A DNA stretch of 64,000 bases from Sinomonas atrocyanea. GTDB taxonomy: Bacteria > Actinomycetota > Actinomycetes > Actinomycetales > Micrococcaceae. Shown piece after piece: positions 1 to 64,000 of this stretch. A model generated the notes under the pieces. The model did no database searches, was not told the origin of the DNA, and saw nothing but the letters and a program-made list of their open reading frames with translations. A program made the position numbers and the translations under genes. The DNA lies in contig NZ_JAUSTE010000002.1 of NCBI RefSeq assembly GCF_030812675.1, positions 248,001-312,000 on the forward strand, in the 5' to 3' direction. Positions within the stretch are counted from its first letter, which is position 1. Every line of letters begins with the position of its first letter.

Positions 1-1
1 A

Positions 2-157
2 CTGTTCGGCGGCACCGCCCCCTACCTGCAGCAGCTCTTCTCCGACGTGTTCCACCAGTCGTGGATGTTCAACGTCTACGCGGTGCTCATGGTCGTGGTC
101 TCGATCCTGACCGTGCTCGGCCTTCCCGAGACGAAGGGCAAGGACCTGCGGCGCTGA
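2..157 (+). CDS. MFS transporter, C-terminal end only
   Basis: The frame is open from the left edge and ends with TGA at 155-157, leaving the last 51 residues. A hydrophobic stretch (YAVLMVVVSILTVLGL) is the final membrane helix, followed by the PETKGKDL tail common in the metabolite:H+ symporter branch of the major facilitator superfamily. Substrate cannot be told from this fragment. A strong hairpin follows directly, so the transcript probably ends here. Family assignment is fairly sure, subfamily less so. Confidence 0.7.
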   Translation: MFGGTAPYLQQLFSDVFHQSWMFNVYAVLMVVVSILTVLGLPETKGKDLRR

Positions 158-170
158 ACCGACCGCCGCG

Positions 171-208
171 GACGGCGCCCCGCCAGCGCAAGCCGGCGGG
201 GCGCCGTC
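171..208 (+). terminator. Rho-independent-type hairpin after the MFS gene
   Basis: Arms at 171-184 and 195-208 pair perfectly over 14 bp (GACGGCGCCCCGCC with its complement), with a 10-nt loop. No U-tract follows, as is usual for actinobacterial terminators. It separates the MFS gene from trmB. Confidence 0.75.
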
Positions 209-221
209 GTGCGTGCCCCGG

Positions 222-239
222 TACCCTTGGAGGGCAATG
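222..239 (+). promoter_or_regulatory. Near-leaderless promoter of trmB
   Basis: TACCCT at 222-227 lies 9 nt before the ATG at 237. There is no usable Shine-Dalgarno spacing (GGAGGG ends 2 nt before ATG), so the mRNA probably starts at or just before the start codon. An in-frame GTG at 213 would lie upstream of this -10 box and is therefore unlikely. Confidence 0.5.
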
Positions 240-1100
240 AGCGAGCACCCCGAATCCCCCGCAACCACCCCGGCCAACCCCGTCACCCCGGGCAGCCAGG
301 CCTCTTTCGACACCTACCGCCGCCAGCCCCTCAGCTTCGTCCGGCGCGGCACCCGCCTCCAGGGCCGCCGACAGGCCGCCTGGGACGAGCACGCGGACGC
401 GTACGTGGTGGACGTCCCCCGGCACGTGGCGGACACCTCGGTCCACCCCGACTACGTGTTCGACGCCGCGACCGAGTTCGGGCGCCGGGCGCCGCTCGTC
501 GTGGAGATCGGCTCGGGACTCGGCGAGGCCATCGTCGCCGCCGCGGAGGCCGACCCGGAGCGGGATTTCCTCGCCGTCGAGGTCTACCGGCCCGGCCTGG
601 CGAACACGCTGCTGCGGATCGGCCAGCGCGGACTCACGAACGTCCGGGTGGCCCAGGCCAACGCCCCCGAGGTGCTCGGATCAATGCTCCCCGCCGGCTC
701 GGTGGACGAGCTGTGGGTGTTCTTCCCGGATCCCTGGCACAAGACGCGCCACCACAAGCGGCGCATGGTGAAGGACTCCTTCGCCGCGCTCGCCGCCCGG
801 GTCCTCGCCCCGGGGGGCGTCTGGCGGCTCGCCACGGACTGGTCCGGCTACGCCCAGCAGATGCGGGACGTCGTGGCCGCCTCGCCGGACTTCCGCAACG
901 CGCACGACGGCGAGCTGGCCGGCTCCGCGAGCCCGCTCACCGCGGCCTGGGCCTCCGGGGTGGACTGCGAGCCCACCGGGGAGGCCGACGCCCTGGGCGG
1001 GTGGGCCCCACGGTTCGAGGGGCGGATCCTGACGAGTTTCGAGAACAAGGCCCTCAAGGCCGGACGCGTCGTCTTCGACCTCACGGCCGTCCGGGCCTGA
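237..1100 (+). CDS. trmB: tRNA (guanine-N7-)-methyltransferase TrmB
   Basis: TrmB methylates G46 in the tRNA variable loop using S-adenosylmethionine. The 287-residue protein has the SAM-binding motif VEIGSGLGEAIV, the family signature FFPDPWHKTRHHKRR, and a DWSGYAQQM segment near the C-terminus. It has a proline/threonine-rich N-terminal extension of about 40 residues before the conserved core, common in actinobacteria. The ATG at 237 is preferred over the in-frame GTG at 213 because a -10 box (TACCCT) sits 9 nt upstream. It appears to be monocistronic and converges with the anti-sigma kinase operon, ending 9 nt from it. Confidence 0.95.
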   Translation: MSEHPESPATTPANPVTPGSQASFDTYRRQPLSFVRRGTRLQGRRQAAWDEHADAYVVDVPRHVADTSVHPDYVFDAATEFGRRAPLVVEIGSGLGEAIVAAAEADPERDFLAVEVYRPGLANTLLRIGQRGLTNVRVAQANAPEVLGSMLPAGSVDELWVFFPDPWHKTRHHKRRMVKDSFAALAARVLAPGGVWRLATDWSGYAQQMRDVVAASPDFRNAHDGELAGSASPLTAAWASGVDCEPTGEADALGGWAPRFEGRILTSFENKALKAGRVVFDLTAVRA

Positions 1101-1109
1101 GGCGCAGGC

Positions 1110-1550
1110 TTAGGGGGCGGCGCCGCCGTCGCCCGAGGTGCGCGTGAGCGTCCAGACGTTCGCCTCGCCCTGGCGTTCGCAGCTGACGGTGCTCAGGAGC
1201 TGGCGCACCATCTGCAGGCCCCGCCCGCTGTCCGCCTCCGGGCCGGGCATGGAGTCGGGGACGTCGAGTTCGCCCATCGGGACGGCGCCGAGCTCGTAGA
1301 GCCTCGCCAGGAGCAGGTACGGGCGCACCTCCACGTCGACCTGCAGCTCCACGGAGCCGTCGTCCGGCGCCTTGGCGTGCCGCACCGCGTTGGTGGCGAC
1401 CTCCACCACGGCCAGCTCGAACGGCATGCGGTCCTCGGGGCCGAGGGTGAGGACGTCGTCCCAGAGCCGCTCGAACGTCTCGTGGAGGGCGTCGATGACG
1501 GGGGGCTCGGCCGGCCCGCGAACCGTCGCCGAAGCGAGGATCTCAGCCAC
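1110..1550 (-). CDS. Anti-sigma-factor-type serine kinase (HATPase_c_2, RsbW-like)
   Basis: This 146-residue protein has the GHKL ATPase fold of RsbW/SpoIIAB switch kinases: an N-box region FELAVVEVATNAVRHA with the Mg-binding Asn, and a later SGRGLQMVRQLL glycine motif. Such kinases phosphorylate a STAS antagonist and release or bind a partner. The start is the GTG at 1548-1550, chosen because AGGAGG lies about 9 nt upstream; longer in-frame starts run back through the STAS gene. It overlaps the STAS stop by 8 nt, so the two are translationally coupled. No cognate SigB/SigF-type sigma factor lies in the window, so the target is unknown. Confidence 0.85.
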   Translation of the reverse strand: MAEILASATVRGPAEPPVIDALHETFERLWDDVLTLGPEDRMPFELAVVEVATNAVRHAKAPDDGSVELQVDVEVRPYLLLARLYELGAVPMGELDVPDSMPGPEADSGRGLQMVRQLLSTVSCERQGEANVWTLTRTSGDGGAAP

Positions 1551-1875
1551 GGCTGAACGCCTCCTCGGCGGTCGGGTAGGGGGTGAGGATGCGGTCCATG
1601 CTCGTGAGCTTGAGGACCATCTCCAGCTGCGGGCCGATGTTCGCGATGCGGAGGTCTCCGCCCGCCTGCCGCGCCGCCTTGAGGCAGCCCACGAGGGCGC
1701 CGAGGCCCGAGGAGTCCATGAAGTCGGTCTCACCGAGGTTCAGGACGATGTTGCGGTGGCCGGACTCGAGGGCAGCTGCCACCGCCTCCCTCAGCTCCGG
1801 CGCCCCGACCATGTTCAGCCGGCCGCTGCCGGCCAGTTCCGCGTAGTCGCCGCGCGGCTGAAGATCGAACTTCAC
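1543..1875 (-). CDS. STAS-domain anti-sigma factor antagonist (RsbV/SpoIIAA-like)
   Basis: A 110-residue single STAS domain. The phosphorylation loop FMDSSGLGALVG holds the conserved Ser of RsbV/SpoIIAA, the residue phosphorylated by the partner kinase and dephosphorylated by a PP2C phosphatase. Both partners are encoded in the same operon (kinase just downstream, PP2C two genes upstream). The GTG start at 1873-1875 overlaps the glycosyltransferase stop as GTGA and has a GGAGAGGAG ribosome site. Together the genes form a complete partner-switching module. Confidence 0.9.
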   Translation of the reverse strand: MKFDLQPRGDYAELAGSGRLNMVGAPELREAVAAALESGHRNIVLNLGETDFMDSSGLGALVGCLKAARQAGGDLRIANIGPQLEMVLKLTSMDRILTPYPTAEEAFSRG

Positions 1876-3815
1876 GTCCTGCTCCTCTCCGAGGGGAATC
1901 CCCTGTAACGGGCGGCCTTGACGAGCACGCTGAGCGCGAGCAGGTCGTAGGCCGTCCAGATGACGTTCACGAGCGTACCGAGCGGCTCCCCGATCCCCAG
2001 CACGAGGCGCACCGTGCCGATCACGGCCGAGAGCACCAGGAGCGCGGCGACGACCGCCTGGGGCCGCAGCAGGAGCAGGGCGTCGCCGCCGTCCTGGCGG
2101 GCCTTGGGCGTCACCGCGAAGCCGAGCGGACGCCCGAACCAGACGTTGGCGGCCGCCGTGGTGCACGCCTTGATCCAGGTGGGGAACAGGGCGAGGCTGT
2201 ACTGCTGGCCGCGCCACGTCTTCGCCCCTCGCGCCGCGAGGAGGAACAGCGACTGGTTCAGGACCATGAACGGCACGAACCGCGCGAAGAAGTCCGGGCT
2301 GAGGGAGTGCACGGGGAGGATCCCGAAGGTGAGGAAGATGACCGGGGCCGCGAAGTAGGCGATGGCGGCGAAGCCGGACAGGTAGCTCCACATCGTGGCG
2401 AAGTACATGAGCCGCTGCGGCAGCCGCAGCCCCTTGAGCGTCAGGGGGCTCTCCCGCAGCATGACCTGGATGGTGCCTTGGGCCCAGCGCAGACGCTGCG
2501 TGAGCATGCTCTTGAGGTCCTCGGGGGCAAGCCCCGCGGCCAGGACCTCATGGTGGTAGACGCTGCGCCACCCCGTCGCGTGCAGGCGCATGGACGTGGA
2601 CATGTCCTCGGTGACCGAGATGGTGGACAGCGGCATCACCGGCTGGGCCTCGTGGGCGCGCTCGACGGTGACCTCGTCCAGCACCGCGCGGACGGACTCG
2701 AGCGCCGCGAGCGGCGAGAGCTCGCGCGTGGACAGCGCGGCGACCGCCTCGTCGAACCAGGGTCCGGCGGGGAGGCCGCCGTCCTGGTCCTCGGGCACGA
2801 GCGAGGCGATCTGGCTGAGGTCCTCCGAGACGCCGCGGACGTTCGCGGACACGAGGGTCCGGACGGCGTCGTCGACCTCGGCCTGGACGGTGAACGTGAT
2901 CTCGGCGATCGAGCCGCCCTCGGCGAGCGCGCGCCGGCCCCGGCCCAGGGAGGCGCCGACGGTGTCCAGCAGTCCGCTGATGCCCGGGTCCGCGGCCTCG
3001 GGGCGGCGCCGTGCGCGGCGGATGGCGCTTGCCCCCGCCTCCAGGGCCCTCCGCACGCGCTGCTCGGTGTCCCGCACGTACCCGGCCAGGCCCAGCTGCA
3101 TGAGGGCCTCGCGGCGCAGGATCGCGTTGGAGCCGCAGAAGAAGGCCGCGTTCCAGGCGTCCTTCCCCTGCTGGATGGGCCCGTAGAAGAGCGGCGCCTG
3201 GCTTCCGAGCGGGTCGTCGTCGGGGACGTTCCAGAACCACTGCGGGGTCTGGACCAGTGCGACCCGGCGGTCGGAGAAGTAGCCCAGCGTGCGATCGAGG
3301 ATCTCCGAAGCGGGGACCTGGTCAGCGTCGAGCACGAGGAAGAACTCGCCCTCGGTGAGCTGCAGCGCGTTGTTGAGGTTGCCCGCCTTGGCGTGGCGCG
3401 GCTTGCCCGCCCACTCGGCGCCCCGGGTCAGGTACCCGACCCCGATGCGGGCGGCCTCCTCGCGCAGGTCCTCGCGCGAGCCGTCGTCGAGGATCCAGGT
3501 CCGGTGCGGATAGCGGATGTCCCGGGCCGCCCGGGCGGTCTCGAGCACCAGATCGTTCGGCTCGTTGTACGTGGTGATCAGCACGTCGACGGTGAGGCCC
3601 TCGGGCGCCGCCGTCGGCTCGCCCCGGCCGCGGAGCCGCCACGCCGTGAGCGCGAACAGGCTCACGTCGATGAGGGAGTAGGTCTCGGCGATGACGAGCG
3701 GCACCGCGATCCACCAGGCGTCCCAGTTCAGCGACGCGGCCCACCGCCACGCCACGTAGTTGATGCCGGTGAGCACGGCGAGCGCGGCCACGAGCCGGAG
3801 CCAGAACAGCCTCAC
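1872..3815 (-). CDS. Membrane family 2 glycosyltransferase, cellulose-synthase-like, with a large insert
   Basis: A 647-residue processive-type glycosyltransferase. Two N-terminal membrane helices (about 5-25 and 35-58) precede the GT-A domain: nucleotide-binding TTYNEPND (81-88), DAD (163-165), TED (402-404) and the QRLRW acceptor motif (440-444). Four or five membrane helices follow from about 470. Residues about 245-395 are an insertion between the FCGSN and TED motifs, which lie much closer in BcsA-like enzymes. No PilZ domain is visible. It starts at GTG 3813-3815, overlapping the PP2C stop (GTGA). It probably makes or extends a surface polysaccharide; the sugar is unknown. Its place inside a partner-switching operon suggests stress-controlled synthesis. 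Confidence 0.85.
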   Translation of the reverse strand: MRLFWLRLVAALAVLTGINYVAWRWAASLNWDAWWIAVPLVIAETYSLIDVSLFALTAWRLRGRGEPTAAPEGLTVDVLITTYNEPNDLVLETARAARDIRYPHRTWILDDGSREDLREEAARIGVGYLTRGAEWAGKPRHAKAGNLNNALQLTEGEFFLVLDADQVPASEILDRTLGYFSDRRVALVQTPQWFWNVPDDDPLGSQAPLFYGPIQQGKDAWNAAFFCGSNAILRREALMQLGLAGYVRDTEQRVRRALEAGASAIRRARRRPEAADPGISGLLDTVGASLGRGRRALAEGGSIAEITFTVQAEVDDAVRTLVSANVRGVSEDLSQIASLVPEDQDGGLPAGPWFDEAVAALSTRELSPLAALESVRAVLDEVTVERAHEAQPVMPLSTISVTEDMSTSMRLHATGWRSVYHHEVLAAGLAPEDLKSMLTQRLRWAQGTIQVMLRESPLTLKGLRLPQRLMYFATMWSYLSGFAAIAYFAAPVIFLTFGILPVHSLSPDFFARFVPFMVLNQSLFLLAARGAKTWRGQQYSLALFPTWIKACTTAAANVWFGRPLGFAVTPKARQDGGDALLLLRPQAVVAALLVLSAVIGTVRLVLGIGEPLGTLVNVIWTAYDLLALSVLVKAARYRGFPSERSRT

Positions 3816-4534
3816 GCGACCATCGCCCCCTCCAGCGCCAGCTCGCGGCGGAGCACGACCGCCGTCACGTCGTCCTCGGCGTGGACGGCGAGCGCCAGCA
3901 CCGCGTCCACGGCCTCGCGCGCGGACCCGGCCGCGTGCACGGCCGAGGCCACGGCATCGAGCGCAGGCTCCGCGGCGTCGAACGCGTCGAGGAGCCCGTC
4001 GCTCACGGCTACGAGCTGCGCCCCCGGCGGGACCCAGACCGTCTCGCCGCGCCACTGGGCGCCGGGCAGCAGCCCCAGCGGCGGCCCGGAGCTGCCCAGC
4101 CGCTCCCAGAGGCCATCCGGATGGACCAGGATCCCGAGGCCGTGCCCGGCGTCGACGTACTCGACCTCCCCCGCCATGCCGTCGAGGCGCCAGTGCATGA
4201 GCGTGACGAAGGAGGACAGCTTGGTCAGATCCGGCTCCAGCGCCGCTGCCGCGCGCCCCACGAGGGACTCGGCCGAGCGCTGCAGGCGCCCCGGCCGCAG
4301 CACGGCGCGGGCCGTCGCCGCCACGAGGGCGGCGCCCATGCCCTTGCCCATCGCATCCGCGAGCGTCACGGCCAGGCGGGAGCCGTCTGCCTCCCAGTCG
4401 AAGAAGTCCCCGCCCACGCTCCGCGACGGCCGGCAGGCGCCCGCGAGGTCGTACCCGGGCAGCGCCGGCGAGCTGTCCGGCAGGAGTCCGCGCTGGACCC
4501 TCGCGGCGGTCTGGAGCTCGCTCTCGGAGGGCTG
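3812..4534 (-). CDS. PP2C-type (SpoIIE/RsbU) serine phosphatase, no normal start codon visible
   Basis: The frame encodes a nearly complete PP2C/SpoIIE phosphatase domain of about 240 residues: SELQTAARVQRGLLP, then VGGDFFDW and ADAMGKGMGAAL with the metal-binding Asp residues, DAGHGLG, and VSDGLLDAF. It would dephosphorylate the STAS protein. Homology runs back to the TAG at 4535-4537, but no ATG, GTG or TTG lies between that stop and the GTG at 4415-4417; starting there would remove about 40 conserved residues. The upstream receiver domain is in the same frame. Either a REC-PP2C fusion is cut by one nonsense codon, or translation starts unusually or reads through TAG. It overlaps the glycosyltransferase (GTGA). 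Confidence 0.7.
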   Translation of the reverse strand, partial: QPSESELQTAARVQRGLLPDSSPALPGYDLAGACRPSRSVGGDFFDWEADGSRLAVTLADAMGKGMGAALVAATARAVLRPGRLQRSAESLVGRAAAALEPDLTKLSSFVTLMHWRLDGMAGEVEYVDAGHGLGILVHPDGLWERLGSSGPPLGLLPGAQWRGETVWVPPGAQLVAVSDGLLDAFDAAEPALDAVASAVHAAGSAREAVDAVLALAVHAEDDVTAVVLRRELALEGAMVA

Positions 4535-4921
4535 CTAGCTCCCCCGGGGACGGCGCAGGAGCGCCTCGACGCGGAGCCTGAGCTCGCGCGGGCTGAACGG
4601 CTTGCCCAGATAGTCGTCGGCACCGAGCTCGAGGGCCGTCAGCCGGTCGGCCTCGTCGGCGCGGGCCGAGATCACCAGGATGTAGGCCTCGGTGAAGGCA
4701 CGCAGCGCCTTGCAGACCTCGAGCCCGTCGAGGTCGGGCAGGCCGAGGTCGAGGGTGATCAGGTCGGGGCGGATGCTCCGCGCGGTCTCGAGCGCCGCGT
4801 AGCCGCCTGCCGAGGCGCTCGTCTGGAAGCCCTGCCGCTCGAGCGACGTCTCCAGGAGTCCACGGATATCGGCATTGTCCTCGATGACCAGGGCTTTCCT
4901 GCCCCCGCTCACTTCACCCAT
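4535..4921 (-). CDS. Response-regulator receiver domain protein
   Basis: A 128-residue CheY-like receiver: acidic pair in VIEDNAD, phospho-acceptor Asp in ITLDLGLPDLDG, ISARADEADR and the conserved Lys in DDYLGKPFSPREL. No output domain follows before the TAG at 4535-4537, yet the same frame continues straight into a PP2C phosphatase, the usual partner in REC-PP2C fusions. The ATG at 4919-4921 is used; ATGs at 4930 and 4969 are alternatives without better ribosome sites. The likely phosphodonor is the histidine kinase encoded divergently from 5029. Confidence 0.85.
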   Translation of the reverse strand: MGEVSGGRKALVIEDNADIRGLLETSLERQGFQTSASAGGYAALETARSIRPDLITLDLGLPDLDGLEVCKALRAFTEAYILVISARADEADRLTALELGADDYLGKPFSPRELRLRVEALLRRPRGS

Positions 4922-5028
4922 GGTCACCATTAAGCCAGTTCGCCATCGGATCCGCGACGGGACGGTCACATAGGATGAACGTGCCTGTCATGAGGGGCGG
5001 CCCGAGCGCCGTCTGGGAAGGAGCCTCC

Positions 5029-6669
5029 ATGGAGAAGCTGCTCGACGCGCTCCTTCTCGGGCGCGCGAAGTTCCACGAGCTGCCCATGACCGGCCGGGTG
5101 GTCCTGAGCCAGCTGCCGCTGAACATCACCCTCCTCCTCGTGCTCCTCATCGTCCTCATGGTCGACGCGCCCGTGGCGGCCACTGCCGGCTTCCTCTGGG
5201 GCCAGGCTGCCGCTGCGGCCCTCCTGCTGGCCTGCTTGGCGGTACCCTGGGACCGCCTCCCCTACGGCTCGTTCCTCGTCATCCCGCTGCTGGACTTCAT
5301 CCCGGTCGGAATCCTGCGCCCCTCGGCGGGGGACACCCTCGGCGGCCTGGGCCTCCTCGCGGTCTTCCCGGTGATGTGGATCGCGGGCTCGGGGCTGTGG
5401 CCCAAGGCCGGACTGGCCGCGGGCACCGCTGCCACACTGGCCGTGGTCTGGTGGCCCCTGTTCAGCACCGGCGCCCCCTCCCCGCAGCAGCTCGTGTCGC
5501 AGCTGCTCGTGCCCATCATGATGTTCGCCATCGGCGTCGCCGTGAGCGTCATGACGCGCAGCGGCATGGCCCAGCAGCGCCAGGTCGAGGACCTGCTCGC
5601 CAGGAGCGAGCTGCGGCAGGAGATGCTGGACACCGTCCTGGACGCCGTCGACGTCGGGGTCGTCGTCATCGACGCGGACGGCAATGATCTGCTCATGAAC
5701 CGCCGCCAGCGCGAGCTGCACGCGGCGGCGCTGCCCTACGGCACCCAAGACGCGCCCGAGCAGAGGCTCCTCGTCCTCGACCCCGAGACCGGTGCCCTTG
5801 TGGACCCCGAGCGGCGCCCCGCACGCCGGGCCATCGATGGGGAGACCTTCTCGCACGAGGTCTACATCCTCGGCGAGGGACCGGATGCCAGGACGGTCTC
5901 CGCGTCCGCGCGGCCGCTGCGGGGGCCCCAGGGAAGCCGCGCCGGCTCCGTGCTGGTCTTCTCCGACATCACCGAGATCCTCGAGGCCGTCAAGGCCAAG
6001 GACAGCTTCCTCGGGAGCATGTCGCACGAGTTCCGCACCCCGCTCACGAGCATCCGCGGCTACGCGGAACTGCTCATGGACGACGACGGACTCCCCGCCT
6101 ACGCGCGCGCCGACCTGCAGATCATGGAGCGCAATGCACGGCACCTGCAGCAGATGGTCGACGACGTCCTCGCGGCGGCCACCGGAACGGCCGCCCAGAC
6201 GCTGCGCTCACCCCTGGACCTCGCCGAGCTCGCCGCCCACGCCGCCCAGTCCGCCGAGCGGGATGCCGCCTCGCGCTCGATCCGCCTCGTCGCCGACGCC
6301 GGCGGCCCCCTGCCGGTCATGGGCGACCGCACCGCCGTGGTGCGGGTCCTGGACAACCTCATCTCCAACGCCCTCAAGTACTCCGGCAGCGGCGCGACCG
6401 TGACCGTCACGGCGCGCGACGAGGACGGCATGGCCGTTGCCGAGGTCGCGGACCAGGGCATCGGCATGTCCGAGGAGGACGTCTCGAAGGCGTTCGTCCG
6501 GTTCCACCGCAGCGACGCGGCACGAAGGTCCGGGATCCCGGGGGTGGGCCTCGGCCTCGCCCTGGCCCACGACGTCGCCCGCGAGCACGGGGGCACCCTC
6601 GAGTGCCGCAGCGTGCTCGGCGAGGGCAGCGTGTTCACCCTGCGCCTCCCGCTCAGTGTCGCGGCCTGA
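5029..6669 (+). CDS. Membrane sensor histidine kinase with PAS-like domain
   Basis: A 546-residue hybrid-free sensor kinase. About five N-terminal membrane helices (residues 20-175) lead into a PAS-like region (about 195-310), a HisKA dimerisation domain with His333 in SMSHEFRTPLTSIRGY, and a HATPase domain (DNLISNALKYS, VADQGIGM, GLGLALAHDVAREHGG). The ATG at 5029 is chosen because AAGGAG lies 5 nt upstream; an ATG at 4975 is in frame, but a -10-like TAGGAT overlaps it at 4971-4976. It is divergent from the receiver-phosphatase operon and probably phosphorylates that receiver. The absence of extracellular loops suggests sensing within or near the membrane. Confidence 0.9.
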   Translation: MEKLLDALLLGRAKFHELPMTGRVVLSQLPLNITLLLVLLIVLMVDAPVAATAGFLWGQAAAAALLLACLAVPWDRLPYGSFLVIPLLDFIPVGILRPSAGDTLGGLGLLAVFPVMWIAGSGLWPKAGLAAGTAATLAVVWWPLFSTGAPSPQQLVSQLLVPIMMFAIGVAVSVMTRSGMAQQRQVEDLLARSELRQEMLDTVLDAVDVGVVVIDADGNDLLMNRRQRELHAAALPYGTQDAPEQRLLVLDPETGALVDPERRPARRAIDGETFSHEVYILGEGPDARTVSASARPLRGPQGSRAGSVLVFSDITEILEAVKAKDSFLGSMSHEFRTPLTSIRGYAELLMDDDGLPAYARADLQIMERNARHLQQMVDDVLAAATGTAAQTLRSPLDLAELAAHAAQSAERDAASRSIRLVADAGGPLPVMGDRTAVVRVLDNLISNALKYSGSGATVTVTARDEDGMAVAEVADQGIGMSEEDVSKAFVRFHRSDAARRSGIPGVGLGLALAHDVAREHGGTLECRSVLGEGSVFTLRLPLSVAA

Positions 6670-6681
6670 GCCTCCGGCGCC

Positions 6682-7398
6682 TCAGCCGAGCGACGTCCTC
6701 GCCACGGTCTTCTGGGCGGCGTCCCGAACTTCCACCGCCCGGATGGCCGAGAGCTCGAAGGAGGTGGCCCCCGTCAGGACGGCGCGGCCGGAGTAGCCGG
6801 TCGAGCTCCACGCGGCCGCCTGCTGCGCTCCGCCCTGGGCCGAGACGACCCAGACGGTGTAGGCGCCCCCGTTCGGCATGCCCCGGCAGGTGAGGTCGAG
6901 CTCGGTGCCCCACGCCCGGGTCACGAGCGCGAGGTCGATGTGCGCGCCGTCGGCCGACCTGAGGGTGACCGTCGTCGCGGGGGACGGTGCCGTGGCGCTC
7001 GGCGCGGGCGGGGCGGCCTGCTCCTGGCGGGCGCCGAGCGCGGGCCCGAGGGCGATCCCCGCGGCGAAGAAGGCCGCCGCGGCGGCGGCCAGGGAGGCGG
7101 CCCACCCCGCGGCCCGCGCACGACGGCGCCGCGTCACCCTGGCGAGCAGCTCGCGCGGCGCGGTGCCCGGCTCGGGCGCGCGGGCGGCGTCGTCCGCGAT
7201 CTGCGCGGCACGCTCGGGCGGCACCGCGTCGAGCAGCGCGGGGAGCGTCTCGAGCCCCGCGAGCTCGGCGCGGCACGCGGCGCACTCTGCGAGGTGCTCC
7301 TCGACGGCCTCCCGCTCGGCCGGGCTGAGGGCCCCGAGCACGTAGGCGCCGAGGTCCGCCCGCTGCTCGTGCCCCGGCCGGAACGCTCCGGTGCTCAT
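6682..7398 (-). CDS. RskA-like anti-sigma factor, zinc-finger membrane protein
   Basis: A 238-residue protein with an N-terminal anti-sigma zinc finger (HLAECAACRAEL, the H-x3-C-x2-C motif), one membrane helix around residues 98-120 (Ala-rich), and an extracytoplasmic RskA-type C-terminal domain (TELDLTCRGMPNGGAYTVWVVSAQGG). It would hold the ECF sigma factor at the membrane until regulated proteolysis frees it. Its ATG overlaps the sigma gene's stop as ATGA, so the pair is co-translated. It converges with the histidine kinase gene, with 12 nt between stops. Confidence 0.9.
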   Translation of the reverse strand: MSTGAFRPGHEQRADLGAYVLGALSPAEREAVEEHLAECAACRAELAGLETLPALLDAVPPERAAQIADDAARAPEPGTAPRELLARVTRRRRARAAGWAASLAAAAAAFFAAGIALGPALGARQEQAAPPAPSATAPSPATTVTLRSADGAHIDLALVTRAWGTELDLTCRGMPNGGAYTVWVVSAQGGAQQAAAWSSTGYSGRAVLTGATSFELSAIRAVEVRDAAQKTVARTSLG

Positions 7399-7904
7399 CG
7401 GTCCACCCCCATTTCGTCGAGCGCGGCGCGGAGGGCCTTGAGCGCATAGAAGCAGCGGGACTTCACCGTGCCCGCCGGGACCCCGAGCTCGGCGGCCGCC
7501 TCCGCGACGGTGAGCCTGCGGTAGTGGACGGCCACGAGCGCCCGGCGGTGCTCGGGGGTGAGCCTGGCGAGCGCTTCCTCCATGACCACCCGGTCCAGGA
7601 GCTCGTCAATGCGCTCGGCGTCCACCGCCACGGCGAAGCCGTCGCCCCCCTCGTCCACGGACGCGACCGTGCGGGGACGGCGGGACGCGAGGCGGTGCTG
7701 GTCGACGATGAGATTCCGCACCGTGCGGTACAGGTAGGGACGTAGGCCCTGGGTCGCGGGAGGGGCCTGCCGCCACACCCTGATAATGGCCTCCTGCACG
7801 ATGTCCTCCGCCTTCTCGCTGCCCACCGCGCCACGGGCGAAGCGGCGCAGGGCCGCGCCGTGCTCGCGGTACAGCGCCGCGACCGCCTCCTCGTCCATGG
7901 GCAT
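7395..7904 (-). CDS. ECF RNA polymerase sigma factor
   Basis: A 169-residue group 4 sigma factor. Region 2 spans about residues 8-75 (AEDIVQEAIIRVWR, LRPYLYRTVRNLIVDQHR) and region 4 about 105-160 (LARLTPEHRRALVAVHYRRLTVAEAAAELGV, GTVKSRCFYALKAL). AGGAGG lies 7 nt before the ATG at 7902-7904. It is followed by its RskA-type anti-sigma factor with an ATGA overlap, resembling SigK/RskA or SigL/RslA pairs; I do not assign a specific sigma name. A 7-bp inverted repeat lies about 40-55 nt upstream. Confidence 0.92.
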   Translation of the reverse strand: MPMDEEAVAALYREHGAALRRFARGAVGSEKAEDIVQEAIIRVWRQAPPATQGLRPYLYRTVRNLIVDQHRLASRRPRTVASVDEGGDGFAVAVDAERIDELLDRVVMEEALARLTPEHRRALVAVHYRRLTVAEAAAELGVPAGTVKSRCFYALKALRAALDEMGVDR

Positions 7905-7941
7905 GGGGACCTCCTCGTCCCTTCACACGTCCTCCTCGCCG

Positions 7942-7957
7942 ATGCGGTTCACCGCAT
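7942..7957. promoter_or_regulatory. Inverted repeat upstream of the ECF sigma gene
   Basis: ATGCGGT and ACCGCAT (7942-7948 and 7951-7957) form a perfect 7-bp palindrome around TC. It lies 38-53 nt upstream of the sigma start in the divergent region shared with the small Cys-rich gene, so it may be an operator. No regulator is identified. Confidence 0.35.
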
Positions 7958-8060
7958 GCCGCGCGCAGGATCATTCTGCGGCCGGTGCCCGGGCGGCGGG
8001 AGCTCTGGAACCGCCCCCGTGCCACGGGTAGTGTGGGGAGCCCCACGTGGAGGAGGAACC

Positions 8061-8228
8061 ATGTCAGACTTCCGCACCTACACGGAAGATGAGAAGCACA
8101 GTTTCGTCGCGCCGTCGTGCGAGCTCTGCGGGCAGCACCGGCACATCGTGTGGCAGCAGGACGGGGAGCGGTGGATCCCCCGCGACAAGGGCTGCTCCAA
8201 CGAGGCCTGTCCGCAGTACAACGGCTGA
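8061..8228 (+). CDS. Small Cys-rich protein (55 aa), putative zinc-binding
   Basis: A 55-residue protein with two cysteine pairs: CELC (residues 20-23) and CSNEAC (residues 45-50), fitting a small zinc-ribbon-like fold. The middle is rich in Trp, Gln and Arg. The start at 8061 has a strong AGGAGG 5 nt upstream. A plausible -10 (TAGTGT at about 8032-8037) lies upstream. It is divergent from the ECF sigma gene. I do not recognise a function; a binding or stability factor is possible. Confidence 0.65.
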   Translation: MSDFRTYTEDEKHSFVAPSCELCGQHRHIVWQQDGERWIPRDKGCSNEACPQYNG

Positions 8229-8257
8229 CATACAGCGGCTGACGGCCTGCGCGGCCG

Positions 8258-8293
8258 CCCGCAGGCGCACCCCTGAGGGGGAGCGCCTGCGGG
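8258..8293. terminator. Bidirectional hairpin between convergent genes
   Basis: Arms CCCGCAGGCGC at 8258-8268 and its complement at 8283-8293 pair over 11 bp. It lies between the small Cys-rich gene and the esterase gene, which converge here. Confidence 0.7.
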
Positions 8294-8306
8294 TGGCCTG
8301 CTTCTG

Positions 8307-9596
8307 TCAGCCCAGGCCGAGGACCGGGAAGAGGACCTCGAAGGCCTCGCGGAACCCGCCTCCGATCGCTCCGTGAACGTGGCCCGCGCCGGGGACGGTG
8401 CGGATGGACGCGATCATGCCGGCTGCCTTGGCCGCCTGCTCGGCCCGCCGCACCCCGGGCGTGAACGTGGGATCGCCCGAGCCGACCGTGAAGACCGCCG
8501 TGATGTGCGAGTACGCGCCGCGGTGGCGGGCGAGGATGGCGGCGGGCTTGGCGGCGTCGAAGGCCTTCACGTCGCCGTGGAAGACGTTGGTGATGGCGGC
8601 CTGGGACGACTCCGCGCCGGGGTACTCCTCCCCCGAAGCAGAGAACATGGCGCCGAACAGCGCGGGCCGCTCGGCAGCGAGCTTGAAGGCGCACGCCCCG
8701 CCGTTCGAGTACCCGCCGATCGCGGTGTGGGCTGCGTCCGCGACGACGTTGAAGGTGCGCCTGGCCCAGGGGACGACGTCGTTCAGAATGTAGCTCTCCG
8801 CCGGGCCGTAGGTTGTCGAGTCGGCACAGGCCGGATCGCCCTTGGTGCCGATCTGGTCCGCGACGACCACGATCGGCGCCAGGCCGCGGTGAGTGGCGGC
8901 GAAGGCGTCGAGGACGTTGGCGACGGCGCCGGGGTCCGGGGTTCCGGGGTCGCCCATCATCAGGATGACGAGCGGCAGCCGGACCGGGTGGGCGGTCAGG
9001 GCCGCGGGCGGGAGGTAGACGCCGGCGCGGCGCGCGGGGAAGCCGTTCGAGGGGATCTGCACGGTACCCCGGCGTCCCACCGCGGGCATTCCGGCAGGCG
9101 GGGTCCATCCCGACAGGAGCTTCCCCGCCGAGGCGCCCCTGGCGGGCCCGACGTCCTTGGCCAGCGCGCCGAGGTCGATCGGCGCCCCGGTCGACACCCC
9201 GACGAGGGCTCCCAGGGTCCGGTCGTAGCCGAAGTAGGCGTTGATGGCAGTCCCGCCGGAGACCGCGACCACGAGGACGCCCGCCGCAGCCAGCGCCCTG
9301 CGCCAGGCCGGCCGGTCCCACAGGCAGGCCATGGAGACTGCGCCGGCCGCGCAGGTTGCCATCAGGAGGCGGCCGACGTCCTCCGGGAGGTAGAGGCCGA
9401 GGAAGTCGGCGGCATCCCACACGGCATAGAACGTGAGCCCCACGAGGGTCCCGGCCGCCGAGGCGAGGAGGAGCCTCTGGACCCGCCAGCGGTCCGACCG
9501 CGCCGCGACGAGCACCACAAGCACCGCGACGCCGGCGGCGACCGCGCCGCCCACGAAGGCCCCGTCGAGGATGTCGAGGCTGTAGAGCCAGTCCAT
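8307..9596 (-). CDS. Membrane-anchored alpha/beta-hydrolase (esterase D / antigen 85-like)
   Basis: A 429-residue protein. Four hydrophobic helices fill the first 135 residues; the rest is an exported-type esterase domain with the nucleophile elbow GGYSNGGACAF, an acidic residue around VFTVGSGDPTF, and the His in PGAGHVHGAI. It resembles the putative esterase/mycolyltransferase-like family, although organisms of this type lack mycolic acids, so the substrate is probably another lipid or cell-envelope ester. The ATG at 9594-9596 has GGGAGG upstream. It stands alone, 49 nt downstream of the DMP19-like gene. Confidence 0.75.
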   Translation of the reverse strand: MDWLYSLDILDGAFVGGAVAAGVAVLVVLVAARSDRWRVQRLLLASAAGTLVGLTFYAVWDAADFLGLYLPEDVGRLLMATCAAGAVSMACLWDRPAWRRALAAAGVLVVAVSGGTAINAYFGYDRTLGALVGVSTGAPIDLGALAKDVGPARGASAGKLLSGWTPPAGMPAVGRRGTVQIPSNGFPARRAGVYLPPAALTAHPVRLPLVILMMGDPGTPDPGAVANVLDAFAATHRGLAPIVVVADQIGTKGDPACADSTTYGPAESYILNDVVPWARRTFNVVADAAHTAIGGYSNGGACAFKLAAERPALFGAMFSASGEEYPGAESSQAAITNVFHGDVKAFDAAKPAAILARHRGAYSHITAVFTVGSGDPTFTPGVRRAEQAAKAAGMIASIRTVPGAGHVHGAIGGGFREAFEVLFPVLGLG

Positions 9597-9645
9597 GCCG
9601 CCTCCCGGCCGACCTCAGGGCGCGCGGCCGGCGCTGGCCGACGGT

Positions 9646-10569
9646 TCAGGGAGCCGTCGGCGCTGCGTGCCCGTCCTCGGGGGCGCCCCGCCGGGAGGCC
9701 TCGGCCGCACCATGCCCATCGGCATCATCATCGGCCGTCCAGTCGTCCTCGTCCAGCTCCACGAACTCGACGGTGGCGAGGACAGTCCCGTCTTCGGCGT
9801 CGATCATGGCGGCCTCGTCGCCTTCCTCGACCATCACGTACTCCCCCAGGTCCGTGGTGAAGCGCCAGGCGAAGGACTCGGCCCCGTCGCGGACGAAGTG
9901 CGGGTCGGCCGTGGTGACGGCCACGAGCTCGTGGCCGGCCGCGTCGCACAGCTCGCGGATCACGAGTTCGAAGTCGGGCATGTCCTCCAGCCCGCGCCCG
10001 TCCGCCGCCGCCCGGCGCTCCTCGAGGTCGCCGATGAGGCCCACACGTCGGGCTATCTCGTCTTCGAGGCCGTCCTCGTCGAGGGCGAGCAGGCCCTCCT
10101 GGCCCTTGAGCCAGGCCCCGTTGAGCGCCAGGAGGTCCTCCTCCTCGAGGAGGCCCTCGAACCTGTCGTCCAGGTCCTCGAGGCGGGCCACGGCCACCGA
10201 GGCCTCGGGGTCGCCGTCGAGGTACGCCTCGGTCTCCTCCACGGTGAGGGCCGCGGCCGCGGCGGTCAGCTCGTCGAAGAGGGCCAGGTGCCCGGTCGCG
10301 CCCATCTCGTGCAGGCCCTCGCGCACCAGGCTGTCGACGCGTCCCCGTTCGTGGGCCGCGAGCGCGTACTGGGCGAAGCCGCCGTCGAGCATCTGCGCGA
10401 GGTAGAAGTCGACGTAGTAGCTGCGCAGGGCGTTCGGGGCGATCTCGCGCTCGTCGAGCAGCTCCTCGTACATGGCGTTGACGACGTCGATGTTCGCGTC
10501 CACGACGGCCTCGTCACCGGCCCTCAGGGCCTCGGCCGGGAGGACGACGGGGTGCTGGGTGGTGCTCAT
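9646..10569 (-). CDS. DMP19/DUF4375-like acidic protein
   Basis: A 307-residue, strongly acidic protein. The segment RSYYVDFYLAQMLDGGFAQYA matches the DMP19-like (DUF4375) family, in which the domain mimics DNA or binds regulators in some bacteria. The C-terminal tail (about 265-307) is low complexity, rich in Asp, Glu and Ala. The ATG at 10567-10569 is chosen over an in-frame codon 57 nt upstream because GAGGAG lies about 8 nt before it. No partner gene is evident nearby, so the function here is unknown. Confidence 0.65.
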   Translation of the reverse strand: MSTTQHPVVLPAEALRAGDEAVVDANIDVVNAMYEELLDEREIAPNALRSYYVDFYLAQMLDGGFAQYALAAHERGRVDSLVREGLHEMGATGHLALFDELTAAAAALTVEETEAYLDGDPEASVAVARLEDLDDRFEGLLEEEDLLALNGAWLKGQEGLLALDEDGLEDEIARRVGLIGDLEERRAAADGRGLEDMPDFELVIRELCDAAGHELVAVTTADPHFVRDGAESFAWRFTTDLGEYVMVEEGDEAAMIDAEDGTVLATVEFVELDEDDWTADDDADGHGAAEASRRGAPEDGHAAPTAP

Positions 10570-10695
10570 GCGGGGCTCCTCGCTCGTGCGGTCACTCACG
10601 CATCGAACGTACGACGCCGCCGGCACCTCGCGCGGGCGGGCCCGGCCGCCGCCGGGTGAACGTTGGGCGAACCTTGGGGTGCGGGAGCGATGAGT

Positions 10696-11115
10696 TCAGC
10701 GCTGGGGGCGCCAGACCACGAGGGCCTGGGAGCGTGCCTCGGGCCGCTGCCCGCGCGCGAGGCTCACGACGTCGCCGGCCATCCCGGCCGCGAACACGCG
10801 CCGGGCCTCGCTGGTGCGCTGGGTGTTGGCGAGCTCCGCCTGGAGCTCGGTCACGCGGGCGCGGAGGGCCGCGACCTGGTTCTCGAGCTCGAGGATGCGC
10901 CGGATCCCCTCGAGGGACACGCCGTCCTTCGAGAGCCGCTGGACCTCCCGGAGCATCTCGACGTCGCGCTGGGAGTAGCGCCGCTGGCGGCCGCCCTGGC
11001 GGGACGGCGAGACGATCCCCAGGCGGTCGTACTGGCGCAGGGTCTGGGGGTGCATCTCGGCCAGCTCCGCCGCCACGGAGATCACGAAGATCGGAGCGTA
11101 CGGGTCGATGGCCAT
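10696..11115 (-). CDS. hspR: Heat-shock repressor HspR (MerR family)
   Basis: A 139-residue MerR-type regulator: an N-terminal winged helix-turn-helix (VISVAAELAEMHPQTLRQYDRLGIV, then RRYSQRDVEMLREVQRL) and a C-terminal coiled-coil helix (about 80-115). HspR binds HAIR operators, often with DnaK as co-repressor, and represses the operon that encodes it. It is the last gene of dnaK-grpE-dnaJ-hspR, 3 nt after dnaJ. Two HAIR-like sites lie upstream of dnaK. Confidence 0.95.
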   Translation of the reverse strand: MAIDPYAPIFVISVAAELAEMHPQTLRQYDRLGIVSPSRQGGRQRRYSQRDVEMLREVQRLSKDGVSLEGIRRILELENQVAALRARVTELQAELANTQRTSEARRVFAAGMAGDVVSLARGQRPEARSQALVVWRPQR

Positions 11116-11118
11116 GGC

Positions 11119-12102
11119 CTAGAGCCTCGCTTTCTCCGCAAGGTGTGCGCGCGGATCCGACTGGCCGTTCTTGGAGGTCGCCTCCGCGAAGGCTCGGATG
11201 GCCTGTTCGGCGTCCTTCGAGAGGTTCTTCGGGACCACGACGTCGACGGTCACGAGGAGGTCGCCCGAGGCCTTGGAGGTCTTGACGCCGCGGCCCTTCA
11301 CGCGGAGCGTCCGGCCGGAGCTCGTGCCGGCGGGGACCTTCATCTTCACGGTCGCGCCGTCCGCCGTGGGCACCTCGATCTGGGCGCCGAGGGCGGCCTC
11401 GTCGAAGGTCACGGGCACGTGGATGCGGAGGTTGTCGCCCTCGCGGGTGAAGAAGTCGTGCGGACGGACGTGGACGGTGACCATGAGGTCGCCGGGGCCG
11501 GCCGAGCCGGGGCCGCCCTTGCCGCGGACACGGACCTTCTGCCCGTCGCGGATGCCCGCGGGGATGCGGACCTCGATGACCTCGCCGTCCCGCTCGCGCA
11601 GGCCAACCGTGGTGCCACGGATGGACCCCGCGAAGGAAATCGTGGTGCTGGCCTGGCGGTCGGCGCCGCGCTGGGGCGGGGGCTGGAAGCCGGCGCCGCC
11701 GAACCCGCCTCCGCCGCCGAAGAGGTCGGCGAACTCGGGCGGGAGGTTCCCGGTGTTGAAGCCGCGCGAATGCCGGCCCGCGCCGCCGCCGAACAGGCCG
11801 CCGAAGAGGTCCTCGAAGCCCGCCGCGCCGGCTCCCCCGCCCGGGCCGCCCGCGGAGAAGCGGGCGCCCCCCATGGCGCGGATCGCGTCGTACTGCTGGC
11901 GCTGCTCGGGGTCGGACAGGACGGAGTTGGCCTCCGTGATGTCCTTGAACTTCTTCTCAGACTCGGCGTCGCCCGGGTTCTGGTCCGGGTGGTACTTGCG
12001 GGCGAGCTTGCGGTAGGCCTTCTTGATGTCGGCCTCGGAGGCGTCCTTGGACACGCCGAGAATGGCGTAGAAGTCCTTCTCCACCCAGTCCTGACTTGCC
12101 AC
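11119..12102 (-). CDS. dnaJ: Co-chaperone DnaJ, zinc-finger-less (type II)
   Basis: A 327-residue J-protein. The J domain (about 8-75) has the HPD motif in RKYHPDQNP, followed by a Gly/Phe-rich region (about 85-150) and the two C-terminal substrate-binding subdomains. The CxxCxGxG zinc repeats of canonical DnaJ are absent, which is typical of the DnaJ encoded beside HspR in actinobacteria. It stimulates DnaK's ATPase and delivers substrates. The start is GTG (12100-12102) with TAAGGAG 7 nt upstream. An unusual 153-nt structured gap separates it from grpE. Confidence 0.93.
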
Positions 12103-12141
12103 GAACGCTCCTTAGGTCAACTGCTGCTTCAAGTGTGCACG

Positions 12142-12245
12142 GTTTCGGGTACGGATCTCGTCACGGATCTCCCGTTTCGGGTACGCGGGCCTGGGAGCCC
12201 GCGTACCCGAGATGCCCGGAGGGCGACGAGATGCGTACCCGAAAC
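12142..12245 (-). repeat. Structured repeat region between grpE and dnaJ
   Basis: GTTTCGGGTAC occurs at 12142-12152 and 12174-12184, and inverted at 12235-12245. Within it, 12178-12190 and 12197-12209 form a perfect 13-bp stem (CGGGTACGCGGGC) with a 6-nt loop. The copy at 12174-12184 can pair either locally or with 12235-12245, so two alternative RNA folds are possible in the operon mRNA just before the dnaJ ribosome site. Confidence 0.7.
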
Positions 12246-12255
12246 GGGGGGTGGG

Positions 12256-12930
12256 TCAGCCCTGCGGCGTCGCCACGATGACCTGGGCCGCGCGCAGCAC
12301 GCGCGCCGAGGTGCGGTAGCCCGTGCGGAGCACCTGCTGGACCGTGTCCACCTCGATGCCCTCCCCCGGCTGCTGGATGAGGGCCTCGTGGATGTTCGGG
12401 TCGAACTCGACGCCGGCCTGGTCGATCCGCTCGAGCCCCTGGCTGGCCACGATCGACTCGAGCTTGCCGGCGATCGAGGCGAACGGGCCGCCCTCGAGGT
12501 CGCCGTGGGCCCGTGCCGCGTCGATGTCGTCCAGGACCGGCAGCAGCGAGCTCAGGACGCCCATCGTGGCAGCCTCCCCGGCGACCGCGCGGTCGCGGTC
12601 CACCCGGCGGCGGTAGTTCACGTACTCGGCCTGGAGGCGCAGCAGGTCGTTGCGCAGCTCCTCCACGACGGCCGCGTGGCCCTCCTGCTCGCCGGCCTCG
12701 GCCTCGTTGAGGATCTGCTCGGCCTGGGCCAGGGCGTCGCCCGAGTCGTGGGCCTCGTCCACGGGGCGCATCTCCTCGTGGCCGTCGTCGTGCGGGGCGG
12801 CCTCGGGGGCCCCCGCGCCCTCCGGGTGCCTCGCCTCGCCGGTCACCGGGTCCACCTTGCGGTTGTCCCGGATCACCGGCTCGGGGCGCTCGGAGCCGTG
12901 CTCGTTCTCGTTTCCGTGGTGGGGGGCCAT
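12256..12930 (-). CDS. grpE: Nucleotide exchange factor GrpE
   Basis: A 224-residue GrpE. A long acidic, disordered N-terminus (about 1-60) precedes the coiled coil (about 70-115, EELRNDLLRLQAEYVNYRRRV) and the beta-domain with the family motif FDPNIHEAL and GYRTSARVLRAAQVIV. It drives ADP release from DnaK. The ATG at 12928-12930 lies 2 nt after the dnaK stop, so it is translationally coupled. The C-terminus ends at QG, close to the family's usual length. Confidence 0.95.
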   Translation of the reverse strand: MAPHHGNENEHGSERPEPVIRDNRKVDPVTGEARHPEGAGAPEAAPHDDGHEEMRPVDEAHDSGDALAQAEQILNEAEAGEQEGHAAVVEELRNDLLRLQAEYVNYRRRVDRDRAVAGEAATMGVLSSLLPVLDDIDAARAHGDLEGGPFASIAGKLESIVASQGLERIDQAGVEFDPNIHEALIQQPGEGIEVDTVQQVLRTGYRTSARVLRAAQVIVATPQG

Positions 12931-12932
12931 GG

Positions 12933-15854
<2,922 letters not shown>

Positions 15855-15874
<20 letters not shown>

Positions 15875-17267
15875 CCTCGGTCCCCGCGTGGCGCGGGAGC
15901 AGTGCGCTGTCCACGACGGAGGCGAGCATGAGCACCGCGATCGCCGCGAAGGCGAACCGGTAGGGCAGGGCCGCGGCCCCTGCGTGGCCGCCGACGGCGG
16001 GGAGCCACGCCGTCCCTGCCCGGATCAGCAGGGCGCCGACGGCGACGCCGAGGGCCGCGGCGAGCTGGACGAGGGTGTTGGCGATCGCGTTCGCGCTGGG
16101 CAGCTGCCCGGCCGAGACGTCGGCGTACTGGACGTTCATGTAGGCGGAGAAGCCGATGGAGCGGAACGCGCCCGAGGCCACGAGCAGCACCGCGATGAGG
16201 GCCTCGGGGGACTCGGGGGCGAGCAGCGCGCACCCAGCGAAGGTCGCCGCGGACGCCGCCGCGGCGGCCACGAGCACCGGCTTGAAGCCGAAGCGCCGGA
16301 TGAGCGGCGTCGTCGCCGGCTTGACGCCGATGTTGCCGACGAACACGGCCGCGACCAGCAGCCCCGAGTGCACCGGGTCCCAGCCGAAGCCGTCTTGGAA
16401 GAGCAGCGGCAGGAGGAAGGGCACGGCCTGGATCGTGAGCCGGTAGACGAACCCGCCGGTCTGGGTCGCGCGGAACGTCCGCACGCGCAGCACGGAGAAG
16501 TCGAAGAGGGGGTGCGGGGTCCGGCGCATCCAGGCCACGGCGGCGGCCAGGGCCGCCGCGCCGAGGGCGAGGGTGGCCGCAGCCCAGCCGGCCGGACGGC
16601 CCTCGCTGAAGAGCTCGAGGCCCACCACCACGGCAGCGACGCCGAGGGTCGTCAGCCCGAGTCCGGGCCAGTCGAGCCGCCGGCCTGCGTCGGCGCCCCC
16701 CGCTGGCACGAGCCGCAGCGCGGCCACGAGCGCGGCGGCGCCGAGGGGGAGGTTGACGAGGAAGATCCAGTGCCAGGAGAGGTACTGGGTGAGCGCACCG
16801 CCCACGAGGGGGGCGAGGACCGGGGCGAGCAGGCCCGGCCAGACGAGGAACGCCGTGGCCTTCAGGAGCTCGTCCTTGGGCGTGCCGCGCAGCACCACGA
16901 GCGAGCCGACGGGGACCATCATCGCCCCGCCGAAGCCCTGGACCGCGCGGAAGGCCGTGAGGGCCGCGAGGCCGGGGCTGAGCGCGCACGCGAGCGAGGC
17001 GAGGGTGAAGACCAGGATCGCCGAGGTGAAGACGCGCCGCGGGCCGAAGCGCTCGGCGAGCCAGGAGCTGAACGGGATGCCCATCGCGACGGCGACGAGG
17101 TAGGCGGTCATGGCCACGTTGACGTCGGCCGGGGGCACGCCGAAGTCCGCGCCGATGGCCGGCAGGGCCGTCGCGAGGGCCGTGCCGTCGAGGAACTCCA
17201 TGAAGTACGTCGCCGCGACGAGCAGCGCGAGGCGGGGGTTCCAGACGGCGGGGGCGGGTGAGGTCAC
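15855..17267 (-). CDS. MFS efflux transporter, DHA2 (EmrB/QacA) type
   Basis: A 470-residue transporter with 12-14 membrane helices. Early motifs NPRLALLVAATYFMEFLDGTALATALPAI and the DHA2 motif-C-like LTAFRAVQGFGGAMMVPVG point to a drug:H+ antiporter. Helix 1 ends with the FLDGTALATALP pattern typical of multidrug pumps. The GTG start at 17265-17267 is supported by a leaderless -10 (TACCCT) 6 nt upstream. It overlaps the convergent FAH gene tail by 20 nt. The drug is unknown. Confidence 0.85.
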
Positions 17268-17273
17268 CGGCTC

Positions 17274-17279
17274 AGGGTA
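17274..17279 (-). promoter_or_regulatory. Leaderless -10 of the DHA2 efflux gene
   Basis: On the minus strand TACCCT (17279-17274) is followed by GAGCCG and the GTG start. There is no Shine-Dalgarno sequence, so the mRNA should begin at the start codon. Confidence 0.6.
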
Positions 17280-17356
17280 GCGAGGGCACGGCCCCGGCGG
17301 CAGGAGGGTCTCGCCCGGCGGGCCGGCCACGGAGGCAGGCCAGCCGGCGTCGTGCG

Positions 17357-17764
17357 TCAGTAGGCGGGGTACATGAGGGCGCTGTTGACCATCTCGGAGT
17401 TGCCCGAGGCGGTCACGGCCCAGATCACTCCGACCGTGAGGACGGCGCTGATGAGCAGCCAGACGAGGCTGAACTTGATGAGGGTGCGAGCGTCGGAGTG
17501 GCTGACCGAGGCGGTGTCGGTGCGGACAGCGTGGAGCTGCGCGCCCAGACGGGCCATCGGCGAGGGGACCGCCGCGAGGACCGAGTTGGAGGCGCAGTCG
17601 ATGCTGCCGTCGCGCAGGGTCGCGACCATCCGGTTGGCCCGGCGGTCCAGGCGCAGGCTCGCGATGTTGTCGCCGTGGCGGGCGAGGAGGATGTCCTCGC
17701 CGAGGCGCATGCGTCCGTGCCGGCGGATCCCGTGGGCGCTGTTGGGGCTGTGGGTCAGGGACAT
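17357..17764 (-). CDS. Conserved-looking single-pass membrane protein, unknown
   Basis: A 135-residue protein with a basic, soluble N-terminal part (about 1-90) and one C-terminal membrane helix (about 95-118, SLVWLLISAVLTVGVIWAV) followed by a short outside tail. AGAGGAG lies 5 nt before the ATG at 17762-17764. It is the gene divergent from the methyltransferase. I recognise no domain. Confidence 0.65.
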   Translation of the reverse strand: MSLTHSPNSAHGIRRHGRMRLGEDILLARHGDNIASLRLDRRANRMVATLRDGSIDCASNSVLAAVPSPMARLGAQLHAVRTDTASVSHSDARTLIKFSLVWLLISAVLTVGVIWAVTASGNSEMVNSALMYPAY

Positions 17765-17906
17765 CTGTGCTCCTCTCGGATGAGGGGCACCATTGCCCGT
17801 CAGGTCGTATATGATTCGCCCTCAATTTTACGGGCCCGGGTCCCGCCGCCCGCGCGAAACCGTGCTATAAGTAGCCAACTTCACACGTTCCTGTGACCCG
17901 GTCGCC

Positions 17907-17912
17907 TAACGT
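17907..17912 (+). promoter_or_regulatory. Leaderless -10 of the methyltransferase gene
   Basis: TAACGT is followed by GGGGGC and the ATG at 17919, with no ribosome site. Confidence 0.6.
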
Positions 17913-17918
17913 GGGGGC

Positions 17919-18749
17919 ATGGAAGCGCCGGACAGCCCCGCCAACACCCCCAACGACGTCTACACCCACGGCCACCACGAGAGCGTAGTGCGCGCCCATG
18001 CTGCGCGGACCGCCGAGAACTCGGCCGCGTTCCTCCTCCCGCACCTCTCCCCCGGGCTGAGCGTCCTCGACGTCGGCTGCGGGCCGGGGAGCATCACGTG
18101 CGACTTCGCCCGGCTCGTCGACCCGGGCCAGGTGACGGGCCTGGACCGCTCGGAGGACGTCGTGGCCCAGGCCCGGGCGCTCGCCGAGGAGCGCGGGATC
18201 GGCAACGCCTCCTTCGTCGCGGGCAACGTGTACGACCTCGAGCTCGAGGACGAGTCGTTCGACGTGGTCCACGCCCACCAGGTCCTGCAGCACCTCACCG
18301 ATCCCGTCGCAGCGCTGCGGGAGATGCGGCGCGTGGCCAAGCCGGGCGGGCTCGTGGCGGTCCGGGACGCGGACTTCCACGGCATGAGCTGGTACCCCGA
18401 GCTGGACGAGCTCGACGAATGGATGGACCTCTACCAGCGCATCGCGCGGCGCAACGGCGCCGAGCCGGACGCCGGGCGGCGGCTGGTGAGCTGGATGCAG
18501 GAGGCGGGCTTCGCCGACGTCTCCCCCAGCAGCAGCAACTGGCTGTACGCGACCCCGCAGCAGCGGGCCTGGCAGGCGCGCGTGTGGAGCGAGCGGGTGC
18601 TGCACTCGGCGTTCGCCGAGCAGGCCCTCGAGTACGGCTTCACCGAGCAGGCGGGCCTCGAGCGCATCGCGGCGGGCTGGCACCGGTGGGGCTCCTCCTC
18701 GGACGGCTGGTTCCTCATCCCCAACGGGGAGGTCATCGGCCGGGCGTAG
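17919..18749 (+). CDS. Class I SAM-dependent methyltransferase
   Basis: A 276-residue UbiE/methyltransferase-11-like enzyme: SAM motif I VLDVGCGPGSITCDFA, acidic motif LDRSEDV, FVAGNVYDLEL and post-I FDVVHAHQVLQHLTDP, then LREMRRVAKPGG. The C-terminal third (about 160-276) is helical and may bind the acceptor, which cannot be inferred. A leaderless -10 box, TAACGT at 17907-17912, is 6 nt before the ATG. It stands alone, divergent from a small membrane protein gene. Confidence 0.88.
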   Translation: MEAPDSPANTPNDVYTHGHHESVVRAHAARTAENSAAFLLPHLSPGLSVLDVGCGPGSITCDFARLVDPGQVTGLDRSEDVVAQARALAEERGIGNASFVAGNVYDLELEDESFDVVHAHQVLQHLTDPVAALREMRRVAKPGGLVAVRDADFHGMSWYPELDELDEWMDLYQRIARRNGAEPDAGRRLVSWMQEAGFADVSPSSSNWLYATPQQRAWQARVWSERVLHSAFAEQALEYGFTEQAGLERIAAGWHRWGSSSDGWFLIPNGEVIGRA

Positions 18750-18821
18750 GGATCGGGGTGCCGGGCGAACGGCAGCCGGGTCCCGGCCCGGCTGCTGGCA
18801 GGGAGCGCCCCGCCGCGGCCC

Positions 18822-18827
18822 TACGCT
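18822..18827 (+). promoter_or_regulatory. Leaderless -10 of the LysE-family gene
   Basis: TACGCT, then GGTGGG, then the GTG start at 18834. The same arrangement precedes the TRIC-like gene at 58885. Confidence 0.6.
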
Positions 18828-18833
18828 GGTGGG

Positions 18834-19454
18834 GTGCCACTTTCCCTCTGGGGCGCCCTCGTGGGCGCCTGCCTGCTCATCAGCTTCACCCCGGGTGCCG
18901 GTGCCATCAACACCATGAGCAACTCGCTCACCTCCGGGTTCCGCCGCGCCATCTGGGGGGTGCTCGGACAGCAGGCCGCCCTGGTGGTGCACCTCGCCGT
19001 GGTCGCCGCCGGGCTCGGGGTGCTCGTGGCCGGCTCACCGCTCGCCTTCAACGTGATCCGCTATCTGGGCGCGGCCTACCTCGCCTACCTCGGCGTGCGG
19101 CAGTTCTTCAGCAGGCCGGACACGTCCGCCGAGACGACCGAGGCCCTCGCCAACGAGCCCGCGTGGTCCATGTTCCAGCGCGGGCTCTGGGTCAACCTGC
19201 TCAACCCCAAGGCGATCGTCTTCTTCCTCGCCTTCATCCCAGGGTTCGTGCGCCCCGAGTCCCCGCTGTGGAGCCAGTATCTGGTCATCGGGGCCACGAT
19301 CGTGGTGGTGGACATCCTCGTGATGTGGTTCTTCTTCGCGCTCGCGGCCAAGAGCTTCCGGCGGTTCACGCGCAGCGAGCGGGGGCAGCGCACGCTCAAC
19401 CGCGTGTTCGGCGTGCTGTTCGTCGGGGTGGGCGTGCTCCTCGCGGTCGTCTGA
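18834..19454 (+). CDS. LysE/RhtB family amino-acid exporter
   Basis: A 206-residue protein with six predicted membrane helices, a typical LysE/RhtB length. The N-terminal signature LLISFTPGAGAINTMSNSLTSGFRRAIWGVLGQ and the mid-protein GLWVNLLNPKAIVFFLAFIPGFV are diagnostic. It exports an amino acid or derivative such as homoserine or threonine; the substrate is not clear. The start is GTG 18834, supported by a leaderless -10 (TACGCT) 6 nt upstream. It lies alone between the methyltransferase and the phosphatase gene. Confidence 0.92.
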   Translation: MPLSLWGALVGACLLISFTPGAGAINTMSNSLTSGFRRAIWGVLGQQAALVVHLAVVAAGLGVLVAGSPLAFNVIRYLGAAYLAYLGVRQFFSRPDTSAETTEALANEPAWSMFQRGLWVNLLNPKAIVFFLAFIPGFVRPESPLWSQYLVIGATIVVVDILVMWFFFALAAKSFRRFTRSERGQRTLNRVFGVLFVGVGVLLAVV

Positions 19455-19526
19455 CCGCCGGCCGCGCGGCCCGTCACGCACCGGCGCCGAGGCGCCTGGG
19501 ATGCGGAGCGGACCCGCCGCAAACCC

Positions 19527-19532
19527 TATGCT
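19527..19532 (+). promoter_or_regulatory. Leaderless -10 of the phosphatase gene
   Basis: TATGCT, then TGGTCGC, then ATG at 19540. No ribosome site is present. Confidence 0.6.
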
Positions 19533-19539
19533 TGGTCGC

Positions 19540-20070
19540 ATGAACTCGACGGCGAGCCCCTACCGGATCATCACGGTCTGCACCGGGAACATCTGCCGTT
19601 CCCCCATGGCCGAGTTCATGCTCGCCGACGCCCTGCGCACAGCAGGCCTCGCCGAGCACGTCCTCGTCGATTCGGCGGGCACCACCAGCTATGAAGTCGG
19701 CCGGCCCATCGATCCGCGGGCCGCGCGCGTCCTCGACGCCCACGGGCTGCGCGCCCACACCCATGTGGCCCGCCAGTTCGAGCCCGCCTGGTACAGCGAG
19801 CGCGAGCTGATCCTCGCCCTCGACGTGGACCACTACGGGCACCTGCGCGAGCACGCCCCGCTGGGGACCGCCGAGAAGGTGCGCATGCTGCGCGGGTTCG
19901 ACCCCGCCGTGGCCCATCTGGACCACCTCGACCAGGGGATCGAGGACCCGTGGTTCGGCGACCAGAGCGACTTCGAGACCACGTGGCGCCTCATCGCGGC
20001 CTCGGTGCCCGGGATCATCGCCCACGTGCGGCGCGAGCTCGCCACGCTCGGCCTGGCCGTCGACGCCTGA
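19540..20070 (+). CDS. Low-molecular-weight protein tyrosine phosphatase
   Basis: A 176-residue LMW-PTP. The P-loop CTGNICRS (Cys14, Arg20) starts the domain and the general-acid Asp lies in DPWFGDQSDFETTW. It dephosphorylates phosphotyrosine or low-molecular-weight substrates. The ATG at 19540 follows a leaderless -10 box (TATGCT); the in-frame ATG at 19501 lies upstream of it. The kinase-PabB fusion gene starts 4 nt after its stop, so they form an operon. Confidence 0.9.
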   Translation: MNSTASPYRIITVCTGNICRSPMAEFMLADALRTAGLAEHVLVDSAGTTSYEVGRPIDPRAARVLDAHGLRAHTHVARQFEPAWYSERELILALDVDHYGHLREHAPLGTAEKVRMLRGFDPAVAHLDHLDQGIEDPWFGDQSDFETTWRLIAASVPGIIAHVRRELATLGLAVDA

Positions 20071-20074
20071 GCCC

Positions 20075-22216
20075 GTGGCGCACTCCGCCGCGGCGCCTGC
20101 GCCGTACGTGATCCTGCTCGACGGGAGGTCCGGCGCAGGGAAGACGTCCCTCGCCGTCGAGCTCGCGGCCGCGCTGCGCGAGCACCGCACCGTCACCCTG
20201 ATCCACCTCGAGGACCTCTACCCCGGATGGGACGGCCTCGCCGAGGGTATCGACCGGTGCGCCGCCCGCGTGCTCGGACCCCTGCGCCGGGGCGGCGAGG
20301 CGCGCTGGCGCCCGTGGGACTGGGCCCGCGGCGCGGAGGGGCCCGAGCGCGTGAGCGAGGCCGCCGAGGTGGTGATCCTCGAGGGCGTCGGCGCGGGTGC
20401 CGCGCCCCTGCGCGCCCTCGCCGACGCCGTGGTGTGGGTGGACGCCCCCGCCGAGGAGCGCAGGCGCCGCGCCCTCGCGCGCGACGGGGACGTCTACGCG
20501 CCGCACTGGGACCGCTGGGCCGCCCAGGAGGAGGCCTGGCTCGCGCACGACGACGTCCCCGCGGCCGCCGCCGTCACCGTCGCCTCCCCCTCGGGTGCCG
20601 ACCGCCCCGAGGGGCTCGCGGACCGGGTGCTCGCCGCGCTCGCCTGGCTGCCGTCGCTGCGGGGGCTCCTCGCCCCCGAACGCTCCGAGCGCGAGTCCGC
20701 GCCCGTCGTCGTCCGCCGCCTCGGCGCGGCGCCGGACCCCGAGCGGCTGTTCCGCGAGCTCTTCGGCACGTCCGCGGCAGCGGTCTGGCTCGACTCCTCC
20801 GACGCCGAGGTCACCCCGGGGAACCGCCAGGTCACCCCGCGGAACCGCTTCAGCATCATGGCGGACCACGGCGGCCTGCTCGGGCGGCGCATGGCCCACC
20901 GCCGCGGGCGGACCGAGGTGGTCCACGGGCCGACGACCGACGCGCCGGTCTCCGTGCGCTCGGGCGCCCCGTTCTTCCGCTGGCTCGACGCCGCATGGGG
21001 GCACGGGCAGGCGGACCCGGTGCAGGGGCTCGGCTGCGGGTTCGGGCTCGGATGGCTCGGGTACCTCGGCTACGAGCTGAAGCGGGAGTGCGGCGGGTCC
21101 GACGTCGACCCCGGGGTTCCCGACGCCCAGCTCGTGTTCGCGGCCCGCGCGGTGGTCCTCGACCACGCGGCAGGAGAGGTCTGGCTGCTGGCCCTCGATG
21201 CCGCGGACGCCCCGTCGTGGCTCGACCGGGCGGAAGCCGCCGTCCGGGAGCATCCGTCCGCAGGCGAGCAGAGGGGTGTGTCCCCCGAAACCCTGCCCTC
21301 GAGCTCGCACGCGGTGGCCTCGGCGGGGCCCGCCTTCACCGCAAGGGAGACCGCCGCGGAGTACAGGGAGAAGGTGCGCGCCGCCCAGGCGGAGATCGCC
21401 GAGGGGAACACCTACGAGGCCTGCCTCACCACGACGCTCGAGGCCGCGGTCCCCGCGCACGGCGACCGGCCCGGCGTCGTGCCCCTCGATGTCTACGCCG
21501 CGCTCCGCCGCCGCAGCCCGGCGCCGTTCGCGGCGTTCGCGCGCTTCGGGCCCCTCGCGATCGCGAGCACGTCCCCCGAGCGCTTCCTCGCCCTCGCGGC
21601 CGACGGCGCGCTGCGCGCCGAGCCGATCAAGGGCACGCGCCGCCGCTCCCCCGGTGCATCGCCGACGGACGCCGCGGCGGACGAGCGGGTGCGCGCCGAG
21701 CTCGCCGCGGACCCCAAGGACCGGGCCGAGAACCTCATGATTGTGGACCTGCTGCGCAACGACCTGAGCCACCATGCGGTTCCGGGGTCGGTGCGCGTGT
21801 CGCGGCTGTTCGCCGTCGAGACCTACGCGACGGTCCACCAGCTCGTGAGCACCGTCGACGCGCGCCTGCGCCCCGGGGCCTCCCGCGCGGAGGCCGTCGC
21901 GGCAGCCTTCCCGCCCGGCTCCATGACTGGCGCGCCGAAGATCAGCACGATGGCGATCCTGGACCGGCTCGAGGCTGGCCCGCGCGGCGTCTACTCCGGG
22001 GTCATCGGCTACTTCTCCCGCACCGGGGCCGCGGACCTCTCGGTGGTGATCCGCACCCTCGTGATGGAGACCGCGGACGACGCCGCCACGCGCCTCACGC
22101 TCGGAGTGGGCGGGGCCGTCGTGGCCGACTCCGATCCCGCCGCCGAGCACGACGAGATCCGCGCCAAGGCGTTCGCCGTGCTCAGCGCCCTCGGCTCGGA
22201 ATTCCCCGAGGACTGA
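20075..22216 (+). CDS. pabB: P-loop kinase fused to aminodeoxychorismate synthase component I (PabB)
   Basis: A 713-residue fusion. Residues 1-200 are a uridine-kinase-like P-loop domain: Walker A GRSGAGKTS (17-25), an HLEDLYPGWDGL base-binding-like segment and VVILEGVGAGA. Residues about 240-710 are a chorismate-using PabB domain with PIKGTRRR (the Lys distinguishes PabB from TrpE), ENLMIVDLLRNDL, VHQLVSTV and GSMTGAPK, and the AEHDEIRAKA tail. PabB aminates chorismate for folate synthesis; the glutamine amidotransferase (PabA) is not encoded here. GTG 20075 follows the phosphatase stop by 4 nt with no ribosome site. pabC lies 1.5 kb downstream. The role of the kinase domain is unknown. Confidence 0.88.
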   Translation: MAHSAAAPAPYVILLDGRSGAGKTSLAVELAAALREHRTVTLIHLEDLYPGWDGLAEGIDRCAARVLGPLRRGGEARWRPWDWARGAEGPERVSEAAEVVILEGVGAGAAPLRALADAVVWVDAPAEERRRRALARDGDVYAPHWDRWAAQEEAWLAHDDVPAAAAVTVASPSGADRPEGLADRVLAALAWLPSLRGLLAPERSERESAPVVVRRLGAAPDPERLFRELFGTSAAAVWLDSSDAEVTPGNRQVTPRNRFSIMADHGGLLGRRMAHRRGRTEVVHGPTTDAPVSVRSGAPFFRWLDAAWGHGQADPVQGLGCGFGLGWLGYLGYELKRECGGSDVDPGVPDAQLVFAARAVVLDHAAGEVWLLALDAADAPSWLDRAEAAVREHPSAGEQRGVSPETLPSSSHAVASAGPAFTARETAAEYREKVRAAQAEIAEGNTYEACLTTTLEAAVPAHGDRPGVVPLDVYAALRRRSPAPFAAFARFGPLAIASTSPERFLALAADGALRAEPIKGTRRRSPGASPTDAAADERVRAELAADPKDRAENLMIVDLLRNDLSHHAVPGSVRVSRLFAVETYATVHQLVSTVDARLRPGASRAEAVAAAFPPGSMTGAPKISTMAILDRLEAGPRGVYSGVIGYFSRTGAADLSVVIRTLVMETADDAATRLTLGVGGAVVADSDPAAEHDEIRAKAFAVLSALGSEFPED

Positions 22217-22238
22217 GGCCGGGTCTGGCTCCGTCCGG

Positions 22239-23696
22239 CTACTGGAGCGTGGCGGTGAGCCGGGCGACGTTGTCCACGTAGCGGCGCAGCATCGGCCGGC
22301 GCCGCCATTCCTGCAGGTCGAGGCGCTTGCTGACCTCGCGGTACATGTCCTCGACCCGGCGCATCTGGTCCACGATCTCGCCGCCGGGGAGCATGAGGGA
22401 GACCTCCATGTTGAGCGAGAAGGAGCGCATGTCCATGTTCGAGGAGCCCAGGACGGCCACCTCGTGGTCCACGGTGAAGTGCTTGGCGTGCAGGACGTAC
22501 GGCTTGGGGTACCGGTAGATCTTCACCCCCGCCGTGAGCAGCTGCTCGTAGTAGGACTGCTGGGCGTGGTGGACGAGGAACTGGTCGCCCTGCTCGGAGA
22601 CGAACAACTCGACGTCGACGCCGCGCTGGGCGGCCGTCGTGACGGCGTAGAGGAGCGAGTCGTCGGGGACGAAGTAGGGGCTGCAGATCGAGAGCCGGTG
22701 CTGCGCCGAGTAGATGAGGGTGTTGAAGAGGCGCAGGTTGTTCTCGTTGGCGAACGCGGGGCCGCTGGGGACCACCTGCGCCGGCACATCCCCCGCCTGC
22801 TCCGCAGCCTCGAGCTGGTCCTCGAGGAGCACGTCCGTCTCGGAGAGCCAGTCGGTGGCGAAGACGATGTTGAGGGTCGTGACCACCGGGCCCTCGAGGC
22901 GCGCCATGAGCTCCACCCACTTGCGCTTGGCCCGCCGGTGGTACGAGCGCTCGATCAGGTTCAGCGAGCCGGTGAAGGCCAGCTCGCCGTCGACGACCAG
23001 GATCTTGCGGTGGTTGCGCAGGTCCACGCGGCGCCACTGGCCGTGGACGGGCAGGACGGGAAGCATCCGCCGCCACTGCACCTTCGTGGCCTTGAGCCGC
23101 TTGAGGAACGTGCGGTAGCCGGGGATCCGCAGCGTGCCGATGTGGTCGAAGAGGAAGCGGACCTCGACGCCGCGCTCGGCGGCCTCGGTGAGCGCCGTGA
23201 AGAAGTCCTCGGTGACCTCGTCCCAGCTGACGATGTAGAACTCGGCGTTGACGAACCGTTTCGCCCCGCGCACCGCCTCCGCCATCTCGGCGATCGCGTC
23301 CTCGTAGCCGGGGATGAGGCGGACCTGGTTGCCGTTGACCATCGGCAGCGAGCCGAGCCCCCGGTTCAGCTCGGCGGCGGAGTGCAGCCACTCGGGGCCC
23401 GGGAAGGTGGTGTCGACGTCGTGCGACTCCGCGAGCGCGGCCCGGACCCGCGCGTTCACCTCCTGCTGCTGGTCCCGCCGGCGTCCCGAGAAGCGGAAGT
23501 TGCCGAACAGGAGGAACACGAGCAGCCCGATGGTGGGGATGAAGAAGATGGCCAGGAGCCACGCCATCGCCGTCGTGGGCCGGCGGTTGCCGGGGATGAT
23601 GCCGAGCACGGCGACGCGGATCACGAGGTCCACCACCGAGATCAGCAGCGTGAGCCAGTCCGGCAGGAGGCCCACGAGGGGGAGCTGGAAGACCAT
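22239..23696 (-). CDS. cls: Cardiolipin synthase, PLD type
   Basis: A 485-residue enzyme with two N-terminal membrane helices (about 10-60) and two phospholipase D catalytic motifs: NHRKILVVDGELAFTGSLN and LHAKHFTVDHEVAVLGSSN. It condenses two phosphatidylglycerols into cardiolipin, or transfers a phosphatidyl group, at the membrane. The ATG at 23694-23696 is preferred to the GTG at 23702 because a -10 TAGGCT lies 6 nt before it. It is divergent from pabC, the start codons being only 22 nt apart, and converges with pabB, 22 nt between stops. Confidence 0.92.
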   Translation of the reverse strand: MVFQLPLVGLLPDWLTLLISVVDLVIRVAVLGIIPGNRRPTTAMAWLLAIFFIPTIGLLVFLLFGNFRFSGRRRDQQQEVNARVRAALAESHDVDTTFPGPEWLHSAAELNRGLGSLPMVNGNQVRLIPGYEDAIAEMAEAVRGAKRFVNAEFYIVSWDEVTEDFFTALTEAAERGVEVRFLFDHIGTLRIPGYRTFLKRLKATKVQWRRMLPVLPVHGQWRRVDLRNHRKILVVDGELAFTGSLNLIERSYHRRAKRKWVELMARLEGPVVTTLNIVFATDWLSETDVLLEDQLEAAEQAGDVPAQVVPSGPAFANENNLRLFNTLIYSAQHRLSICSPYFVPDDSLLYAVTTAAQRGVDVELFVSEQGDQFLVHHAQQSYYEQLLTAGVKIYRYPKPYVLHAKHFTVDHEVAVLGSSNMDMRSFSLNMEVSLMLPGGEIVDQMRRVEDMYREVSKRLDLQEWRRRPMLRRYVDNVARLTATLQ

Positions 23697-23702
23697 GGGC
23701 AC

Positions 23703-23712
23703 AGCCTAAGCT
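23703..23712. promoter_or_regulatory. Two overlapping leaderless -10 boxes, cls and pabC
   Basis: On the minus strand TAGGCT (23708-23703) serves cls; on the plus strand TAAGCT (23707-23712) serves pabC. They share bases 23707-23708. Each lies 6 nt before its ATG, so the two promoters cannot be occupied together. Confidence 0.6.
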
Positions 23713-23718
23713 GTCCCC

Positions 23719-24633
23719 ATGACTCACACCGTCCTGACGTTCCTCGACCGCGCGTTCCCCGACGGACGGATCGAGGACGCCACGAAGCCGCAGCTGTTCG
23801 CCACCGATCTGGGGGCCACGCGCGGCGACGGGGTGTTCGAGACGCTCCTCGTCCTGGACGGGCACGTGCGCAAGCTCCCCGCCCACCTGGCCAGGATGAC
23901 CAAGAGCGCGGCGCTGCTCGAGCTCGAGGTCCCGGGCCACGAGGCGTGGGAGCGTGCCATCGTGACCGCCCTCGACGAGTACCAGCGGGTGGTGGGCCCG
24001 CTCACCGAGGTGGTCGTGAAGCTCGTGGCGACCCGCGGGGTCGAGGGCGCGCACGAGGCCACGTGCTGGGTCGCCGCCTCGGCGCCGGCGCCGGCGGCGA
24101 AGCGGCAGCGCGAGGAGGGCATCGACGTCCTCCTCCTGGACCGCGGCTACGACTCCGACCTCGCCGAGCGGGCGCCGTGGCTCCTCCTCGGCGCGAAGAC
24201 GCTCTCCTACGCGGTGAACATGGCCGCGCTGCGCTACGCCCACGCCCACGCGGCGGACGACGTCATCTTCACCTCCGCCGACGGCAAGGTCCTCGAAGGG
24301 CCCACCTCCACGGTGCTCATTGCGCACGCCGAGAAGGACGACGCCGGCCACCTCACCCTCAAGAGGCTCGTCACCCCCCAGCTCGACTCCGGCATCCTCC
24401 CCGGCACGTCCCAGGGGGCGCTGTTCGCCGCCGCCAAGGAGGCAGGCTGGGAACTCGGCTACGGCCCGCTCGAGCCGGAGGACCTGTTCGACGCCGACGC
24501 GGTGTGGCTCATCTCCTCGGTGCGCCTGCTCACCCCGGTGAACCACGTGGACGGCAAGGCGATCGGCACCGACCCCGAGCTCGCCCGGGCCCTGACCGCC
24601 GAGCTCGCCGGGCTGTTCGACACGATCGCCTAG
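23719..24633 (+). CDS. pabC: Aminodeoxychorismate lyase PabC (class IV PLP enzyme)
   Basis: A 304-residue class IV aminotransferase-fold enzyme. The PLP lysine is Lys160 in LLLGAKTLSYAVNMAALRYA; TRGDGVFETLLV at the N-terminus and GPTSTVLIA plus PGTSQGALF near the C-terminus are family motifs. It cleaves aminodeoxychorismate to p-aminobenzoate and pyruvate for folate. A branched-chain aminotransferase-like role is possible in this family, but the kinase-PabB fusion 1.5 kb upstream favours PabC. Its -10 box, TAAGCT, lies 6 nt before the ATG. Confidence 0.85.
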   Translation: MTHTVLTFLDRAFPDGRIEDATKPQLFATDLGATRGDGVFETLLVLDGHVRKLPAHLARMTKSAALLELEVPGHEAWERAIVTALDEYQRVVGPLTEVVVKLVATRGVEGAHEATCWVAASAPAPAAKRQREEGIDVLLLDRGYDSDLAERAPWLLLGAKTLSYAVNMAALRYAHAHAADDVIFTSADGKVLEGPTSTVLIAHAEKDDAGHLTLKRLVTPQLDSGILPGTSQGALFAAAKEAGWELGYGPLEPEDLFDADAVWLISSVRLLTPVNHVDGKAIGTDPELARALTAELAGLFDTIA

Positions 24634-24691
24634 CCTCCCGCGCCTTCCTTTCGCTGCATGGCCGCCCGGCGGGACCGAAGCCTCTGGCAAT

Positions 24692-24709
24692 TACTTGGAA
24701 GTCCGAGTA
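24692..24709. promoter_or_regulatory. Palindromic operator upstream of mmsA
   Basis: ACTTGGA-AG-TCCGAGT (24693-24708) is an imperfect inverted repeat (6 of 7 pairs). The same TTGGA-N2-TCC core recurs between the acyl-CoA ligase and acyl-CoA dehydrogenase genes, suggesting one regulator for both. Confidence 0.5.
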
Positions 24710-24757
24710 TCTTCGGTCACAGATGACCTGGGTCACACACGAGCAAAGGAGCTTTCC

Positions 24758-26260
<1,503 letters not shown>

Positions 26261-27370
26261 ATGGCCGGGACGAGTGCGGCACCGGACCCGGCGGCCCCCG
26301 GCGCAGCCGAGCCGGAGGTCCTGTTCGAGCGGCGGGGACGGCTCGCCGTCGTCGTGCTCAACCGGCCCCGCGCGGTCAACGCGCTCACGGTGGGCATGGC
26401 GGAGGCCATGCTCGCCCGGCTCACCGCGTGGGCGGCGGACGACGCCGTCGACACCGTCCTCGTGCGCGGCGCCGGCGAGCGCGGACTGTGCGCGGGCGGG
26501 GACATCGTGGCGATCTACCGGGACATGCAGGCCGGCGGCCACGCCACCGAGGACTTCTGGGCCACCGAGTACCGCCTCAACTCGCTCATCAGCCGCTACC
26601 CGAAGCCCTACGTGGCCCTCATGGACGGACTCGTGCTGGGCGGAGGCGTGGGCGTCTCGGTGCACGGCTCGCACCGGGTCGTGACGGACCGGACGCGGAT
26701 GGGCATGCCGGAGACCACGATCGGGTTCGTGCCCGACGTGGGCGGAACGCTCCTCCTCGCCAACGCGCCCGGCGAGTCCGGCACGCACGCGGCGCTGACG
26801 GGCGCCCACCTCGACGGCGCCGACGCACTCCACCTCGGCCTCGCCGACTTCTTCGTCCCGGCCGCCCAGCTGGGCGAGCTCGCCGAGGCGCTCGAGACGG
26901 AGACTGCGGACGACGCCGTGGCGCGCCTCGCCGTCGAGCCTCCCCTCTCGGAGCTCGCGGAACAGCGGGGATGGATCGACGAGGCCTACGCGTCGGACGA
27001 CGCCGAGGAGATCGTGCGCCGGCTCAAGGCCAGCCCCGCGCCGGCGGCCTGGGAGACGGCGGCCTCGATCGAGACGAAGTCGCCGCTGGCCGTGAAGGTC
27101 ACGCTCGCGGCGCTGCGCCGGGCCCGGGCCCGCGGCCCCGTCCCCGGGGCGCTCGAGGAGGCCCTCGACACGGAGTACCGGATCGGCCTGCGCCTGCTCG
27201 CCGGACACGACTTCCGCGAGGGCATCCGCGCCCAGGTCATCGACAAGGACCGCGCGCCCCGCTGGATCCCGCCCACCCTCGCTGAAGTGGGCCCGGATGA
27301 CGTCGAGGCCTGCTTCGCCCCGCTCGAAGCGGACGAGCTGGGCCTCGCCGCAGGGGTGGCGACCCTGTGA
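26261..27370 (+). CDS. 3-hydroxyisobutyryl-CoA hydrolase (crotonase family)
   Basis: A 369-residue crotonase-fold protein. The oxyanion-hole segments are GERGLCAGGDIVAIYRDM and MDGLVLGGGVGVSVHGSHR; TRMGMPETTIGFVPDVGG carries the Glu of the hydrolase branch. The length and the long C-terminal region typical of HIBYL-CoA hydrolases separate it from 260-residue enoyl-CoA hydratases. Its ATG follows the mmsA stop directly, and mmsB follows, completing the consecutive valine steps: thioester hydrolysis, then oxidation, then acylation. Confidence 0.9.
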   Translation: MAGTSAAPDPAAPGAAEPEVLFERRGRLAVVVLNRPRAVNALTVGMAEAMLARLTAWAADDAVDTVLVRGAGERGLCAGGDIVAIYRDMQAGGHATEDFWATEYRLNSLISRYPKPYVALMDGLVLGGGVGVSVHGSHRVVTDRTRMGMPETTIGFVPDVGGTLLLANAPGESGTHAALTGAHLDGADALHLGLADFFVPAAQLGELAEALETETADDAVARLAVEPPLSELAEQRGWIDEAYASDDAEEIVRRLKASPAPAAWETAASIETKSPLAVKVTLAALRRARARGPVPGALEEALDTEYRIGLRLLAGHDFREGIRAQVIDKDRAPRWIPPTLAEVGPDDVEACFAPLEADELGLAAGVATL

Positions 27371-27399
27371 CCTCGCAGCACGAGACAGAAGGAGACACC

Positions 27400-28323
27400 A
27401 TGAGTGAGCCGTCCGTGTCCGGAACCATCGCCTTCCTCGGCCTCGGCCACATGGGCGGCCCTATGGCGGCGAACCTCATCAAGGCCGGCTACACGGTTCT
27501 GGGCTACGACCCCGTCCCGGCCGCCGCGGACGCCGCGCGGGCCCATGGCATCCCCCTCGCGGAGTCCGCCGCCGAAGCGGTCGAGGGCGCGGCGATCGTC
27601 CTGACCATGCTCCCGAGCGGGCGCCACGTCCTCGACGCCTACCGCGGCGCCGAGGGCCAGCGGGGCCTGCTCGCCGCGGCCCAGCCGGGCACCCTCTTCC
27701 TCGACTGCTCCACGATCAACGTCACGGAGGCGCAGGAGGCGGCCGAGGCGGCGGTCGCCGCCGGCCACCGCTCGGTGGACGCCCCCGTCTCCGGCGGGGT
27801 GGTGGGCGCCGAGGCGGCCACCCTGACGTTCATGGTGGGCGGGGAGGACGACGACGTCGCGGTGGTCCGGCCGATCCTGGAGACCATGGGCAAGCGCGTG
27901 GTCCACTGCGGCGCCCACGGTCTGGGCCAGGCCGCGAAGGTGTGCAACAACATGATCCTGGGCGTGTCCATGATCGCCGTGAGCGAGGCATTCGTGCTCG
28001 GCGAGAAGCTCGGGCTCACGCACGAGGCCCTCTTCGACGTCGCCGCGCACGCCTCGGGCCAGTGCTGGGCGCTCACCACCAACTGCCCCGTTCCGGGCCC
28101 GGTGCCCACGAGCCCGGCGAACCGCGACTACCAGCCCGGATTCGCCGGGGCGCTCATGGCCAAGGACCTCCGCCTCGCCGTGAACGCGCTCGAGCACACC
28201 GGGGTGGCCGCCGAGATGGGCCAGCTTGCGTCCCGGATCTACGACTCCTTCGTCGCCCAGGGCGGCGCGGGCACCGACTTCTCGGGCATCATCAACACGA
28301 TCCGGGAGCAGTCCGAGGCCTGA
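27400..28323 (+). CDS. mmsB: 3-hydroxyisobutyrate dehydrogenase
   Basis: A 307-residue beta-hydroxyacid dehydrogenase. The NAD-binding loop is FLGLGHMGGPMAANLIKAG, the substrate signature DAPVSGGVVGAE, and the catalytic Lys lies in GLGQAAKVCNNMILG. It oxidises 3-hydroxyisobutyrate to methylmalonate semialdehyde, the mmsA substrate. The ATG at 27400 has GAAGGAG 6 nt upstream and is preferred to the in-frame GTG at 27367. It is the last gene of the valine operon. Confidence 0.93.
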   Translation: MSEPSVSGTIAFLGLGHMGGPMAANLIKAGYTVLGYDPVPAAADAARAHGIPLAESAAEAVEGAAIVLTMLPSGRHVLDAYRGAEGQRGLLAAAQPGTLFLDCSTINVTEAQEAAEAAVAAGHRSVDAPVSGGVVGAEAATLTFMVGGEDDDVAVVRPILETMGKRVVHCGAHGLGQAAKVCNNMILGVSMIAVSEAFVLGEKLGLTHEALFDVAAHASGQCWALTTNCPVPGPVPTSPANRDYQPGFAGALMAKDLRLAVNALEHTGVAAEMGQLASRIYDSFVAQGGAGTDFSGIINTIREQSEA

Positions 28324-28448
28324 GGCCTCCCCGCCGGACCGCGGTGACCAAATGCCCTGTCCGCCCAGCTGTCCTGGGAGGACCGTGGACGCAGTGGCTG
28401 CGGGCGGACGCGCGACGGCCCGCCCGCACAGTGCGGGAGGAGCCTGCC

Positions 28449-28901
28449 ATGACCAAGGGAATCATCACCAGGACCTGGATCTGGGGCATCATCGGCATGG
28501 TGATCGGCCTCGTGGTCGCCGGGGTGGCCACGGCCATCATGCTCACCTACGGCGGGACGTATGTGAGCGCGCGCAGCGGCAACGGCTACGACTTCGTGCC
28601 GACGCCCGGCGGCACCTTCTGGTCCACGGTCGTGTTCATCTGCGTGGGCGGCCTCATCGCGCTGGGCGGCATCATCGCCCAGTTCGTGGCCTGGGTCGGG
28701 GCGCTCGTGAACTCGTACCAGCTGCCGGACAAGATGTGGTTCCTGCTGACCCTGCTCCTGGGCCTGATCGGCTTCGGGCTCGTCGTGATGATCGTGTACC
28801 TCATCGCGGCACCTGAGGGCTACCCGGAGAAGGCCCGGCCCGGGGCCGCCCGGGCCGGGTACCCCGCCCCGCCCGAGGACCCGTTCCCCCGCACCGCCTG
28901 A
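28449..28901 (+). CDS. Three-helix membrane protein, unknown function
   Basis: A 150-residue protein with about three membrane helices (around 8-33, 57-85 and 95-118) and a Pro/Ala-rich cytoplasmic tail. GGGAGGAG lies 7 nt before the ATG. It is 125 nt downstream of mmsB, so probably a separate unit. No family is recognised; the long gap carries no clear terminator. Confidence 0.6.
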   Translation: MTKGIITRTWIWGIIGMVIGLVVAGVATAIMLTYGGTYVSARSGNGYDFVPTPGGTFWSTVVFICVGGLIALGGIIAQFVAWVGALVNSYQLPDKMWFLLTLLLGLIGFGLVVMIVYLIAAPEGYPEKARPGAARAGYPAPPEDPFPRTA

Positions 28902-28978
28902 AGCTGACCTCCAGGAGGTGACCTTCAGGAGCTGCCCTTCAGAAGGCGGCATCGGGGGTCATCCGGCGCCGCCGTGGC

Positions 28979-29485
28979 TCACCCGGCGAAGTCGCCGGCC
29001 TGGCGGCGGAAGTCCCCGAGGATGCGCAGGAGCGCGTCGACGTCGTCGCCGGTGAAGCCGGACCGGCCGAACACCTCGGCATTGAGCGCCACGGTGGCCT
29101 TCTCCGCGAGCGCGCGGCCGCTGTCCGTGAGCTCGATCAGCGTGGTGCGCCCGTCAGTGGGGTGCGGCGTGCGCGTGACATAGCCGGCACCCTCGAGCCG
29201 GTCCACGGCGTTGGTCACCGAGGTGGGGTGCACCTGCAGGAGGGCGCTGGCCTTGCTCATCGGCAGCGCGCCGGTGCGGGCGAAGCTGAGCAGCGCGAGC
29301 ATCTCGTACCGCGCGAACGTGAGCCCGAGGGGCTTGAGCACGTCCTCGATGCGCGCGATGAGGATCTGCTGGGTGCGCATGATGGCCGTGATGGCGGCCA
29401 TGGGCGCCGCGACCTCCGCCCATCCGTTGCGTTCCCAGTTGCGCCGGGCATCGGCGATCGGGTCGCGGGGAAGCGGGGCGCCCAT
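28979..29485 (-). CDS. MarR-family transcriptional regulator
   Basis: A 168-residue winged-helix regulator: an LTFARYEMLALLSFARTGALPMSKASALLQVHPTSVTNAVDRLEGAGYV DNA-binding core and the wing TDGRTTLIELTDSGRALA. It lies 30 nt downstream of the acyl-CoA ligase gene, with AGGAGG before the ATG, so it is probably co-transcribed with it and may control that promoter and the divergent acyl-CoA dehydrogenase. A CoA-thioester effector would fit the context. Confidence 0.9.
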   Translation of the reverse strand: MGAPLPRDPIADARRNWERNGWAEVAAPMAAITAIMRTQQILIARIEDVLKPLGLTFARYEMLALLSFARTGALPMSKASALLQVHPTSVTNAVDRLEGAGYVTRTPHPTDGRTTLIELTDSGRALAEKATVALNAEVFGRSGFTGDDVDALLRILGDFRRQAGDFAG

Positions 29486-29515
29486 GGTCCTCCTGTCACA
29501 GCGTGGATGTGCTGG

Positions 29516-31243
29516 CTAGTCTCTCAGACCGGGGAAGTCGGCCTCTGCGTACTCGATGCCGTACCCGCCGGCGGCCGTCGCGGAGTGCCGCGCCTGCTCG
29601 GTGTGCCGCAGCTCGACCCGGCGGATCTTGCCCGAGATGGTCTTGGGAAGCTCGCTGAACTCGATGCGGCGGATGCGCTTGAACGGGGCGAGCTGGCTGC
29701 GGCAGTAGCGCAGGATCTCCTCGGCGATCTCGGGCCCGGGCTCGTACCCTCCGGCGAGCACGACGAACGCCTTGGGCACCGAGAGCCGCACCTCGTCGGG
29801 GGACGGCACCACGGCGGCCTCGGCAACGGCCGGATGCTCGATCAGCACGCTCTCGAGCTCGAACGGGGAGAGCCGGTAGTCGGAGGACTTGAACACGTCG
29901 TCGCCGCGGCCCACGTAGGTGATGACGCCGCTGGCATCCCGCGTGGCCATGTCGCCCGTGTGGTAGTAGCCGCCGCGGAAGGCGTCGGCGGTCTTCTCGG
30001 GGTCGCCGTAGTAGCCCTTCATGAGGCCCACCGGGCGAGGGTCGAGGCGGAGGCAGAGCTCGCCGTCGTCCCCCTCCTCGCCGGTGGCGGGGTCCACGAG
30101 CACGACGTCGTAGCCCGGCAGCGGGCGTCCCATCGCACCGACGGTGACGGGCTGGCCCGGGGTGTTGGCGACCTGGACGGTGGTCTCGGTCTGGCCGAAG
30201 CCGTCGCGGATGGTCACGCCCCAGGCCTTCTGCACCTGCCCGATGACCTCGGCGTTGAGCGGCTCGCCGGCGGAGACGGCCTTCCGCGGCGGGGTCTCCA
30301 GCTGGGTCAGGTCGGACTGGATGAGCATGCGCCACACGGTGGGCGGGGCGCAGAAGCTCGTGACGCCCTCGCGGCCCATCTGCTCCAGGAGGGCGGAGGC
30401 GTCGAAGCGCTCGTAGTTGTAGATGAACACGGTGGCCTCGGCGATCCACGGCGTGAAGACATTGGACCACGCGTGCTTGGCCCAGCCGGGCGAGGCGACG
30501 TTGAGGTGGACGTCGCCGGGCTCGAGGCCGATCCAGTACATCGTGGAGAGGTGCCCCACCGGGTAGGACACGTGGGTGTGCTCCACGAGCTTGGCCCGCG
30601 AGGTGGTGCCGGAGGTGAAGTAGAGCAGGAGCGTCTCGTCCGCCCGGGTCGGCGCGTCCGGGGCGAAGTCGGCGCGGGCCTGGGCCGAGGCCGCGTAGTC
30701 GATGGCCTCGCGCGCGGGGGCCGGGTCCGCCCCGGCGCCCCCGACGACGATGACGCGGTAGTCGCCGGGCACGTCGTCGAACTTGTGCGCGTTGGCCCCG
30801 CCGACGACCACCCAATGGGCACCGCCTCGCTCCACGCGGTCCTCGAGGTCCCAGCGGCCCATGAGCGTGGTGGTCGGGATCATGACGACGCCGAGCTTGA
30901 TCCCGGCGAGCATGAGCTCCCACAGCTCGACCTGGTTGCCAAGCATGATGATCATGCGGTCGCCGCGCCGGACGCCCTGGTCGCGGAGCCAGCCGGCCAC
31001 CTGCGACGAGCGGGCGGAGAGTTCGGCGAACGTGCGGCGGGTCGAGCTGCCGTCCTGCTCCACGATGACGAGGGCTGGCTGGCTCCCGCGCACGGGGTCG
31101 GAGCCGAGCGCGTCGAACCAGTCCAGGGCGAAGTTGAACTCCGCGAAGCGGGGCCAGGCGAACTCGTCGTGGGCCCGGGCGTAGTCCTCGCGGAGCTCGA
31201 GCAGCCTGTCGCGGGCAGCCCTGAAGTCGTCGGTGACAGTCAT
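29516..31243 (-). CDS. AMP-forming acyl-CoA synthetase
   Basis: A 575-residue ANL-superfamily ligase. Motifs: LLYFTSGTTSRAKLVEHTH (P-loop; the usual Thr/Gly-rich loop with a Lys), DGFGQTET, YHTGDMA, and the C-terminal LPKTISGKIRRVELR with the catalytic Lys. It activates a carboxylate with ATP and loads CoA. Divergent from an acyl-CoA dehydrogenase and followed by a MarR gene, it likely serves a medium-chain, branched or aromatic acid pathway. The substrate cannot be fixed. Confidence 0.92.
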   Translation of the reverse strand: MTVTDDFRAARDRLLELREDYARAHDEFAWPRFAEFNFALDWFDALGSDPVRGSQPALVIVEQDGSSTRRTFAELSARSSQVAGWLRDQGVRRGDRMIIMLGNQVELWELMLAGIKLGVVMIPTTTLMGRWDLEDRVERGGAHWVVVGGANAHKFDDVPGDYRVIVVGGAGADPAPAREAIDYAASAQARADFAPDAPTRADETLLLYFTSGTTSRAKLVEHTHVSYPVGHLSTMYWIGLEPGDVHLNVASPGWAKHAWSNVFTPWIAEATVFIYNYERFDASALLEQMGREGVTSFCAPPTVWRMLIQSDLTQLETPPRKAVSAGEPLNAEVIGQVQKAWGVTIRDGFGQTETTVQVANTPGQPVTVGAMGRPLPGYDVVLVDPATGEEGDDGELCLRLDPRPVGLMKGYYGDPEKTADAFRGGYYHTGDMATRDASGVITYVGRGDDVFKSSDYRLSPFELESVLIEHPAVAEAAVVPSPDEVRLSVPKAFVVLAGGYEPGPEIAEEILRYCRSQLAPFKRIRRIEFSELPKTISGKIRRVELRHTEQARHSATAAGGYGIEYAEADFPGLRD

Positions 31244-31285
31244 CGCCTCGCCTTTCCGTCCTAGTGATCTCCGTCACGATGAAAT

Positions 31286-31303
31286 ATAGTTGGACTTCCT
31301 AGG
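31286..31303. promoter_or_regulatory. Operator-like palindrome between acyl-CoA ligase and dehydrogenase genes
   Basis: AGTTGGA-CT-TCCTAGG (31288-31303) shares the TTGGA-N2-TCC core with the site upstream of mmsA; read on the minus strand it gives GGAAGTCC-A-N-TAT, as there. It lies in the 91-nt divergent promoter region. Confidence 0.45.
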
Positions 31304-31334
31304 GTTTGAACAGCGCCGCGATGAAGAGGTCCCC

Positions 31335-32537
31335 ATGCTCCACGCACCAGCCACGCTCCGCCCGGCCGCCGCGCCCGCAGTCCCCTTCCCGGACGCGGAC
31401 CTCATGCGCGTCGCGGACCTGCTCTCCGCCGCGGAGCGGGAGCGCTTCGCCGAGCTGCGGGAGGTCCTCCAGGAGCAGGTCCGGCCCCTGGCCGTGCCGT
31501 TCTGGAACCGCGAGGAGTTCCCCTTCGCGCTCCTGCCGAAGCTCGCGTCCCTGGGGCTCGGGCGGCTGCAGACGGACGGGTCCTCGCGGCTATTCCAGGG
31601 ACTTGCCTACATGGAGACCGCTCGGGCCGACGTCTCCCTGTCGGCGCTCGTCGGGATCCACAACGAGCTCGTCGTGGGCATGGTCCACGACCTCGGCTCC
31701 GAGGAGCAGAAGCGGCGCTGGCTGCCGGGCCTCGAGGCGTTCACGTCCCTCGGCGCCTTCGCGCTCACCGAGCCGGAGCACGGTTCGGACATCGCCGGCG
31801 GCCTCGCCACGACCGCGACGCGCGACGGCGACGGCTGGGTCCTGCACGGAGCGAAGCGCTGGATCGGGGCCGGCACCATCGCCGACTTCGTCCTCGTCTG
31901 GGCGCGGGACACGGAGGACGGCGCGGTCAAGGCCTTCATCGTCGAGACGGACCGGCCCGGCTTCACGGCCACGAAGATCGCGAACAAGATCGGGCTGCGC
32001 ATCATGCAGAACGCGGACCTCGTGCTCGACGGCGTCCGGGTGCCCGGGGCGAACCTGCTGCCCGGGGCCACGGCGTTCGACCGTGCCAACGATCTGCTGC
32101 GGGACTCCCGCGCGTGGGTCGGCTGGCAGGCGGCGGGGATCCAGCTCGCCGCGTTCGACATCGCCCGGGCGTACGCGCTCGAGAGGATGCAGTTCGGCAG
32201 GCCGCTCGCCGGCTTCCAGCTCGTCCAGCAGCAGCTGTCCGAGATCCTCGGCAACGCCCAGGCGTCCCTGTCCCTCATGGTCGAGCTCGCCCGCATCCAG
32301 GAGGCCGGCGGCCTCGAGATGGCGCAGTCGGCGATGGCGAAGGCGACCACCACCCGACTGGCCCGCTCCTCGGTGGCCATGGGCCGGTCCCTGCTGGGCG
32401 GCAACGGCATCACGACCGACTACGAGATGGCGAAGCTGTTCGGCGACGCCGAGGTCCTCTACACGTACGAGGGAACCTACGAGATCAACTCGCTCATTGT
32501 GGGCCGGGCCGTGACGGGGGCCTCCGCGTTCGTCTGA
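31335..32537 (+). CDS. Acyl-CoA dehydrogenase (glutaryl-CoA dehydrogenase-like branch)
   Basis: A 400-residue flavoenzyme. Motifs: GAFALTEPEHGSDIAG for FAD/substrate binding, GAKRWIGAGTIADF, ERMQFGRPLAGFQLVQ, GNGITTDYEMAKLFGDAEVLYTYEGTYEIN, whose Glu in YEGTYEIN is the catalytic base. The branch includes glutaryl-CoA and related dehydrogenases; decarboxylation is not certain. The ATG at 31335 has GAAGAGG 5 nt upstream. It is divergent from the acyl-CoA ligase and probably co-regulated. Confidence 0.92.
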   Translation: MLHAPATLRPAAAPAVPFPDADLMRVADLLSAAERERFAELREVLQEQVRPLAVPFWNREEFPFALLPKLASLGLGRLQTDGSSRLFQGLAYMETARADVSLSALVGIHNELVVGMVHDLGSEEQKRRWLPGLEAFTSLGAFALTEPEHGSDIAGGLATTATRDGDGWVLHGAKRWIGAGTIADFVLVWARDTEDGAVKAFIVETDRPGFTATKIANKIGLRIMQNADLVLDGVRVPGANLLPGATAFDRANDLLRDSRAWVGWQAAGIQLAAFDIARAYALERMQFGRPLAGFQLVQQQLSEILGNAQASLSLMVELARIQEAGGLEMAQSAMAKATTTRLARSSVAMGRSLLGGNGITTDYEMAKLFGDAEVLYTYEGTYEINSLIVGRAVTGASAFV

Positions 32538-32604
32538 CGGTTGCGCGCGGCGAAAGCGGGTATGCCGAAGGCGTCCGAACCGTCACCAGACCCCGGAGGA
32601 AGCC

Positions 32605-35064
32605 ATGACGCGCGTGGACCGGATCGCCGAGCCCTGGGGAGCCAGGACCCCGTACGGAGAGGGCGAGCCGTGGCCCGTGCGGGTCGACACCCACCTCGAC
32701 GGCAGCCTCAGTCCCGGTGAGGTGGACCGCTGGGTCCAGGCCGCTTCCCTCCTGCACTCCAACGGCGACGCGATGGACATCGCGGTCAAGGACGAGCGCA
32801 TCGTCGGGGTGCGCGGCCGGGCGTCCGACCGGGTGAACCACGGCCGGCTCGGGGTGAAGGACCTGTACGGCTGGCAGGCCAATTCCTCGCCCGACCGGCT
32901 GACCCGACCGCTCGTGCGCGAGGGCGGCCGTCTGGTCGAGACCGACTGGGACACGGCGATGGGCCGGATCGTGGGGCGCACACAGGAGCTCCTCGCGGAG
33001 CAGGGGCCGAGCGCCGTCGGCTTCTACACGACGGGGCAGCTCTTCGCGGAGGAGTACTACACGCTCGGCGTGCTCGCCCACGGCGGCATCGGGACGAACC
33101 ACGTGGACGGCAACACCCGCCTGTGCACCGCCACCGCGGCCGCCGCCCTCAAGGAGTCCTTCGCGAGCGACGGCCAGCCCGGCTCGTACACGGATGTGGA
33201 CCACGCGGACGTCATCGCGCTCTACGGGCACAACGTGGCAGAAACGCAGAGCGTGCTGTGGATGCGGATGCTGGACCGCCTCGCGGGACCGAATCCGCCC
33301 AAGGTCATCTGCGTGGACCCGCGCCCCACCGAGGTGGCGCGCCACGCGACGGTGCACCTCGCGCCGCTGCCCGGCACCAATGTGGCCCTCATGAACGGCC
33401 TCCTGCACGAGATCATCGCCAACGACTGGGTCGACCACGCCTACATCGACGCCCATGCGGTCGGCTTCGACGAACTCGTGAAGCAGGTCCAGGAGTACAC
33501 CCCCGAGACCGTGGCCCACATCTGCGATGTGCCCGCCGAGCAGATCCGCGAGGCGGCGGCGATCCTGGGCCATGCTGAGCGGCTCCTCTCCACCGTCCTG
33601 CAGGGCTTCTACCAGTCGAACCAGGCCACCGCAGCGTCGGTCCAGGTGAACAACGTCAACATCATCCGCGGCATGCTCGGGCGCCCCGGCTGCGGCATCC
33701 TGCAGATGAACGGCCAGCCGACGGCCGAGAACACCCGCGAATGCGGGGGCGACGGCGATCTGCCCGCCTTCCGCAACTGGTCCAACGACGAGCACGTGAA
33801 GGACCTCGCAAGGGTCTGGAACGTGGACCCGATGGAGATCCCGCACTACTCCCCGCCTACCCACGTGATGCAGATGATGCGCTACGTCGAGGACGGCTCG
33901 ATCAGGATGCTGTGGGTGAGCGGGACGAACCCGGCCGTCTCCCTCCCCGAGCTGTCCCGGGTGCGCTCGATCCTGGCGCAGGAGCGGCTGTTCCTCGTGG
34001 TGCAGGACATCTTCCTGTCCGAGACGGCCCAGCTCGCCGACGTCGTGCCGCCGGCCGCGACGTGGGGGGAGAAGACCGGGACGTTCACCAATGTGGACCG
34101 CACCGTGCACCTCTCCGAGAAGGCCGTGGAGCCGCCCGGCGAGGCGAGGGCCGATCTGGAGATCTTCATCGACTACGCGCACCGGCTCGGCCTGAAGGAC
34201 CAGGACGGCGCGCCGCTCGTCACATGGCACGACGCCGAGTCCGCCTTCGAGGCGTGGAAGGAGTGCAGCAGGGGCCGTCCGTGCGACTACACGGGGATGA
34301 CCTACGAGAAGCTGCGGGGCGGCTCGGGGATCCAGTGGCCGTGCACGGACGAGCAGCCCGAGGGGACGGAGCGCCTCTACGAGGACGGGAAGTTCTTCAG
34401 CGCCCCGGACTACTGCGAGAGCTACGGACGCGACCTCGTCACGGGCGCCCCCGTGGAGCCGACGGAGTACAAGGCCCTCAACCCCCTGGGCAAGGCCATC
34501 CTGAGGGCCGCCGAGTACGTCCCCCCGCACGAGATCCCCAGCGAGGACTACCCGCTCATCCTCATCACGGGCCGCACGCTCTACCACTTCCACACTCGGA
34601 CCAAGACGGGCCGGGCGCCGGAGCTCCAGGCCGCCGCCCCGGACGTCTGGGTCGAGCTGTCCGAGGCGGACGCCTCCGCGTTCGGCATCGGCGAGGGCGA
34701 CCTCGTCACGGTCAGCAGCCCGAGGGGCTCGGTCAGCGCCAAGGCCCGCATCACTGCCATCCGCCGCGGGGTGGTCTTCCTGCCGTTCCACTACGGCTAC
34801 TGGGACACCGAGGGGGGCCACGCGCCGGACGGCGCAGGCCGCGCCGCCAACGAGCTGACGATCACCGACTGGGACGCCTGCTCCAAGCAGCCGATCTTCA
34901 AGACGGCCGCGGCACGCGTGGAGCGCGCCGCGGCCGGAGAAGGGCCGGCCCCCGCGCCGACCACGACCGCCTCGGCTCCCATCCGGCCCGCCGGCCCCCC
35001 GACGCGCGGGCCGAGCGACGTGGACGAAGAGCTGGCAGGGCAGGCACGGGAGGTGGCGCTGTGA
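32605..35064 (+). CDS. Molybdopterin oxidoreductase lacking the N-terminal Fe-S cysteines
   Basis: An 819-residue member of the nitrate reductase/formate dehydrogenase (MopB) family, with molybdopterin-binding blocks such as ALYGHNVAETQSVLWMRM, WVSGTNPAVSLPEL, PPAATWGEKTGTFTNVDR and a C-terminal dinucleotide-binding domain (LITGRTLYHFHTRTKTGR). Cys174 in NTRLCTATAA aligns with the Mo-ligand position. The region at residues 40-90 that normally holds four cysteines for [4Fe-4S] has none (WVQAASLLHSNGDAMD, GRLGVKDL). The frame starts with ATG 32605 and a GAGGAA site. A small helical protein overlaps its end (GTGA). The electron acceptor and substrate are unknown. Confidence 0.88.
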   Translation: MTRVDRIAEPWGARTPYGEGEPWPVRVDTHLDGSLSPGEVDRWVQAASLLHSNGDAMDIAVKDERIVGVRGRASDRVNHGRLGVKDLYGWQANSSPDRLTRPLVREGGRLVETDWDTAMGRIVGRTQELLAEQGPSAVGFYTTGQLFAEEYYTLGVLAHGGIGTNHVDGNTRLCTATAAAALKESFASDGQPGSYTDVDHADVIALYGHNVAETQSVLWMRMLDRLAGPNPPKVICVDPRPTEVARHATVHLAPLPGTNVALMNGLLHEIIANDWVDHAYIDAHAVGFDELVKQVQEYTPETVAHICDVPAEQIREAAAILGHAERLLSTVLQGFYQSNQATAASVQVNNVNIIRGMLGRPGCGILQMNGQPTAENTRECGGDGDLPAFRNWSNDEHVKDLARVWNVDPMEIPHYSPPTHVMQMMRYVEDGSIRMLWVSGTNPAVSLPELSRVRSILAQERLFLVVQDIFLSETAQLADVVPPAATWGEKTGTFTNVDRTVHLSEKAVEPPGEARADLEIFIDYAHRLGLKDQDGAPLVTWHDAESAFEAWKECSRGRPCDYTGMTYEKLRGGSGIQWPCTDEQPEGTERLYEDGKFFSAPDYCESYGRDLVTGAPVEPTEYKALNPLGKAILRAAEYVPPHEIPSEDYPLILITGRTLYHFHTRTKTGRAPELQAAAPDVWVELSEADASAFGIGEGDLVTVSSPRGSVSAKARITAIRRGVVFLPFHYGYWDTEGGHAPDGAGRAANELTITDWDACSKQPIFKTAAARVERAAAGEGPAPAPTTTASAPIRPAGPPTRGPSDVDEELAGQAREVAL

Positions 35065-35543
35065 AGATCGGACTGGCTCTGGAAGAGCTCCACCGCTCGG
35101 AGGCCGAGCTCGCCCGCGAGCTGCTCAGGGTCTCGGACCGGCACAAGGTGGACCACGAGGTCTTCCACCTGGGCCGCGACCTTGCCCGGTGGTCCCAGGA
35201 GCACGTGGCGCTGATCGCCGAGATCGGCCACGACTACGGCCAGGACCTCGACCCGGAGGCCGGCGGCCCGCTCGGACCGCTCGAGCGCGTGGTGGAGAAG
35301 GGCAGCGAGCTCACGGGACGGATCAGCGCGCCGGGCCTCCTCATGCTGCGGGACTTGCGCGAGGTGTACATCAAGGCCTCGGGGGTCTCGGTGGACTGGG
35401 AGCTCCTCGCCCAGGCGGCGCAGGGGATCAAGCACCGTGACCTGCTCGCCCTCGCCCAGCGCTGCCACCCGGAGACCCTCCGGCAGATGCGCTGGGCCAA
35501 CGCCAAGCTCAAGGAGAGCGCCACCCAGATCCTGGTGAGCTGA
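35061..35543 (+). CDS. Helical companion protein of the molybdopterin enzyme
   Basis: A 160-residue, almost entirely alpha-helical protein, with His/Glu-rich amphipathic helices at about 5-25 and 30-58 (HKVDHEVFHLGRDLARWSQEH) and two more after about 75, resembling a four-helix bundle. The GTG at 35061 overlaps the molybdopterin gene stop (GTGA), so it is co-translated and probably binds or serves that enzyme. I recognise no named family. Confidence 0.65.
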   Translation: MKIGLALEELHRSEAELARELLRVSDRHKVDHEVFHLGRDLARWSQEHVALIAEIGHDYGQDLDPEAGGPLGPLERVVEKGSELTGRISAPGLLMLRDLREVYIKASGVSVDWELLAQAAQGIKHRDLLALAQRCHPETLRQMRWANAKLKESATQILVS

Positions 35544-35611
35544 TGGGCCCCGCGAAGGAGGCAGAGGGCCCGCAGAGCGGAAAGCTCTGGCGCCCGGCGG
35601 CGTCGTATGAC

Positions 35612-35617
35612 TACGGT
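35612..35617 (+). promoter_or_regulatory. Leaderless -10 of the small proline-rich gene
   Basis: TACGGT, then TCCCGT, then ATG at 35624. This spacing decides the start over an in-frame ATG at 35543. Confidence 0.55.
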
Positions 35618-35623
35618 TCCCGT

Positions 35624-35932
35624 ATGGAACAGGACGATCGCGTGCCGCCGCCCCCGGGCCTTGCGGCATACGACCACGACGCGCCGCTCGACGACGGCTA
35701 CAGCCAGGGCGAGAACTACGGCCACAACCAGGAGCCGCTCCAGCTTCATGACCCCCGCCGCTACGCGGACACCCCGCCCGGCGAGCCGCGCACCGAGCTC
35801 CCCGCCCCGCCCGAACCCGCGCGGCCGAAGCGCCGTCCCCACACCGCCGGTCTGGGCACCTCCGGGGCCGCGGGCATCCCCGACGCCGCCGGCGCCGTGC
35901 ACACCGGATTCGGCGACACCGACCGCGACTGA
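35624..35932 (+). CDS. Proline-rich, probably disordered protein, unknown
   Basis: A 102-residue hydrophilic protein rich in Pro, Asp and Gly, with no membrane helix or signal peptide. A leaderless -10 (TACGGT) 6 nt before ATG 35624 favours this start; an ATG at 35543 overlapping the previous stop would add 27 residues. No domain is recognised. The codon use is normal for the region, which supports a real gene. Confidence 0.5.
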   Translation: MEQDDRVPPPPGLAAYDHDAPLDDGYSQGENYGHNQEPLQLHDPRRYADTPPGEPRTELPAPPEPARPKRRPHTAGLGTSGAAGIPDAAGAVHTGFGDTDRD

Positions 35933-35990
35933 GCGCGACCTACCGGCGAGTTCACACAGGCGCACACACTCGCGGACGGCCGCCCGCATC

Positions 35991-36003
35991 GGCCAGACTG
36001 GCC
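35991..36003. promoter_or_regulatory. Palindrome over the start region of the MetE-like gene
   Basis: GGCCAG-A-CTGGCC is a perfect inverted repeat ending 2 nt before the ATG at 36006 and covering the expected transcription start (weak -10 CAGACT). It may be an operator. Confidence 0.35.
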
Positions 36004-36005
36004 CC

Positions 36006-37217
36006 ATGCACAACACCGACTTCATCCAGGTCTCGCACGCCGGATCGCTCCCCCGCACGCCCGAGCTGCTCGCGGCGAACGCGGCCCAGGCCGCGGACCC
36101 GGACGATTCGGCGGCGTTCGAGGACCTCCTCGCCGGCTCCGTCAAGGACATCGTCGCGAAGCAGCGCGAGGCCGGGGTCACCCTGCCGAACGACGGCGAG
36201 TACGGCCACACGATGTCCAACTCGGTGGACTACGGCGCGTGGTGGAACTACTCCTTCTCGCGCCTCGGCGGCCTCTCGCAGGGCGGCGTGGACCGCTGGC
36301 AGATGACCGAGGAGATCCGCTCCGAGCCGGGCCACATCCGCCTCACCACGATGCGGGACCGCCGCGACCGGGTCCGCTTCAACGAGGCCTACAACGATCC
36401 CAACTCGTTCATCCTCACCGGCCGCAAGCCCGTCGCCCAGCCCACCGTCACGGGCCCCATCACGTACATCGGGCAGGAGGCCGTGCAGCGCGACGTCGCC
36501 AACCTCAAGGCCGCCCTCGCCGCGAACGGCTACGAGACCGGGTTCCTCCCCGCCCTCTCCCCCGGCTCCGCGAGCCGCCTCCTGAACGAGTACTACCAGG
36601 ACGAGGAGGAGCTGGTCTTCGCGTGCGCCGACGCCATGCGCGAGGAGTACAAGGCCATCATCGACGCCGGCCTCACGGTCCAGATCGACGATCCCTCCAT
36701 CGCCGAGAACTGGGACATGATCAACCCCGAGCCGAGCCTGGCGGACTACCTGAAGTTCACCCAGGTCCGCGTCGAGGCCCTCAACCATGCCATCCGCGGC
36801 CTGCCGCAGGAGCAGATCCGCTTCCACCTGTGCTGGGGCTCCTGGCACGGCCCGCACACCACGGACATCCCGTTCAAGGACCTCGCCGAGACGATGCTCT
36901 CGATCAACGCCGGCTCCTATTCGTTCGAGGCGGCCAACGTCCGCCACGAGCACGAGTGGAAGGTCTGGCGGGACCTCGACCTGCCCGAGGAGAAGACGAT
37001 CGCCCCGGGCGTGGTCTCGCACGCGACCAACGTGGTGGAGCACCCGGAGCTGGTCGCGGACCGCATCGAGAACTTCGCCTCGATCGTGGGCCGCGAGCGC
37101 GTCATCGCCTCGACCGACTGCGGCCTCGGCGGCCGCGTCCACCCGCAGATCGCCTGGGCCAAGCTCGAGTCGCTCTCGGAGGGCGCGCGGATCGCGAGCC
37201 AGCGGCTCTGGGGCTAG
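36006..37217 (+). CDS. Cobalamin-independent methionine synthase family (MetE C-terminal-like)
   Basis: A 403-residue TIM-barrel protein of the short MetE-like/UROD superfamily. Zinc-binding residues are expected in HLCWGSWHGPH and STDCGLGGR; the start HAGSLPRTPELLAA matches these short proteins. Because the N-terminal MetE half is missing it may use a different methyl donor or be a core methyltransferase. No ribosome site precedes ATG 36006. It is followed 3 nt later by a thioesterase gene in the same operon. Confidence 0.8.
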   Translation: MHNTDFIQVSHAGSLPRTPELLAANAAQAADPDDSAAFEDLLAGSVKDIVAKQREAGVTLPNDGEYGHTMSNSVDYGAWWNYSFSRLGGLSQGGVDRWQMTEEIRSEPGHIRLTTMRDRRDRVRFNEAYNDPNSFILTGRKPVAQPTVTGPITYIGQEAVQRDVANLKAALAANGYETGFLPALSPGSASRLLNEYYQDEEELVFACADAMREEYKAIIDAGLTVQIDDPSIAENWDMINPEPSLADYLKFTQVRVEALNHAIRGLPQEQIRFHLCWGSWHGPHTTDIPFKDLAETMLSINAGSYSFEAANVRHEHEWKVWRDLDLPEEKTIAPGVVSHATNVVEHPELVADRIENFASIVGRERVIASTDCGLGGRVHPQIAWAKLESLSEGARIASQRLWG

Positions 37218-37220
37218 GGC

Positions 37221-38237
37221 ATGGCGCACGACGCCGGCGGCCCGGCTCCCGCGGCAGGGGCGCCGGCCGCTGTGGCCCCGCAGCAGTCCCCTGAGGTCAC
37301 GCTCCGCTTCCTCGCGGCGCCGACGGACAAGGGCCACTCCGGCTCGGTCGACGCCGGCACCGTCCTCGAGTGGGTCGACAAGGCCGCGTACGCCGCCGCC
37401 GTGGGCTGGGCGAAGACGTACTGCGTGACGGCCTACGTGGGCAACATCCACTTCGCCGACCCCGTCAACGTCGGGGACATGGTCGAGGTCACCGCCACGA
37501 TCGTGTACACCGGACGCAGCTCGATGCACATCCGCACCGTGGTGTCCTCGGGCGATCCGAAGGGCGGCACGCCCACGATGCGCAGCGACTGCCTCGTGAT
37601 CTTCGTGGCCGTCGGCGAGGACGGGCGCCCGGTCGAGGTCCCGGCCTGGATCCCCCGGACCGAGGCCGAGCGGGAGGCGGAGGCGCACGCGAAGGCCCGC
37701 GTGGCCGTGCGTGACGAGATCGTCGCGTCCATGAAGCGCCAGGAGTACACCGACGCCGGCACCGCCGAGCGCGTGGTCCTGCGGTTCCTCGCGGCCCCGA
37801 CGGACGTGAACTGGGGCGGCAAGGTCCACGGCGGCACCGTCATGAAGTGGATCGACGAGGCCGCGTACGTGTGCGCGTCCCGGTACTGCGGGCGGGACGC
37901 CGTTGCGGTCTTCTCGGGCGGCGTTCGCTTCTACCGGCCCCTGCTCATCGGGGACGTCGTCGAGGTGGAGGCCAGGCTCGTGTACACCGGGACGAAGGGC
38001 ATGCACATCGCGGTCCATGTCCGCTCGGGCTCGCCCCGCGGGCACGGGCTGCACCTGACCACCTACTGCCTCACGGTCATGGTGGCCCGGGACGAGACCG
38101 GGACCGCGGTGCCCGTGCCCCGCTGGGAGCCTGTCTCCGACGAGGACCGGCGCCTGTGGGAGCACGCCCGCGAGCTGCTCGAGATCCGCGGGAAGGCACC
38201 CGGGGGCCGGCTGCCGAACCACCTGCTCGGCGCCTGA
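37221..38237 (+). CDS. Double-hotdog acyl-CoA thioesterase
   Basis: A 338-residue protein with two hotdog (4HBT) domains, residues about 25-150 and 175-310, each beginning with VTLRFLAAPTD / VVLRFLAAPTD and containing a GGKVHGGTVMKWIDEAAY-type helix with the active Asp in the second copy (the first has VDAGTVLEWVDKAAY). It would hydrolyse acyl-CoA esters. The Ala/Pro-rich N-terminus is probably unstructured. It starts 3 nt after the MetE-like stop. Confidence 0.88.
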   Translation: MAHDAGGPAPAAGAPAAVAPQQSPEVTLRFLAAPTDKGHSGSVDAGTVLEWVDKAAYAAAVGWAKTYCVTAYVGNIHFADPVNVGDMVEVTATIVYTGRSSMHIRTVVSSGDPKGGTPTMRSDCLVIFVAVGEDGRPVEVPAWIPRTEAEREAEAHAKARVAVRDEIVASMKRQEYTDAGTAERVVLRFLAAPTDVNWGGKVHGGTVMKWIDEAAYVCASRYCGRDAVAVFSGGVRFYRPLLIGDVVEVEARLVYTGTKGMHIAVHVRSGSPRGHGLHLTTYCLTVMVARDETGTAVPVPRWEPVSDEDRRLWEHARELLEIRGKAPGGRLPNHLLGA

Positions 38238-38284
38238 CCCCGCACACGGCTCCGCCGCGACTTCCGCGTAGCGGGGCCGCCGGA

Positions 38285-38290
38285 TACGCT
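38285..38290 (+). promoter_or_regulatory. -10 box of the LGFP-repeat gene
   Basis: TACGCT at 38285-38290 is 6 nt before an in-frame GTG at 38297. The mRNA could start at that GTG (leaderless) and also serve the internal GTG at 38336, which has GGGGAGGA upstream. Confidence 0.5.
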
Positions 38291-38335
38291 TCGCCTGTGC
38301 CACTTCGGGGGTGGCCATCTCGGGGAGGAACTGAC

Positions 38336-39493
38336 GTGCGCGTCACCACGGTCCGGGGGCACCGCAGCGCCCTCAGAATCCTGTCTGCCTGCGCCCTGGG
38401 CGCCGTCCTGTGGGGCGGTGCGAGCGGCCCGGCGAGTGCGACTACCGCGCCCAGCCCGCCGCCGTCGGCCACCGGCATCGCGACCGCGTCCGCCACGGCC
38501 CCGCCCTCGGACACGGCGGGCGCTGCCGCGCCGCCCGTCACCGGGACCGCCTCGCCCACGGACACCGCGCCCGCGCCGGCCAGCAGCGCCGCCACCGCGT
38601 CGCCCTCGGACACGGCGGCCGCGCCGACCGCATCCGCGACGCCCACCGCGTCCGCCACGCCCCCGGCCACCGACTACGCGGTGCGCGGGGCGATCGGGGC
38701 CAAGTACGCCGCGGACGGCGGCGCCTCCGCGCTCGGGGCGCCCCTCGGCAACGAGGTGTGCACGGGCCCGCGGGGCGGCTGCTACCAGTGGTTCACCGAG
38801 GGACTCATCTGGTGGTCCTCCACCACGGGCGCGCACACGGTGCGCAACGACGGCTTCCGCTTCCGCTACGAGCTCGAGAACTGGGCGTGGGGGCCGCTGG
38901 GCTACCCGCTCTGGGACATCGAGTGCTCGGCCCCGGGCGGCGGCTGCTACCAGCGCTTCGAGGGCGGCATCCTGTGGAGGGACCCCAGCGGGAACCCGGC
39001 CACCTGGCCGCACGGCGGGATCGGCGCCCGGTACGCCGCGCTGAACTGGGCCTGGGGGCCGCTCGGCTATCCCGCCGGCGACGAGCAGTGCTACCCCGGC
39101 AGCACCACCTGCTGGGAGCCGTTCGGCGGCGGCAGCATCTGGTGGAGCCCCTCCACGGGCGCCCACATGGTCCGCGGCGCGATCGGCTCGGCGTGGATCG
39201 CCGACGGCTGGGCCCTCGGGCTGCCGCTGCAGGACGAGCAGTGCACGGGCCCCCGCGGCGGCTGCTACCAGTGGTTCCAGGGCGCCGTGTACTGGTGGTC
39301 CGCGGGGTCCGGGACGCACTACGTCAAGGGCGGCATCAAGGCCGCCTACGAGCGGCTCAACTGGGCGTGGGGCGGCCTCGGCTACCCGCTCACGAACGAG
39401 TACGCGGTCAGCACCGGCCAGCGGCAGGACTTCCAGGGCGGCAGCATCCTCTGGGACTGGCACAGCGGCGCCACGTCGGTGCTCTGGCACTGA
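38336..39493 (+). CDS. Secreted LGFP-repeat protein
   Basis: A 385-residue exported protein. A signal peptide (RILSACALGAVLWGGASGPASA) ends near residue 35; an Ala/Thr/Pro/Ser-rich linker (about 36-110) follows; then five LGFP-type repeats, each with GYPL/GAPL-like turns, aromatic Trp clusters and, in four of five, a paired Cys. LGFP repeats anchor or bind the cell envelope in actinobacteria. The GTG at 38336 has GGGGAGGA 7 nt upstream; the GTG at 38297 (leaderless -10) would add 13 residues before the signal. Its ligand is unknown. Confidence 0.85.
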   Translation: MRVTTVRGHRSALRILSACALGAVLWGGASGPASATTAPSPPPSATGIATASATAPPSDTAGAAAPPVTGTASPTDTAPAPASSAATASPSDTAAAPTASATPTASATPPATDYAVRGAIGAKYAADGGASALGAPLGNEVCTGPRGGCYQWFTEGLIWWSSTTGAHTVRNDGFRFRYELENWAWGPLGYPLWDIECSAPGGGCYQRFEGGILWRDPSGNPATWPHGGIGARYAALNWAWGPLGYPAGDEQCYPGSTTCWEPFGGGSIWWSPSTGAHMVRGAIGSAWIADGWALGLPLQDEQCTGPRGGCYQWFQGAVYWWSAGSGTHYVKGGIKAAYERLNWAWGGLGYPLTNEYAVSTGQRQDFQGGSILWDWHSGATSVLWH

Positions 39494-39530
39494 TTCCTAC
39501 GTTGTCCTTCCCCTCCGGGGGAGTCTGAGC

Positions 39531-39554
39531 TAACCTACAACCAAATGGTTGTAG
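39531..39554. promoter_or_regulatory. ArsR-type operator overlapping promoter and start codon
   Basis: CTACAACCA and TGGTTGTAG (39535-39543, 39546-39554) form a perfect 9-bp inverted repeat around AA. It overlaps the -10 TAACCT (39531-39536) and the ATG at 39545-39547. Binding of the ArsR protein here would block both transcription and the leaderless start region. Confidence 0.75.
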
Positions 39555-39925
39555 ATCAGAGCCTCCGAGACCTGTCCGACGCGGAGATCGACCGGATCTT
39601 CGCAGCGCTGGCAGACGCGACCCGCAGGGACATCCTGCGGCAGTCGATGCTGCGCGACCAGTCCGTCTCGGAGCTCGCCCGGAACTACGCCATGAGCTTC
39701 GCGGCGGTCCAGAAGCACGTCGCGGTGCTCGAACGGGCACTGCTCGTCACGAAGGAACGGCGCGGCCGGGAGCAGATCGTGCACTCCAATCCCGCGGCGC
39801 TCCGCACGGCGGCCCGTCTCCTCGACGCCTACGAGGCGCTGTGGAGGGACCGTATCCACCGCATCGAGGCCATCCTCGGCGCGGAGACACCGCAGTCAGG
39901 CACCGACCAGGGGACCCAGCAATGA
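39545..39925 (+). CDS. ArsR-family winged-helix regulator
   Basis: A 126-residue repressor with the helix-turn-helix ADATRRDILRQSM...SVSELARNYAMSFAAVQKHVAVLERALLV and the wing REQIVHSNPAALRTA. The family's metal-binding Cys residues are absent, so it is likely a small-molecule or stress type, as with those next to SRPBCC proteins. It is leaderless (TAACCT 8 nt before ATG), its start sits in its own palindromic operator, and the stop overlaps the SRPBCC gene (ATGA). Confidence 0.92.
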   Translation: MVVDQSLRDLSDAEIDRIFAALADATRRDILRQSMLRDQSVSELARNYAMSFAAVQKHVAVLERALLVTKERRGREQIVHSNPAALRTAARLLDAYEALWRDRIHRIEAILGAETPQSGTDQGTQQ

Positions 39926-40443
39926 CCTTCGTCAGCAGCACCAAGGACACCGAGAGCCTCACCCTCACGCTCGTCACCGAGTTCGCCGCCGAACCGGCCC
40001 GGGTATGGCAGGTGTGGGAGGACCCGCGCCAGCTCGAGCGGTGGTGGGGGCCGCCCACGTGGCCCGCCACCTTCGCCACGCACAGCCTCGTCCCCGGCAG
40101 CCGCTGCCACTACTACATGACCGGGCCGGACGGCACCAGGGCCCACGGCTGGTGGGAGATCACCTCCGTGGACGCCCCGCGCCGCCTGGAGATCGAGGAC
40201 GGCTTCGCGAATGAGGACGGCTCCCCCCTGGACCCGGAGGACACCACTTCCTTCGTGGTCACGTTCGAGGACCTCGCGCCCGGCACGCGCATGACCACCG
40301 TGAGCAGGTTCCGCAGCCTCGAGCAGCTCGAACGGATGGCGGAGATGGGAATGGAGGAGGGCATGCGCCAGGCCTCCGGCCAGATCGACGCGCTGCTCGC
40401 CGAGGATGCCCGGGACAGCGCGGGCGAGCCGGCCGCCGGCTGA
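39922..40443 (+). CDS. SRPBCC (AHSA1-like) domain protein
   Basis: A 173-residue START/SRPBCC-fold protein: TEFAAEPARVWQVWEDPRQLERWWGPPTW at the N-terminus is the AHSA1/CalC motif, FEDLAPGTRMTTVSRFRS the middle strand. These proteins bind hydrophobic ligands or modify chaperone/ATPase activity; here it is the partner of the ArsR repressor. The ATG overlaps the arsR stop (ATGA). Confidence 0.9.
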   Translation: MTFVSSTKDTESLTLTLVTEFAAEPARVWQVWEDPRQLERWWGPPTWPATFATHSLVPGSRCHYYMTGPDGTRAHGWWEITSVDAPRRLEIEDGFANEDGSPLDPEDTTSFVVTFEDLAPGTRMTTVSRFRSLEQLERMAEMGMEEGMRQASGQIDALLAEDARDSAGEPAAG

Positions 40444-40460
40444 CCCCCATCCGGCCACAG

Positions 40461-40503
40461 CACGGCGGCGCCGGGCCACCCGAGGTGGCCCGGCGCCGTC
40501 GTG
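40461..40503. terminator. Strong bidirectional terminator between SRPBCC gene and ndh
   Basis: Arms 40461-40480 and 40484-40503 form a 20-bp stem with one G-U pair and a three-base loop (CGA). Both flanking genes converge on it. Confidence 0.8.
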
Positions 40504-40518
40504 CGCGTCCCGGCGCGG

Positions 40519-41781
40519 CTAGCTGTGCGCCCGGTCCGGCCGGCTCAGCACCACGAACGAGCGTCGGTGGCTGATGTAGTCGCTCGGCCACGTGGCCAGG
40601 GCGCGGATCTTCTGCATGCTCCCGGAGAGCAGCACCACGTGCACGCCGAGCCAGGCGAGGAAGGCGAGCGGGCCCGAGAGCAGCTTGCGGTTCGGGCCCG
40701 GCCCGACCTCCGCCACCGCCGATCCGCGCCCCACCATCGCCATGTAGCCCTTGTCGGAGTAGTGGAAGGGCTCGCGGGGCCGGCCGTCGATGTCGGCGAG
40801 GATGTTCTTCGCCGCCCACCCGCCGGCCTGCAGGGCGCAGGAGCCGAGCTGCGGGAGCTTGTTGCCCTTGTCGTCGGTCATGTTCGCCGCGTCGCCCAGG
40901 ACGTAGACGCCGTCCATGCCGGGGGCGGTCAGGTCGGGGTTGACGTCGATCCGCCCGCCGCGGCCCTGCGGCAGGCCCGAGCCCGTGACCACGGGGCCGG
41001 CCTTGAGGCCGCCGGCCCACACCACGAGGGTGGCCGGGATCTCGCTGCCGTCCTTGAAGACCACCTTGTCCGGGGCGATCTCGCTCACCGGGACGCCGAG
41101 GTGGAGCTCGACGCCCATCCCCTCGAGCCTGCGGGCCGCGTACTGCTTCGACTTGTCCGAGAAGGCGTTGAGCACGTTCGGGATCATGTCCACGAGGTGA
41201 ACCCGGCACCGGCTGGCAAGCCGCGGGGAGAAGTAGTCGCCGAGGACGTACTTGACCGTCTCGGCCATCGCCCCCGCCGTCTCCACCCCCGTGGGGCCGC
41301 CGCCGATCACCACGAAGTTCAGCTCCGCGCCGTCGTCCGCCCGGTCTGCCGCCTCGAGGGCATTCGAGAGCGCCCCGCCCAGGCTCACGGCGTCGTCCAC
41401 CGAGTACAGCGGGTAGGTGCGTTCCTCCGCCCCGGGGGTGTTGAAGAAGTTCGCCTCCGCGCCGGAGGCGAGCACGAGGAAGCGCCCCTCGTGCACCTTG
41501 CCGTCCGAGGTGGTGACCCGCTTCGCGGCCGGGTCCACGGACGTGACCTCCTCGACCAGCACACGCACGTTGGGCTGGCTGCGGAAGATGTCGCGCAGGG
41601 AGCGCGCCACCTCCGAGACGCCGAGCTGCACGGTCGCGACCTGGTACAGGAGCGGCTGGAACTGGTGGTAGGGATTCTTGTCGATCAGGAGGACCCGCAC
41701 GCCCTTGCGCCCGAGTGTCTGGGCAGCTGCCACGCCCGCGAACCCTCCGCCGACCACGATGACTTCGTAGTTCTCGTCCAC
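40519..41781 (-). CDS. ndh: Type II NADH dehydrogenase
   Basis: A 420-residue flavoprotein that oxidises NADH and reduces quinone without pumping protons. It has the FAD-binding VIVVGGGFAGVAAAQTLGRKG, the NADH-binding VVIGGGPTGVETAGAMAE, and VYVLGDAANMTDDKGNKLPQ. A C-terminal helical region (about 370-420) is the membrane-attachment part. GTG 41779-41781 follows a leaderless -10 TAGTGT by 7 nt; longer in-frame starts lie upstream of that box. It is divergent from pucR. Confidence 0.93.
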   Translation of the reverse strand: MDENYEVIVVGGGFAGVAAAQTLGRKGVRVLLIDKNPYHQFQPLLYQVATVQLGVSEVARSLRDIFRSQPNVRVLVEEVTSVDPAAKRVTTSDGKVHEGRFLVLASGAEANFFNTPGAEERTYPLYSVDDAVSLGGALSNALEAADRADDGAELNFVVIGGGPTGVETAGAMAETVKYVLGDYFSPRLASRCRVHLVDMIPNVLNAFSDKSKQYAARRLEGMGVELHLGVPVSEIAPDKVVFKDGSEIPATLVVWAGGLKAGPVVTGSGLPQGRGGRIDVNPDLTAPGMDGVYVLGDAANMTDDKGNKLPQLGSCALQAGGWAAKNILADIDGRPREPFHYSDKGYMAMVGRGSAVAEVGPGPNRKLLSGPLAFLAWLGVHVVLLSGSMQKIRALATWPSDYISHRRSFVVLSRPDRAHS

Positions 41782-41788
41782 ACGCGCG

Positions 41789-41794
41789 ACACTA
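41789..41794 (-). promoter_or_regulatory. Leaderless -10 of ndh
   Basis: Minus-strand TAGTGT (41794-41789) is followed by CGCGCGT and the GTG start at 41781. Confidence 0.55.
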
Positions 41795-41975
41795 CCGAGT
41801 TGCCAGCGGGCTGTGAACCGCCCGCGCAGCCGGGCGCGGCGGAACGCCTTGTCGCCGAGCACAAGGCAGGCCGCCCGTTCCTGTGCGCGGACCCACACGC
41901 CGGCCCCCGCAGGCCGCCTAGCATGGTGCTGGTCATGGGCCCCTGCGGGGGCAGGAGCGCTTCAAGGAAGAGGCA

Positions 41976-43580
41976 GTGGGCCGAACGATCAATGACATCC
42001 TCGCGGAGCTTCCGGCGGGATGGGCACGACTCGGGCTCGACGCGGCAGGGGCAGACCCCGCCGTCGGACGGGTCCTCATGCTGGATGCCGAGGACACCGA
42101 TGAGCAGCCCGAGGTGCGCGCGGCCTTGGTGTGCCTCGTCGGGGCACGTGGCCGCGCCGCCCTGCCGGCCGTGAGGCGCCTGGTCGGCGCGGGGCCCACG
42201 GCGCTCGCGGTCAAGGCCTCGGAGGAGCAGGCCCCGGAGCTCGAGGAGCTGTGCAGGGCCGGGGGCGTCGGCCTGCTGCTCATCGCCCCGGACGCGCCCT
42301 GGGACCAGATCCTCTCGGTCGCCAAGTCCCGCATCCACGACGCCGAGCCTCAGCCTGCGGCTATGGCTCTGCTCGAGGAGGACCTGTTCGCCCTCGCCCA
42401 GACCACCGCGAGGGTCACGTCGAGCCATGTGGTGATCGAGGACGCAGCGAACAGGGTCCTCGCGTACTCGACGCTCTCGAACAACATCGACGAGCTCCGC
42501 AAGGCCTCCATCCTGACCCGGCGCGGGCCCCGCGAGTACGAGCTCATGCTCAAGGACCTCGGCGCCTACCGCGAGATGCACCGCAGCCGCGGCGTCGTCC
42601 GTGTCCCGGCCAGCCCGGACCAGCAGCTGCGCGAGCGGGCCGCGATCGCCATCTTCGCCGGCGAGCGGATCATGGGCTACATCTGGCTCCAGGAGACCGG
42701 CTCGGGCTTCGGCGACGACGTGGTCTACGCGCTGACGGGCGCGGCCCGGCGCGCGGCGTCGGAACTGATCCGCTACCGGAACCAGCAGTCGGTCACCATG
42801 CACGAGGACAGGATCGGCCGCCTGCTGTCCGGCCCGGCGGAGGCGGCCGCGGCCGCCAGGACCCTCGGCGTGGCGGTCGACACGCCGTCGTGCCTGCTCC
42901 TGGTCGGCCTGTCCCGCCCCGACGCCCTCGCCGAGGACGCCGAACTCGTCCACGGGCAGCTCGCCGACCTCGTCGCGCTGCACGCCGCTGCGTTCAAGGC
43001 ATCCTCGATCGTGGGGCAGCACGAGGGACACACGGCCGTGGTGGTGCCCAGCCTGGCCCCGCGCACGGCCACCGCCGCGCTGCGCTCGCTCGCGGGCCTG
43101 ATCGTCGCGGACGCACGCCGCCATCTGGGGGCCGTGGCCTTCGTGGCCATCGGCCGGATCGTCCCCGGCGTGGCCGCGCTGCACGGCTCCCGGGCGGAGG
43201 CGGCGGCCGTTTTGGACTGCCTCGTGCGCGACGGCGCCCTGCAGGTCGCGTCGATCGAGGACGTCGAGACCGAGGTCCTCCTCCACGAGGCCATCGCCCG
43301 CTTCGCCTCCTCCGGATTCAGGCACCGCGCGCTCACGGACCTCCTGCTGACCGACGCGGAGCTCGCGGAGACGCTCGAGAGCTACTTCGGGGCCTCGATG
43401 GACGTCTCCGCCTGCGCCCAGGCCATGCAGGTCCACAGGAACACGGTCTACTACCGCGTCGGCAAGGCCGAGCGCCTCACCGGCCTGGACCTCGGCAACC
43501 CCGCCCACGCCACGATCGCCCAGCTCCACCTGGGCCTGTGGCACCGCGGGGAGCTCGACGGCGCCGGGAGCGGGCGATGA
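41976..43580 (+). CDS. PucR-family transcriptional regulator
   Basis: A 534-residue regulator: an N-terminal PucR/GGDEF-like sensing region, a middle domain (about 150-280), and a C-terminal PucR helix-turn-helix (VSACAQAMQVHRNTVYYRVGKAERLTGLDL). PucR proteins usually control nitrogen or purine catabolism. The GTG at 41976 has AAGGAAGAGG upstream. Its stop overlaps the glutaminase start (ATGA), so the regulator and glutaminase are co-transcribed and probably form an autoregulated nitrogen unit. It is divergent from ndh. Confidence 0.9.
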   Translation: MGRTINDILAELPAGWARLGLDAAGADPAVGRVLMLDAEDTDEQPEVRAALVCLVGARGRAALPAVRRLVGAGPTALAVKASEEQAPELEELCRAGGVGLLLIAPDAPWDQILSVAKSRIHDAEPQPAAMALLEEDLFALAQTTARVTSSHVVIEDAANRVLAYSTLSNNIDELRKASILTRRGPREYELMLKDLGAYREMHRSRGVVRVPASPDQQLRERAAIAIFAGERIMGYIWLQETGSGFGDDVVYALTGAARRAASELIRYRNQQSVTMHEDRIGRLLSGPAEAAAAARTLGVAVDTPSCLLLVGLSRPDALAEDAELVHGQLADLVALHAAAFKASSIVGQHEGHTAVVVPSLAPRTATAALRSLAGLIVADARRHLGAVAFVAIGRIVPGVAALHGSRAEAAAVLDCLVRDGALQVASIEDVETEVLLHEAIARFASSGFRHRALTDLLLTDAELAETLESYFGASMDVSACAQAMQVHRNTVYYRVGKAERLTGLDLGNPAHATIAQLHLGLWHRGELDGAGSGR

Positions 43581-44536
43581 GCGGCGCTCCGGCCCTCCTC
43601 CAGGCCCGGCGCAGCGCCGGAGTCGAGCCCGACGCTCTCGGCAGCCTCCTCCGCGACCTCGTCCACGAGTTCCGTCCCGCCCGCGTACAGGGCTCCGTCC
43701 CCGGCCACATCCCGCATCTGGCCGCAGCCGACTTCAGGCACTTCGGCATCGCCGTGGCCATGGTCTCGGGAGAGGTCCGCACAGCCGGGGATGCCGGGGA
43801 GCCGTTCTTGATCCAGAGCATCTCGAAGGTGTTCTCGCTGGCCCTGGCCCTCGGGCACGAGGACGGCCCGGACTTGTGGTCCCGGGTCCTCCGCGAGCCC
43901 TCGGGCACCGCCTTCAACTCGCTCGTCCAGCTCGAGGCAGAGCGGGGCATCCCCCGCAATCCCTTCATCAATGCGGGCGCGCTCGTGGTCACCGACCACC
44001 TCCTCGACGCCTTCCCGGATGCCAGCGACCAGGTGCTCGGGCTGCTCTCCGGCCCCGCCGGAGGGGGTGCGGTGAATACGGAGGCCTTCGAGTCCGAGCT
44101 GGCCAGGAGCGAGCGGAACTTCGCCCTGGCCCACTTCCTCGCCGACCTCGGCAACCTCCGCAATCGCCCCAGCGAGGTGGTCCGCCACTACGTCCGCCAG
44201 TGCTCGATCGAGATGTCCTGCGCCGACGTGGCGCGCGCAGGCCTCTTCCTGGCCAACGACGGCGTCGGTCCCTCGGGGAGGGTCGTCTCCGCCTCGGCCG
44301 CCAAGCGGATCGGCGCCGTCATGCTCACGTGCGGGATGTACGACGCCGCCGGGGAGTTCGCCTACCGCGTCGGGCTGCCCAGCAAGAGCGGCGTGGGCGG
44401 CGGCATCCTCACCGTGGTGCCCGGCGTCTGCTCCATCTGCGTGTGGAGCCCGCGCCTCGACGCGCACGGCAACTCCCTCGCGGGCACCGCCGCCCTCGCG
44501 GAGCTCGCCGACCGCACCGGCTGGTCCATCTTCTGA
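43577..44536 (+). CDS. glsA: Glutaminase A
   Basis: A 319-residue glutaminase of the serine-dependent family. The catalytic SxxK is Ser81-Lys84 in QSISKVFSL; NPFINAGALVVTDHL and CSIEMSCADVARAGLFLANDG are family motifs. It hydrolyses glutamine to glutamate and ammonia in the cytoplasm. The ATG overlaps the pucR stop, so it is co-translated with the regulator. The length matches the family. Confidence 0.95.
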   Translation: MSGAPALLQARRSAGVEPDALGSLLRDLVHEFRPARVQGSVPGHIPHLAAADFRHFGIAVAMVSGEVRTAGDAGEPFLIQSISKVFSLALALGHEDGPDLWSRVLREPSGTAFNSLVQLEAERGIPRNPFINAGALVVTDHLLDAFPDASDQVLGLLSGPAGGGAVNTEAFESELARSERNFALAHFLADLGNLRNRPSEVVRHYVRQCSIEMSCADVARAGLFLANDGVGPSGRVVSASAAKRIGAVMLTCGMYDAAGEFAYRVGLPSKSGVGGGILTVVPGVCSICVWSPRLDAHGNSLAGTAALAELADRTGWSIF

Positions 44537-44647
44537 CCCTCCACGGGGGGCGCTCCGGACCGCGCGGGGCCGTCCGAATCGGCATATTGCCAATCGTTAC
44601 CGCAGTCCCATGGTCGGCCACAGTGCCCCGTGCTACGTTCAATCGAA

Positions 44648-44727
44648 GAGTAATGAGCGCCAGTGCCAAGCCCTGACTTAGCTGGCCGGCAACCCTCCAG
44701 GCGGCGGGGTGCCTCAGGTGACTACTC
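44648..44727 (+). ncRNA. SAM-IV-type S-adenosylmethionine riboswitch
   Basis: The leader before the metZ operon has the actinobacterial SAM-IV core: GAGCGCCAG, AAGCCCTGACTT, GCTGGCCGGCAACCCTCC, then GGCGGGGTGCC and GGTGACTAC. The closing P1 helix pairs GAGTA (44648-44652) with TACTC (44723-44727), and GCCAG pairs with CTGGC in the second helix. The first gene, DUF1737, starts 40 nt later with AAGGAG. Binding SAM should lower expression of the methionine genes. Confidence 0.85.
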
Positions 44728-44767
44728 GGCATTCGTTCTCGATACGCAAGCCCGAAGGAGCCCCGTC

Positions 44768-45088
44768 ATGCCCGATACTGCGACCGAGCAGACCGCGGCG
44801 GCAGCCGCGACCACTCCGCTCAACGACCCGGCGGCCCCCGGCGGGCCCGCCGAGGAGAAGCTGGCCTACCGGCTCCTGACCGGCCCGGACACCCGCGAGT
44901 TCTGCGCCAAGATCTCCCAGGCGCTCGCCGACGGGTATGTGCTCCACGGCAGCCCGGCCGCGACCTTCAACGGCACGGACGTCATCGTGGCCCAGGCCGT
45001 GGTCCTGCCCCACACGGTGGCCCGCGCAGACGCCGCGGTGGCCTCCGCCGTCGACTCCCTCGAGTACGAGGGCGAGGGCCACGCGTGA
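44768..45088 (+). CDS. DUF1737 domain protein
   Basis: A 106-residue protein whose core YRLLTGPDTREFCAKISQALADGYVLHGSPAATFNG is the DUF1737 pattern. Residues 1-30 are Ala/Thr-rich and probably flexible. The ATG at 44768 has GAAGGAG 9 nt upstream. It is first in a SAM-IV-controlled operon and overlaps the rhodanese gene (GTGA). A role in sulfur or methionine metabolism is inferred only from the context. Confidence 0.8.
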   Translation: MPDTATEQTAAAAATTPLNDPAAPGGPAEEKLAYRLLTGPDTREFCAKISQALADGYVLHGSPAATFNGTDVIVAQAVVLPHTVARADAAVASAVDSLEYEGEGHA

Positions 45089-45498
45089 GCTACGCCGGCG
45101 ACCTCACCCCCGAGGAGGCCTGGGCCAAGCTCGCGAGCGGCGAGGCCGTGCTCGTCGACGTGCGCACCGAGGAGGAGTGGGCCCACGTGGGCATCCCCGA
45201 CACCAAGGGCACCGAGAACGATCCGCTCTTCATCCCCTGGGTGTTCGAGGGCGGGATCCCCAACCCGGACTTCGTCATGGAGCTCGAACTCCAGGGCCCC
45301 GACGACAGGACCACCCCGCTGCTGTTCCTGTGCCGCTCGGGCCACCGCTCCGCGGCCGCGGCCGCCGTCGCCACCAACCTCGGGTTCACCGCCTACAGCG
45401 TCCTCGAGGGCTTCGAGGGCGTGCCCGGACCCGACGGCGAGCGGACCGTGAACGGCTGGAAGAACCGCGGGCTGCCGACCAACCTTGGACAGGACTGA
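45085..45498 (+). CDS. Rhodanese-domain sulfurtransferase
   Basis: A 137-residue single-domain rhodanese with the active-site loop FLCRSGHRSAAAA (Cys83) and the N-terminal VLVDVRTEEEW. It can carry persulfide sulfur. GTG 45085 overlaps the DUF1737 stop. Lying between the SAM riboswitch and metZ, it may feed reduced sulfur to the sulfhydrylase. Confidence 0.9.
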   Translation: MSYAGDLTPEEAWAKLASGEAVLVDVRTEEEWAHVGIPDTKGTENDPLFIPWVFEGGIPNPDFVMELELQGPDDRTTPLLFLCRSGHRSAAAAAVATNLGFTAYSVLEGFEGVPGPDGERTVNGWKNRGLPTNLGQD

Positions 45499-45506
45499 AG
45501 ACTTCC

Positions 45507-46715
45507 GTGAGCTTTGACATCAACGCCGCCGGCTGGAGCGAGGACACGCAGGCGGTACGGGGCGGACTCCTGCGCACCGAGTTCCAGGAGACCTCCGAGG
45601 CGCTCTTCCTCACCTCCGGGTTCGTCTACCCCTCCGCCGAGGCCGCCGAGCGGGCCTTCACCGGCGAGGAGGAGCGGTTCGTCTACTCGCGCTACGGCAA
45701 CCCCTCGGTCGCGACCTTCCAGGAGCGGCTCCGGCTGCTCGAGGGCACCGAGGCGTGCTTCGCGACCGCGTCCGGGATGTCCGCCGTGTTCACCGCACTG
45801 GCGGCCCTGCTGGGAGCCGGGGACCGGGTCGTTGCGGCGCGCAGCCTGTTCGGCTCGTGCTTCGTGATCCTGAATGAGATCCTCCCCCGCTGGGGCGTCG
45901 AGACAGTGTTCGTGGACGGCCCCGACCTGGACCAGTGGCGCGAGGCGCTCTCCCGGCCCACGACGGCGGTGTTCTTCGAGTCCCCGTCCAACCCGATGCA
46001 GGAGCTCGTGGACATCCAGACGGTCGCGGACCTCGCGCACGCCGCGGGCGCCAAGGTCGTCGTCGACAACGTCTTCGCCACCCCCCTGCTCCAGCGCAGC
46101 CTGGACTTCGGCGCGGACGTGGTCGTGTACTCCGGCACCAAGCACATCGACGGCCAGGGCCGCGTGCTCGGCGGCGCCGTGCTGGGCACCAAGGAGTTCA
46201 TCGACGGGCCGGTGAAGAACCTCATGCGGCACACCGGCCCGGCACTCTCCGCCTTCAACGCCTGGGTGCTCGCCAAGGGCCTCGAGACGATGGGCCTGCG
46301 GGTGCGGCACTCGTCCGCGAGCGCCCTCGCCATCGCCGAATGGCTCGAGGCACGTGAGGAGATCCGCTGGGTCAAGTACCCGCATCTGGCCTCGCATCCC
46401 CAGTACGCGCTGGCCAAGAAGCAGATGAGCGCGGGCGGGACCGTCATCACCTTCGAGCTCGACGCCCCCGAGGGCCGGGGCAAGGAGGCGGCGTTCCGGC
46501 TGCTCAACGGCCTGCAGGTCATCGACATCTCCAACAACCTCGGCGACTCCAAGTCGCTCATCACCCACCCGGCCACCACCACCCACCGCGCCATGGGCGC
46601 CGACGGCCGGGCGGCCATCGGGCTCGGCGACGGCGTGCTGCGGCTCTCGGTGGGGCTCGAGGACGTCGGCGACCTGATCGGGGACCTCGAGCGCGCGCTC
46701 ACCCACGGCGGCTGA
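45507..46715 (+). CDS. metZ: O-succinylhomoserine sulfhydrylase MetZ
   Basis: A 402-residue PLP enzyme of the Cys/Met metabolism family. The PLP lysine is Lys212 in VVYSGTKHIDGQGRVLGG; SRYGNPSVATFQERL, ATASGMSAVFTAL and SLITHPATTTH are characteristic. It makes homocysteine from O-succinyl- (or O-acetyl-) homoserine and sulfide. The GTG at 45507 follows the rhodanese stop by 8 nt. The SAM-IV riboswitch upstream fits a methionine role. Confidence 0.92.
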   Translation: MSFDINAAGWSEDTQAVRGGLLRTEFQETSEALFLTSGFVYPSAEAAERAFTGEEERFVYSRYGNPSVATFQERLRLLEGTEACFATASGMSAVFTALAALLGAGDRVVAARSLFGSCFVILNEILPRWGVETVFVDGPDLDQWREALSRPTTAVFFESPSNPMQELVDIQTVADLAHAAGAKVVVDNVFATPLLQRSLDFGADVVVYSGTKHIDGQGRVLGGAVLGTKEFIDGPVKNLMRHTGPALSAFNAWVLAKGLETMGLRVRHSSASALAIAEWLEAREEIRWVKYPHLASHPQYALAKKQMSAGGTVITFELDAPEGRGKEAAFRLLNGLQVIDISNNLGDSKSLITHPATTTHRAMGADGRAAIGLGDGVLRLSVGLEDVGDLIGDLERALTHGG

Positions 46716-46720
46716 GCGGC

Positions 46721-47167
46721 ATGCGGCACTTCGAGATCACCATCACCACGCGCCTCTCCCCCCGCGAGGCGTGGGCGCGGGTGCTCGACCTGCGGGGCCA
46801 CGACCGGTTCATCCCGTTCACCCGCATCACGCAGGGCCTCGCCACCGCCAACGAGCTGCACCCGGGGCACCTGTTCACCGCGCGGACCGCGGTGGGCCCG
46901 GTGGGCTTCGACGACGTCATGACGGTCGAATCGATCACCCCGCCCACCGGCTCGGCGCCCGGCAAGGCCCGGATCGTCAAGGGCGGCCCCCTCGTGCTCG
47001 GAGCGGTCGACCTCACCATCTCCGCGCACGACGGCGGGTCGACCGTGCGCTGGTCGCAGGACGTGGGCGTGGCTCGCCTCGGGCGTGCAGGGAGCTGGGC
47101 GGCCGCCGCGGTCGCGCCGCTGCTCTACCGTCCCCTGCTCAAGCGCCTCCTGCGCCACGGCGGCTGA
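46721..47167 (+). CDS. SRPBCC-fold (polyketide cyclase-like) protein
   Basis: A 148-residue SRPBCC protein: ITITTRLSPREAWARVLDLRGHDRFIPFT at the N-terminus and a C-terminal helix (AAAAVAPLLYRPLLKRLLRHGG). It starts 5 nt after the metZ stop, so it may be the last gene of the riboswitch-controlled operon. The ligand is unknown. Confidence 0.75.
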   Translation: MRHFEITITTRLSPREAWARVLDLRGHDRFIPFTRITQGLATANELHPGHLFTARTAVGPVGFDDVMTVESITPPTGSAPGKARIVKGGPLVLGAVDLTISAHDGGSTVRWSQDVGVARLGRAGSWAAAAVAPLLYRPLLKRLLRHGG

Positions 47168-47208
47168 GCGGAGCCGGACCTCCTGCCGCCGTGCCGGAGA
47201 ATGGGCCC

Positions 47209-47664
47209 ATGGACGCTCGTGGCAGGGACCTCAGAGTGCCGCCGCAGCCCGGCGCGCGGCACGGGGTGGTCATCCCCGCCGCGGAACTCGTGGAGCGGTT
47301 CAGCCGCTCCAGCGGCCCTGGCGGGCAGGGCGTCAACACGACCGACAGCCGGGTGGAACTCCTCTTCGACCCCGGCGCGAGCGCGGCGTTCTCCGACGCC
47401 CAGCGCGAGCGCGTCATCGCGCGGCTGGAGGGCCGGCTCGCGGGGGGCCGGCTCAGCATCGTCGCCTCCGGCGAGCGCTCCCAGCTGCGCAACCGCGAGG
47501 CCGCCCGCGCCAGGCTGGTCGCGCTGCTCTCCGAGGCGCTCCTGCCGCCGGGGCCCGTCCGCCGGGCCACCCGGCCCACGAGAGGCTCGCAGATCCGCCG
47601 CCTGGAATCCAAGAAGCGCCGCGGTGAGACCAAGGCCGCCCGGCGCCGCCTCCCGCCGCCGTAG
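47209..47664 (+). CDS. arfB: ArfB-like peptidyl-tRNA hydrolase
   Basis: A 151-residue release-factor-like protein with the GGQ loop in SRSSGPGGQGVNTTDSRVEL and a basic C-terminal tail (RRLESKKRRGETKAARRR) that enters the empty mRNA channel. ArfB/YaeJ proteins free peptides from stalled ribosomes. The ATG at 47209 is preceded by a weak -10-like GAGAAT 6 nt upstream, so it may be leaderless. Confidence 0.9.
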   Translation: MDARGRDLRVPPQPGARHGVVIPAAELVERFSRSSGPGGQGVNTTDSRVELLFDPGASAAFSDAQRERVIARLEGRLAGGRLSIVASGERSQLRNREAARARLVALLSEALLPPGPVRRATRPTRGSQIRRLESKKRRGETKAARRRLPPP

Positions 47665-47676
47665 CGCCCGCACCCC

Positions 47677-47730
47677 TTGACAGTGATCCAGGCCACGCCT
47701 AGCGTGAAAAAGGGGGTATATCCTATAGGA
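47677..47730 (+). promoter_or_regulatory. Promoter and TCCTATAGGA operator of the first permease unit
   Basis: TTGACA at 47677-47682, a 17-nt spacer, then -10 TAGCGT at 47700-47705. The perfect palindrome TCCTATAGGA lies at 47721-47730, just downstream of the expected start, where a bound repressor would block elongation. The same palindrome occurs at 49190-49199 and 57506-57515. Confidence 0.75.
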
Positions 47731-47744
47731 AACAGGAGGCTATC

Positions 47745-49067
47745 GTGGCCGAAGCTGTCCACGGCGCCATCGGCAGAAAGCGCTGGACGCGCTTGATCCC
47801 CGTGGCGATCATCGTCTACATCATCTCGTTCATGGATCGGACCAACATCGGGTTCGCCCTGAACGGACTCCAGAAGGACCTCGGAATCGACGCCGCCCAA
47901 CAGGGTCTCGCGGCGGGGATCTTCTTCATCGGCTACCTGACGCTCCAGATCCCGGGCGGCCATCTGGCCGAGCGCTGGAGCGCCAAGAAGTTCGTCGGCA
48001 TCATGATCCTCGTCTGGGGGGTCCTGGCGGTCCTCGGCGGCTTCATCCAGAACTTCGGGGAGCTGCTGGTTGTCCGCTTCTTCCTCGGGGTCGCGGAGGC
48101 CGGCATCTGGCCAGCGATCCTGGTCCTCATCAGCCACTGGTTCCCCGCGGCCGAACGCGCCCGCGCCTACGCCTTCTGGATGATGAACATCGCGATCGCC
48201 TCGATCATCACCGCCCCCCTGTCCGGATGGATCCTCTCCTTCTCGGACTGGCGCTGGCTGTTCATCATCGAGGGCATCTTCCCGTTCGTGATCGCGGCGC
48301 CCATCTGGTGGCTGATGATCGCCGACCGCCCGCGCGACGCCAAGTGGTGCTCGCCCGAGGAACGCGCCTACATCGAAGAGGGCCTGGCGGCGGACGAGGC
48401 CGCCGCGCCGAAGCTCGAGCACGTGAGCATCAGGCACGTCTTCGCCAACAGCGCCGTCTGGCGCCTGACCATCGTCTACTTCCTGATCCAGATCGGCTTC
48501 TACGGCCTGAACATCTGGCTCCCGAAGGTCGTCAAGACGATCACCTCCGGTTCCTCGATCGAGGTCGGGTTCGTGACCGCCATCCCGTATGTGCTGGCCA
48601 TGTTCGCGCTGTGGTACAACGCCAAGGCGGCGGACCGCTCCGGCCGCTACTCGACGCATGTGCTGCTGTCCATGGCGGTCGGCGCCGTGGCCCTGGTCAT
48701 CTCCGTGGCCACCGGCAGTGCCATGCCGATCCTCGCGGTGACGTTCATCAGCATCGCGATGGCGGGGGCCCTGGCATACGATGGCCCGTTCTGGGCCTCG
48801 GCCTCGCGTGCCATGCCGGTGGTCGTGGCGGGCAGCGCCATGGGCCTGATCAACGCCGTGGGCAACCTGGGCGGGTTCGTGGGCCCCTACGTGGGCGGCT
48901 TCCTGCAGGACGTCACCCACGGGAGCTTCATGGCCACCTCGGTGTTCCTGGCCGCCTGCCTGCTCGCCGCGGGACTCGTGATGCTCACCCTGCGCAAGGG
49001 CGGCGACCGCCCGACGGCGGAGGCCACACCGCGCGCCGACGTCTCGCCAACCGAACGGCGGGGCTGA
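47745..49067 (+). CDS. MFS permease, anion:cation symporter branch
   Basis: A 440-residue 12-helix transporter of the ACS (phthalate/hexuronate permease) branch: RWTRLIPVAIIVYIISFMDRTNIGFA near helix 1, FIGYLTLQIPGGHLAERWSAKKFVG, and WFPAAERARAYAFW between helices. It resembles the second permease of this locus (FLDRTNVGFAQ at its first helix). Most likely it imports the substrate of the tetrulose-type pathway. The GTG at 47745 has ACAGGAGG 6 nt upstream; an operator lies in the leader. Confidence 0.9.
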   Translation: MAEAVHGAIGRKRWTRLIPVAIIVYIISFMDRTNIGFALNGLQKDLGIDAAQQGLAAGIFFIGYLTLQIPGGHLAERWSAKKFVGIMILVWGVLAVLGGFIQNFGELLVVRFFLGVAEAGIWPAILVLISHWFPAAERARAYAFWMMNIAIASIITAPLSGWILSFSDWRWLFIIEGIFPFVIAAPIWWLMIADRPRDAKWCSPEERAYIEEGLAADEAAAPKLEHVSIRHVFANSAVWRLTIVYFLIQIGFYGLNIWLPKVVKTITSGSSIEVGFVTAIPYVLAMFALWYNAKAADRSGRYSTHVLLSMAVGAVALVISVATGSAMPILAVTFISIAMAGALAYDGPFWASASRAMPVVVAGSAMGLINAVGNLGGFVGPYVGGFLQDVTHGSFMATSVFLAACLLAAGLVMLTLRKGGDRPTAEATPRADVSPTERRG

Positions 49068-49095
49068 GCAGCCCCGGAGGACTGGAGGACACCCG

Positions 49096-49136
49096 CGCCC
49101 CCGCAGGGCCCGTCACCGACGGGAGCTGCGGGGGCG
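49096..49136 (+). terminator. Terminator after the first permease
   Basis: CGCCCCCGCAG (49096-49106) pairs with its complement at 49126-49136 over 11 bp, with an inner CCCGT/ACGGG helix (49109-49113, 49119-49123). Confidence 0.7.
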
Positions 49137-49162
49137 TCCGCGTGCGCAGCATGACCGCAGAC

Positions 49163-49199
49163 TTGACGCGGGTCACGTGGTGTCAAATATCCTATAGGA
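49163..49199 (+). promoter_or_regulatory. Promoter and TCCTATAGGA operator of the kinase unit
   Basis: TTGACG at 49163-49168 and an AT-rich -10 region around 49186-49193 (AATATC or TATCCT). The palindrome at 49190-49199 overlaps the -10, so a bound repressor would block RNA polymerase. The kinase gene starts at 49253. Confidence 0.7.
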
Positions 49200-49252
49200 A
49201 AGAGGTTCGGCACTCCTGCCGCCTCAGATGACTCAATGTCGAGGAGAAGCAC

Positions 49253-50983
49253 ATGACCCGGCTGTGGAATGATCCGGCCTCCTTCGCCGATGACATGGTG
49301 GACGGCTTCGTGCGCGCGAACACCCGCTGGGTGCGCCGGGTGACGGGCGGCGTCTCACGCTCCACCCGGTCGGCTGAGCCGGAGGTCGCGCTCGTGATCG
49401 GCGGCGGCTCCGGCCACTACCCGGCGTTCGGCGGCCTCGTGGGCCCTGGCCTCGCCCACGGCGCCGCGATGGGCAACCTCTTCGCGTCCCCGTCCGCGCA
49501 CCAGGTCGAGGGCGTGATCCGGGCGAGCGAGCAGGGGCGCGGCGCGCTCCTGAGCTTCGGCAACTACGCCGGCGACGTGCTGCACTTCGGCGCCGCTCAG
49601 GAGGCCGTGCGGGCCGACGGCATCGACTGCCGCACCGTCACGGTCACCGATGACATCTTCAGCGCCCCGCCGGCCGAGGCCGAGCGCCGCCGCGGGATCG
49701 CCGGCGACCTCACCGTCTTCAAGGCCGCCGGGGCGGCGGCGGCGCAGGGCTACGGAATCGACGACGTCGAACGCGTGGCCATCACCGCGAACGCCCGCAC
49801 GCGCTCCATGGGCGTGGCCTTCACCGGCTGCACCCTCCCGGGCGCCGAGGAGCCGCTGTTCACGGTGCCCGAGGGCAAGATGGCCGTGGGCCTGGGCATC
49901 CACGGCGAGCCCGGGATCGACATCACGGACATCCCGAGCGCCGACGGCCTCGCCGAGCTCTTCATCCGGCACCTCCTGGACCCCGCCGAGATCCCCGACG
50001 GCGCCGCCGTCCGCGGCGGCCGCGTGGTTCCCATCCTCAACGGCCTCGGCTCCGTGAAGAACGAGGAGCTGTACGTGGTGTACGCGCGCATCGCAGACCT
50101 CCTCGAGGAAGCCGGGCTGACGGTCGTGGACCCGCAGGTCGGCGAGTTCTGCACGAGCTTCGACATGGCCGGCGCCTCGCTCACCCTGTTCTGGGTCGAC
50201 GACGAGCTCGAGCGGCTCTGGCTCGCCCCCGCGGACACCCCCGCGTTCCGCACCGGCTCGATGGACACCTCCGCGCTCGAGCCCGTCGCCGCGGCCGGCG
50301 AGGACGAGGCGGAGGCCGAGCTGCCGCCGTCGTCCGAGGAATCCCGCCGGGCCGCGCGGCTCATCAGCGAGGCTCTCGATGCCGTGCGGGAGCTGATCAC
50401 GGAGCAGGCCGCGGAGCTTGGCCGCATCGACGCCATCGCAGGCGACGGCGACCACGGCATCGGCATGCAGCGTGGCACGGTCGCCGCCGCGGAGGCCGCC
50501 GCCGCCCTGGCCGAGCAGGGCGCGGGCGCCGAGAGCCTCCTGGCGCGCTGCGGCGACGCCTGGTCGGACCGCGCCGGCGGCACGTCCGGGGCGCTGTGGG
50601 GCCTGATCCTCAAGACCGTCGGCTCCCACCTCGGCGACACCGAACCGGCGACCGCGCCCGCCGTCGCCGCCGGGATCGCCGCGGCCCGGGACGCGGTCAT
50701 GGAGTACGGGAAGGCGAAGGTGGGCGACAAGACGATGGTCGACGCGCTCGTGCCCTTCGCCGACACGCTCTCCGCGCGGGTGGAGGCCGGCGAGGGCCTC
50801 GCCGCGGCCTGGCAGCGCGCGGCCGCCGCAGCGGCCCAGGCCGCGGAGGCGACGGCGGACCTCATGCCCGGGATGGGCCGGGCCCGCTCGCACGGCGCCA
50901 AGTCGCTCGGCGCGCCGGACCCGGGGGCGGTCTCCCTGGCCCTCATCGCCGAACGCGTCCACACGGTCCTCGCGGCCCGCTGA
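49253..50983 (+). CDS. DhaK-DhaL fused kinase, probably a tetrulose (erythrulose-type) kinase
   Basis: A 576-residue ATP-dependent dihydroxyacetone-kinase-type enzyme. The DhaK half has GGSGHYPAFGG and His217 in GLGIHGEPGI, the residue that binds the ketose covalently. The DhaL half (from about 360) has the Mg/ATP Asp triad at 393, 398 and 400 (DAIAGDGDHG), GGTSGALWG and GDKTMVDAL. GAGGAGAAG lies before ATG 49253. Similar fused kinases phosphorylate L- or D-erythrulose in erythritol/threitol pathways; the rpiB-like and TIM-like isomerases directly downstream support this over plain dihydroxyacetone. The substrate is inferred. Confidence 0.88.
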   Translation: MTRLWNDPASFADDMVDGFVRANTRWVRRVTGGVSRSTRSAEPEVALVIGGGSGHYPAFGGLVGPGLAHGAAMGNLFASPSAHQVEGVIRASEQGRGALLSFGNYAGDVLHFGAAQEAVRADGIDCRTVTVTDDIFSAPPAEAERRRGIAGDLTVFKAAGAAAAQGYGIDDVERVAITANARTRSMGVAFTGCTLPGAEEPLFTVPEGKMAVGLGIHGEPGIDITDIPSADGLAELFIRHLLDPAEIPDGAAVRGGRVVPILNGLGSVKNEELYVVYARIADLLEEAGLTVVDPQVGEFCTSFDMAGASLTLFWVDDELERLWLAPADTPAFRTGSMDTSALEPVAAAGEDEAEAELPPSSEESRRAARLISEALDAVRELITEQAAELGRIDAIAGDGDHGIGMQRGTVAAAEAAAALAEQGAGAESLLARCGDAWSDRAGGTSGALWGLILKTVGSHLGDTEPATAPAVAAGIAAARDAVMEYGKAKVGDKTMVDALVPFADTLSARVEAGEGLAAAWQRAAAAAAQAAEATADLMPGMGRARSHGAKSLGAPDPGAVSLALIAERVHTVLAAR

Positions 50984-51038
50984 CCCGGCCGCAGACCCCC
51001 AACCACCACACACCCAGAACCACGACGAAGGAGCACGC

Positions 51039-51497
51039 ATGCCCGCATGGCGCATCGTGGTCGGCTCGGATGACGCCGGCTTCGACTACAAGGAAGTCAT
51101 CAAGAAGGACCTCGAGGACAACGGCCTCGTCGTCTCCGTGGCCGATGTGGGGGTGGACGCCGACGGGCACACCAACTACCCCACCATCGCCACGACCGCA
51201 GCCGAGATGGTGGCTAGGGGCGAGGCCGACCGCGCGATCCTCGTGTGCGGCACCGGCCTCGGCGTGGCGGTCGCCGCGAACAAGGTCAAGGGCATCCGGG
51301 CAGTGACGGCGCACGACAGCTTCTCGGTGGAGCGCAGCGTGCTGTCCAACAACGCCCAGGTGCTGTGCATGGGCCAGCGCGTGATCGGCATCGAGCAGGC
51401 GCGCAGGAACGTGCGCGAGTGGCTCACGTACGTCTTCGACGAAACGAGCGCCTCCAACGACAAGGTCCGCGAGATCTGCAGCTACGAAGGGCTGTGA
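51039..51497 (+). CDS. rpiB: RpiB/LacAB-type sugar-phosphate isomerase
   Basis: A 152-residue RpiB-fold isomerase: VVGSDDAGFDYK at the N-terminus, catalytic Cys70 in LVCGTGLGVAVAANKVKG, and AHDSFSVERSVLSNNAQVLCMG. In erythritol pathways such proteins (EryI/DerI) interconvert D-erythrulose 4-phosphate and D-erythrose 4-phosphate; a ribose-5-phosphate isomerase role is the alternative. AAGGAG precedes the ATG. Its stop overlaps the TIM-like gene (GTGA). Confidence 0.88.
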   Translation: MPAWRIVVGSDDAGFDYKEVIKKDLEDNGLVVSVADVGVDADGHTNYPTIATTAAEMVARGEADRAILVCGTGLGVAVAANKVKGIRAVTAHDSFSVERSVLSNNAQVLCMGQRVIGIEQARRNVREWLTYVFDETSASNDKVREICSYEGL

Positions 51498-52318
51498 GCG
51501 TGACGGCGTTTCCGCCCGTCCTCCTCGGCACGAGCACCAAGATGTACTTCACCCATGAGCGCACGCTCGCGTGGTGCCGCTCGGTCGCGGAGATCGCGCG
51601 CCGGCACCCGGCGACGGTGGGCGGTCGCGCGGGACTGTTCGTGGTCCCCGGCTACCTCTCGGTCGCGGGGGCCCTGTCGGCGCTCGGCGGCGCCGCGATG
51701 GTCGGCGCGCAGGACCTCGCGACCGAGGACTTCGGCCCGTACACGGGAGAGGTCAGCGGCGCCCAGCTCGCCGAGCTGGGCTGTTCCCTCGTGGAGGTCG
51801 GCCACGCCGAGCGGAGACGCCTGTTCGGCGAGGACGACGCCGTGGTCCGTGCCAAGACCGCCGCGGCGCTGCGCAACGGGCTCGTCCCGCTCGTGTGCGT
51901 GGGCGAGGCCCACCGCCTCGACCCGGAGGCGGCCGCCCAGGAATGCATCCGGCAGCTCGACGACGCCCTGGCCTCGGCCGGGGCGTCCGGCCTGTCCGGC
52001 CGGATCATTGCCGCCTACGAGCCGCAGTGGGCCATCGGCGCGCCCCAGCCGGCGGACCCGGAGTACATCAGGGCCGTGTGCGCTCCCCTGCGCGACCACG
52101 TCCGCGGGCTGCCCGCGCACGGGGGCTCGGCGGTCATCTACGGCGGCAGCGCCGGCCCCGGCCTCCTCACCCAGATCGCGGACTCGGCGGACGGGCTGTT
52201 CCTCGGCCGGTTCGCCCACGATCCCGCGGCGGTGGAGGCCATCCTCGACGAGGTGCTCGCCCTCCTCGGCACAGGTGTCACTGGTACTATCAGGGGCGCA
52301 GGAGGAGCCCATGACTGA
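51494..52318 (+). CDS. Triose-phosphate-isomerase-like enzyme, probably a tetrulose-phosphate isomerase
   Basis: A 274-residue TIM-barrel protein with the TIM catalytic residues: Lys16 in GTSTKMYF, His104 in EVGHAERRRLFGE and Glu176 in AAYEPQWAIG. The first loop reads GTSTKMY instead of the GNWKMN of glycolytic TIM, as in EryH/LerI-type isomerases of four-carbon pathways. GTG 51494 overlaps the rpiB stop; a GTG at 51500 is also in frame. The gntR start overlaps its last 8 nt. It is therefore unlikely to be the housekeeping tpiA. Confidence 0.85.
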   Translation: MSVTAFPPVLLGTSTKMYFTHERTLAWCRSVAEIARRHPATVGGRAGLFVVPGYLSVAGALSALGGAAMVGAQDLATEDFGPYTGEVSGAQLAELGCSLVEVGHAERRRLFGEDDAVVRAKTAAALRNGLVPLVCVGEAHRLDPEAAAQECIRQLDDALASAGASGLSGRIIAAYEPQWAIGAPQPADPEYIRAVCAPLRDHVRGLPAHGGSAVIYGGSAGPGLLTQIADSADGLFLGRFAHDPAAVEAILDEVLALLGTGVTGTIRGAGGAHD

Positions 52319-53033
52319 GACCGTCTACCCCCTCGCCGGGGCCGCAGCCCTCGAGCGTCGGGGGCTGCGCGACCGCGTCTACGACCTCGTCCTGGACATG
52401 CTCATGACGGCGGACCTCGCCCCGGGCACCCGGCTCTCCATCGACGCGATCGCCCGGGACCTCAAGGTCTCCCCCACCCCCGTCCGGGAGGCGCTCGTGC
52501 AGCTCGAGCGCACCGGGCTCGTGACCCGGGAAGCGCTCAAGGGCTACCGTGTCGCCCCGCCGCTGGCCGAGGAGCACCTCGAGGCGCTCTTCGACGCCCG
52601 GCTGGTGCTCGAGGGCGGCGCGACGGAGCTCGCGGCCCGCCACGCGGAGGCGCTCGTGCCCCGCCTCGAGCAGGCGCTCGCCGAGCACATCGAGATCTCG
52701 CACCTCGTGGACCAGACAGTGGACGAGGGCGAGAAGCTTTCCGTGGGCCTCATCCGCGACTATTTCGCGGTCGACTGGAACTTCCACCACCTCATCTTCG
52801 AGGGCACGCAGAACCCGTTCCTGATCGACATGTCCGAGGCGATCTCGACCCGCGTCCACCGCATGCGCCAGACCGTCAAGTCCGGTGTGAGCGACGCGGA
52901 CGAGGCCGTGATCGAGCACGGGGCCATCCTCGATGCCTTCCGCTCCGGGGAGCCGGGCGCCGCGACGCGCGCCATGCGGGACCACATCGAGCGCGTCCGC
53001 GAGCGGGCGCGGCGGGACGTCGCCTCCAGCTGA
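52311..53033 (+). CDS. GntR-family (FadR/FCD) repressor of the locus
   Basis: A 240-residue regulator: N-terminal winged helix (LRDRVYDLVLDMLMTADLAPGTRLSIDAIARDLKVSPTPVREALVQLERTGLV) and C-terminal FCD ligand domain, with expected metal-binding Asp/His (DARLVLEGGATELAARH, FHHLIFEGTQNPF, EHGAILDAFRSGE). AGGAGG precedes the ATG. It closes the kinase operon and is the best candidate to bind the TCCTATAGGA sites, including the one in its own promoter. Confidence 0.9.
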   Translation: MTETVYPLAGAAALERRGLRDRVYDLVLDMLMTADLAPGTRLSIDAIARDLKVSPTPVREALVQLERTGLVTREALKGYRVAPPLAEEHLEALFDARLVLEGGATELAARHAEALVPRLEQALAEHIEISHLVDQTVDEGEKLSVGLIRDYFAVDWNFHHLIFEGTQNPFLIDMSEAISTRVHRMRQTVKSGVSDADEAVIEHGAILDAFRSGEPGAATRAMRDHIERVRERARRDVASS

Positions 53034-53046
53034 CACCCCAGGACGC

Positions 53047-53091
53047 ACGACGTCGGCCGGTCACCTCCGCGAGGTGACCGGCCGACGTCGT
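53047..53091. terminator. Perfect 21-bp terminator hairpin, convergent
   Basis: Arms 53047-53067 and 53071-53091 match perfectly over 21 bp with a CGC loop. It serves the kinase/gntR unit and, with the next hairpin, separates it from the opposite operon. Confidence 0.85.
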
Positions 53092-53126
53092 ACTCCCGTG
53101 CGGGCTCCCAGCCCGGCGGCCGACGC

Positions 53127-53164
53127 CGGCGCCCCCGGTCCTCCGCAGAGGACCGGGGGCGCCG
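53127..53164. terminator. Second perfect terminator hairpin, convergent
   Basis: Arms 53127-53143 and 53148-53164 pair over 17 bp with a four-base CGCA loop, 35 nt from the first hairpin and 14 nt before the permease stop on the other strand. Confidence 0.8.
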
Positions 53165-53178
53165 TGTGCCAGTAGGGA

Positions 53179-54555
53179 TCAGTGGACCGGGGTGAACTCC
53201 TCGGCCTCGAGCAGCTCGTCCGACTTCGCGCCCTTGAAGAACTTGGTCGCGAAGACCATCGCCGCGGCGAGGAAGGCGAAGACGCCCAGGGACACCACGC
53301 CCCACTCGCCGCTCTTGGTGGGCATCGCGTCGTTGAACGCGGTCCGCATGAGCGGGGCCACGAAGCCGCCGAGGTTGCCCAGGGAGTTGATGAGGCCGAT
53401 GCCGGCCGCGGCCGCGGCTCCCGTGAGGAAGGCGGTGGGGTAGGCCCAGGTGATCGGGCCGACCGTCAGGAAGCTGGCCACGGCGAGGGTGATGAACACG
53501 ATGCCGAGCAGCGGCTGGCTGTTCGCTCCGGCCCAGGCGGACCCGAGGATGAACACGCCGGTGCCGATGTAGAGCAGGCTGCCCCAGTTGCGCCGGCGGG
53601 CCACGGTGTGGGCGGCCTTGCCGAGGAAGTAGCACGCGAACAGGCCCACGAGCCACGGGATGGCGGAGACGAGGCCCACCTCCCAGCCGACCTTCTTGCC
53701 GAGCAGGCCAGCGACCTCCTGCGGGAGGTAGAACGTGGTGCCGTAGACGGCGATCTGGAGGGCGAAGTAGATGACCGTGAAGTACCAGACTTTCCAGTTC
53801 GCCATGGCGCGCCAGATGCCGCTGGGGCCGTCCTCGGTGCGGGCACGGTCCTCGACCGCCATCGCGTTCGAGAGGGCAAGCTTCTCCTCGTCGGAGAGGA
53901 ACGTGGCCTTCGCCGGGCTGTTCGTGAGGAGGAACAGGGCCGCGATGCCCGCGATGACGGCGAGCACGCCCTCGGCGAAGAACATGACCTGCCAGCCGCG
54001 GGCGAAGCCCAGGGAGTCGCCGAAGCTGATCAGCCCGCCGGAGAGCGGCGCCCCGATCATCTGGGAGAACGGCTGGGCGAGGTAGAAGATCGCGAACATC
54101 TGCACGCGGACCTTGTTCGGGAACCACTCGGACAGGAACATGATCACGCCGGGGAAGAGGCCCGCCTCGGTGACGCCCAGGAGGAAGCGCAGCACGTTGA
54201 ACATGACGTCGTCGGTCGTGAAGGCGAACGCGGCCGCGACGATGCCCCAGGTGATGGAGATGCGGGCGAGCCAGAACCTGGCGCCGAAGCGCTTCAGGAG
54301 CAGGTTGCTGGGGACCTCGAAGAGGGCGTACCCGATGAAGAAGATGCCGGCACCGAGGGCGAACGCGGCGTCGCCGACGCCGCGGTCCGCCTTCAGCGCG
54401 GCCTGGGCGAAGCCCACGTTGGTCCGGTCGAGGAAGGCAACGAAATAGAGGATCACCAGCATCGGCATCAGGTGCCGTGCGGCCTTCGAGATGGCGGATT
54501 TCAGCGCAATGTCATGCGCCGAGGGCGCGGCCGTCCGCGGAGCGGGCAGGGTCAC
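53179..54555 (-). CDS. Second MFS permease of the locus, ACS branch
   Basis: A 458-residue 12-helix transporter of the same ACS branch as the first permease (HLMPMLVILYFVAFLDRTNVGFAQ, LFEVPSNLLLKRFGARFWLARI, LGVTEAGLFPGVIMFLSEWFP). The GTG at 54553-54555 has AAAGGAG 7 nt upstream. It is the last gene of the minus-strand operon (sugar isomerase-like, dehydrogenase, SDR, small membrane protein, permease), so it probably imports the same or a related compound. Confidence 0.9.
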   Translation of the reverse strand: MTLPAPRTAAPSAHDIALKSAISKAARHLMPMLVILYFVAFLDRTNVGFAQAALKADRGVGDAAFALGAGIFFIGYALFEVPSNLLLKRFGARFWLARISITWGIVAAAFAFTTDDVMFNVLRFLLGVTEAGLFPGVIMFLSEWFPNKVRVQMFAIFYLAQPFSQMIGAPLSGGLISFGDSLGFARGWQVMFFAEGVLAVIAGIAALFLLTNSPAKATFLSDEEKLALSNAMAVEDRARTEDGPSGIWRAMANWKVWYFTVIYFALQIAVYGTTFYLPQEVAGLLGKKVGWEVGLVSAIPWLVGLFACYFLGKAAHTVARRRNWGSLLYIGTGVFILGSAWAGANSQPLLGIVFITLAVASFLTVGPITWAYPTAFLTGAAAAAGIGLINSLGNLGGFVAPLMRTAFNDAMPTKSGEWGVVSLGVFAFLAAAMVFATKFFKGAKSDELLEAEEFTPVH

Positions 54556-54617
54556 GTCAGCTCTCCTTTGAGATGAACCCGTGGGGTGTCGGTGATGGAA
54601 CGGAAAAAGGGTGGTGC

Positions 54618-54722
54618 TCAGCGGCCCTGCAGGAGCGTGACGACGCCGACGGCGACGAACACGACCCCGATGGCCAGGAACGCGAGGCGGGACTTCGACC
54701 AGGGGCCGAGGAGGGATTTCAC
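54618..54722 (-). CDS. 34-residue single-helix membrane protein
   Basis: A short frame between the SDR and permease genes: GTG 54720-54722 to TGA 54618-54620. The product has a basic start (SLLGPWSKSR) and one strong membrane helix (about 12-30, LAFLAIGVVFVAVGVVTLL). ACGGAG lies 9 nt before the GTG, and the start is 15 nt after the SDR stop. The GC pattern by codon position and the clean helix support a real gene; a small subunit of the following permease is possible. Confidence 0.6.
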   Translation of the reverse strand: MKSLLGPWSKSRLAFLAIGVVFVAVGVVTLLQGR

Positions 54723-54737
54723 GAGGGGTGCTCCGTC

Positions 54738-55505
54738 TCAGTGCATGTAGAGGCCGCCGTCGACGTTCAGGGTCTGGCCCGTCACGAAGCCGGCATCCTC
54801 GCTGATGAGGTAGGCGATGGCCGCGGCGATGTCCCGCGGGGTGCCGATGCGCGGCAGCACGCCGTCGGCCGCCATCTTCTCCTTGCGCTCGTCCGTGAGC
54901 GTGCCGCCCATGATGTCCGTGTCGATCGGCCCGGGCGAGATCGCGTTGGCGGTGATGCCCTGCTGGCCGAGCTCGCGGGCGATGCTGCGGGTGAACCCGA
55001 TGACGCCCGCCTTGGCCGCGGAGTACACGGTCTTGCTGTAGGTCCCGCCGCCGCGCTGGGCGGAGACCGAGGACAGGCTGACCACGCGGCCCACGCCGTG
55101 CTTGACCATGGACTCGACGGCGCGGCGGGTGGCGTAGTGGACGCCGTTCATGTTGATGCCCATGACGCGGTTCCACTCGTCCGCCGTGACCTCGAGGTAC
55201 GGCACCGGCGAGGAGACGCCGGCGAGGTTCACGAGCGCCACGATCTGGGGCAGCTGCCCCTCGAGCTCGTCGAACGCGGCGCGGACCTGCGCCTCGACCG
55301 AGACGTCGGCGCCGGCGCCCGCGGCCTGGACGCCGTGCTCGAGCGCGATCTCCTCGGCCACGCGCTTGGCGGCCTCGGCCTCGACGTCGATGATGCCGAT
55401 GTTCCAGCCGCGCTCGGCGAGGTAGTGGGCGGACGCGCGGCCGATGCCGCGCGGGGAGGCCGCGCCGGTCAGGATGACGGTGCGGGAAGCGGGGAAGTCA
55501 GTCAT
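54738..55505 (-). CDS. Short-chain dehydrogenase/reductase, probable polyol dehydrogenase
   Basis: A 255-residue classical SDR: TGAASPRGIGRASA (cofactor loop), NLAGVS, catalytic Ser in SLSSVSAQ and YxxxK in VYSAAKAGVIGFTRS, with the C-terminal SEDAGFVTGQTLNVDGG. Some bacterial threitol and related polyol dehydrogenases are SDRs, so oxidation of a four-carbon polyol to the ketose is a fair inference. It starts at ATG 55503-55505, 16 nt after the upstream dehydrogenase stop. Confidence 0.9.
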   Translation of the reverse strand: MTDFPASRTVILTGAASPRGIGRASAHYLAERGWNIGIIDVEAEAAKRVAEEIALEHGVQAAGAGADVSVEAQVRAAFDELEGQLPQIVALVNLAGVSSPVPYLEVTADEWNRVMGINMNGVHYATRRAVESMVKHGVGRVVSLSSVSAQRGGGTYSKTVYSAAKAGVIGFTRSIARELGQQGITANAISPGPIDTDIMGGTLTDERKEKMAADGVLPRIGTPRDIAAAIAYLISEDAGFVTGQTLNVDGGLYMH

Positions 55506-55521
55506 GCGGTTCTCCTGGTCC

Positions 55522-56499
55522 TCAGTGGGCAGCCGCGGCGGGCGCGGACTGGATGGGGGCGGGGCCGAGCTCGTCCATGAGCTTCTTGATGGCCACGTAG
55601 GCCTTGTTGCGGTAGGCGACCAGCTCCGGGGTGCGGTCCGCGGGGACGTCGAGGTAGCCGGCGCCGGACTTGGTGCCGAACTTGCCGGCGTCCACGAGCT
55701 CCTTGAGGGACTCCGGCGTGGCGAACCTCTCGGGCCAGCGGGTCTGCAGCGACGCGTAGCAGAAGGCGTACACGTCAAGGCCCGCCATGTCCGCGATCGC
55801 GAACGGCCCGAAGACGGGCAGGCGGAACCCGAACGTGGTGCGCACGATCGTGTCGATGTCCTCGGGGGTCGCGATGCCCTCCTCGACGATCTGCGTGGCC
55901 TCGTGGAACAGCGCGTACTGGAGCCGGTTGAGCACGAACCCGGTCGCGTCCTTCACCCGCGCCGTCTCCTTGCCGGTGGAGGCCACGAGCTCCTCCACGA
56001 GGGGGATGACGGCCTCGTCGGTCCCGGCGTGCGGGATGAGCTCGACTCCGGGGATGAACGGGGCGGGGTTGGAGAAGTGCACGCCGAGGAAGCGCTCGGG
56101 GTTCGTGACGGCCTCAGCGAGCGAGGCGATGAGGATTGTCGAGGTGTTGGAGCCGATGACGGCGTCCGGCCGGGCGGCCGCGCTGATGCGGCGGAGGGTC
56201 TCGTGCTTGATCTCGATCTTCTCGGGCACGGCCTCCTCGATGAAGTCGGCGTCGGCCACCGCCTCCTCGATGGACGGGGCTGGCGAGAGGTGCGCCTCGA
56301 GGCGCGCGACGGCGTCCTCCGGGAAGAGCCCGTCCGCCACGAACTGGGCTGCCTCGGCGAGGAGCCGCTCGTAGTTCTTGGTGGCGATCTCCTCGGAGAT
56401 GTCGGCGATCTTCACGGTGGCGCCGGCGAGCGCGAGGACCTGGGCGATCCCGCCGCCCATGTAGCCGGAGCCGACGACGGCAACGGTGATGTCAGGCAT
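55522..56499 (-). CDS. 3-hydroxyacyl-CoA-dehydrogenase-family enzyme
   Basis: A 325-residue protein with the N-terminal NAD domain (VAVVGSGYMGGGIAQVLALAG), SNTSTILIASLAEAVTNPERFLGVHFSNPAP with the catalytic His, and the C-terminal domain (TGFVLNRLQYALFHEA). In sugar-acid or polyol pathways this fold acts on hydroxy acids or polyols (for example L-gulonate 3-dehydrogenase) rather than acyl-CoA, which fits the neighbours better. TAGGAGGA lies before ATG 56497-56499. Confidence 0.85.
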   Translation of the reverse strand: MPDITVAVVGSGYMGGGIAQVLALAGATVKIADISEEIATKNYERLLAEAAQFVADGLFPEDAVARLEAHLSPAPSIEEAVADADFIEEAVPEKIEIKHETLRRISAAARPDAVIGSNTSTILIASLAEAVTNPERFLGVHFSNPAPFIPGVELIPHAGTDEAVIPLVEELVASTGKETARVKDATGFVLNRLQYALFHEATQIVEEGIATPEDIDTIVRTTFGFRLPVFGPFAIADMAGLDVYAFCYASLQTRWPERFATPESLKELVDAGKFGTKSGAGYLDVPADRTPELVAYRNKAYVAIKKLMDELGPAPIQSAPAAAAH

Positions 56500-56507
56500 G
56501 GTTCCTC

Positions 56508-57446
56508 CTAGCCCTTGGGGAGCAGAGTGCGGATGTACTTCTGGTTCGTGGCGCAGACGCCGAGGCTGTCGCCGCCGTACTGCTCGGTGAGGATGATCCC
56601 GTCGAAGCCGAGGGCGATGGCGTCGCGGAACACCTCGCGGTAGTTGATGAGGCCCGTCTCCATGGTCGAGGGGACCGAGGTGGCCCAGCTGCCGTCCGCG
56701 GCCTCGTCCCGCGTGTAGTTCTTCACGTGCCAGTAGTTGGCGTACGGGAGGGTCTTGTCGAAGAGGTAGCGCCAGTCCTCGACGGGCCGGTGGAGCCGGA
56801 TGAGGTTGGCGACATCGGGGTTGAGGCCCACGTTGTCCAGGCCCACCTCCTCGATGAAGCGCACGGCGCTGTCCGCCGTGCCGATGTAGGTGTCCTCGTA
56901 CATCTCGAGGGACATGCGCAGGCCGAGGTCCGCGGCGTGCTTGCCGAGCTCGCGGATGCGGCCGACGGCGGTGTCCCACACCTCGCTGTCGTCGGGGTCC
57001 TTGGGGCCCTCGGCGGTCCAGAACCACAGGGCCTTGCGCTGGGCCTCGCTGAAGGGCTGGTGGAGGCCGGTCGAGAAGACCTGCATGCCCCACTCGGCCG
57101 CCGCCTCGATGGTCCGGTGGGCGTAGGCGAGGTTGCGCTCCTCGTGGCCGGGCATGATCACGCTCTGGCGCTGGAGGTGGACCGACGGGATGCCGACCCC
57201 GTGGGACTTGGCGATGGCGAGGAACTCGTCCCGGCGCGCGGGCTCTAGGTCGGCGGGGCGGACGTGGCTGTCCGCGAGTTCGGCAAGGGTGAAGCCGACG
57301 TCGGCGATCTGGGCGAACATGTCGTCCCAGACCTCGGGCGATGCATCGTGCATCGCCACTCCCGTGCGGCGGTCCACCGCCTGGAAACCGTGGAGGCAGG
57401 TCGCGATCGGCCATGACTCTGCCGTGAACGCTGGTTGGTTCGACAT
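56508..57446 (-). CDS. Sugar-phosphate isomerase/epimerase-like TIM-barrel protein
   Basis: A 312-residue xylose-isomerase/AP-endonuclease-2-type barrel. Metal ligands are expected in LRMSLEMYEDTYIG (Glu), LDNVGLNPDVANL (Asp), YWHVKNYTRDEA (His) and DGIILTEQYGGDS (Glu). Related proteins include tetrulose-phosphate racemase EryC, hydroxypyruvate isomerase and 3-oxo-tetronate isomerases. It heads the minus-strand operon, behind the TCCTATAGGA operator. The ATG at 57444-57446 is used; a longer frame upstream would run across the operator. Confidence 0.85.
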   Translation of the reverse strand: MSNQPAFTAESWPIATCLHGFQAVDRRTGVAMHDASPEVWDDMFAQIADVGFTLAELADSHVRPADLEPARRDEFLAIAKSHGVGIPSVHLQRQSVIMPGHEERNLAYAHRTIEAAAEWGMQVFSTGLHQPFSEAQRKALWFWTAEGPKDPDDSEVWDTAVGRIRELGKHAADLGLRMSLEMYEDTYIGTADSAVRFIEEVGLDNVGLNPDVANLIRLHRPVEDWRYLFDKTLPYANYWHVKNYTRDEAADGSWATSVPSTMETGLINYREVFRDAIALGFDGIILTEQYGGDSLGVCATNQKYIRTLLPKG

Positions 57447-57504
57447 GGTGCTCCGTTGCAGCTGGTGGGTGAAGAACGCCGCCGTGAGGCAGCTCACGAA
57501 AAAG

Positions 57505-57532
57505 ATCCTATAGGAAATATGCTTGCTGTCAA
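57505..57532 (-). promoter_or_regulatory. Promoter and TCCTATAGGA operator of the minus-strand operon
   Basis: On the minus strand TTGACA (57532-57527), 16 nt, then -10 TAGGAT (57510-57505). The palindrome at 57506-57515 covers the -10, about 60 nt before the isomerase-like start. Confidence 0.75.
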
Positions 57533-57692
57533 CGGGCCGGGAACCCTGAGGACTCACGTGCGCGGCCTCGGGAGCCAGGTGCGCACGGCGGGACGCCGAG
57601 ACAGGACGGACGAGGTCCCTCAACGGGGCACAGGTGACTCGCCACCGCTGCGGAGGCGGCTCCTCAACGGGACATGGGTGGCTCCTGGCCGG

Positions 57693-58802
57693 CTAGGGGA
57701 CGTCCCACCCGCCGTCGCGCTGCTGCGTCGCCTCGACGGCGGCGTGCACGACGGCGGCCAGCCCCTCGCCGTCGGACGCGGCCTCGCGCTGGGCGCGCTC
57801 CCCCGAGCCGCGGGCGAGCACGCCGCGGACGGCCCGCTCGGCCCCGGCGAGCTCGCCGGCCTCGCGGAGCACGGGCCCCACGTGCTCGAGCAGCGCGGCG
57901 AGCGCGTCCTCGGCCGGGACTGGCCGGCCGGTGCGCGGGTCCACGAGGTCGCCGTTGAGCCCGGAGCGGCTGGCGCGCCAGGCCGCCAGTCGCAGTACGG
58001 CGCACGGGCTGCCGAGCGGCGGCCGGCCCTCGGTGGCCTCGCGGGCGGCGGTCTCGACGAGGCCGCGGACGAGGACCGCGACGAGGGCCGAGTCGGCGGC
58101 GTTGAGGCAGACGTCGGAGGCGCGCACCTCCACGGTCGGGTGGCGGCGCGAGAGGCGGGCATCGAAGTACACCATGCCCTCGTCGAGGATGCCTCCAGTG
58201 CCCACCATGGACGCCACGAGCCGGTCGTAGGCCTCCGCCGAGCCGAAGGGCTCCTGCGGGCCGGAGGTGGGCCAGCGGTTCCACACCTGGGTGCGGAAGC
58301 TCGCGTAGCCGGTGTTCGCCCCGTGCCAGAACGGCGAGTTCGCGCTCAGCGCCGCGAGCAGGGGCAGCCACTCGCGGATCCGGTCGAGGATGCCCACGCC
58401 CTCCTCGGCGGAGGAGATGGAGACGTGCACGTGCAGCCCACAGGTGAGCTGCTCGAGGGCGGTCAGGCGGTACTCCTCGGCCATGGCCGCGAACCGCTCC
58501 CCCTCGCTCAGGTGGGTCGCGGAGCTCAGCGGCGAGGTCCCGAGGGCCGCGATGCGGGCGCCGACCTGCCGCGCCGCCCGGTCCAGGGCGCGCCGGCCAT
58601 GGTAGAGCTGGCCGAGCAGCTCCTCGTGCGTGGTGCAGGGCTCCGTCTGGACCTCGACCTGTTCGAGCTTGAACTCGCGCTCCACGTCCCGCGGACGGCC
58701 CATGACCGCCAGCACCCGGTCCACGAGCGGCTGGGGCGCGCCCGTCTCCGGGTCCACGATCAGCAGCTCCTCTTCCGCCCCAAAGCTCCGCATACCGGCC
58801 AT
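57693..58802 (-). CDS. YbdK-family carboxylate-amine ligase (glutamate-cysteine ligase 2-like)
   Basis: A 369-residue ATP-dependent ligase of the GCS2/YbdK family. The N-terminus RSFGAEEELLIVDPETG and ALEQLTCGLHVHVSI, plus RRHPTVEVRASDV, are typical. YbdK joins glutamate (or a similar carboxylate) to an amine or cysteine weakly; a role in thiol or compatible-solute synthesis is inferred. The ATG at 58800-58802 is used, but the ATG at 58791-58793 (FGAEEE beginning) is equally possible. Codon use is normal. Confidence 0.85.
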   Translation of the reverse strand: MAGMRSFGAEEELLIVDPETGAPQPLVDRVLAVMGRPRDVEREFKLEQVEVQTEPCTTHEELLGQLYHGRRALDRAARQVGARIAALGTSPLSSATHLSEGERFAAMAEEYRLTALEQLTCGLHVHVSISSAEEGVGILDRIREWLPLLAALSANSPFWHGANTGYASFRTQVWNRWPTSGPQEPFGSAEAYDRLVASMVGTGGILDEGMVYFDARLSRRHPTVEVRASDVCLNAADSALVAVLVRGLVETAAREATEGRPPLGSPCAVLRLAAWRASRSGLNGDLVDPRTGRPVPAEDALAALLEHVGPVLREAGELAGAERAVRGVLARGSGERAQREAASDGEGLAAVVHAAVEATQQRDGGWDVP

Positions 58803-58872
58803 TCTGCCAACCCGCGCCGCCCCGGGGACATCCCCGGCGGCCCGCTCCCCCGGTCGGAGCAGCGCCCGGCCC

Positions 58873-58878
58873 TACGCT
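58873..58878 (+). promoter_or_regulatory. Leaderless -10 of the TRIC-like gene
   Basis: TACGCT, then GGGGGC, then ATG at 58885. Confidence 0.6.
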
Positions 58879-58884
58879 GGGGGC

Positions 58885-59538
58885 ATGGATGCCCGCACCT
58901 GGTCCCTCGTGTTCGACCTCCTCGGGGTGTTCTTCTTTGCCGTGTCGGGCTCCCTCCTGGCCGTGCAGAAGAACTTCGACATCGTCGGCTCGCTGCTGCT
59001 CGGGTCCCTCACCGGGCTCGGCGGCGGCGTGATCCGCGACCTCGTGCTGGGCCGCTTCCCGAACTCGTTCGCCGAGCCCGTCTACCTCGCCCCGCCCGTG
59101 CTGGCGGCGGCGGTGGTCTACTTCCTCATGCCTGCGGTGCAGAAGGCGCGCCGGACGCTCCTGACGTTCGACGCCGCCGGGCTGGCGCTGTTCTGCATCA
59201 CCGGCACGGTGACGGCCCTGAACTACCGGGTGAACCCGGTCTCGGCTGCGCTGCTGGGGACGGTGACCGCGATCGGCGGGGGCCTGATGCGGGACACCGT
59301 GGCGAACGTCCGGCCCGGGCTCTTCGACCGGCATGACCTCTACGCCATCCCGGCCATGGTGGGCGCCGGCGCGGTGGCCGGCCTGTGGGCGCTCGGGCTG
59401 TACTCGACGGCCGCGGGCATGGTGGTGGCAGTGGTCGTCTTCGGCTTCCGCATCCTCGCGCTGCGGCTGCGCTGGCGCGTCCCGCTCGCGGCCTCCAGCC
59501 GGCACCGCAGCGCCGGGGAGGCCCCCGCGCGCGAGTGA
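58885..59538 (+). CDS. TRIC/YvgG-like membrane protein
   Basis: A 217-residue protein with about seven membrane helices and an internal repeat: LLLGSLTGLGGGVIRDLVLGR and ALLGTVTAIGGGLMRDTVANVRP both carry the GGG..RD motif of TRIC-type cation channels (UPF0126). It is probably a K+ or small cation channel. The leaderless -10 TACGCT lies 6 nt before ATG 58885. It is divergent from the YbdK-type gene. Confidence 0.88.
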   Translation: MDARTWSLVFDLLGVFFFAVSGSLLAVQKNFDIVGSLLLGSLTGLGGGVIRDLVLGRFPNSFAEPVYLAPPVLAAAVVYFLMPAVQKARRTLLTFDAAGLALFCITGTVTALNYRVNPVSAALLGTVTAIGGGLMRDTVANVRPGLFDRHDLYAIPAMVGAGAVAGLWALGLYSTAAGMVVAVVVFGFRILALRLRWRVPLAASSRHRSAGEAPARE

Positions 59539-59648
59539 GCGGCACCGCCGTCGGCCGCGCTCCACGGCGCGTCCTGCGCGGGGGCGCACACGCGGTTCTG
59601 CGCGGTGGCCCTTGACGCGCTCCCCACCTGAGGGAGTTGGCTAGGACC

Positions 59649-60647
<999 letters not shown>

Positions 60648-60658
60648 CCGGCGCACGA

Positions 60659-60693
60659 CGGCGGGCCCGCACCTTCTCGGTGCGGGCCCGCCG
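60659..60693. terminator. Terminator between the aldo/keto reductase and ABC genes
   Basis: A 15-bp stem, 60659-60673 with 60679-60693, and a 5-nt loop (TTCTC). The two genes converge here. Confidence 0.8.
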
Positions 60694-60709
60694 GTGGTTC
60701 CGGCTCGGC

Positions 60710-61831
60710 TCAGCCGTTGTCCCCGGCCGGGGTCGAGCTCGCGGTGTAGCCCTCGAGCTTGAGGGCCGCCTGGGCGTACTTCTGGGTGAACGTGTCCGAG
60801 ACCTTGATCTTGGAGGTGTCCACGCCGATGGTCTTCTCCTCCTCGAAGATCGTCGTGGGCCCGCCGGCGGGCATGATGCCGTCCGGCAGGAACTGCGCCT
60901 TGTCCTGGTCCAGTGCCTTGACGTACTGGTCCTTGGAGATCGTGGCGTTCTGGACGTAGGACTGCGGCAGCTTGTCCGCGATGTCCGCCGCCGAGTGCGT
61001 GCTGATCCAGTGCATCGTGTCCACGAGCGCGTCGACGACCTTCTGGGCGGCGTCCTCGTGGGACTTCACCCAGTCGGCCTGGGCCAGCAGACCGGCCGAG
61101 GGGAGGGTGCCGCCGAGCGCGGCCTTCGCGCCGTCCGCCGTGGCCAGGTCGATCGCGGGGACTGCGAGGTTCTTCGACTCCAGCGCCCCGACGGTGGGCT
61201 GCGTGGTCATGACGCAGTCCGCCGAGCCTCGCTGGATCGCCGCGATGGCGGTGGCGCCGGCGCCCACGGCGATGGTGTGGTAGTCGTTCTTCGACAGGCC
61301 CGCCTTGGACGCGATGAACTGGGTGAGCTCGTCGGTGCCGGAGCCGAGGTCCGTCACGCCCACGGTCTTGCCCTTGAGGTCCGCCCCTGTGTGGACGTTG
61401 GCCTTGGGGCTGCACATGATGCGCTCGCCGGGGGCCCCGGAGAGCTGGACGAGGTTGATGACGTTCTTGCCCTTGGACTGGAAGTCGACCGTGTGGATGT
61501 ACCAGGCGCCGGCCATGTCGACCTGGCCCGAGGCCATCGCGTCCTCGGCGCCGACGCCGCCCTGCTGCTCCGTGGAGAGCTCCACCTTGACGCCGTACTT
61601 CTGGTAGTAGCCCAGCTGCTGGGCGAGTTGGTACGGGAGGTAGATCTGCTTGTCGATGCCGCCGACCATGAGCTTGACGGTCGGCATGTTCGCGGTGTCG
61701 GCGCTGGAGCCGCCGCTCGCGGTGCTCCCGCTCGAGGCGGTGGTGCCGCCGCAGGCGGACAGGCTCAGCGCCACGGCTCCGGCGGCGGCTGCGGCGTAGA
61801 TGCTGCGCTTCATCTTCATTGTTTTACGCAT
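60710..61831 (-). CDS. ABC importer substrate-binding lipoprotein (NMT1/SsuA-like)
   Basis: A 373-residue periplasmic-binding-type lipoprotein. The signal peptide ends at the lipobox LSACGG; then a Ser/Gly-rich linker and an NMT1/SsuA-like domain (KLMVGGIDKQIYLPYQLAQQLGYYQKYGVKVELS, LKGKTVGVTDLGSGTDELTQF). Family members bind sulfonates, nitrate or thiamine precursors. Start codons at 61831, 61819 and 61813 are possible; the first has AGAGG directly before it. It is the last gene of the ABC operon. Confidence 0.88.
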   Translation of the reverse strand: MRKTMKMKRSIYAAAAAGAVALSLSACGGTTASSGSTASGGSSADTANMPTVKLMVGGIDKQIYLPYQLAQQLGYYQKYGVKVELSTEQQGGVGAEDAMASGQVDMAGAWYIHTVDFQSKGKNVINLVQLSGAPGERIMCSPKANVHTGADLKGKTVGVTDLGSGTDELTQFIASKAGLSKNDYHTIAVGAGATAIAAIQRGSADCVMTTQPTVGALESKNLAVPAIDLATADGAKAALGGTLPSAGLLAQADWVKSHEDAAQKVVDALVDTMHWISTHSAADIADKLPQSYVQNATISKDQYVKALDQDKAQFLPDGIMPAGGPTTIFEEEKTIGVDTSKIKVSDTFTQKYAQAALKLEGYTASSTPAGDNG

Positions 61832-61880
61832 CCTCTGGTGTTATTCCTGCTGGAATTTCCGGGTGAAAAGGGAAGAAATA

Positions 61881-62761
61881 CTAGATGGCCTGCGCCTCGG
61901 AGCGGTTCGGCGGCCGCCATTTGAGGAGGGACTTCTCCAGGAGGCTGATCAGGAATTCTGCGCCGAGGGTGATGACGGCGATGATCACCATGCAGGCAAA
62001 GACCGTATTCGGGTCGAAAGTGCCCTGGGCCTGGCTGATGATCAGCCCGACGCCCTGCTGGGCTCCGAGCACCTCGGCGACGAGCGCGCCGATGATCGCG
62101 AAGCCGAAGGCCGTGTGGAGGCTGGCGATGATCCACGTCATCGCGGACGGGATGGTGACGTGGAGGGCCACCTGGAAGGGGGACGCGCCGAGGACCCGCA
62201 CATTGGCGATGAGGTTCTGGTCCACCTCGCGGACGCCCTGGAACGCGTTGAAGAACACCACGAAGAACACGAGCACCGCTGCGAGGAGGATCTTCGGGAA
62301 GACTCCGAGGCCGAACGCCACGATGAAGATCGAGCCGAGCACGATCCTGGGGATCGAGTTCACGATCCGGATGTAGGGACCGATCACGGCGGAGAGGTAC
62401 TTGTTCGAGCCCAGCAGGATCCCGAGGACCACGCCCACCAGGGTGCCGAGCAGGAACCCGAGGAAGGCCTCCTGGACCGTGACCCACAGGTTCTCCCAGA
62501 TGGTGCCGAAGGCGGTGCCCTCGGTGAACAGCTTCACGAGGCTGTTCCAGATCTCCGACGGCTGGCCGAAGAAGAACTTGTCCACCCAGCCCTCCTCGGT
62601 GAACCACTGCCAGCCTCCGACTACGGCCACGGCGAGGGCCACCCGGCCCGTCCAGATCAGCGTCCTGCGGCGGCGGAAGGACTTCCGTGCGGCGGCCTGG
62701 AGCTCGGCTCCCTGGTCTTCGCGCGCCCCGGAGGCACGCACCTTCTCCTGCGTCATGGCCG

Positions 62762-62765
<4 letters not shown>
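61881..62765 (-). CDS. ABC importer permease (SsuC/TauC-like)
   Basis: A 294-residue permease with six or more membrane helices and the EAA-type loop NLIANVRVLGASPFQVALHVTIPSAMTWIIASL. Its N-terminal 50 residues are cytoplasmic. It is coupled to the ATPase gene by an ATGA overlap (62762-62765) and precedes the binding protein gene by 49 nt. Its substrate is probably an organosulfur, nitrate-like or aromatic anion; not decidable. Confidence 0.92.
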
Positions 62766-63610
<845 letters not shown>

Positions 63611-63681
63611 GGTCAAAAGACCTCTCTGTCTCTGCATGCCTGCCGTAATTTGCAGGGACGCCTTTGTCTGGTGGATCCTTA

Positions 63682-63703
63682 ATCCATGCCCCGTGAAATG
63701 GAT
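63682..63703. promoter_or_regulatory. Inverted repeat in the ABC/sensor kinase divergent region
   Basis: ATCCAT (63682-63687) and ATGGAT (63698-63703) are separated by 10 nt. The whole 218-nt region 63611-63828 is less GC-rich than its surroundings and must hold both promoters; this repeat could be a regulator site. Confidence 0.3.
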
Positions 63704-63828
63704 CACATCGGCTGCTCCGAGAGTAGGAAAGCGCCGTGTCCCGCAGCCAGCCTTGCGGGGCTTGCGAGGGTTATCAGCATTAATTCAGGTTTCGAGCCTT
63801 TTGCTCATTCGGGGCAGGGCGTGCCGCG

Positions 63829-64000
63829 GTGAAGCGCGCGCGGGACTGGTGGGCGGGCCGTCCGCTGGCCTCGCAGATCCTCGTGTGGACCCTGGGCCTG
63901 CTCGTCGTCACGGCGGCGCTCGGGGGCCTGGTGGCCGGGCAGATTGTCGGCCAGATCCTCGATGACCAGTTCCGGCTCCGGGCACTCGGCGTCGCGGAGT
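63829..64000 (+). CDS. Sensor histidine kinase, N-terminal end only (CitA/DcuS-like)
   Basis: Fifty-seven residues before the right edge. The start GTG 63829 begins KRARDWWAGRPLASQILVW, followed by one membrane helix (TLGLLVVTAALGGLVAGQIVG) and DDQFRLRALGVAE, a pattern typical of CitA/DcuS-type kinases just before their extracellular sensor. It is divergent from the ABC importer and may control it. The assignment rests on this short piece. Confidence 0.5.
   Translation, partial: MKRARDWWAGRPLASQILVWTLGLLVVTAALGGLVAGQIVGQILDDQFRLRALGVAE

Follow-up and report, generated by a model that had tools for sequence, protein, structure and literature searches.

A three-unit gene cluster of Sinomonas atrocyanea sharing the operator TCCTATAGGA: a possible route from a sugar acid through L-erythrulose to erythrose 4-phosphate

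Results

Organization of the locus

The stretch of DNA analysed here (the window) covers 64,000 nt of Sinomonas atrocyanea, contig NZ_JAUSTE010000002.1; the genome searched amounts to 4.12 Mb. Positions 47677–57532 hold nine genes in three transcription units, each with TCCTATAGGA in front of it, and the gene list given for this region in a preliminary description proved correct when compared to ORF calls and Pfam/NCBIfam profile matches. Unit 1, on the forward strand, starts with a promoter-like TTGACA-17-TAGCGT (47677–47705), read by eye and not reported by the consensus scan. It is followed by operator 1 (47721–47730, an exact match), 14 bases ahead of the start of MFS1 (47745–49067), an ACS-type permease whose closest model, the D-galactonate transporter TIGR00893, scores 282 bits, under the cut-off of 395. 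Operator 2 (49190–49199, exact), with a weak promoter-like pair nearby that was also read by eye, lies upstream of unit 2, which is encoded on the same strand. According to its profile matches, this unit comprises a DhaK-DhaL fusion kinase (49253–50983), probably an L-erythrulose kinase, an RpiB-like isomerase (51039–51497), probably acting as D-erythrulose-4-phosphate isomerase, and a TIM-like isomerase (51494–52318; PF00121), a probable L-erythrulose-1-phosphate isomerase; the final gene encodes a GntR/FCD regulator (52311–53033).

Between the convergent units 2 and 3, a repeat search found perfect inverted repeats of 21 bp (53047–53091) and 17 bp (53127–53164), both left unflagged by a terminator scan that requires a T run. 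Unit 3, on the reverse strand, begins with XIL (56508–57446), a xylose-isomerase-like (AP_endonuc_2) barrel proposed here to act on a beta-keto acid, followed by HCDH (55522–56499; PF02737/PF00725), a 3HCDH-type dehydrogenase and putative sugar-acid 3-dehydrogenase, an SDR oxidoreductase (54738–55505), and MFS2 (53179–54555), an ACS-type permease and probable sugar-acid importer. Operator 3 (57506–57515, exact) is located 59 bases ahead of the XIL start and includes the -10 element of TTGACA-16-TAGGAT (57532–57505, reverse strand), the sole promoter-like site reported by a scan of 47600–57700 (shuffle mean 0.3).

The operator and its regulator

The proposal that a single operator is shared by all three units was borne out: TCCTATAGGA occurs upstream of each with zero mismatches, at 47721, 49190 and 57506. 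A genome-wide motif search, chosen beforehand as the test that could refute this idea, returned exactly these three exact copies in 4.12 Mb, with no scatter, and the reversed pattern used as control gave 0 copies in the same genome. When up to 2 mismatches were allowed, the window contained 12 TCCTATAGGA-like sites, versus a shuffle mean of 5.26, and none of 100 shuffles reached 12.

In 80 related loci, we counted 113 exact copies where 0.045 were expected, 111 of them upstream of a barrel, kinase or permease gene. The operator precedes XIL in 70 of the 80 loci and the DhaKL gene in 39 of the 70 that have a DhaKL match, and it is also found ahead of MFS1 in two relatives (L004 and L005); the HCDH unit and the kinase unit are joined by the same operator across many genera. 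A TTGACA-like box 15–18 nt before TAGGA was seen in only 8 of the 70 XIL operators of relatives, and thus the overlap of -10 element and operator is seen only in the window and a few relatives. Outside the locus, 20 genomes yielded 5 copies, the same number as the reversed-pattern control (5). One of these, from a Clavibacter genome, is flanked by a gene for a purine/cytosine-type permease and by another GntR/FCD gene; a second, from a Glycomyces genome, precedes the gene of a 2-hydroxyacid dehydrogenase by approximately 39 bases. Since both occupy promoter-type places, these two genomes may have a wider regulon. The low background makes TCCTATAGGA a convenient marker for locating the regulon in other genomes. 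A literature search gave no report on this operator or gene set among the matches listed, and the papers containing the letters TCCTATAGGA were all unrelated, as judged by title and start of the abstract.

The regulator carries a winged helix (PF00392, 57.7 bits) and an FCD domain (PF07729, 83 bits), both above cut-off, as in FadR-type proteins. In the 80 loci, operator and GntR/FCD gene occurred together in 72, the gene alone in 4, the site alone in 0 and neither in 4, a distribution that makes this protein, earlier suggested to be the dedicated repressor, the likely cognate regulator of TCCTATAGGA. The helix-turn-helix and wing are conserved among the relatives' proteins that were compared. 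The six GntR proteins whose loci lack an exact site show either the identical helix or a version with V changed to I, so that the helix alone does not predict the site. Since the regulator gene is the last one of an operator-bearing unit, it is probably autoregulated, and we infer that the protein binds TCCTATAGGA directly and acts as a repressor.

The kinase and the two isomerases

Profile families suggest that the kinase, TIM-like and RpiB-like trio is of the erythrulose-phosphate kind, as had been proposed. The RpiB-like protein scores 201 bits with TIGR02133 (cut-off 168) but only 136 bits with the DerI model NF051858, under the cut-off of 240; the genome contains two further matches to the RpiB family. 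PF00121 gives 162 bits for the TIM-like protein versus 293 for the second TIM of the genome (at C5). Among the few clusters compared, the highest identities for this downstream half of the locus were to a cluster on a Pantoea plasmid (L121) that bears a PGDH_C and barrel pair (kinase 59%, TIM 53%, RpiB 47%). TIM and RpiB are 36% and 39% identical to those of an ery-type operon (L120), and 35% and 42% to those of a rhizobial locus in which OiaX is annotated by name; the latter counts against the explanation that we favour below.

HCDH, its PdxA counterpart and the carriers

The HCDH motifs SNP..IP..E and GFRLPVFGP..DMAGLD align with 4om8, whereas the CoA enzymes compared have FNP..MK..E, a pattern absent from HCDH. 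S143, N144, P145, I149, P150 and E153 are invariant in 23 sequences. The PDB names 4om8 as a dehydrogenase of a free pyridine carboxylate. HCDH is 34% identical to this FHMPC 5-dehydrogenase and 27% identical to L-gulonate 3-dehydrogenase (3ado), which share the 3HCDH fold and work on free acids, not CoA esters, but on substrates that differ from the one proposed here. In its active-site pattern, HCDH resembles a non-CoA carboxylate dehydrogenase. The structural model of HCDH is modest in quality, with a mean pLDDT of 71.9; in a fold search with it, 4om8 came third, in among CoA enzymes, with no separation of the two kinds.

We extended the comparison to 115 loci, sampled by similarity to XIL; due to this sampling and to the kinship of the loci, the following counts are not independent. 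HCDH alone is present in 94, PdxA alone in 14, both in 1 and neither in 6, and the two replace each other, each with its own family of sugar-acid carriers (ACS or GntP, and TTT, respectively). Among the 94 HCDH-only loci, MFS2 accompanies 68 and GntP 10, while 16 show no recognised carrier and none has TctA; of the 14 PdxA-only loci, 11 carry TctA and 3 lack a recognised carrier, with neither MFS2 nor GntP in any of them. Overall, sugar-acid or carboxylate carriers (ACS-type MFS2, GntP or TctA above set thresholds) are found in 91 of the 115 loci, and annotated TTT genes in 3 more, which are rhizobial plasmids.

XIL and SDR

XIL matches PF01261 (95.4 bits) and shows the barrel fold and E-D-H-E pattern of the ketose 3-epimerase superfamily (AP_endonuc_2). 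In structural alignment it is 42% identical to 5tnv, a xylose isomerase-like TIM barrel of Mycobacterium smegmatis with the same fold, whose entry title states no function; a literature search showed no paper with this code among the 20 of 83 matches listed. Below 5tnv, the fold neighbours consist mainly of 3-epimerases for D-tagatose, psicose, ribulose or xylulose-phosphate, at 12–18% identity. E181, D211, H240 and E288, which we take to be the candidate four metal ligands of the superfamily, are invariant in 30 sequences. Identity of XIL with EryC was rejected, as BLAST at E 1e-3 gave no match between XIL and the barrel that sits in L120 where EryC is expected.

SDR scores 153.7 bits with the GolD/DthD model NF005309, under its cut-off of 286, and was recognised in only 64 of the 80 loci, as an optional member; it does not pass as a dedicated DthD-type tetritol dehydrogenase.

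Discussion

We propose, at a probability of about one half, that the three units form a regulon which converts a sugar acid through L-erythrulose into erythrose 4-phosphate under control of GntR and TCCTATAGGA, the enzymatic steps, substrate and inducer being putative. The GntR/FCD repressor would act at the TCCTATAGGA copies, which overlap the promoters or lie just behind them. The ACS-type permeases would import the acid, HCDH would oxidise its 3-hydroxyl to generate a beta-keto acid, and XIL would decarboxylate or isomerise the latter with release of L-erythrulose, which the kinase and the two isomerases would turn into erythrose 4-phosphate. Because loss of CO2 must leave a four-carbon ketose, a five-carbon acid is required, and an L-pentonate such as L-arabinonate possibly fits best. 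A narrower version, which we advance tentatively and rate somewhat below an even chance, is an unassigned bacterial route for five-carbon aldonates (L-arabinonate being our best guess), in which HCDH or PdxA would oxidise C3 and XIL would be a new decarboxylase giving L-erythrulose and CO2, en route to erythrose 4-phosphate. Counting against the favoured explanation are SDR, which it does not account for and which is possibly an aldose or alcohol dehydrogenase, the 16 HCDH-only loci in which no carrier was recognised, and the fold search that placed CoA and non-CoA enzymes together.

The decarboxylase role has a competitor, namely that XIL is an epimerase or isomerase of a ketose or keto acid and that the HCDH or PdxA product loses CO2 spontaneously or through the dehydrogenase itself. 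The preponderance of ketose 3-epimerases among the folds after 5tnv argues for an epimerase or isomerase and against a decarboxylase, and the four invariant residues are in line with this. PdxA-type enzymes are oxidative decarboxylases that decarboxylate their own product; a separate decarboxylase should therefore not be needed in the PdxA loci, yet XIL is kept there. The low identity to the epimerases listed speaks against this possibility, and D-erythrulose, being open to phosphorylation as it is, would not call for an epimerase. We consider it possible but on the unlikely side; it is a sub-case that overlaps with the sugar-acid route, and its odds are not to be added to those above. That HCDH is an ordinary 3-hydroxyacyl-CoA dehydrogenase, in a mixed bag of central-metabolism genes, is scarcely credible: Pfam and NCBIfam 3HCDH models do match it (the NCBIfam ones below curated cut-offs), but the nine genes include, by Pfam, neither a CoA ligase nor a thiolase or hydratase, the substrate-site pattern of HCDH is non-CoA, and the operator ties its unit to the kinase unit in many genera.

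The preliminary description saw here a complete tetritol/tetrulose locus, where SDR would oxidise threitol or erythritol, or the permeases would import erythrulose, the kinase and isomerases would complete the conversion, and HCDH and XIL would be accessory. Erythrulose is probably an intermediate, and the trio speaks for this part of the reading. The imported compound is probably a carboxylate; neither completeness nor import of a tetritol or tetrulose is supported, given the sugar-acid carriers, with GntP and TTT as the alternatives, the slot filled by HCDH or PdxA, and an SDR that is both under the GolD/DthD cut-off and less often retained than HCDH (73 of 80 loci; MFS2, 61). Clavibacter loci such as L037 have HCDH and XIL without SDR or MFS2, and a second kinase-RpiB-SDR cluster, without TIM, is present elsewhere in the genome. 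The D/L-threitol and erythritol pathway of M. smegmatis, reportedly described by Huang et al. in 2015, employs an erythrulose kinase and isomerases to arrive at D-erythrose 4-phosphate, as the present locus probably does; the locus differs in that its nine genes include no ABC polyol importer, in an SDR that stays under the GolD/DthD cut-off, in its acid-type permeases, and in the additional HCDH and XIL. The ery operon of Brucella and rhizobia (EryABC, EryH, EryI) shares the TIM-like and RpiB-like isomerases, but Pfam identified no FGGY kinase, GlpD-like dehydrogenase or EryC among the nine genes. The M. smegmatis pathway is summarised in PMC12780249, which also describes Curtobacterium strains isolated on L-erythrulose and D-erythrose. 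Many Curtobacterium genomes have the cluster, though these need not be the isolated strains, and on balance we find the tetritol/tetrulose reading improbable.

D-apionate catabolism was also considered, with HCDH and XIL standing in for ApnO, presumably a PGDH_C-type oxidoisomerase, and for OiaC. Its L-erythrulose branch (ApnO, OiaC, LerK, LerI, DerI) is said to have been established by Carter et al. in 2018, and the locus resembles it, and the Pantoea cluster, in its kinase, TIM-like and RpiB-like proteins and in the order oxidoreductase, barrel, kinase, isomerases; moreover, the hosts include several plant-associated genera. However, PF16896 (PGDH_C) gave 0 matches in this genome, where a 3HCDH (or, in relatives, PdxA) is present instead, while 4 of the 6 other genomes or records searched in this way did give a match; the 14 built-in controls gave no signal anywhere in this genome. 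XIL had no BLAST match to the Pantoea barrel at E 1e-3, in L040 a PGDH_C gene shares a contig with the XIL module, and in the genome of L047, a Curtobacterium, a PGDH_C match and the XIL locus are far apart. In addition, D-apionate has no oxidisable 3-hydroxyl. As no PGDH_C enzyme was found, we reject this pathway for the present genome and regard it as a very unlikely explanation of the locus.

If the sugar-acid route is correct, it would provide a new entry point into erythrulose metabolism, as well as parts for synthetic routes employing LerI and DerI, such as those in PMC10733421; for tetrose-using bacteria, transporters and kinases are said in PMC12780249 to be unreported. It would also offer testable functions for the 5tnv family, solved but without stated function, for a 3HCDH subfamily that annotation labels as a fatty-acid enzyme, and for a GntR regulator, the operator of which is directly apparent from the genome sequence. 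The first steps of a route from sugar acid to erythrulose seem to be unassigned so far, and the acid is probably plant-derived. The gene set is hosted by Micrococcales, scattered other Actinomycetes and rhizobial plasmids, and most Micrococcales loci seen have one conserved TCCTATAGGA/GntR switch. A neighbour scan of the 115 loci for relatives of six proteins (GH51, ALO, GH39, GH3, AKR and SGL) revealed pentose-type neighbours in a few: GH39 in 3, beta-xylosidase-like GH3 in 3, a GH51 arabinofuranosidase together with an oxidase of the ALO type in one locus, and an SGL lactonase in one; the glycoside hydrolases, few in number, may be accidental.

The palindrome and its gene set

The palindrome TCCTATAGGA occurs in exactly three copies in the 4,120,037-base genome, at window positions 47721, 49190 and 57506 (sites 1, 2 and 3), one ahead of each unit. 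Unit 1 is the ACS-type permease gene MFS1, unit 2 encodes a DhaK-DhaL kinase, RpiB-like and TIM-like isomerases and a GntR/FCD regulator (GntR), and unit 3, on the minus strand, encodes a xylose-isomerase-like AP_endonuc_2 barrel (XIL), a 3HCDH-type dehydrogenase (HCDH), an SDR and a second ACS-type permease (MFS2). The gene list and three palindromes of the preliminary description were thus as described, and the genome-wide motif search that it suggested returned those three copies, all ahead of the three units. A promoter scan of 47600-57700 found one promoter-like site, whose -10 lies within site 3; read by eye, a TTGACA-17-TAGCGT pair is followed 15 bases further on by site 1, and a weak promoter-like pair lies near site 2. 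From these positions relative to promoters we infer a repressor geometry. Unit 2 ends with GntR, which therefore probably controls itself.

We retained the best 80 of 315 relatives from an XIL protein search. Their loci, 1,577,415 bases in total, hold 113 exact palindromes, where a first-order Markov estimate predicts 0.045. Of the 113, 70 stand ahead of XIL, 39 ahead of the kinase and 2 ahead of MFS1; a PdxA gene follows the remaining 2 (L024 and L075). An exact site upstream of XIL is missing in 10 of the 80 loci; in five (L016, L068, L074, L077 and L082) a copy with one mismatch lies close to the start of XIL, and in the other five (L026, L040, L053, L075 and L078) there is none. The kinase is without an exact upstream site in 31 of the 70 loci with a kinase match, and in most Curtobacterium loci it lies downstream of XIL in a single gene run.

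Among 197 genomes of the same family, the exact palindrome is present in 48 of 55 with XIL versus 16 of 142 without (Fisher p = 2e-24, not corrected for kinship). Where both positions were listed (34 genomes), it stands 15-92 bases before XIL in 28, many with an XIL identity of just 52-58%; in five the closest site listed lies 1.7-3.4 kb upstream of XIL, and in one (G188) it lies on a different contig. Twenty chosen genomes yielded 38 sites, with 32 inside the fetched locus, one at most 2 kb beyond its end and five elsewhere; a reversed-pattern control gave 5 sites in the same genomes.

The comparison was extended to 115 loci, all obtained by XIL similarity, by adding 4 plasmid regions, 20 family loci and 11 class loci, these three sets being hand-picked for diversity. 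An exact site is present in 92 of the 115 (72/80 nearest loci, 1/4 plasmid regions, 15/20 family loci and 4/11 class loci), and in none of three rhizobial plasmids; the palindrome switch is the rule among nearer loci and patchy farther away. Two class-level loci, L144 and L145, hold TIM, RpiB, kinase, XIL, HCDH and GntP together, with the palindrome immediately ahead of the kinase, which is followed by a weak GntR match (36-38%). Elsewhere, an exact palindrome lies off the XIL locus in the Clavibacter genome of L034 (L126), flanked by the genes for a purine/cytosine-type permease and a further GntR/FCD protein, and one in Glycomyces (L143) precedes a D-isomer-specific 2-hydroxyacid dehydrogenase-like gene.

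Within the 80 nearest loci, the exact site is found in 72 of the 76 that carry a GntR homologue (identity 40% or higher), versus 0 of the 4 that lack one. In 66 GntR proteins whose loci bear the palindrome, including some that are only 40-45% identical to that of the window, the helix VSPTPVREAL and the wing GYRVAP are at least 95% conserved at most of their positions; the helix is also common to 6 GntR proteins of loci without an exact site, so that its conservation fits a common operator but is no proof of one. The palindrome and its tie to this gene set are strongly supported, and GntR is its likely reader. In L011, L014, L015 and L031, GntR is just 41-42% identical and differently placed, and the operator is nevertheless unchanged.

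Substrate class and enzymes of the proposed route

Gene presence in the 115 loci was called by script thresholds, the PdxA, TctA and GntP identities being confirmed by Pfam on samples. Of these loci, 94 have HCDH without PdxA, 14 have PdxA without HCDH, one has both and six have neither. The HCDH-only loci carry ACS-type MFS2 in 68 cases and GntP in 10, with no carrier recognised in the other 16; among the PdxA-only loci, TctA is present in 11 and no carrier was recognised in 3, which are the rhizobial plasmids with annotated TTT genes. In L024 both modules are present, each with an exact site ahead. ACS-type MFS, GntP and TTT carriers all belong to families with known sugar-acid or other carboxylate substrates, which points to an acid rather than a polyol as the imported substrate. 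Of the tetritol/tetrulose locus proposed earlier, erythrulose stands as a likely intermediate; the input is likely a sugar acid, and an imported polyol is less probable.

HCDH retains the H..E pair of the 3HCDH fold, with SNP..IP..E standing where the CoA enzymes compared have FNP..MK..E. Its GFRLPVFGP..DMAGLD aligns without gaps with 4om8, an enzyme that dehydrogenates a free pyridine carboxylate, and these pattern positions, V229 excepted, are invariant in 23 sequences. On these motifs, we take HCDH as a putative non-CoA enzyme that would oxidise a 3-hydroxy acid; a fold search with its moderate predicted model (pLDDT 71.9) leaves the CoA question undecided.

The XIL step, either decarboxylation of a beta-keto acid or an epimerisation/isomerisation, is the least certain of the route, since the fold matches of its good predicted model (pLDDT 83.6) below the nearest solved relative, 5tnv of M. 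smegmatis (42% identity), are mostly ketose 3-epimerases (12-18% identity), and XIL has no BLAST match at E 1e-3 to the barrels of a Pantoea plasmid cluster (L121) and an ery-type operon (L120). A 3-keto acid losing CO2 yields erythrulose only if it is five-carbon, and the TIM-like enzyme is required for the L-form.

The Pantoea cluster and L123, which bears OiaX (named in the record) with TIM, RpiB and a PGDH_C gene, presumably represent D-apionate catabolism, including its branch through L-erythrulose. The kinase, TIM and RpiB of L121, next to which a barrel and a PGDH_C/KARI-like enzyme are encoded, are 59%, 53% and 47% identical to those of the window; the L123 TIM and RpiB (35% and 42%) are no nearer than those of the ery-type operon (36% and 39%). 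D-apionate is an unlikely substrate in this genome. Pentoside-related neighbours of the XIL cluster, found in a minority of the 115 loci, include GH39 (L026, L043, L147), GH3 (L094, L096 and L104, the last partial and about 8 kb distant), GH51 with an ALO-type oxidase (L149) and an SGL lactonase (L105). L-arabinonate is a guess, with perhaps one chance in four. In L040, a PGDH_C (ApnO-like) gene at 3-650, 58% identical to the Pantoea one, lies on the same contig about 9 kb off XIL.

A second TIM elsewhere in the genome scores higher (293 bits versus 162 for the cluster TIM), and further RpiB and DhaK matches exist, which suggests that the TIM, RpiB and kinase of the cluster are likely specialised. 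LerI, DerI, LerK and EltD were employed in E. coli, as described in PMC10733421. PMC12780249 describes Curtobacterium isolates obtained on D-erythrose and L-erythrulose, and states that tetrose transporters and kinases are unreported.

Neighbouring and additional loci

A YbdK-type carboxylate-amine ligase gene (57693-58802, minus strand) adjoins unit 3; without a palindrome of its own and in just 4 of the 80 nearest loci, it was ruled out as a regulon member. A DUF1537-type acid-sugar kinase and a 3-hydroxyisobutyrate-dehydrogenase-like gene (reaching threshold in 13 and 14 of the 80, respectively) adjoin the XIL cluster in L011, L031, L040, L082, L153 and others, and may serve tetronate utilisation. 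A D-isomer-specific 2-hydroxyacid dehydrogenase-like gene, seen by eye, lies near GntR or within the unit in L091, L092, L095 and L107 (Pfam-confirmed in L095 and L091).

Outside the window, the same genome holds a second kinase cluster (G000:C2, about 368.9-374.4 kb; L116 6920-12400) with an MFS symporter, an AP_endonuc_2 barrel, an SDR and a DhaK-DhaL kinase (44% and 53% identical to those of the window), and an RpiB-family match. It contains neither a TIM-family match nor the palindrome, and may be the genuine locus for D-erythrulose or tetritols. An NMT1-type ABC substrate-binding protein is encoded next to it (L116 12587-13642), and another in the window at 60710-61831 (minus strand).
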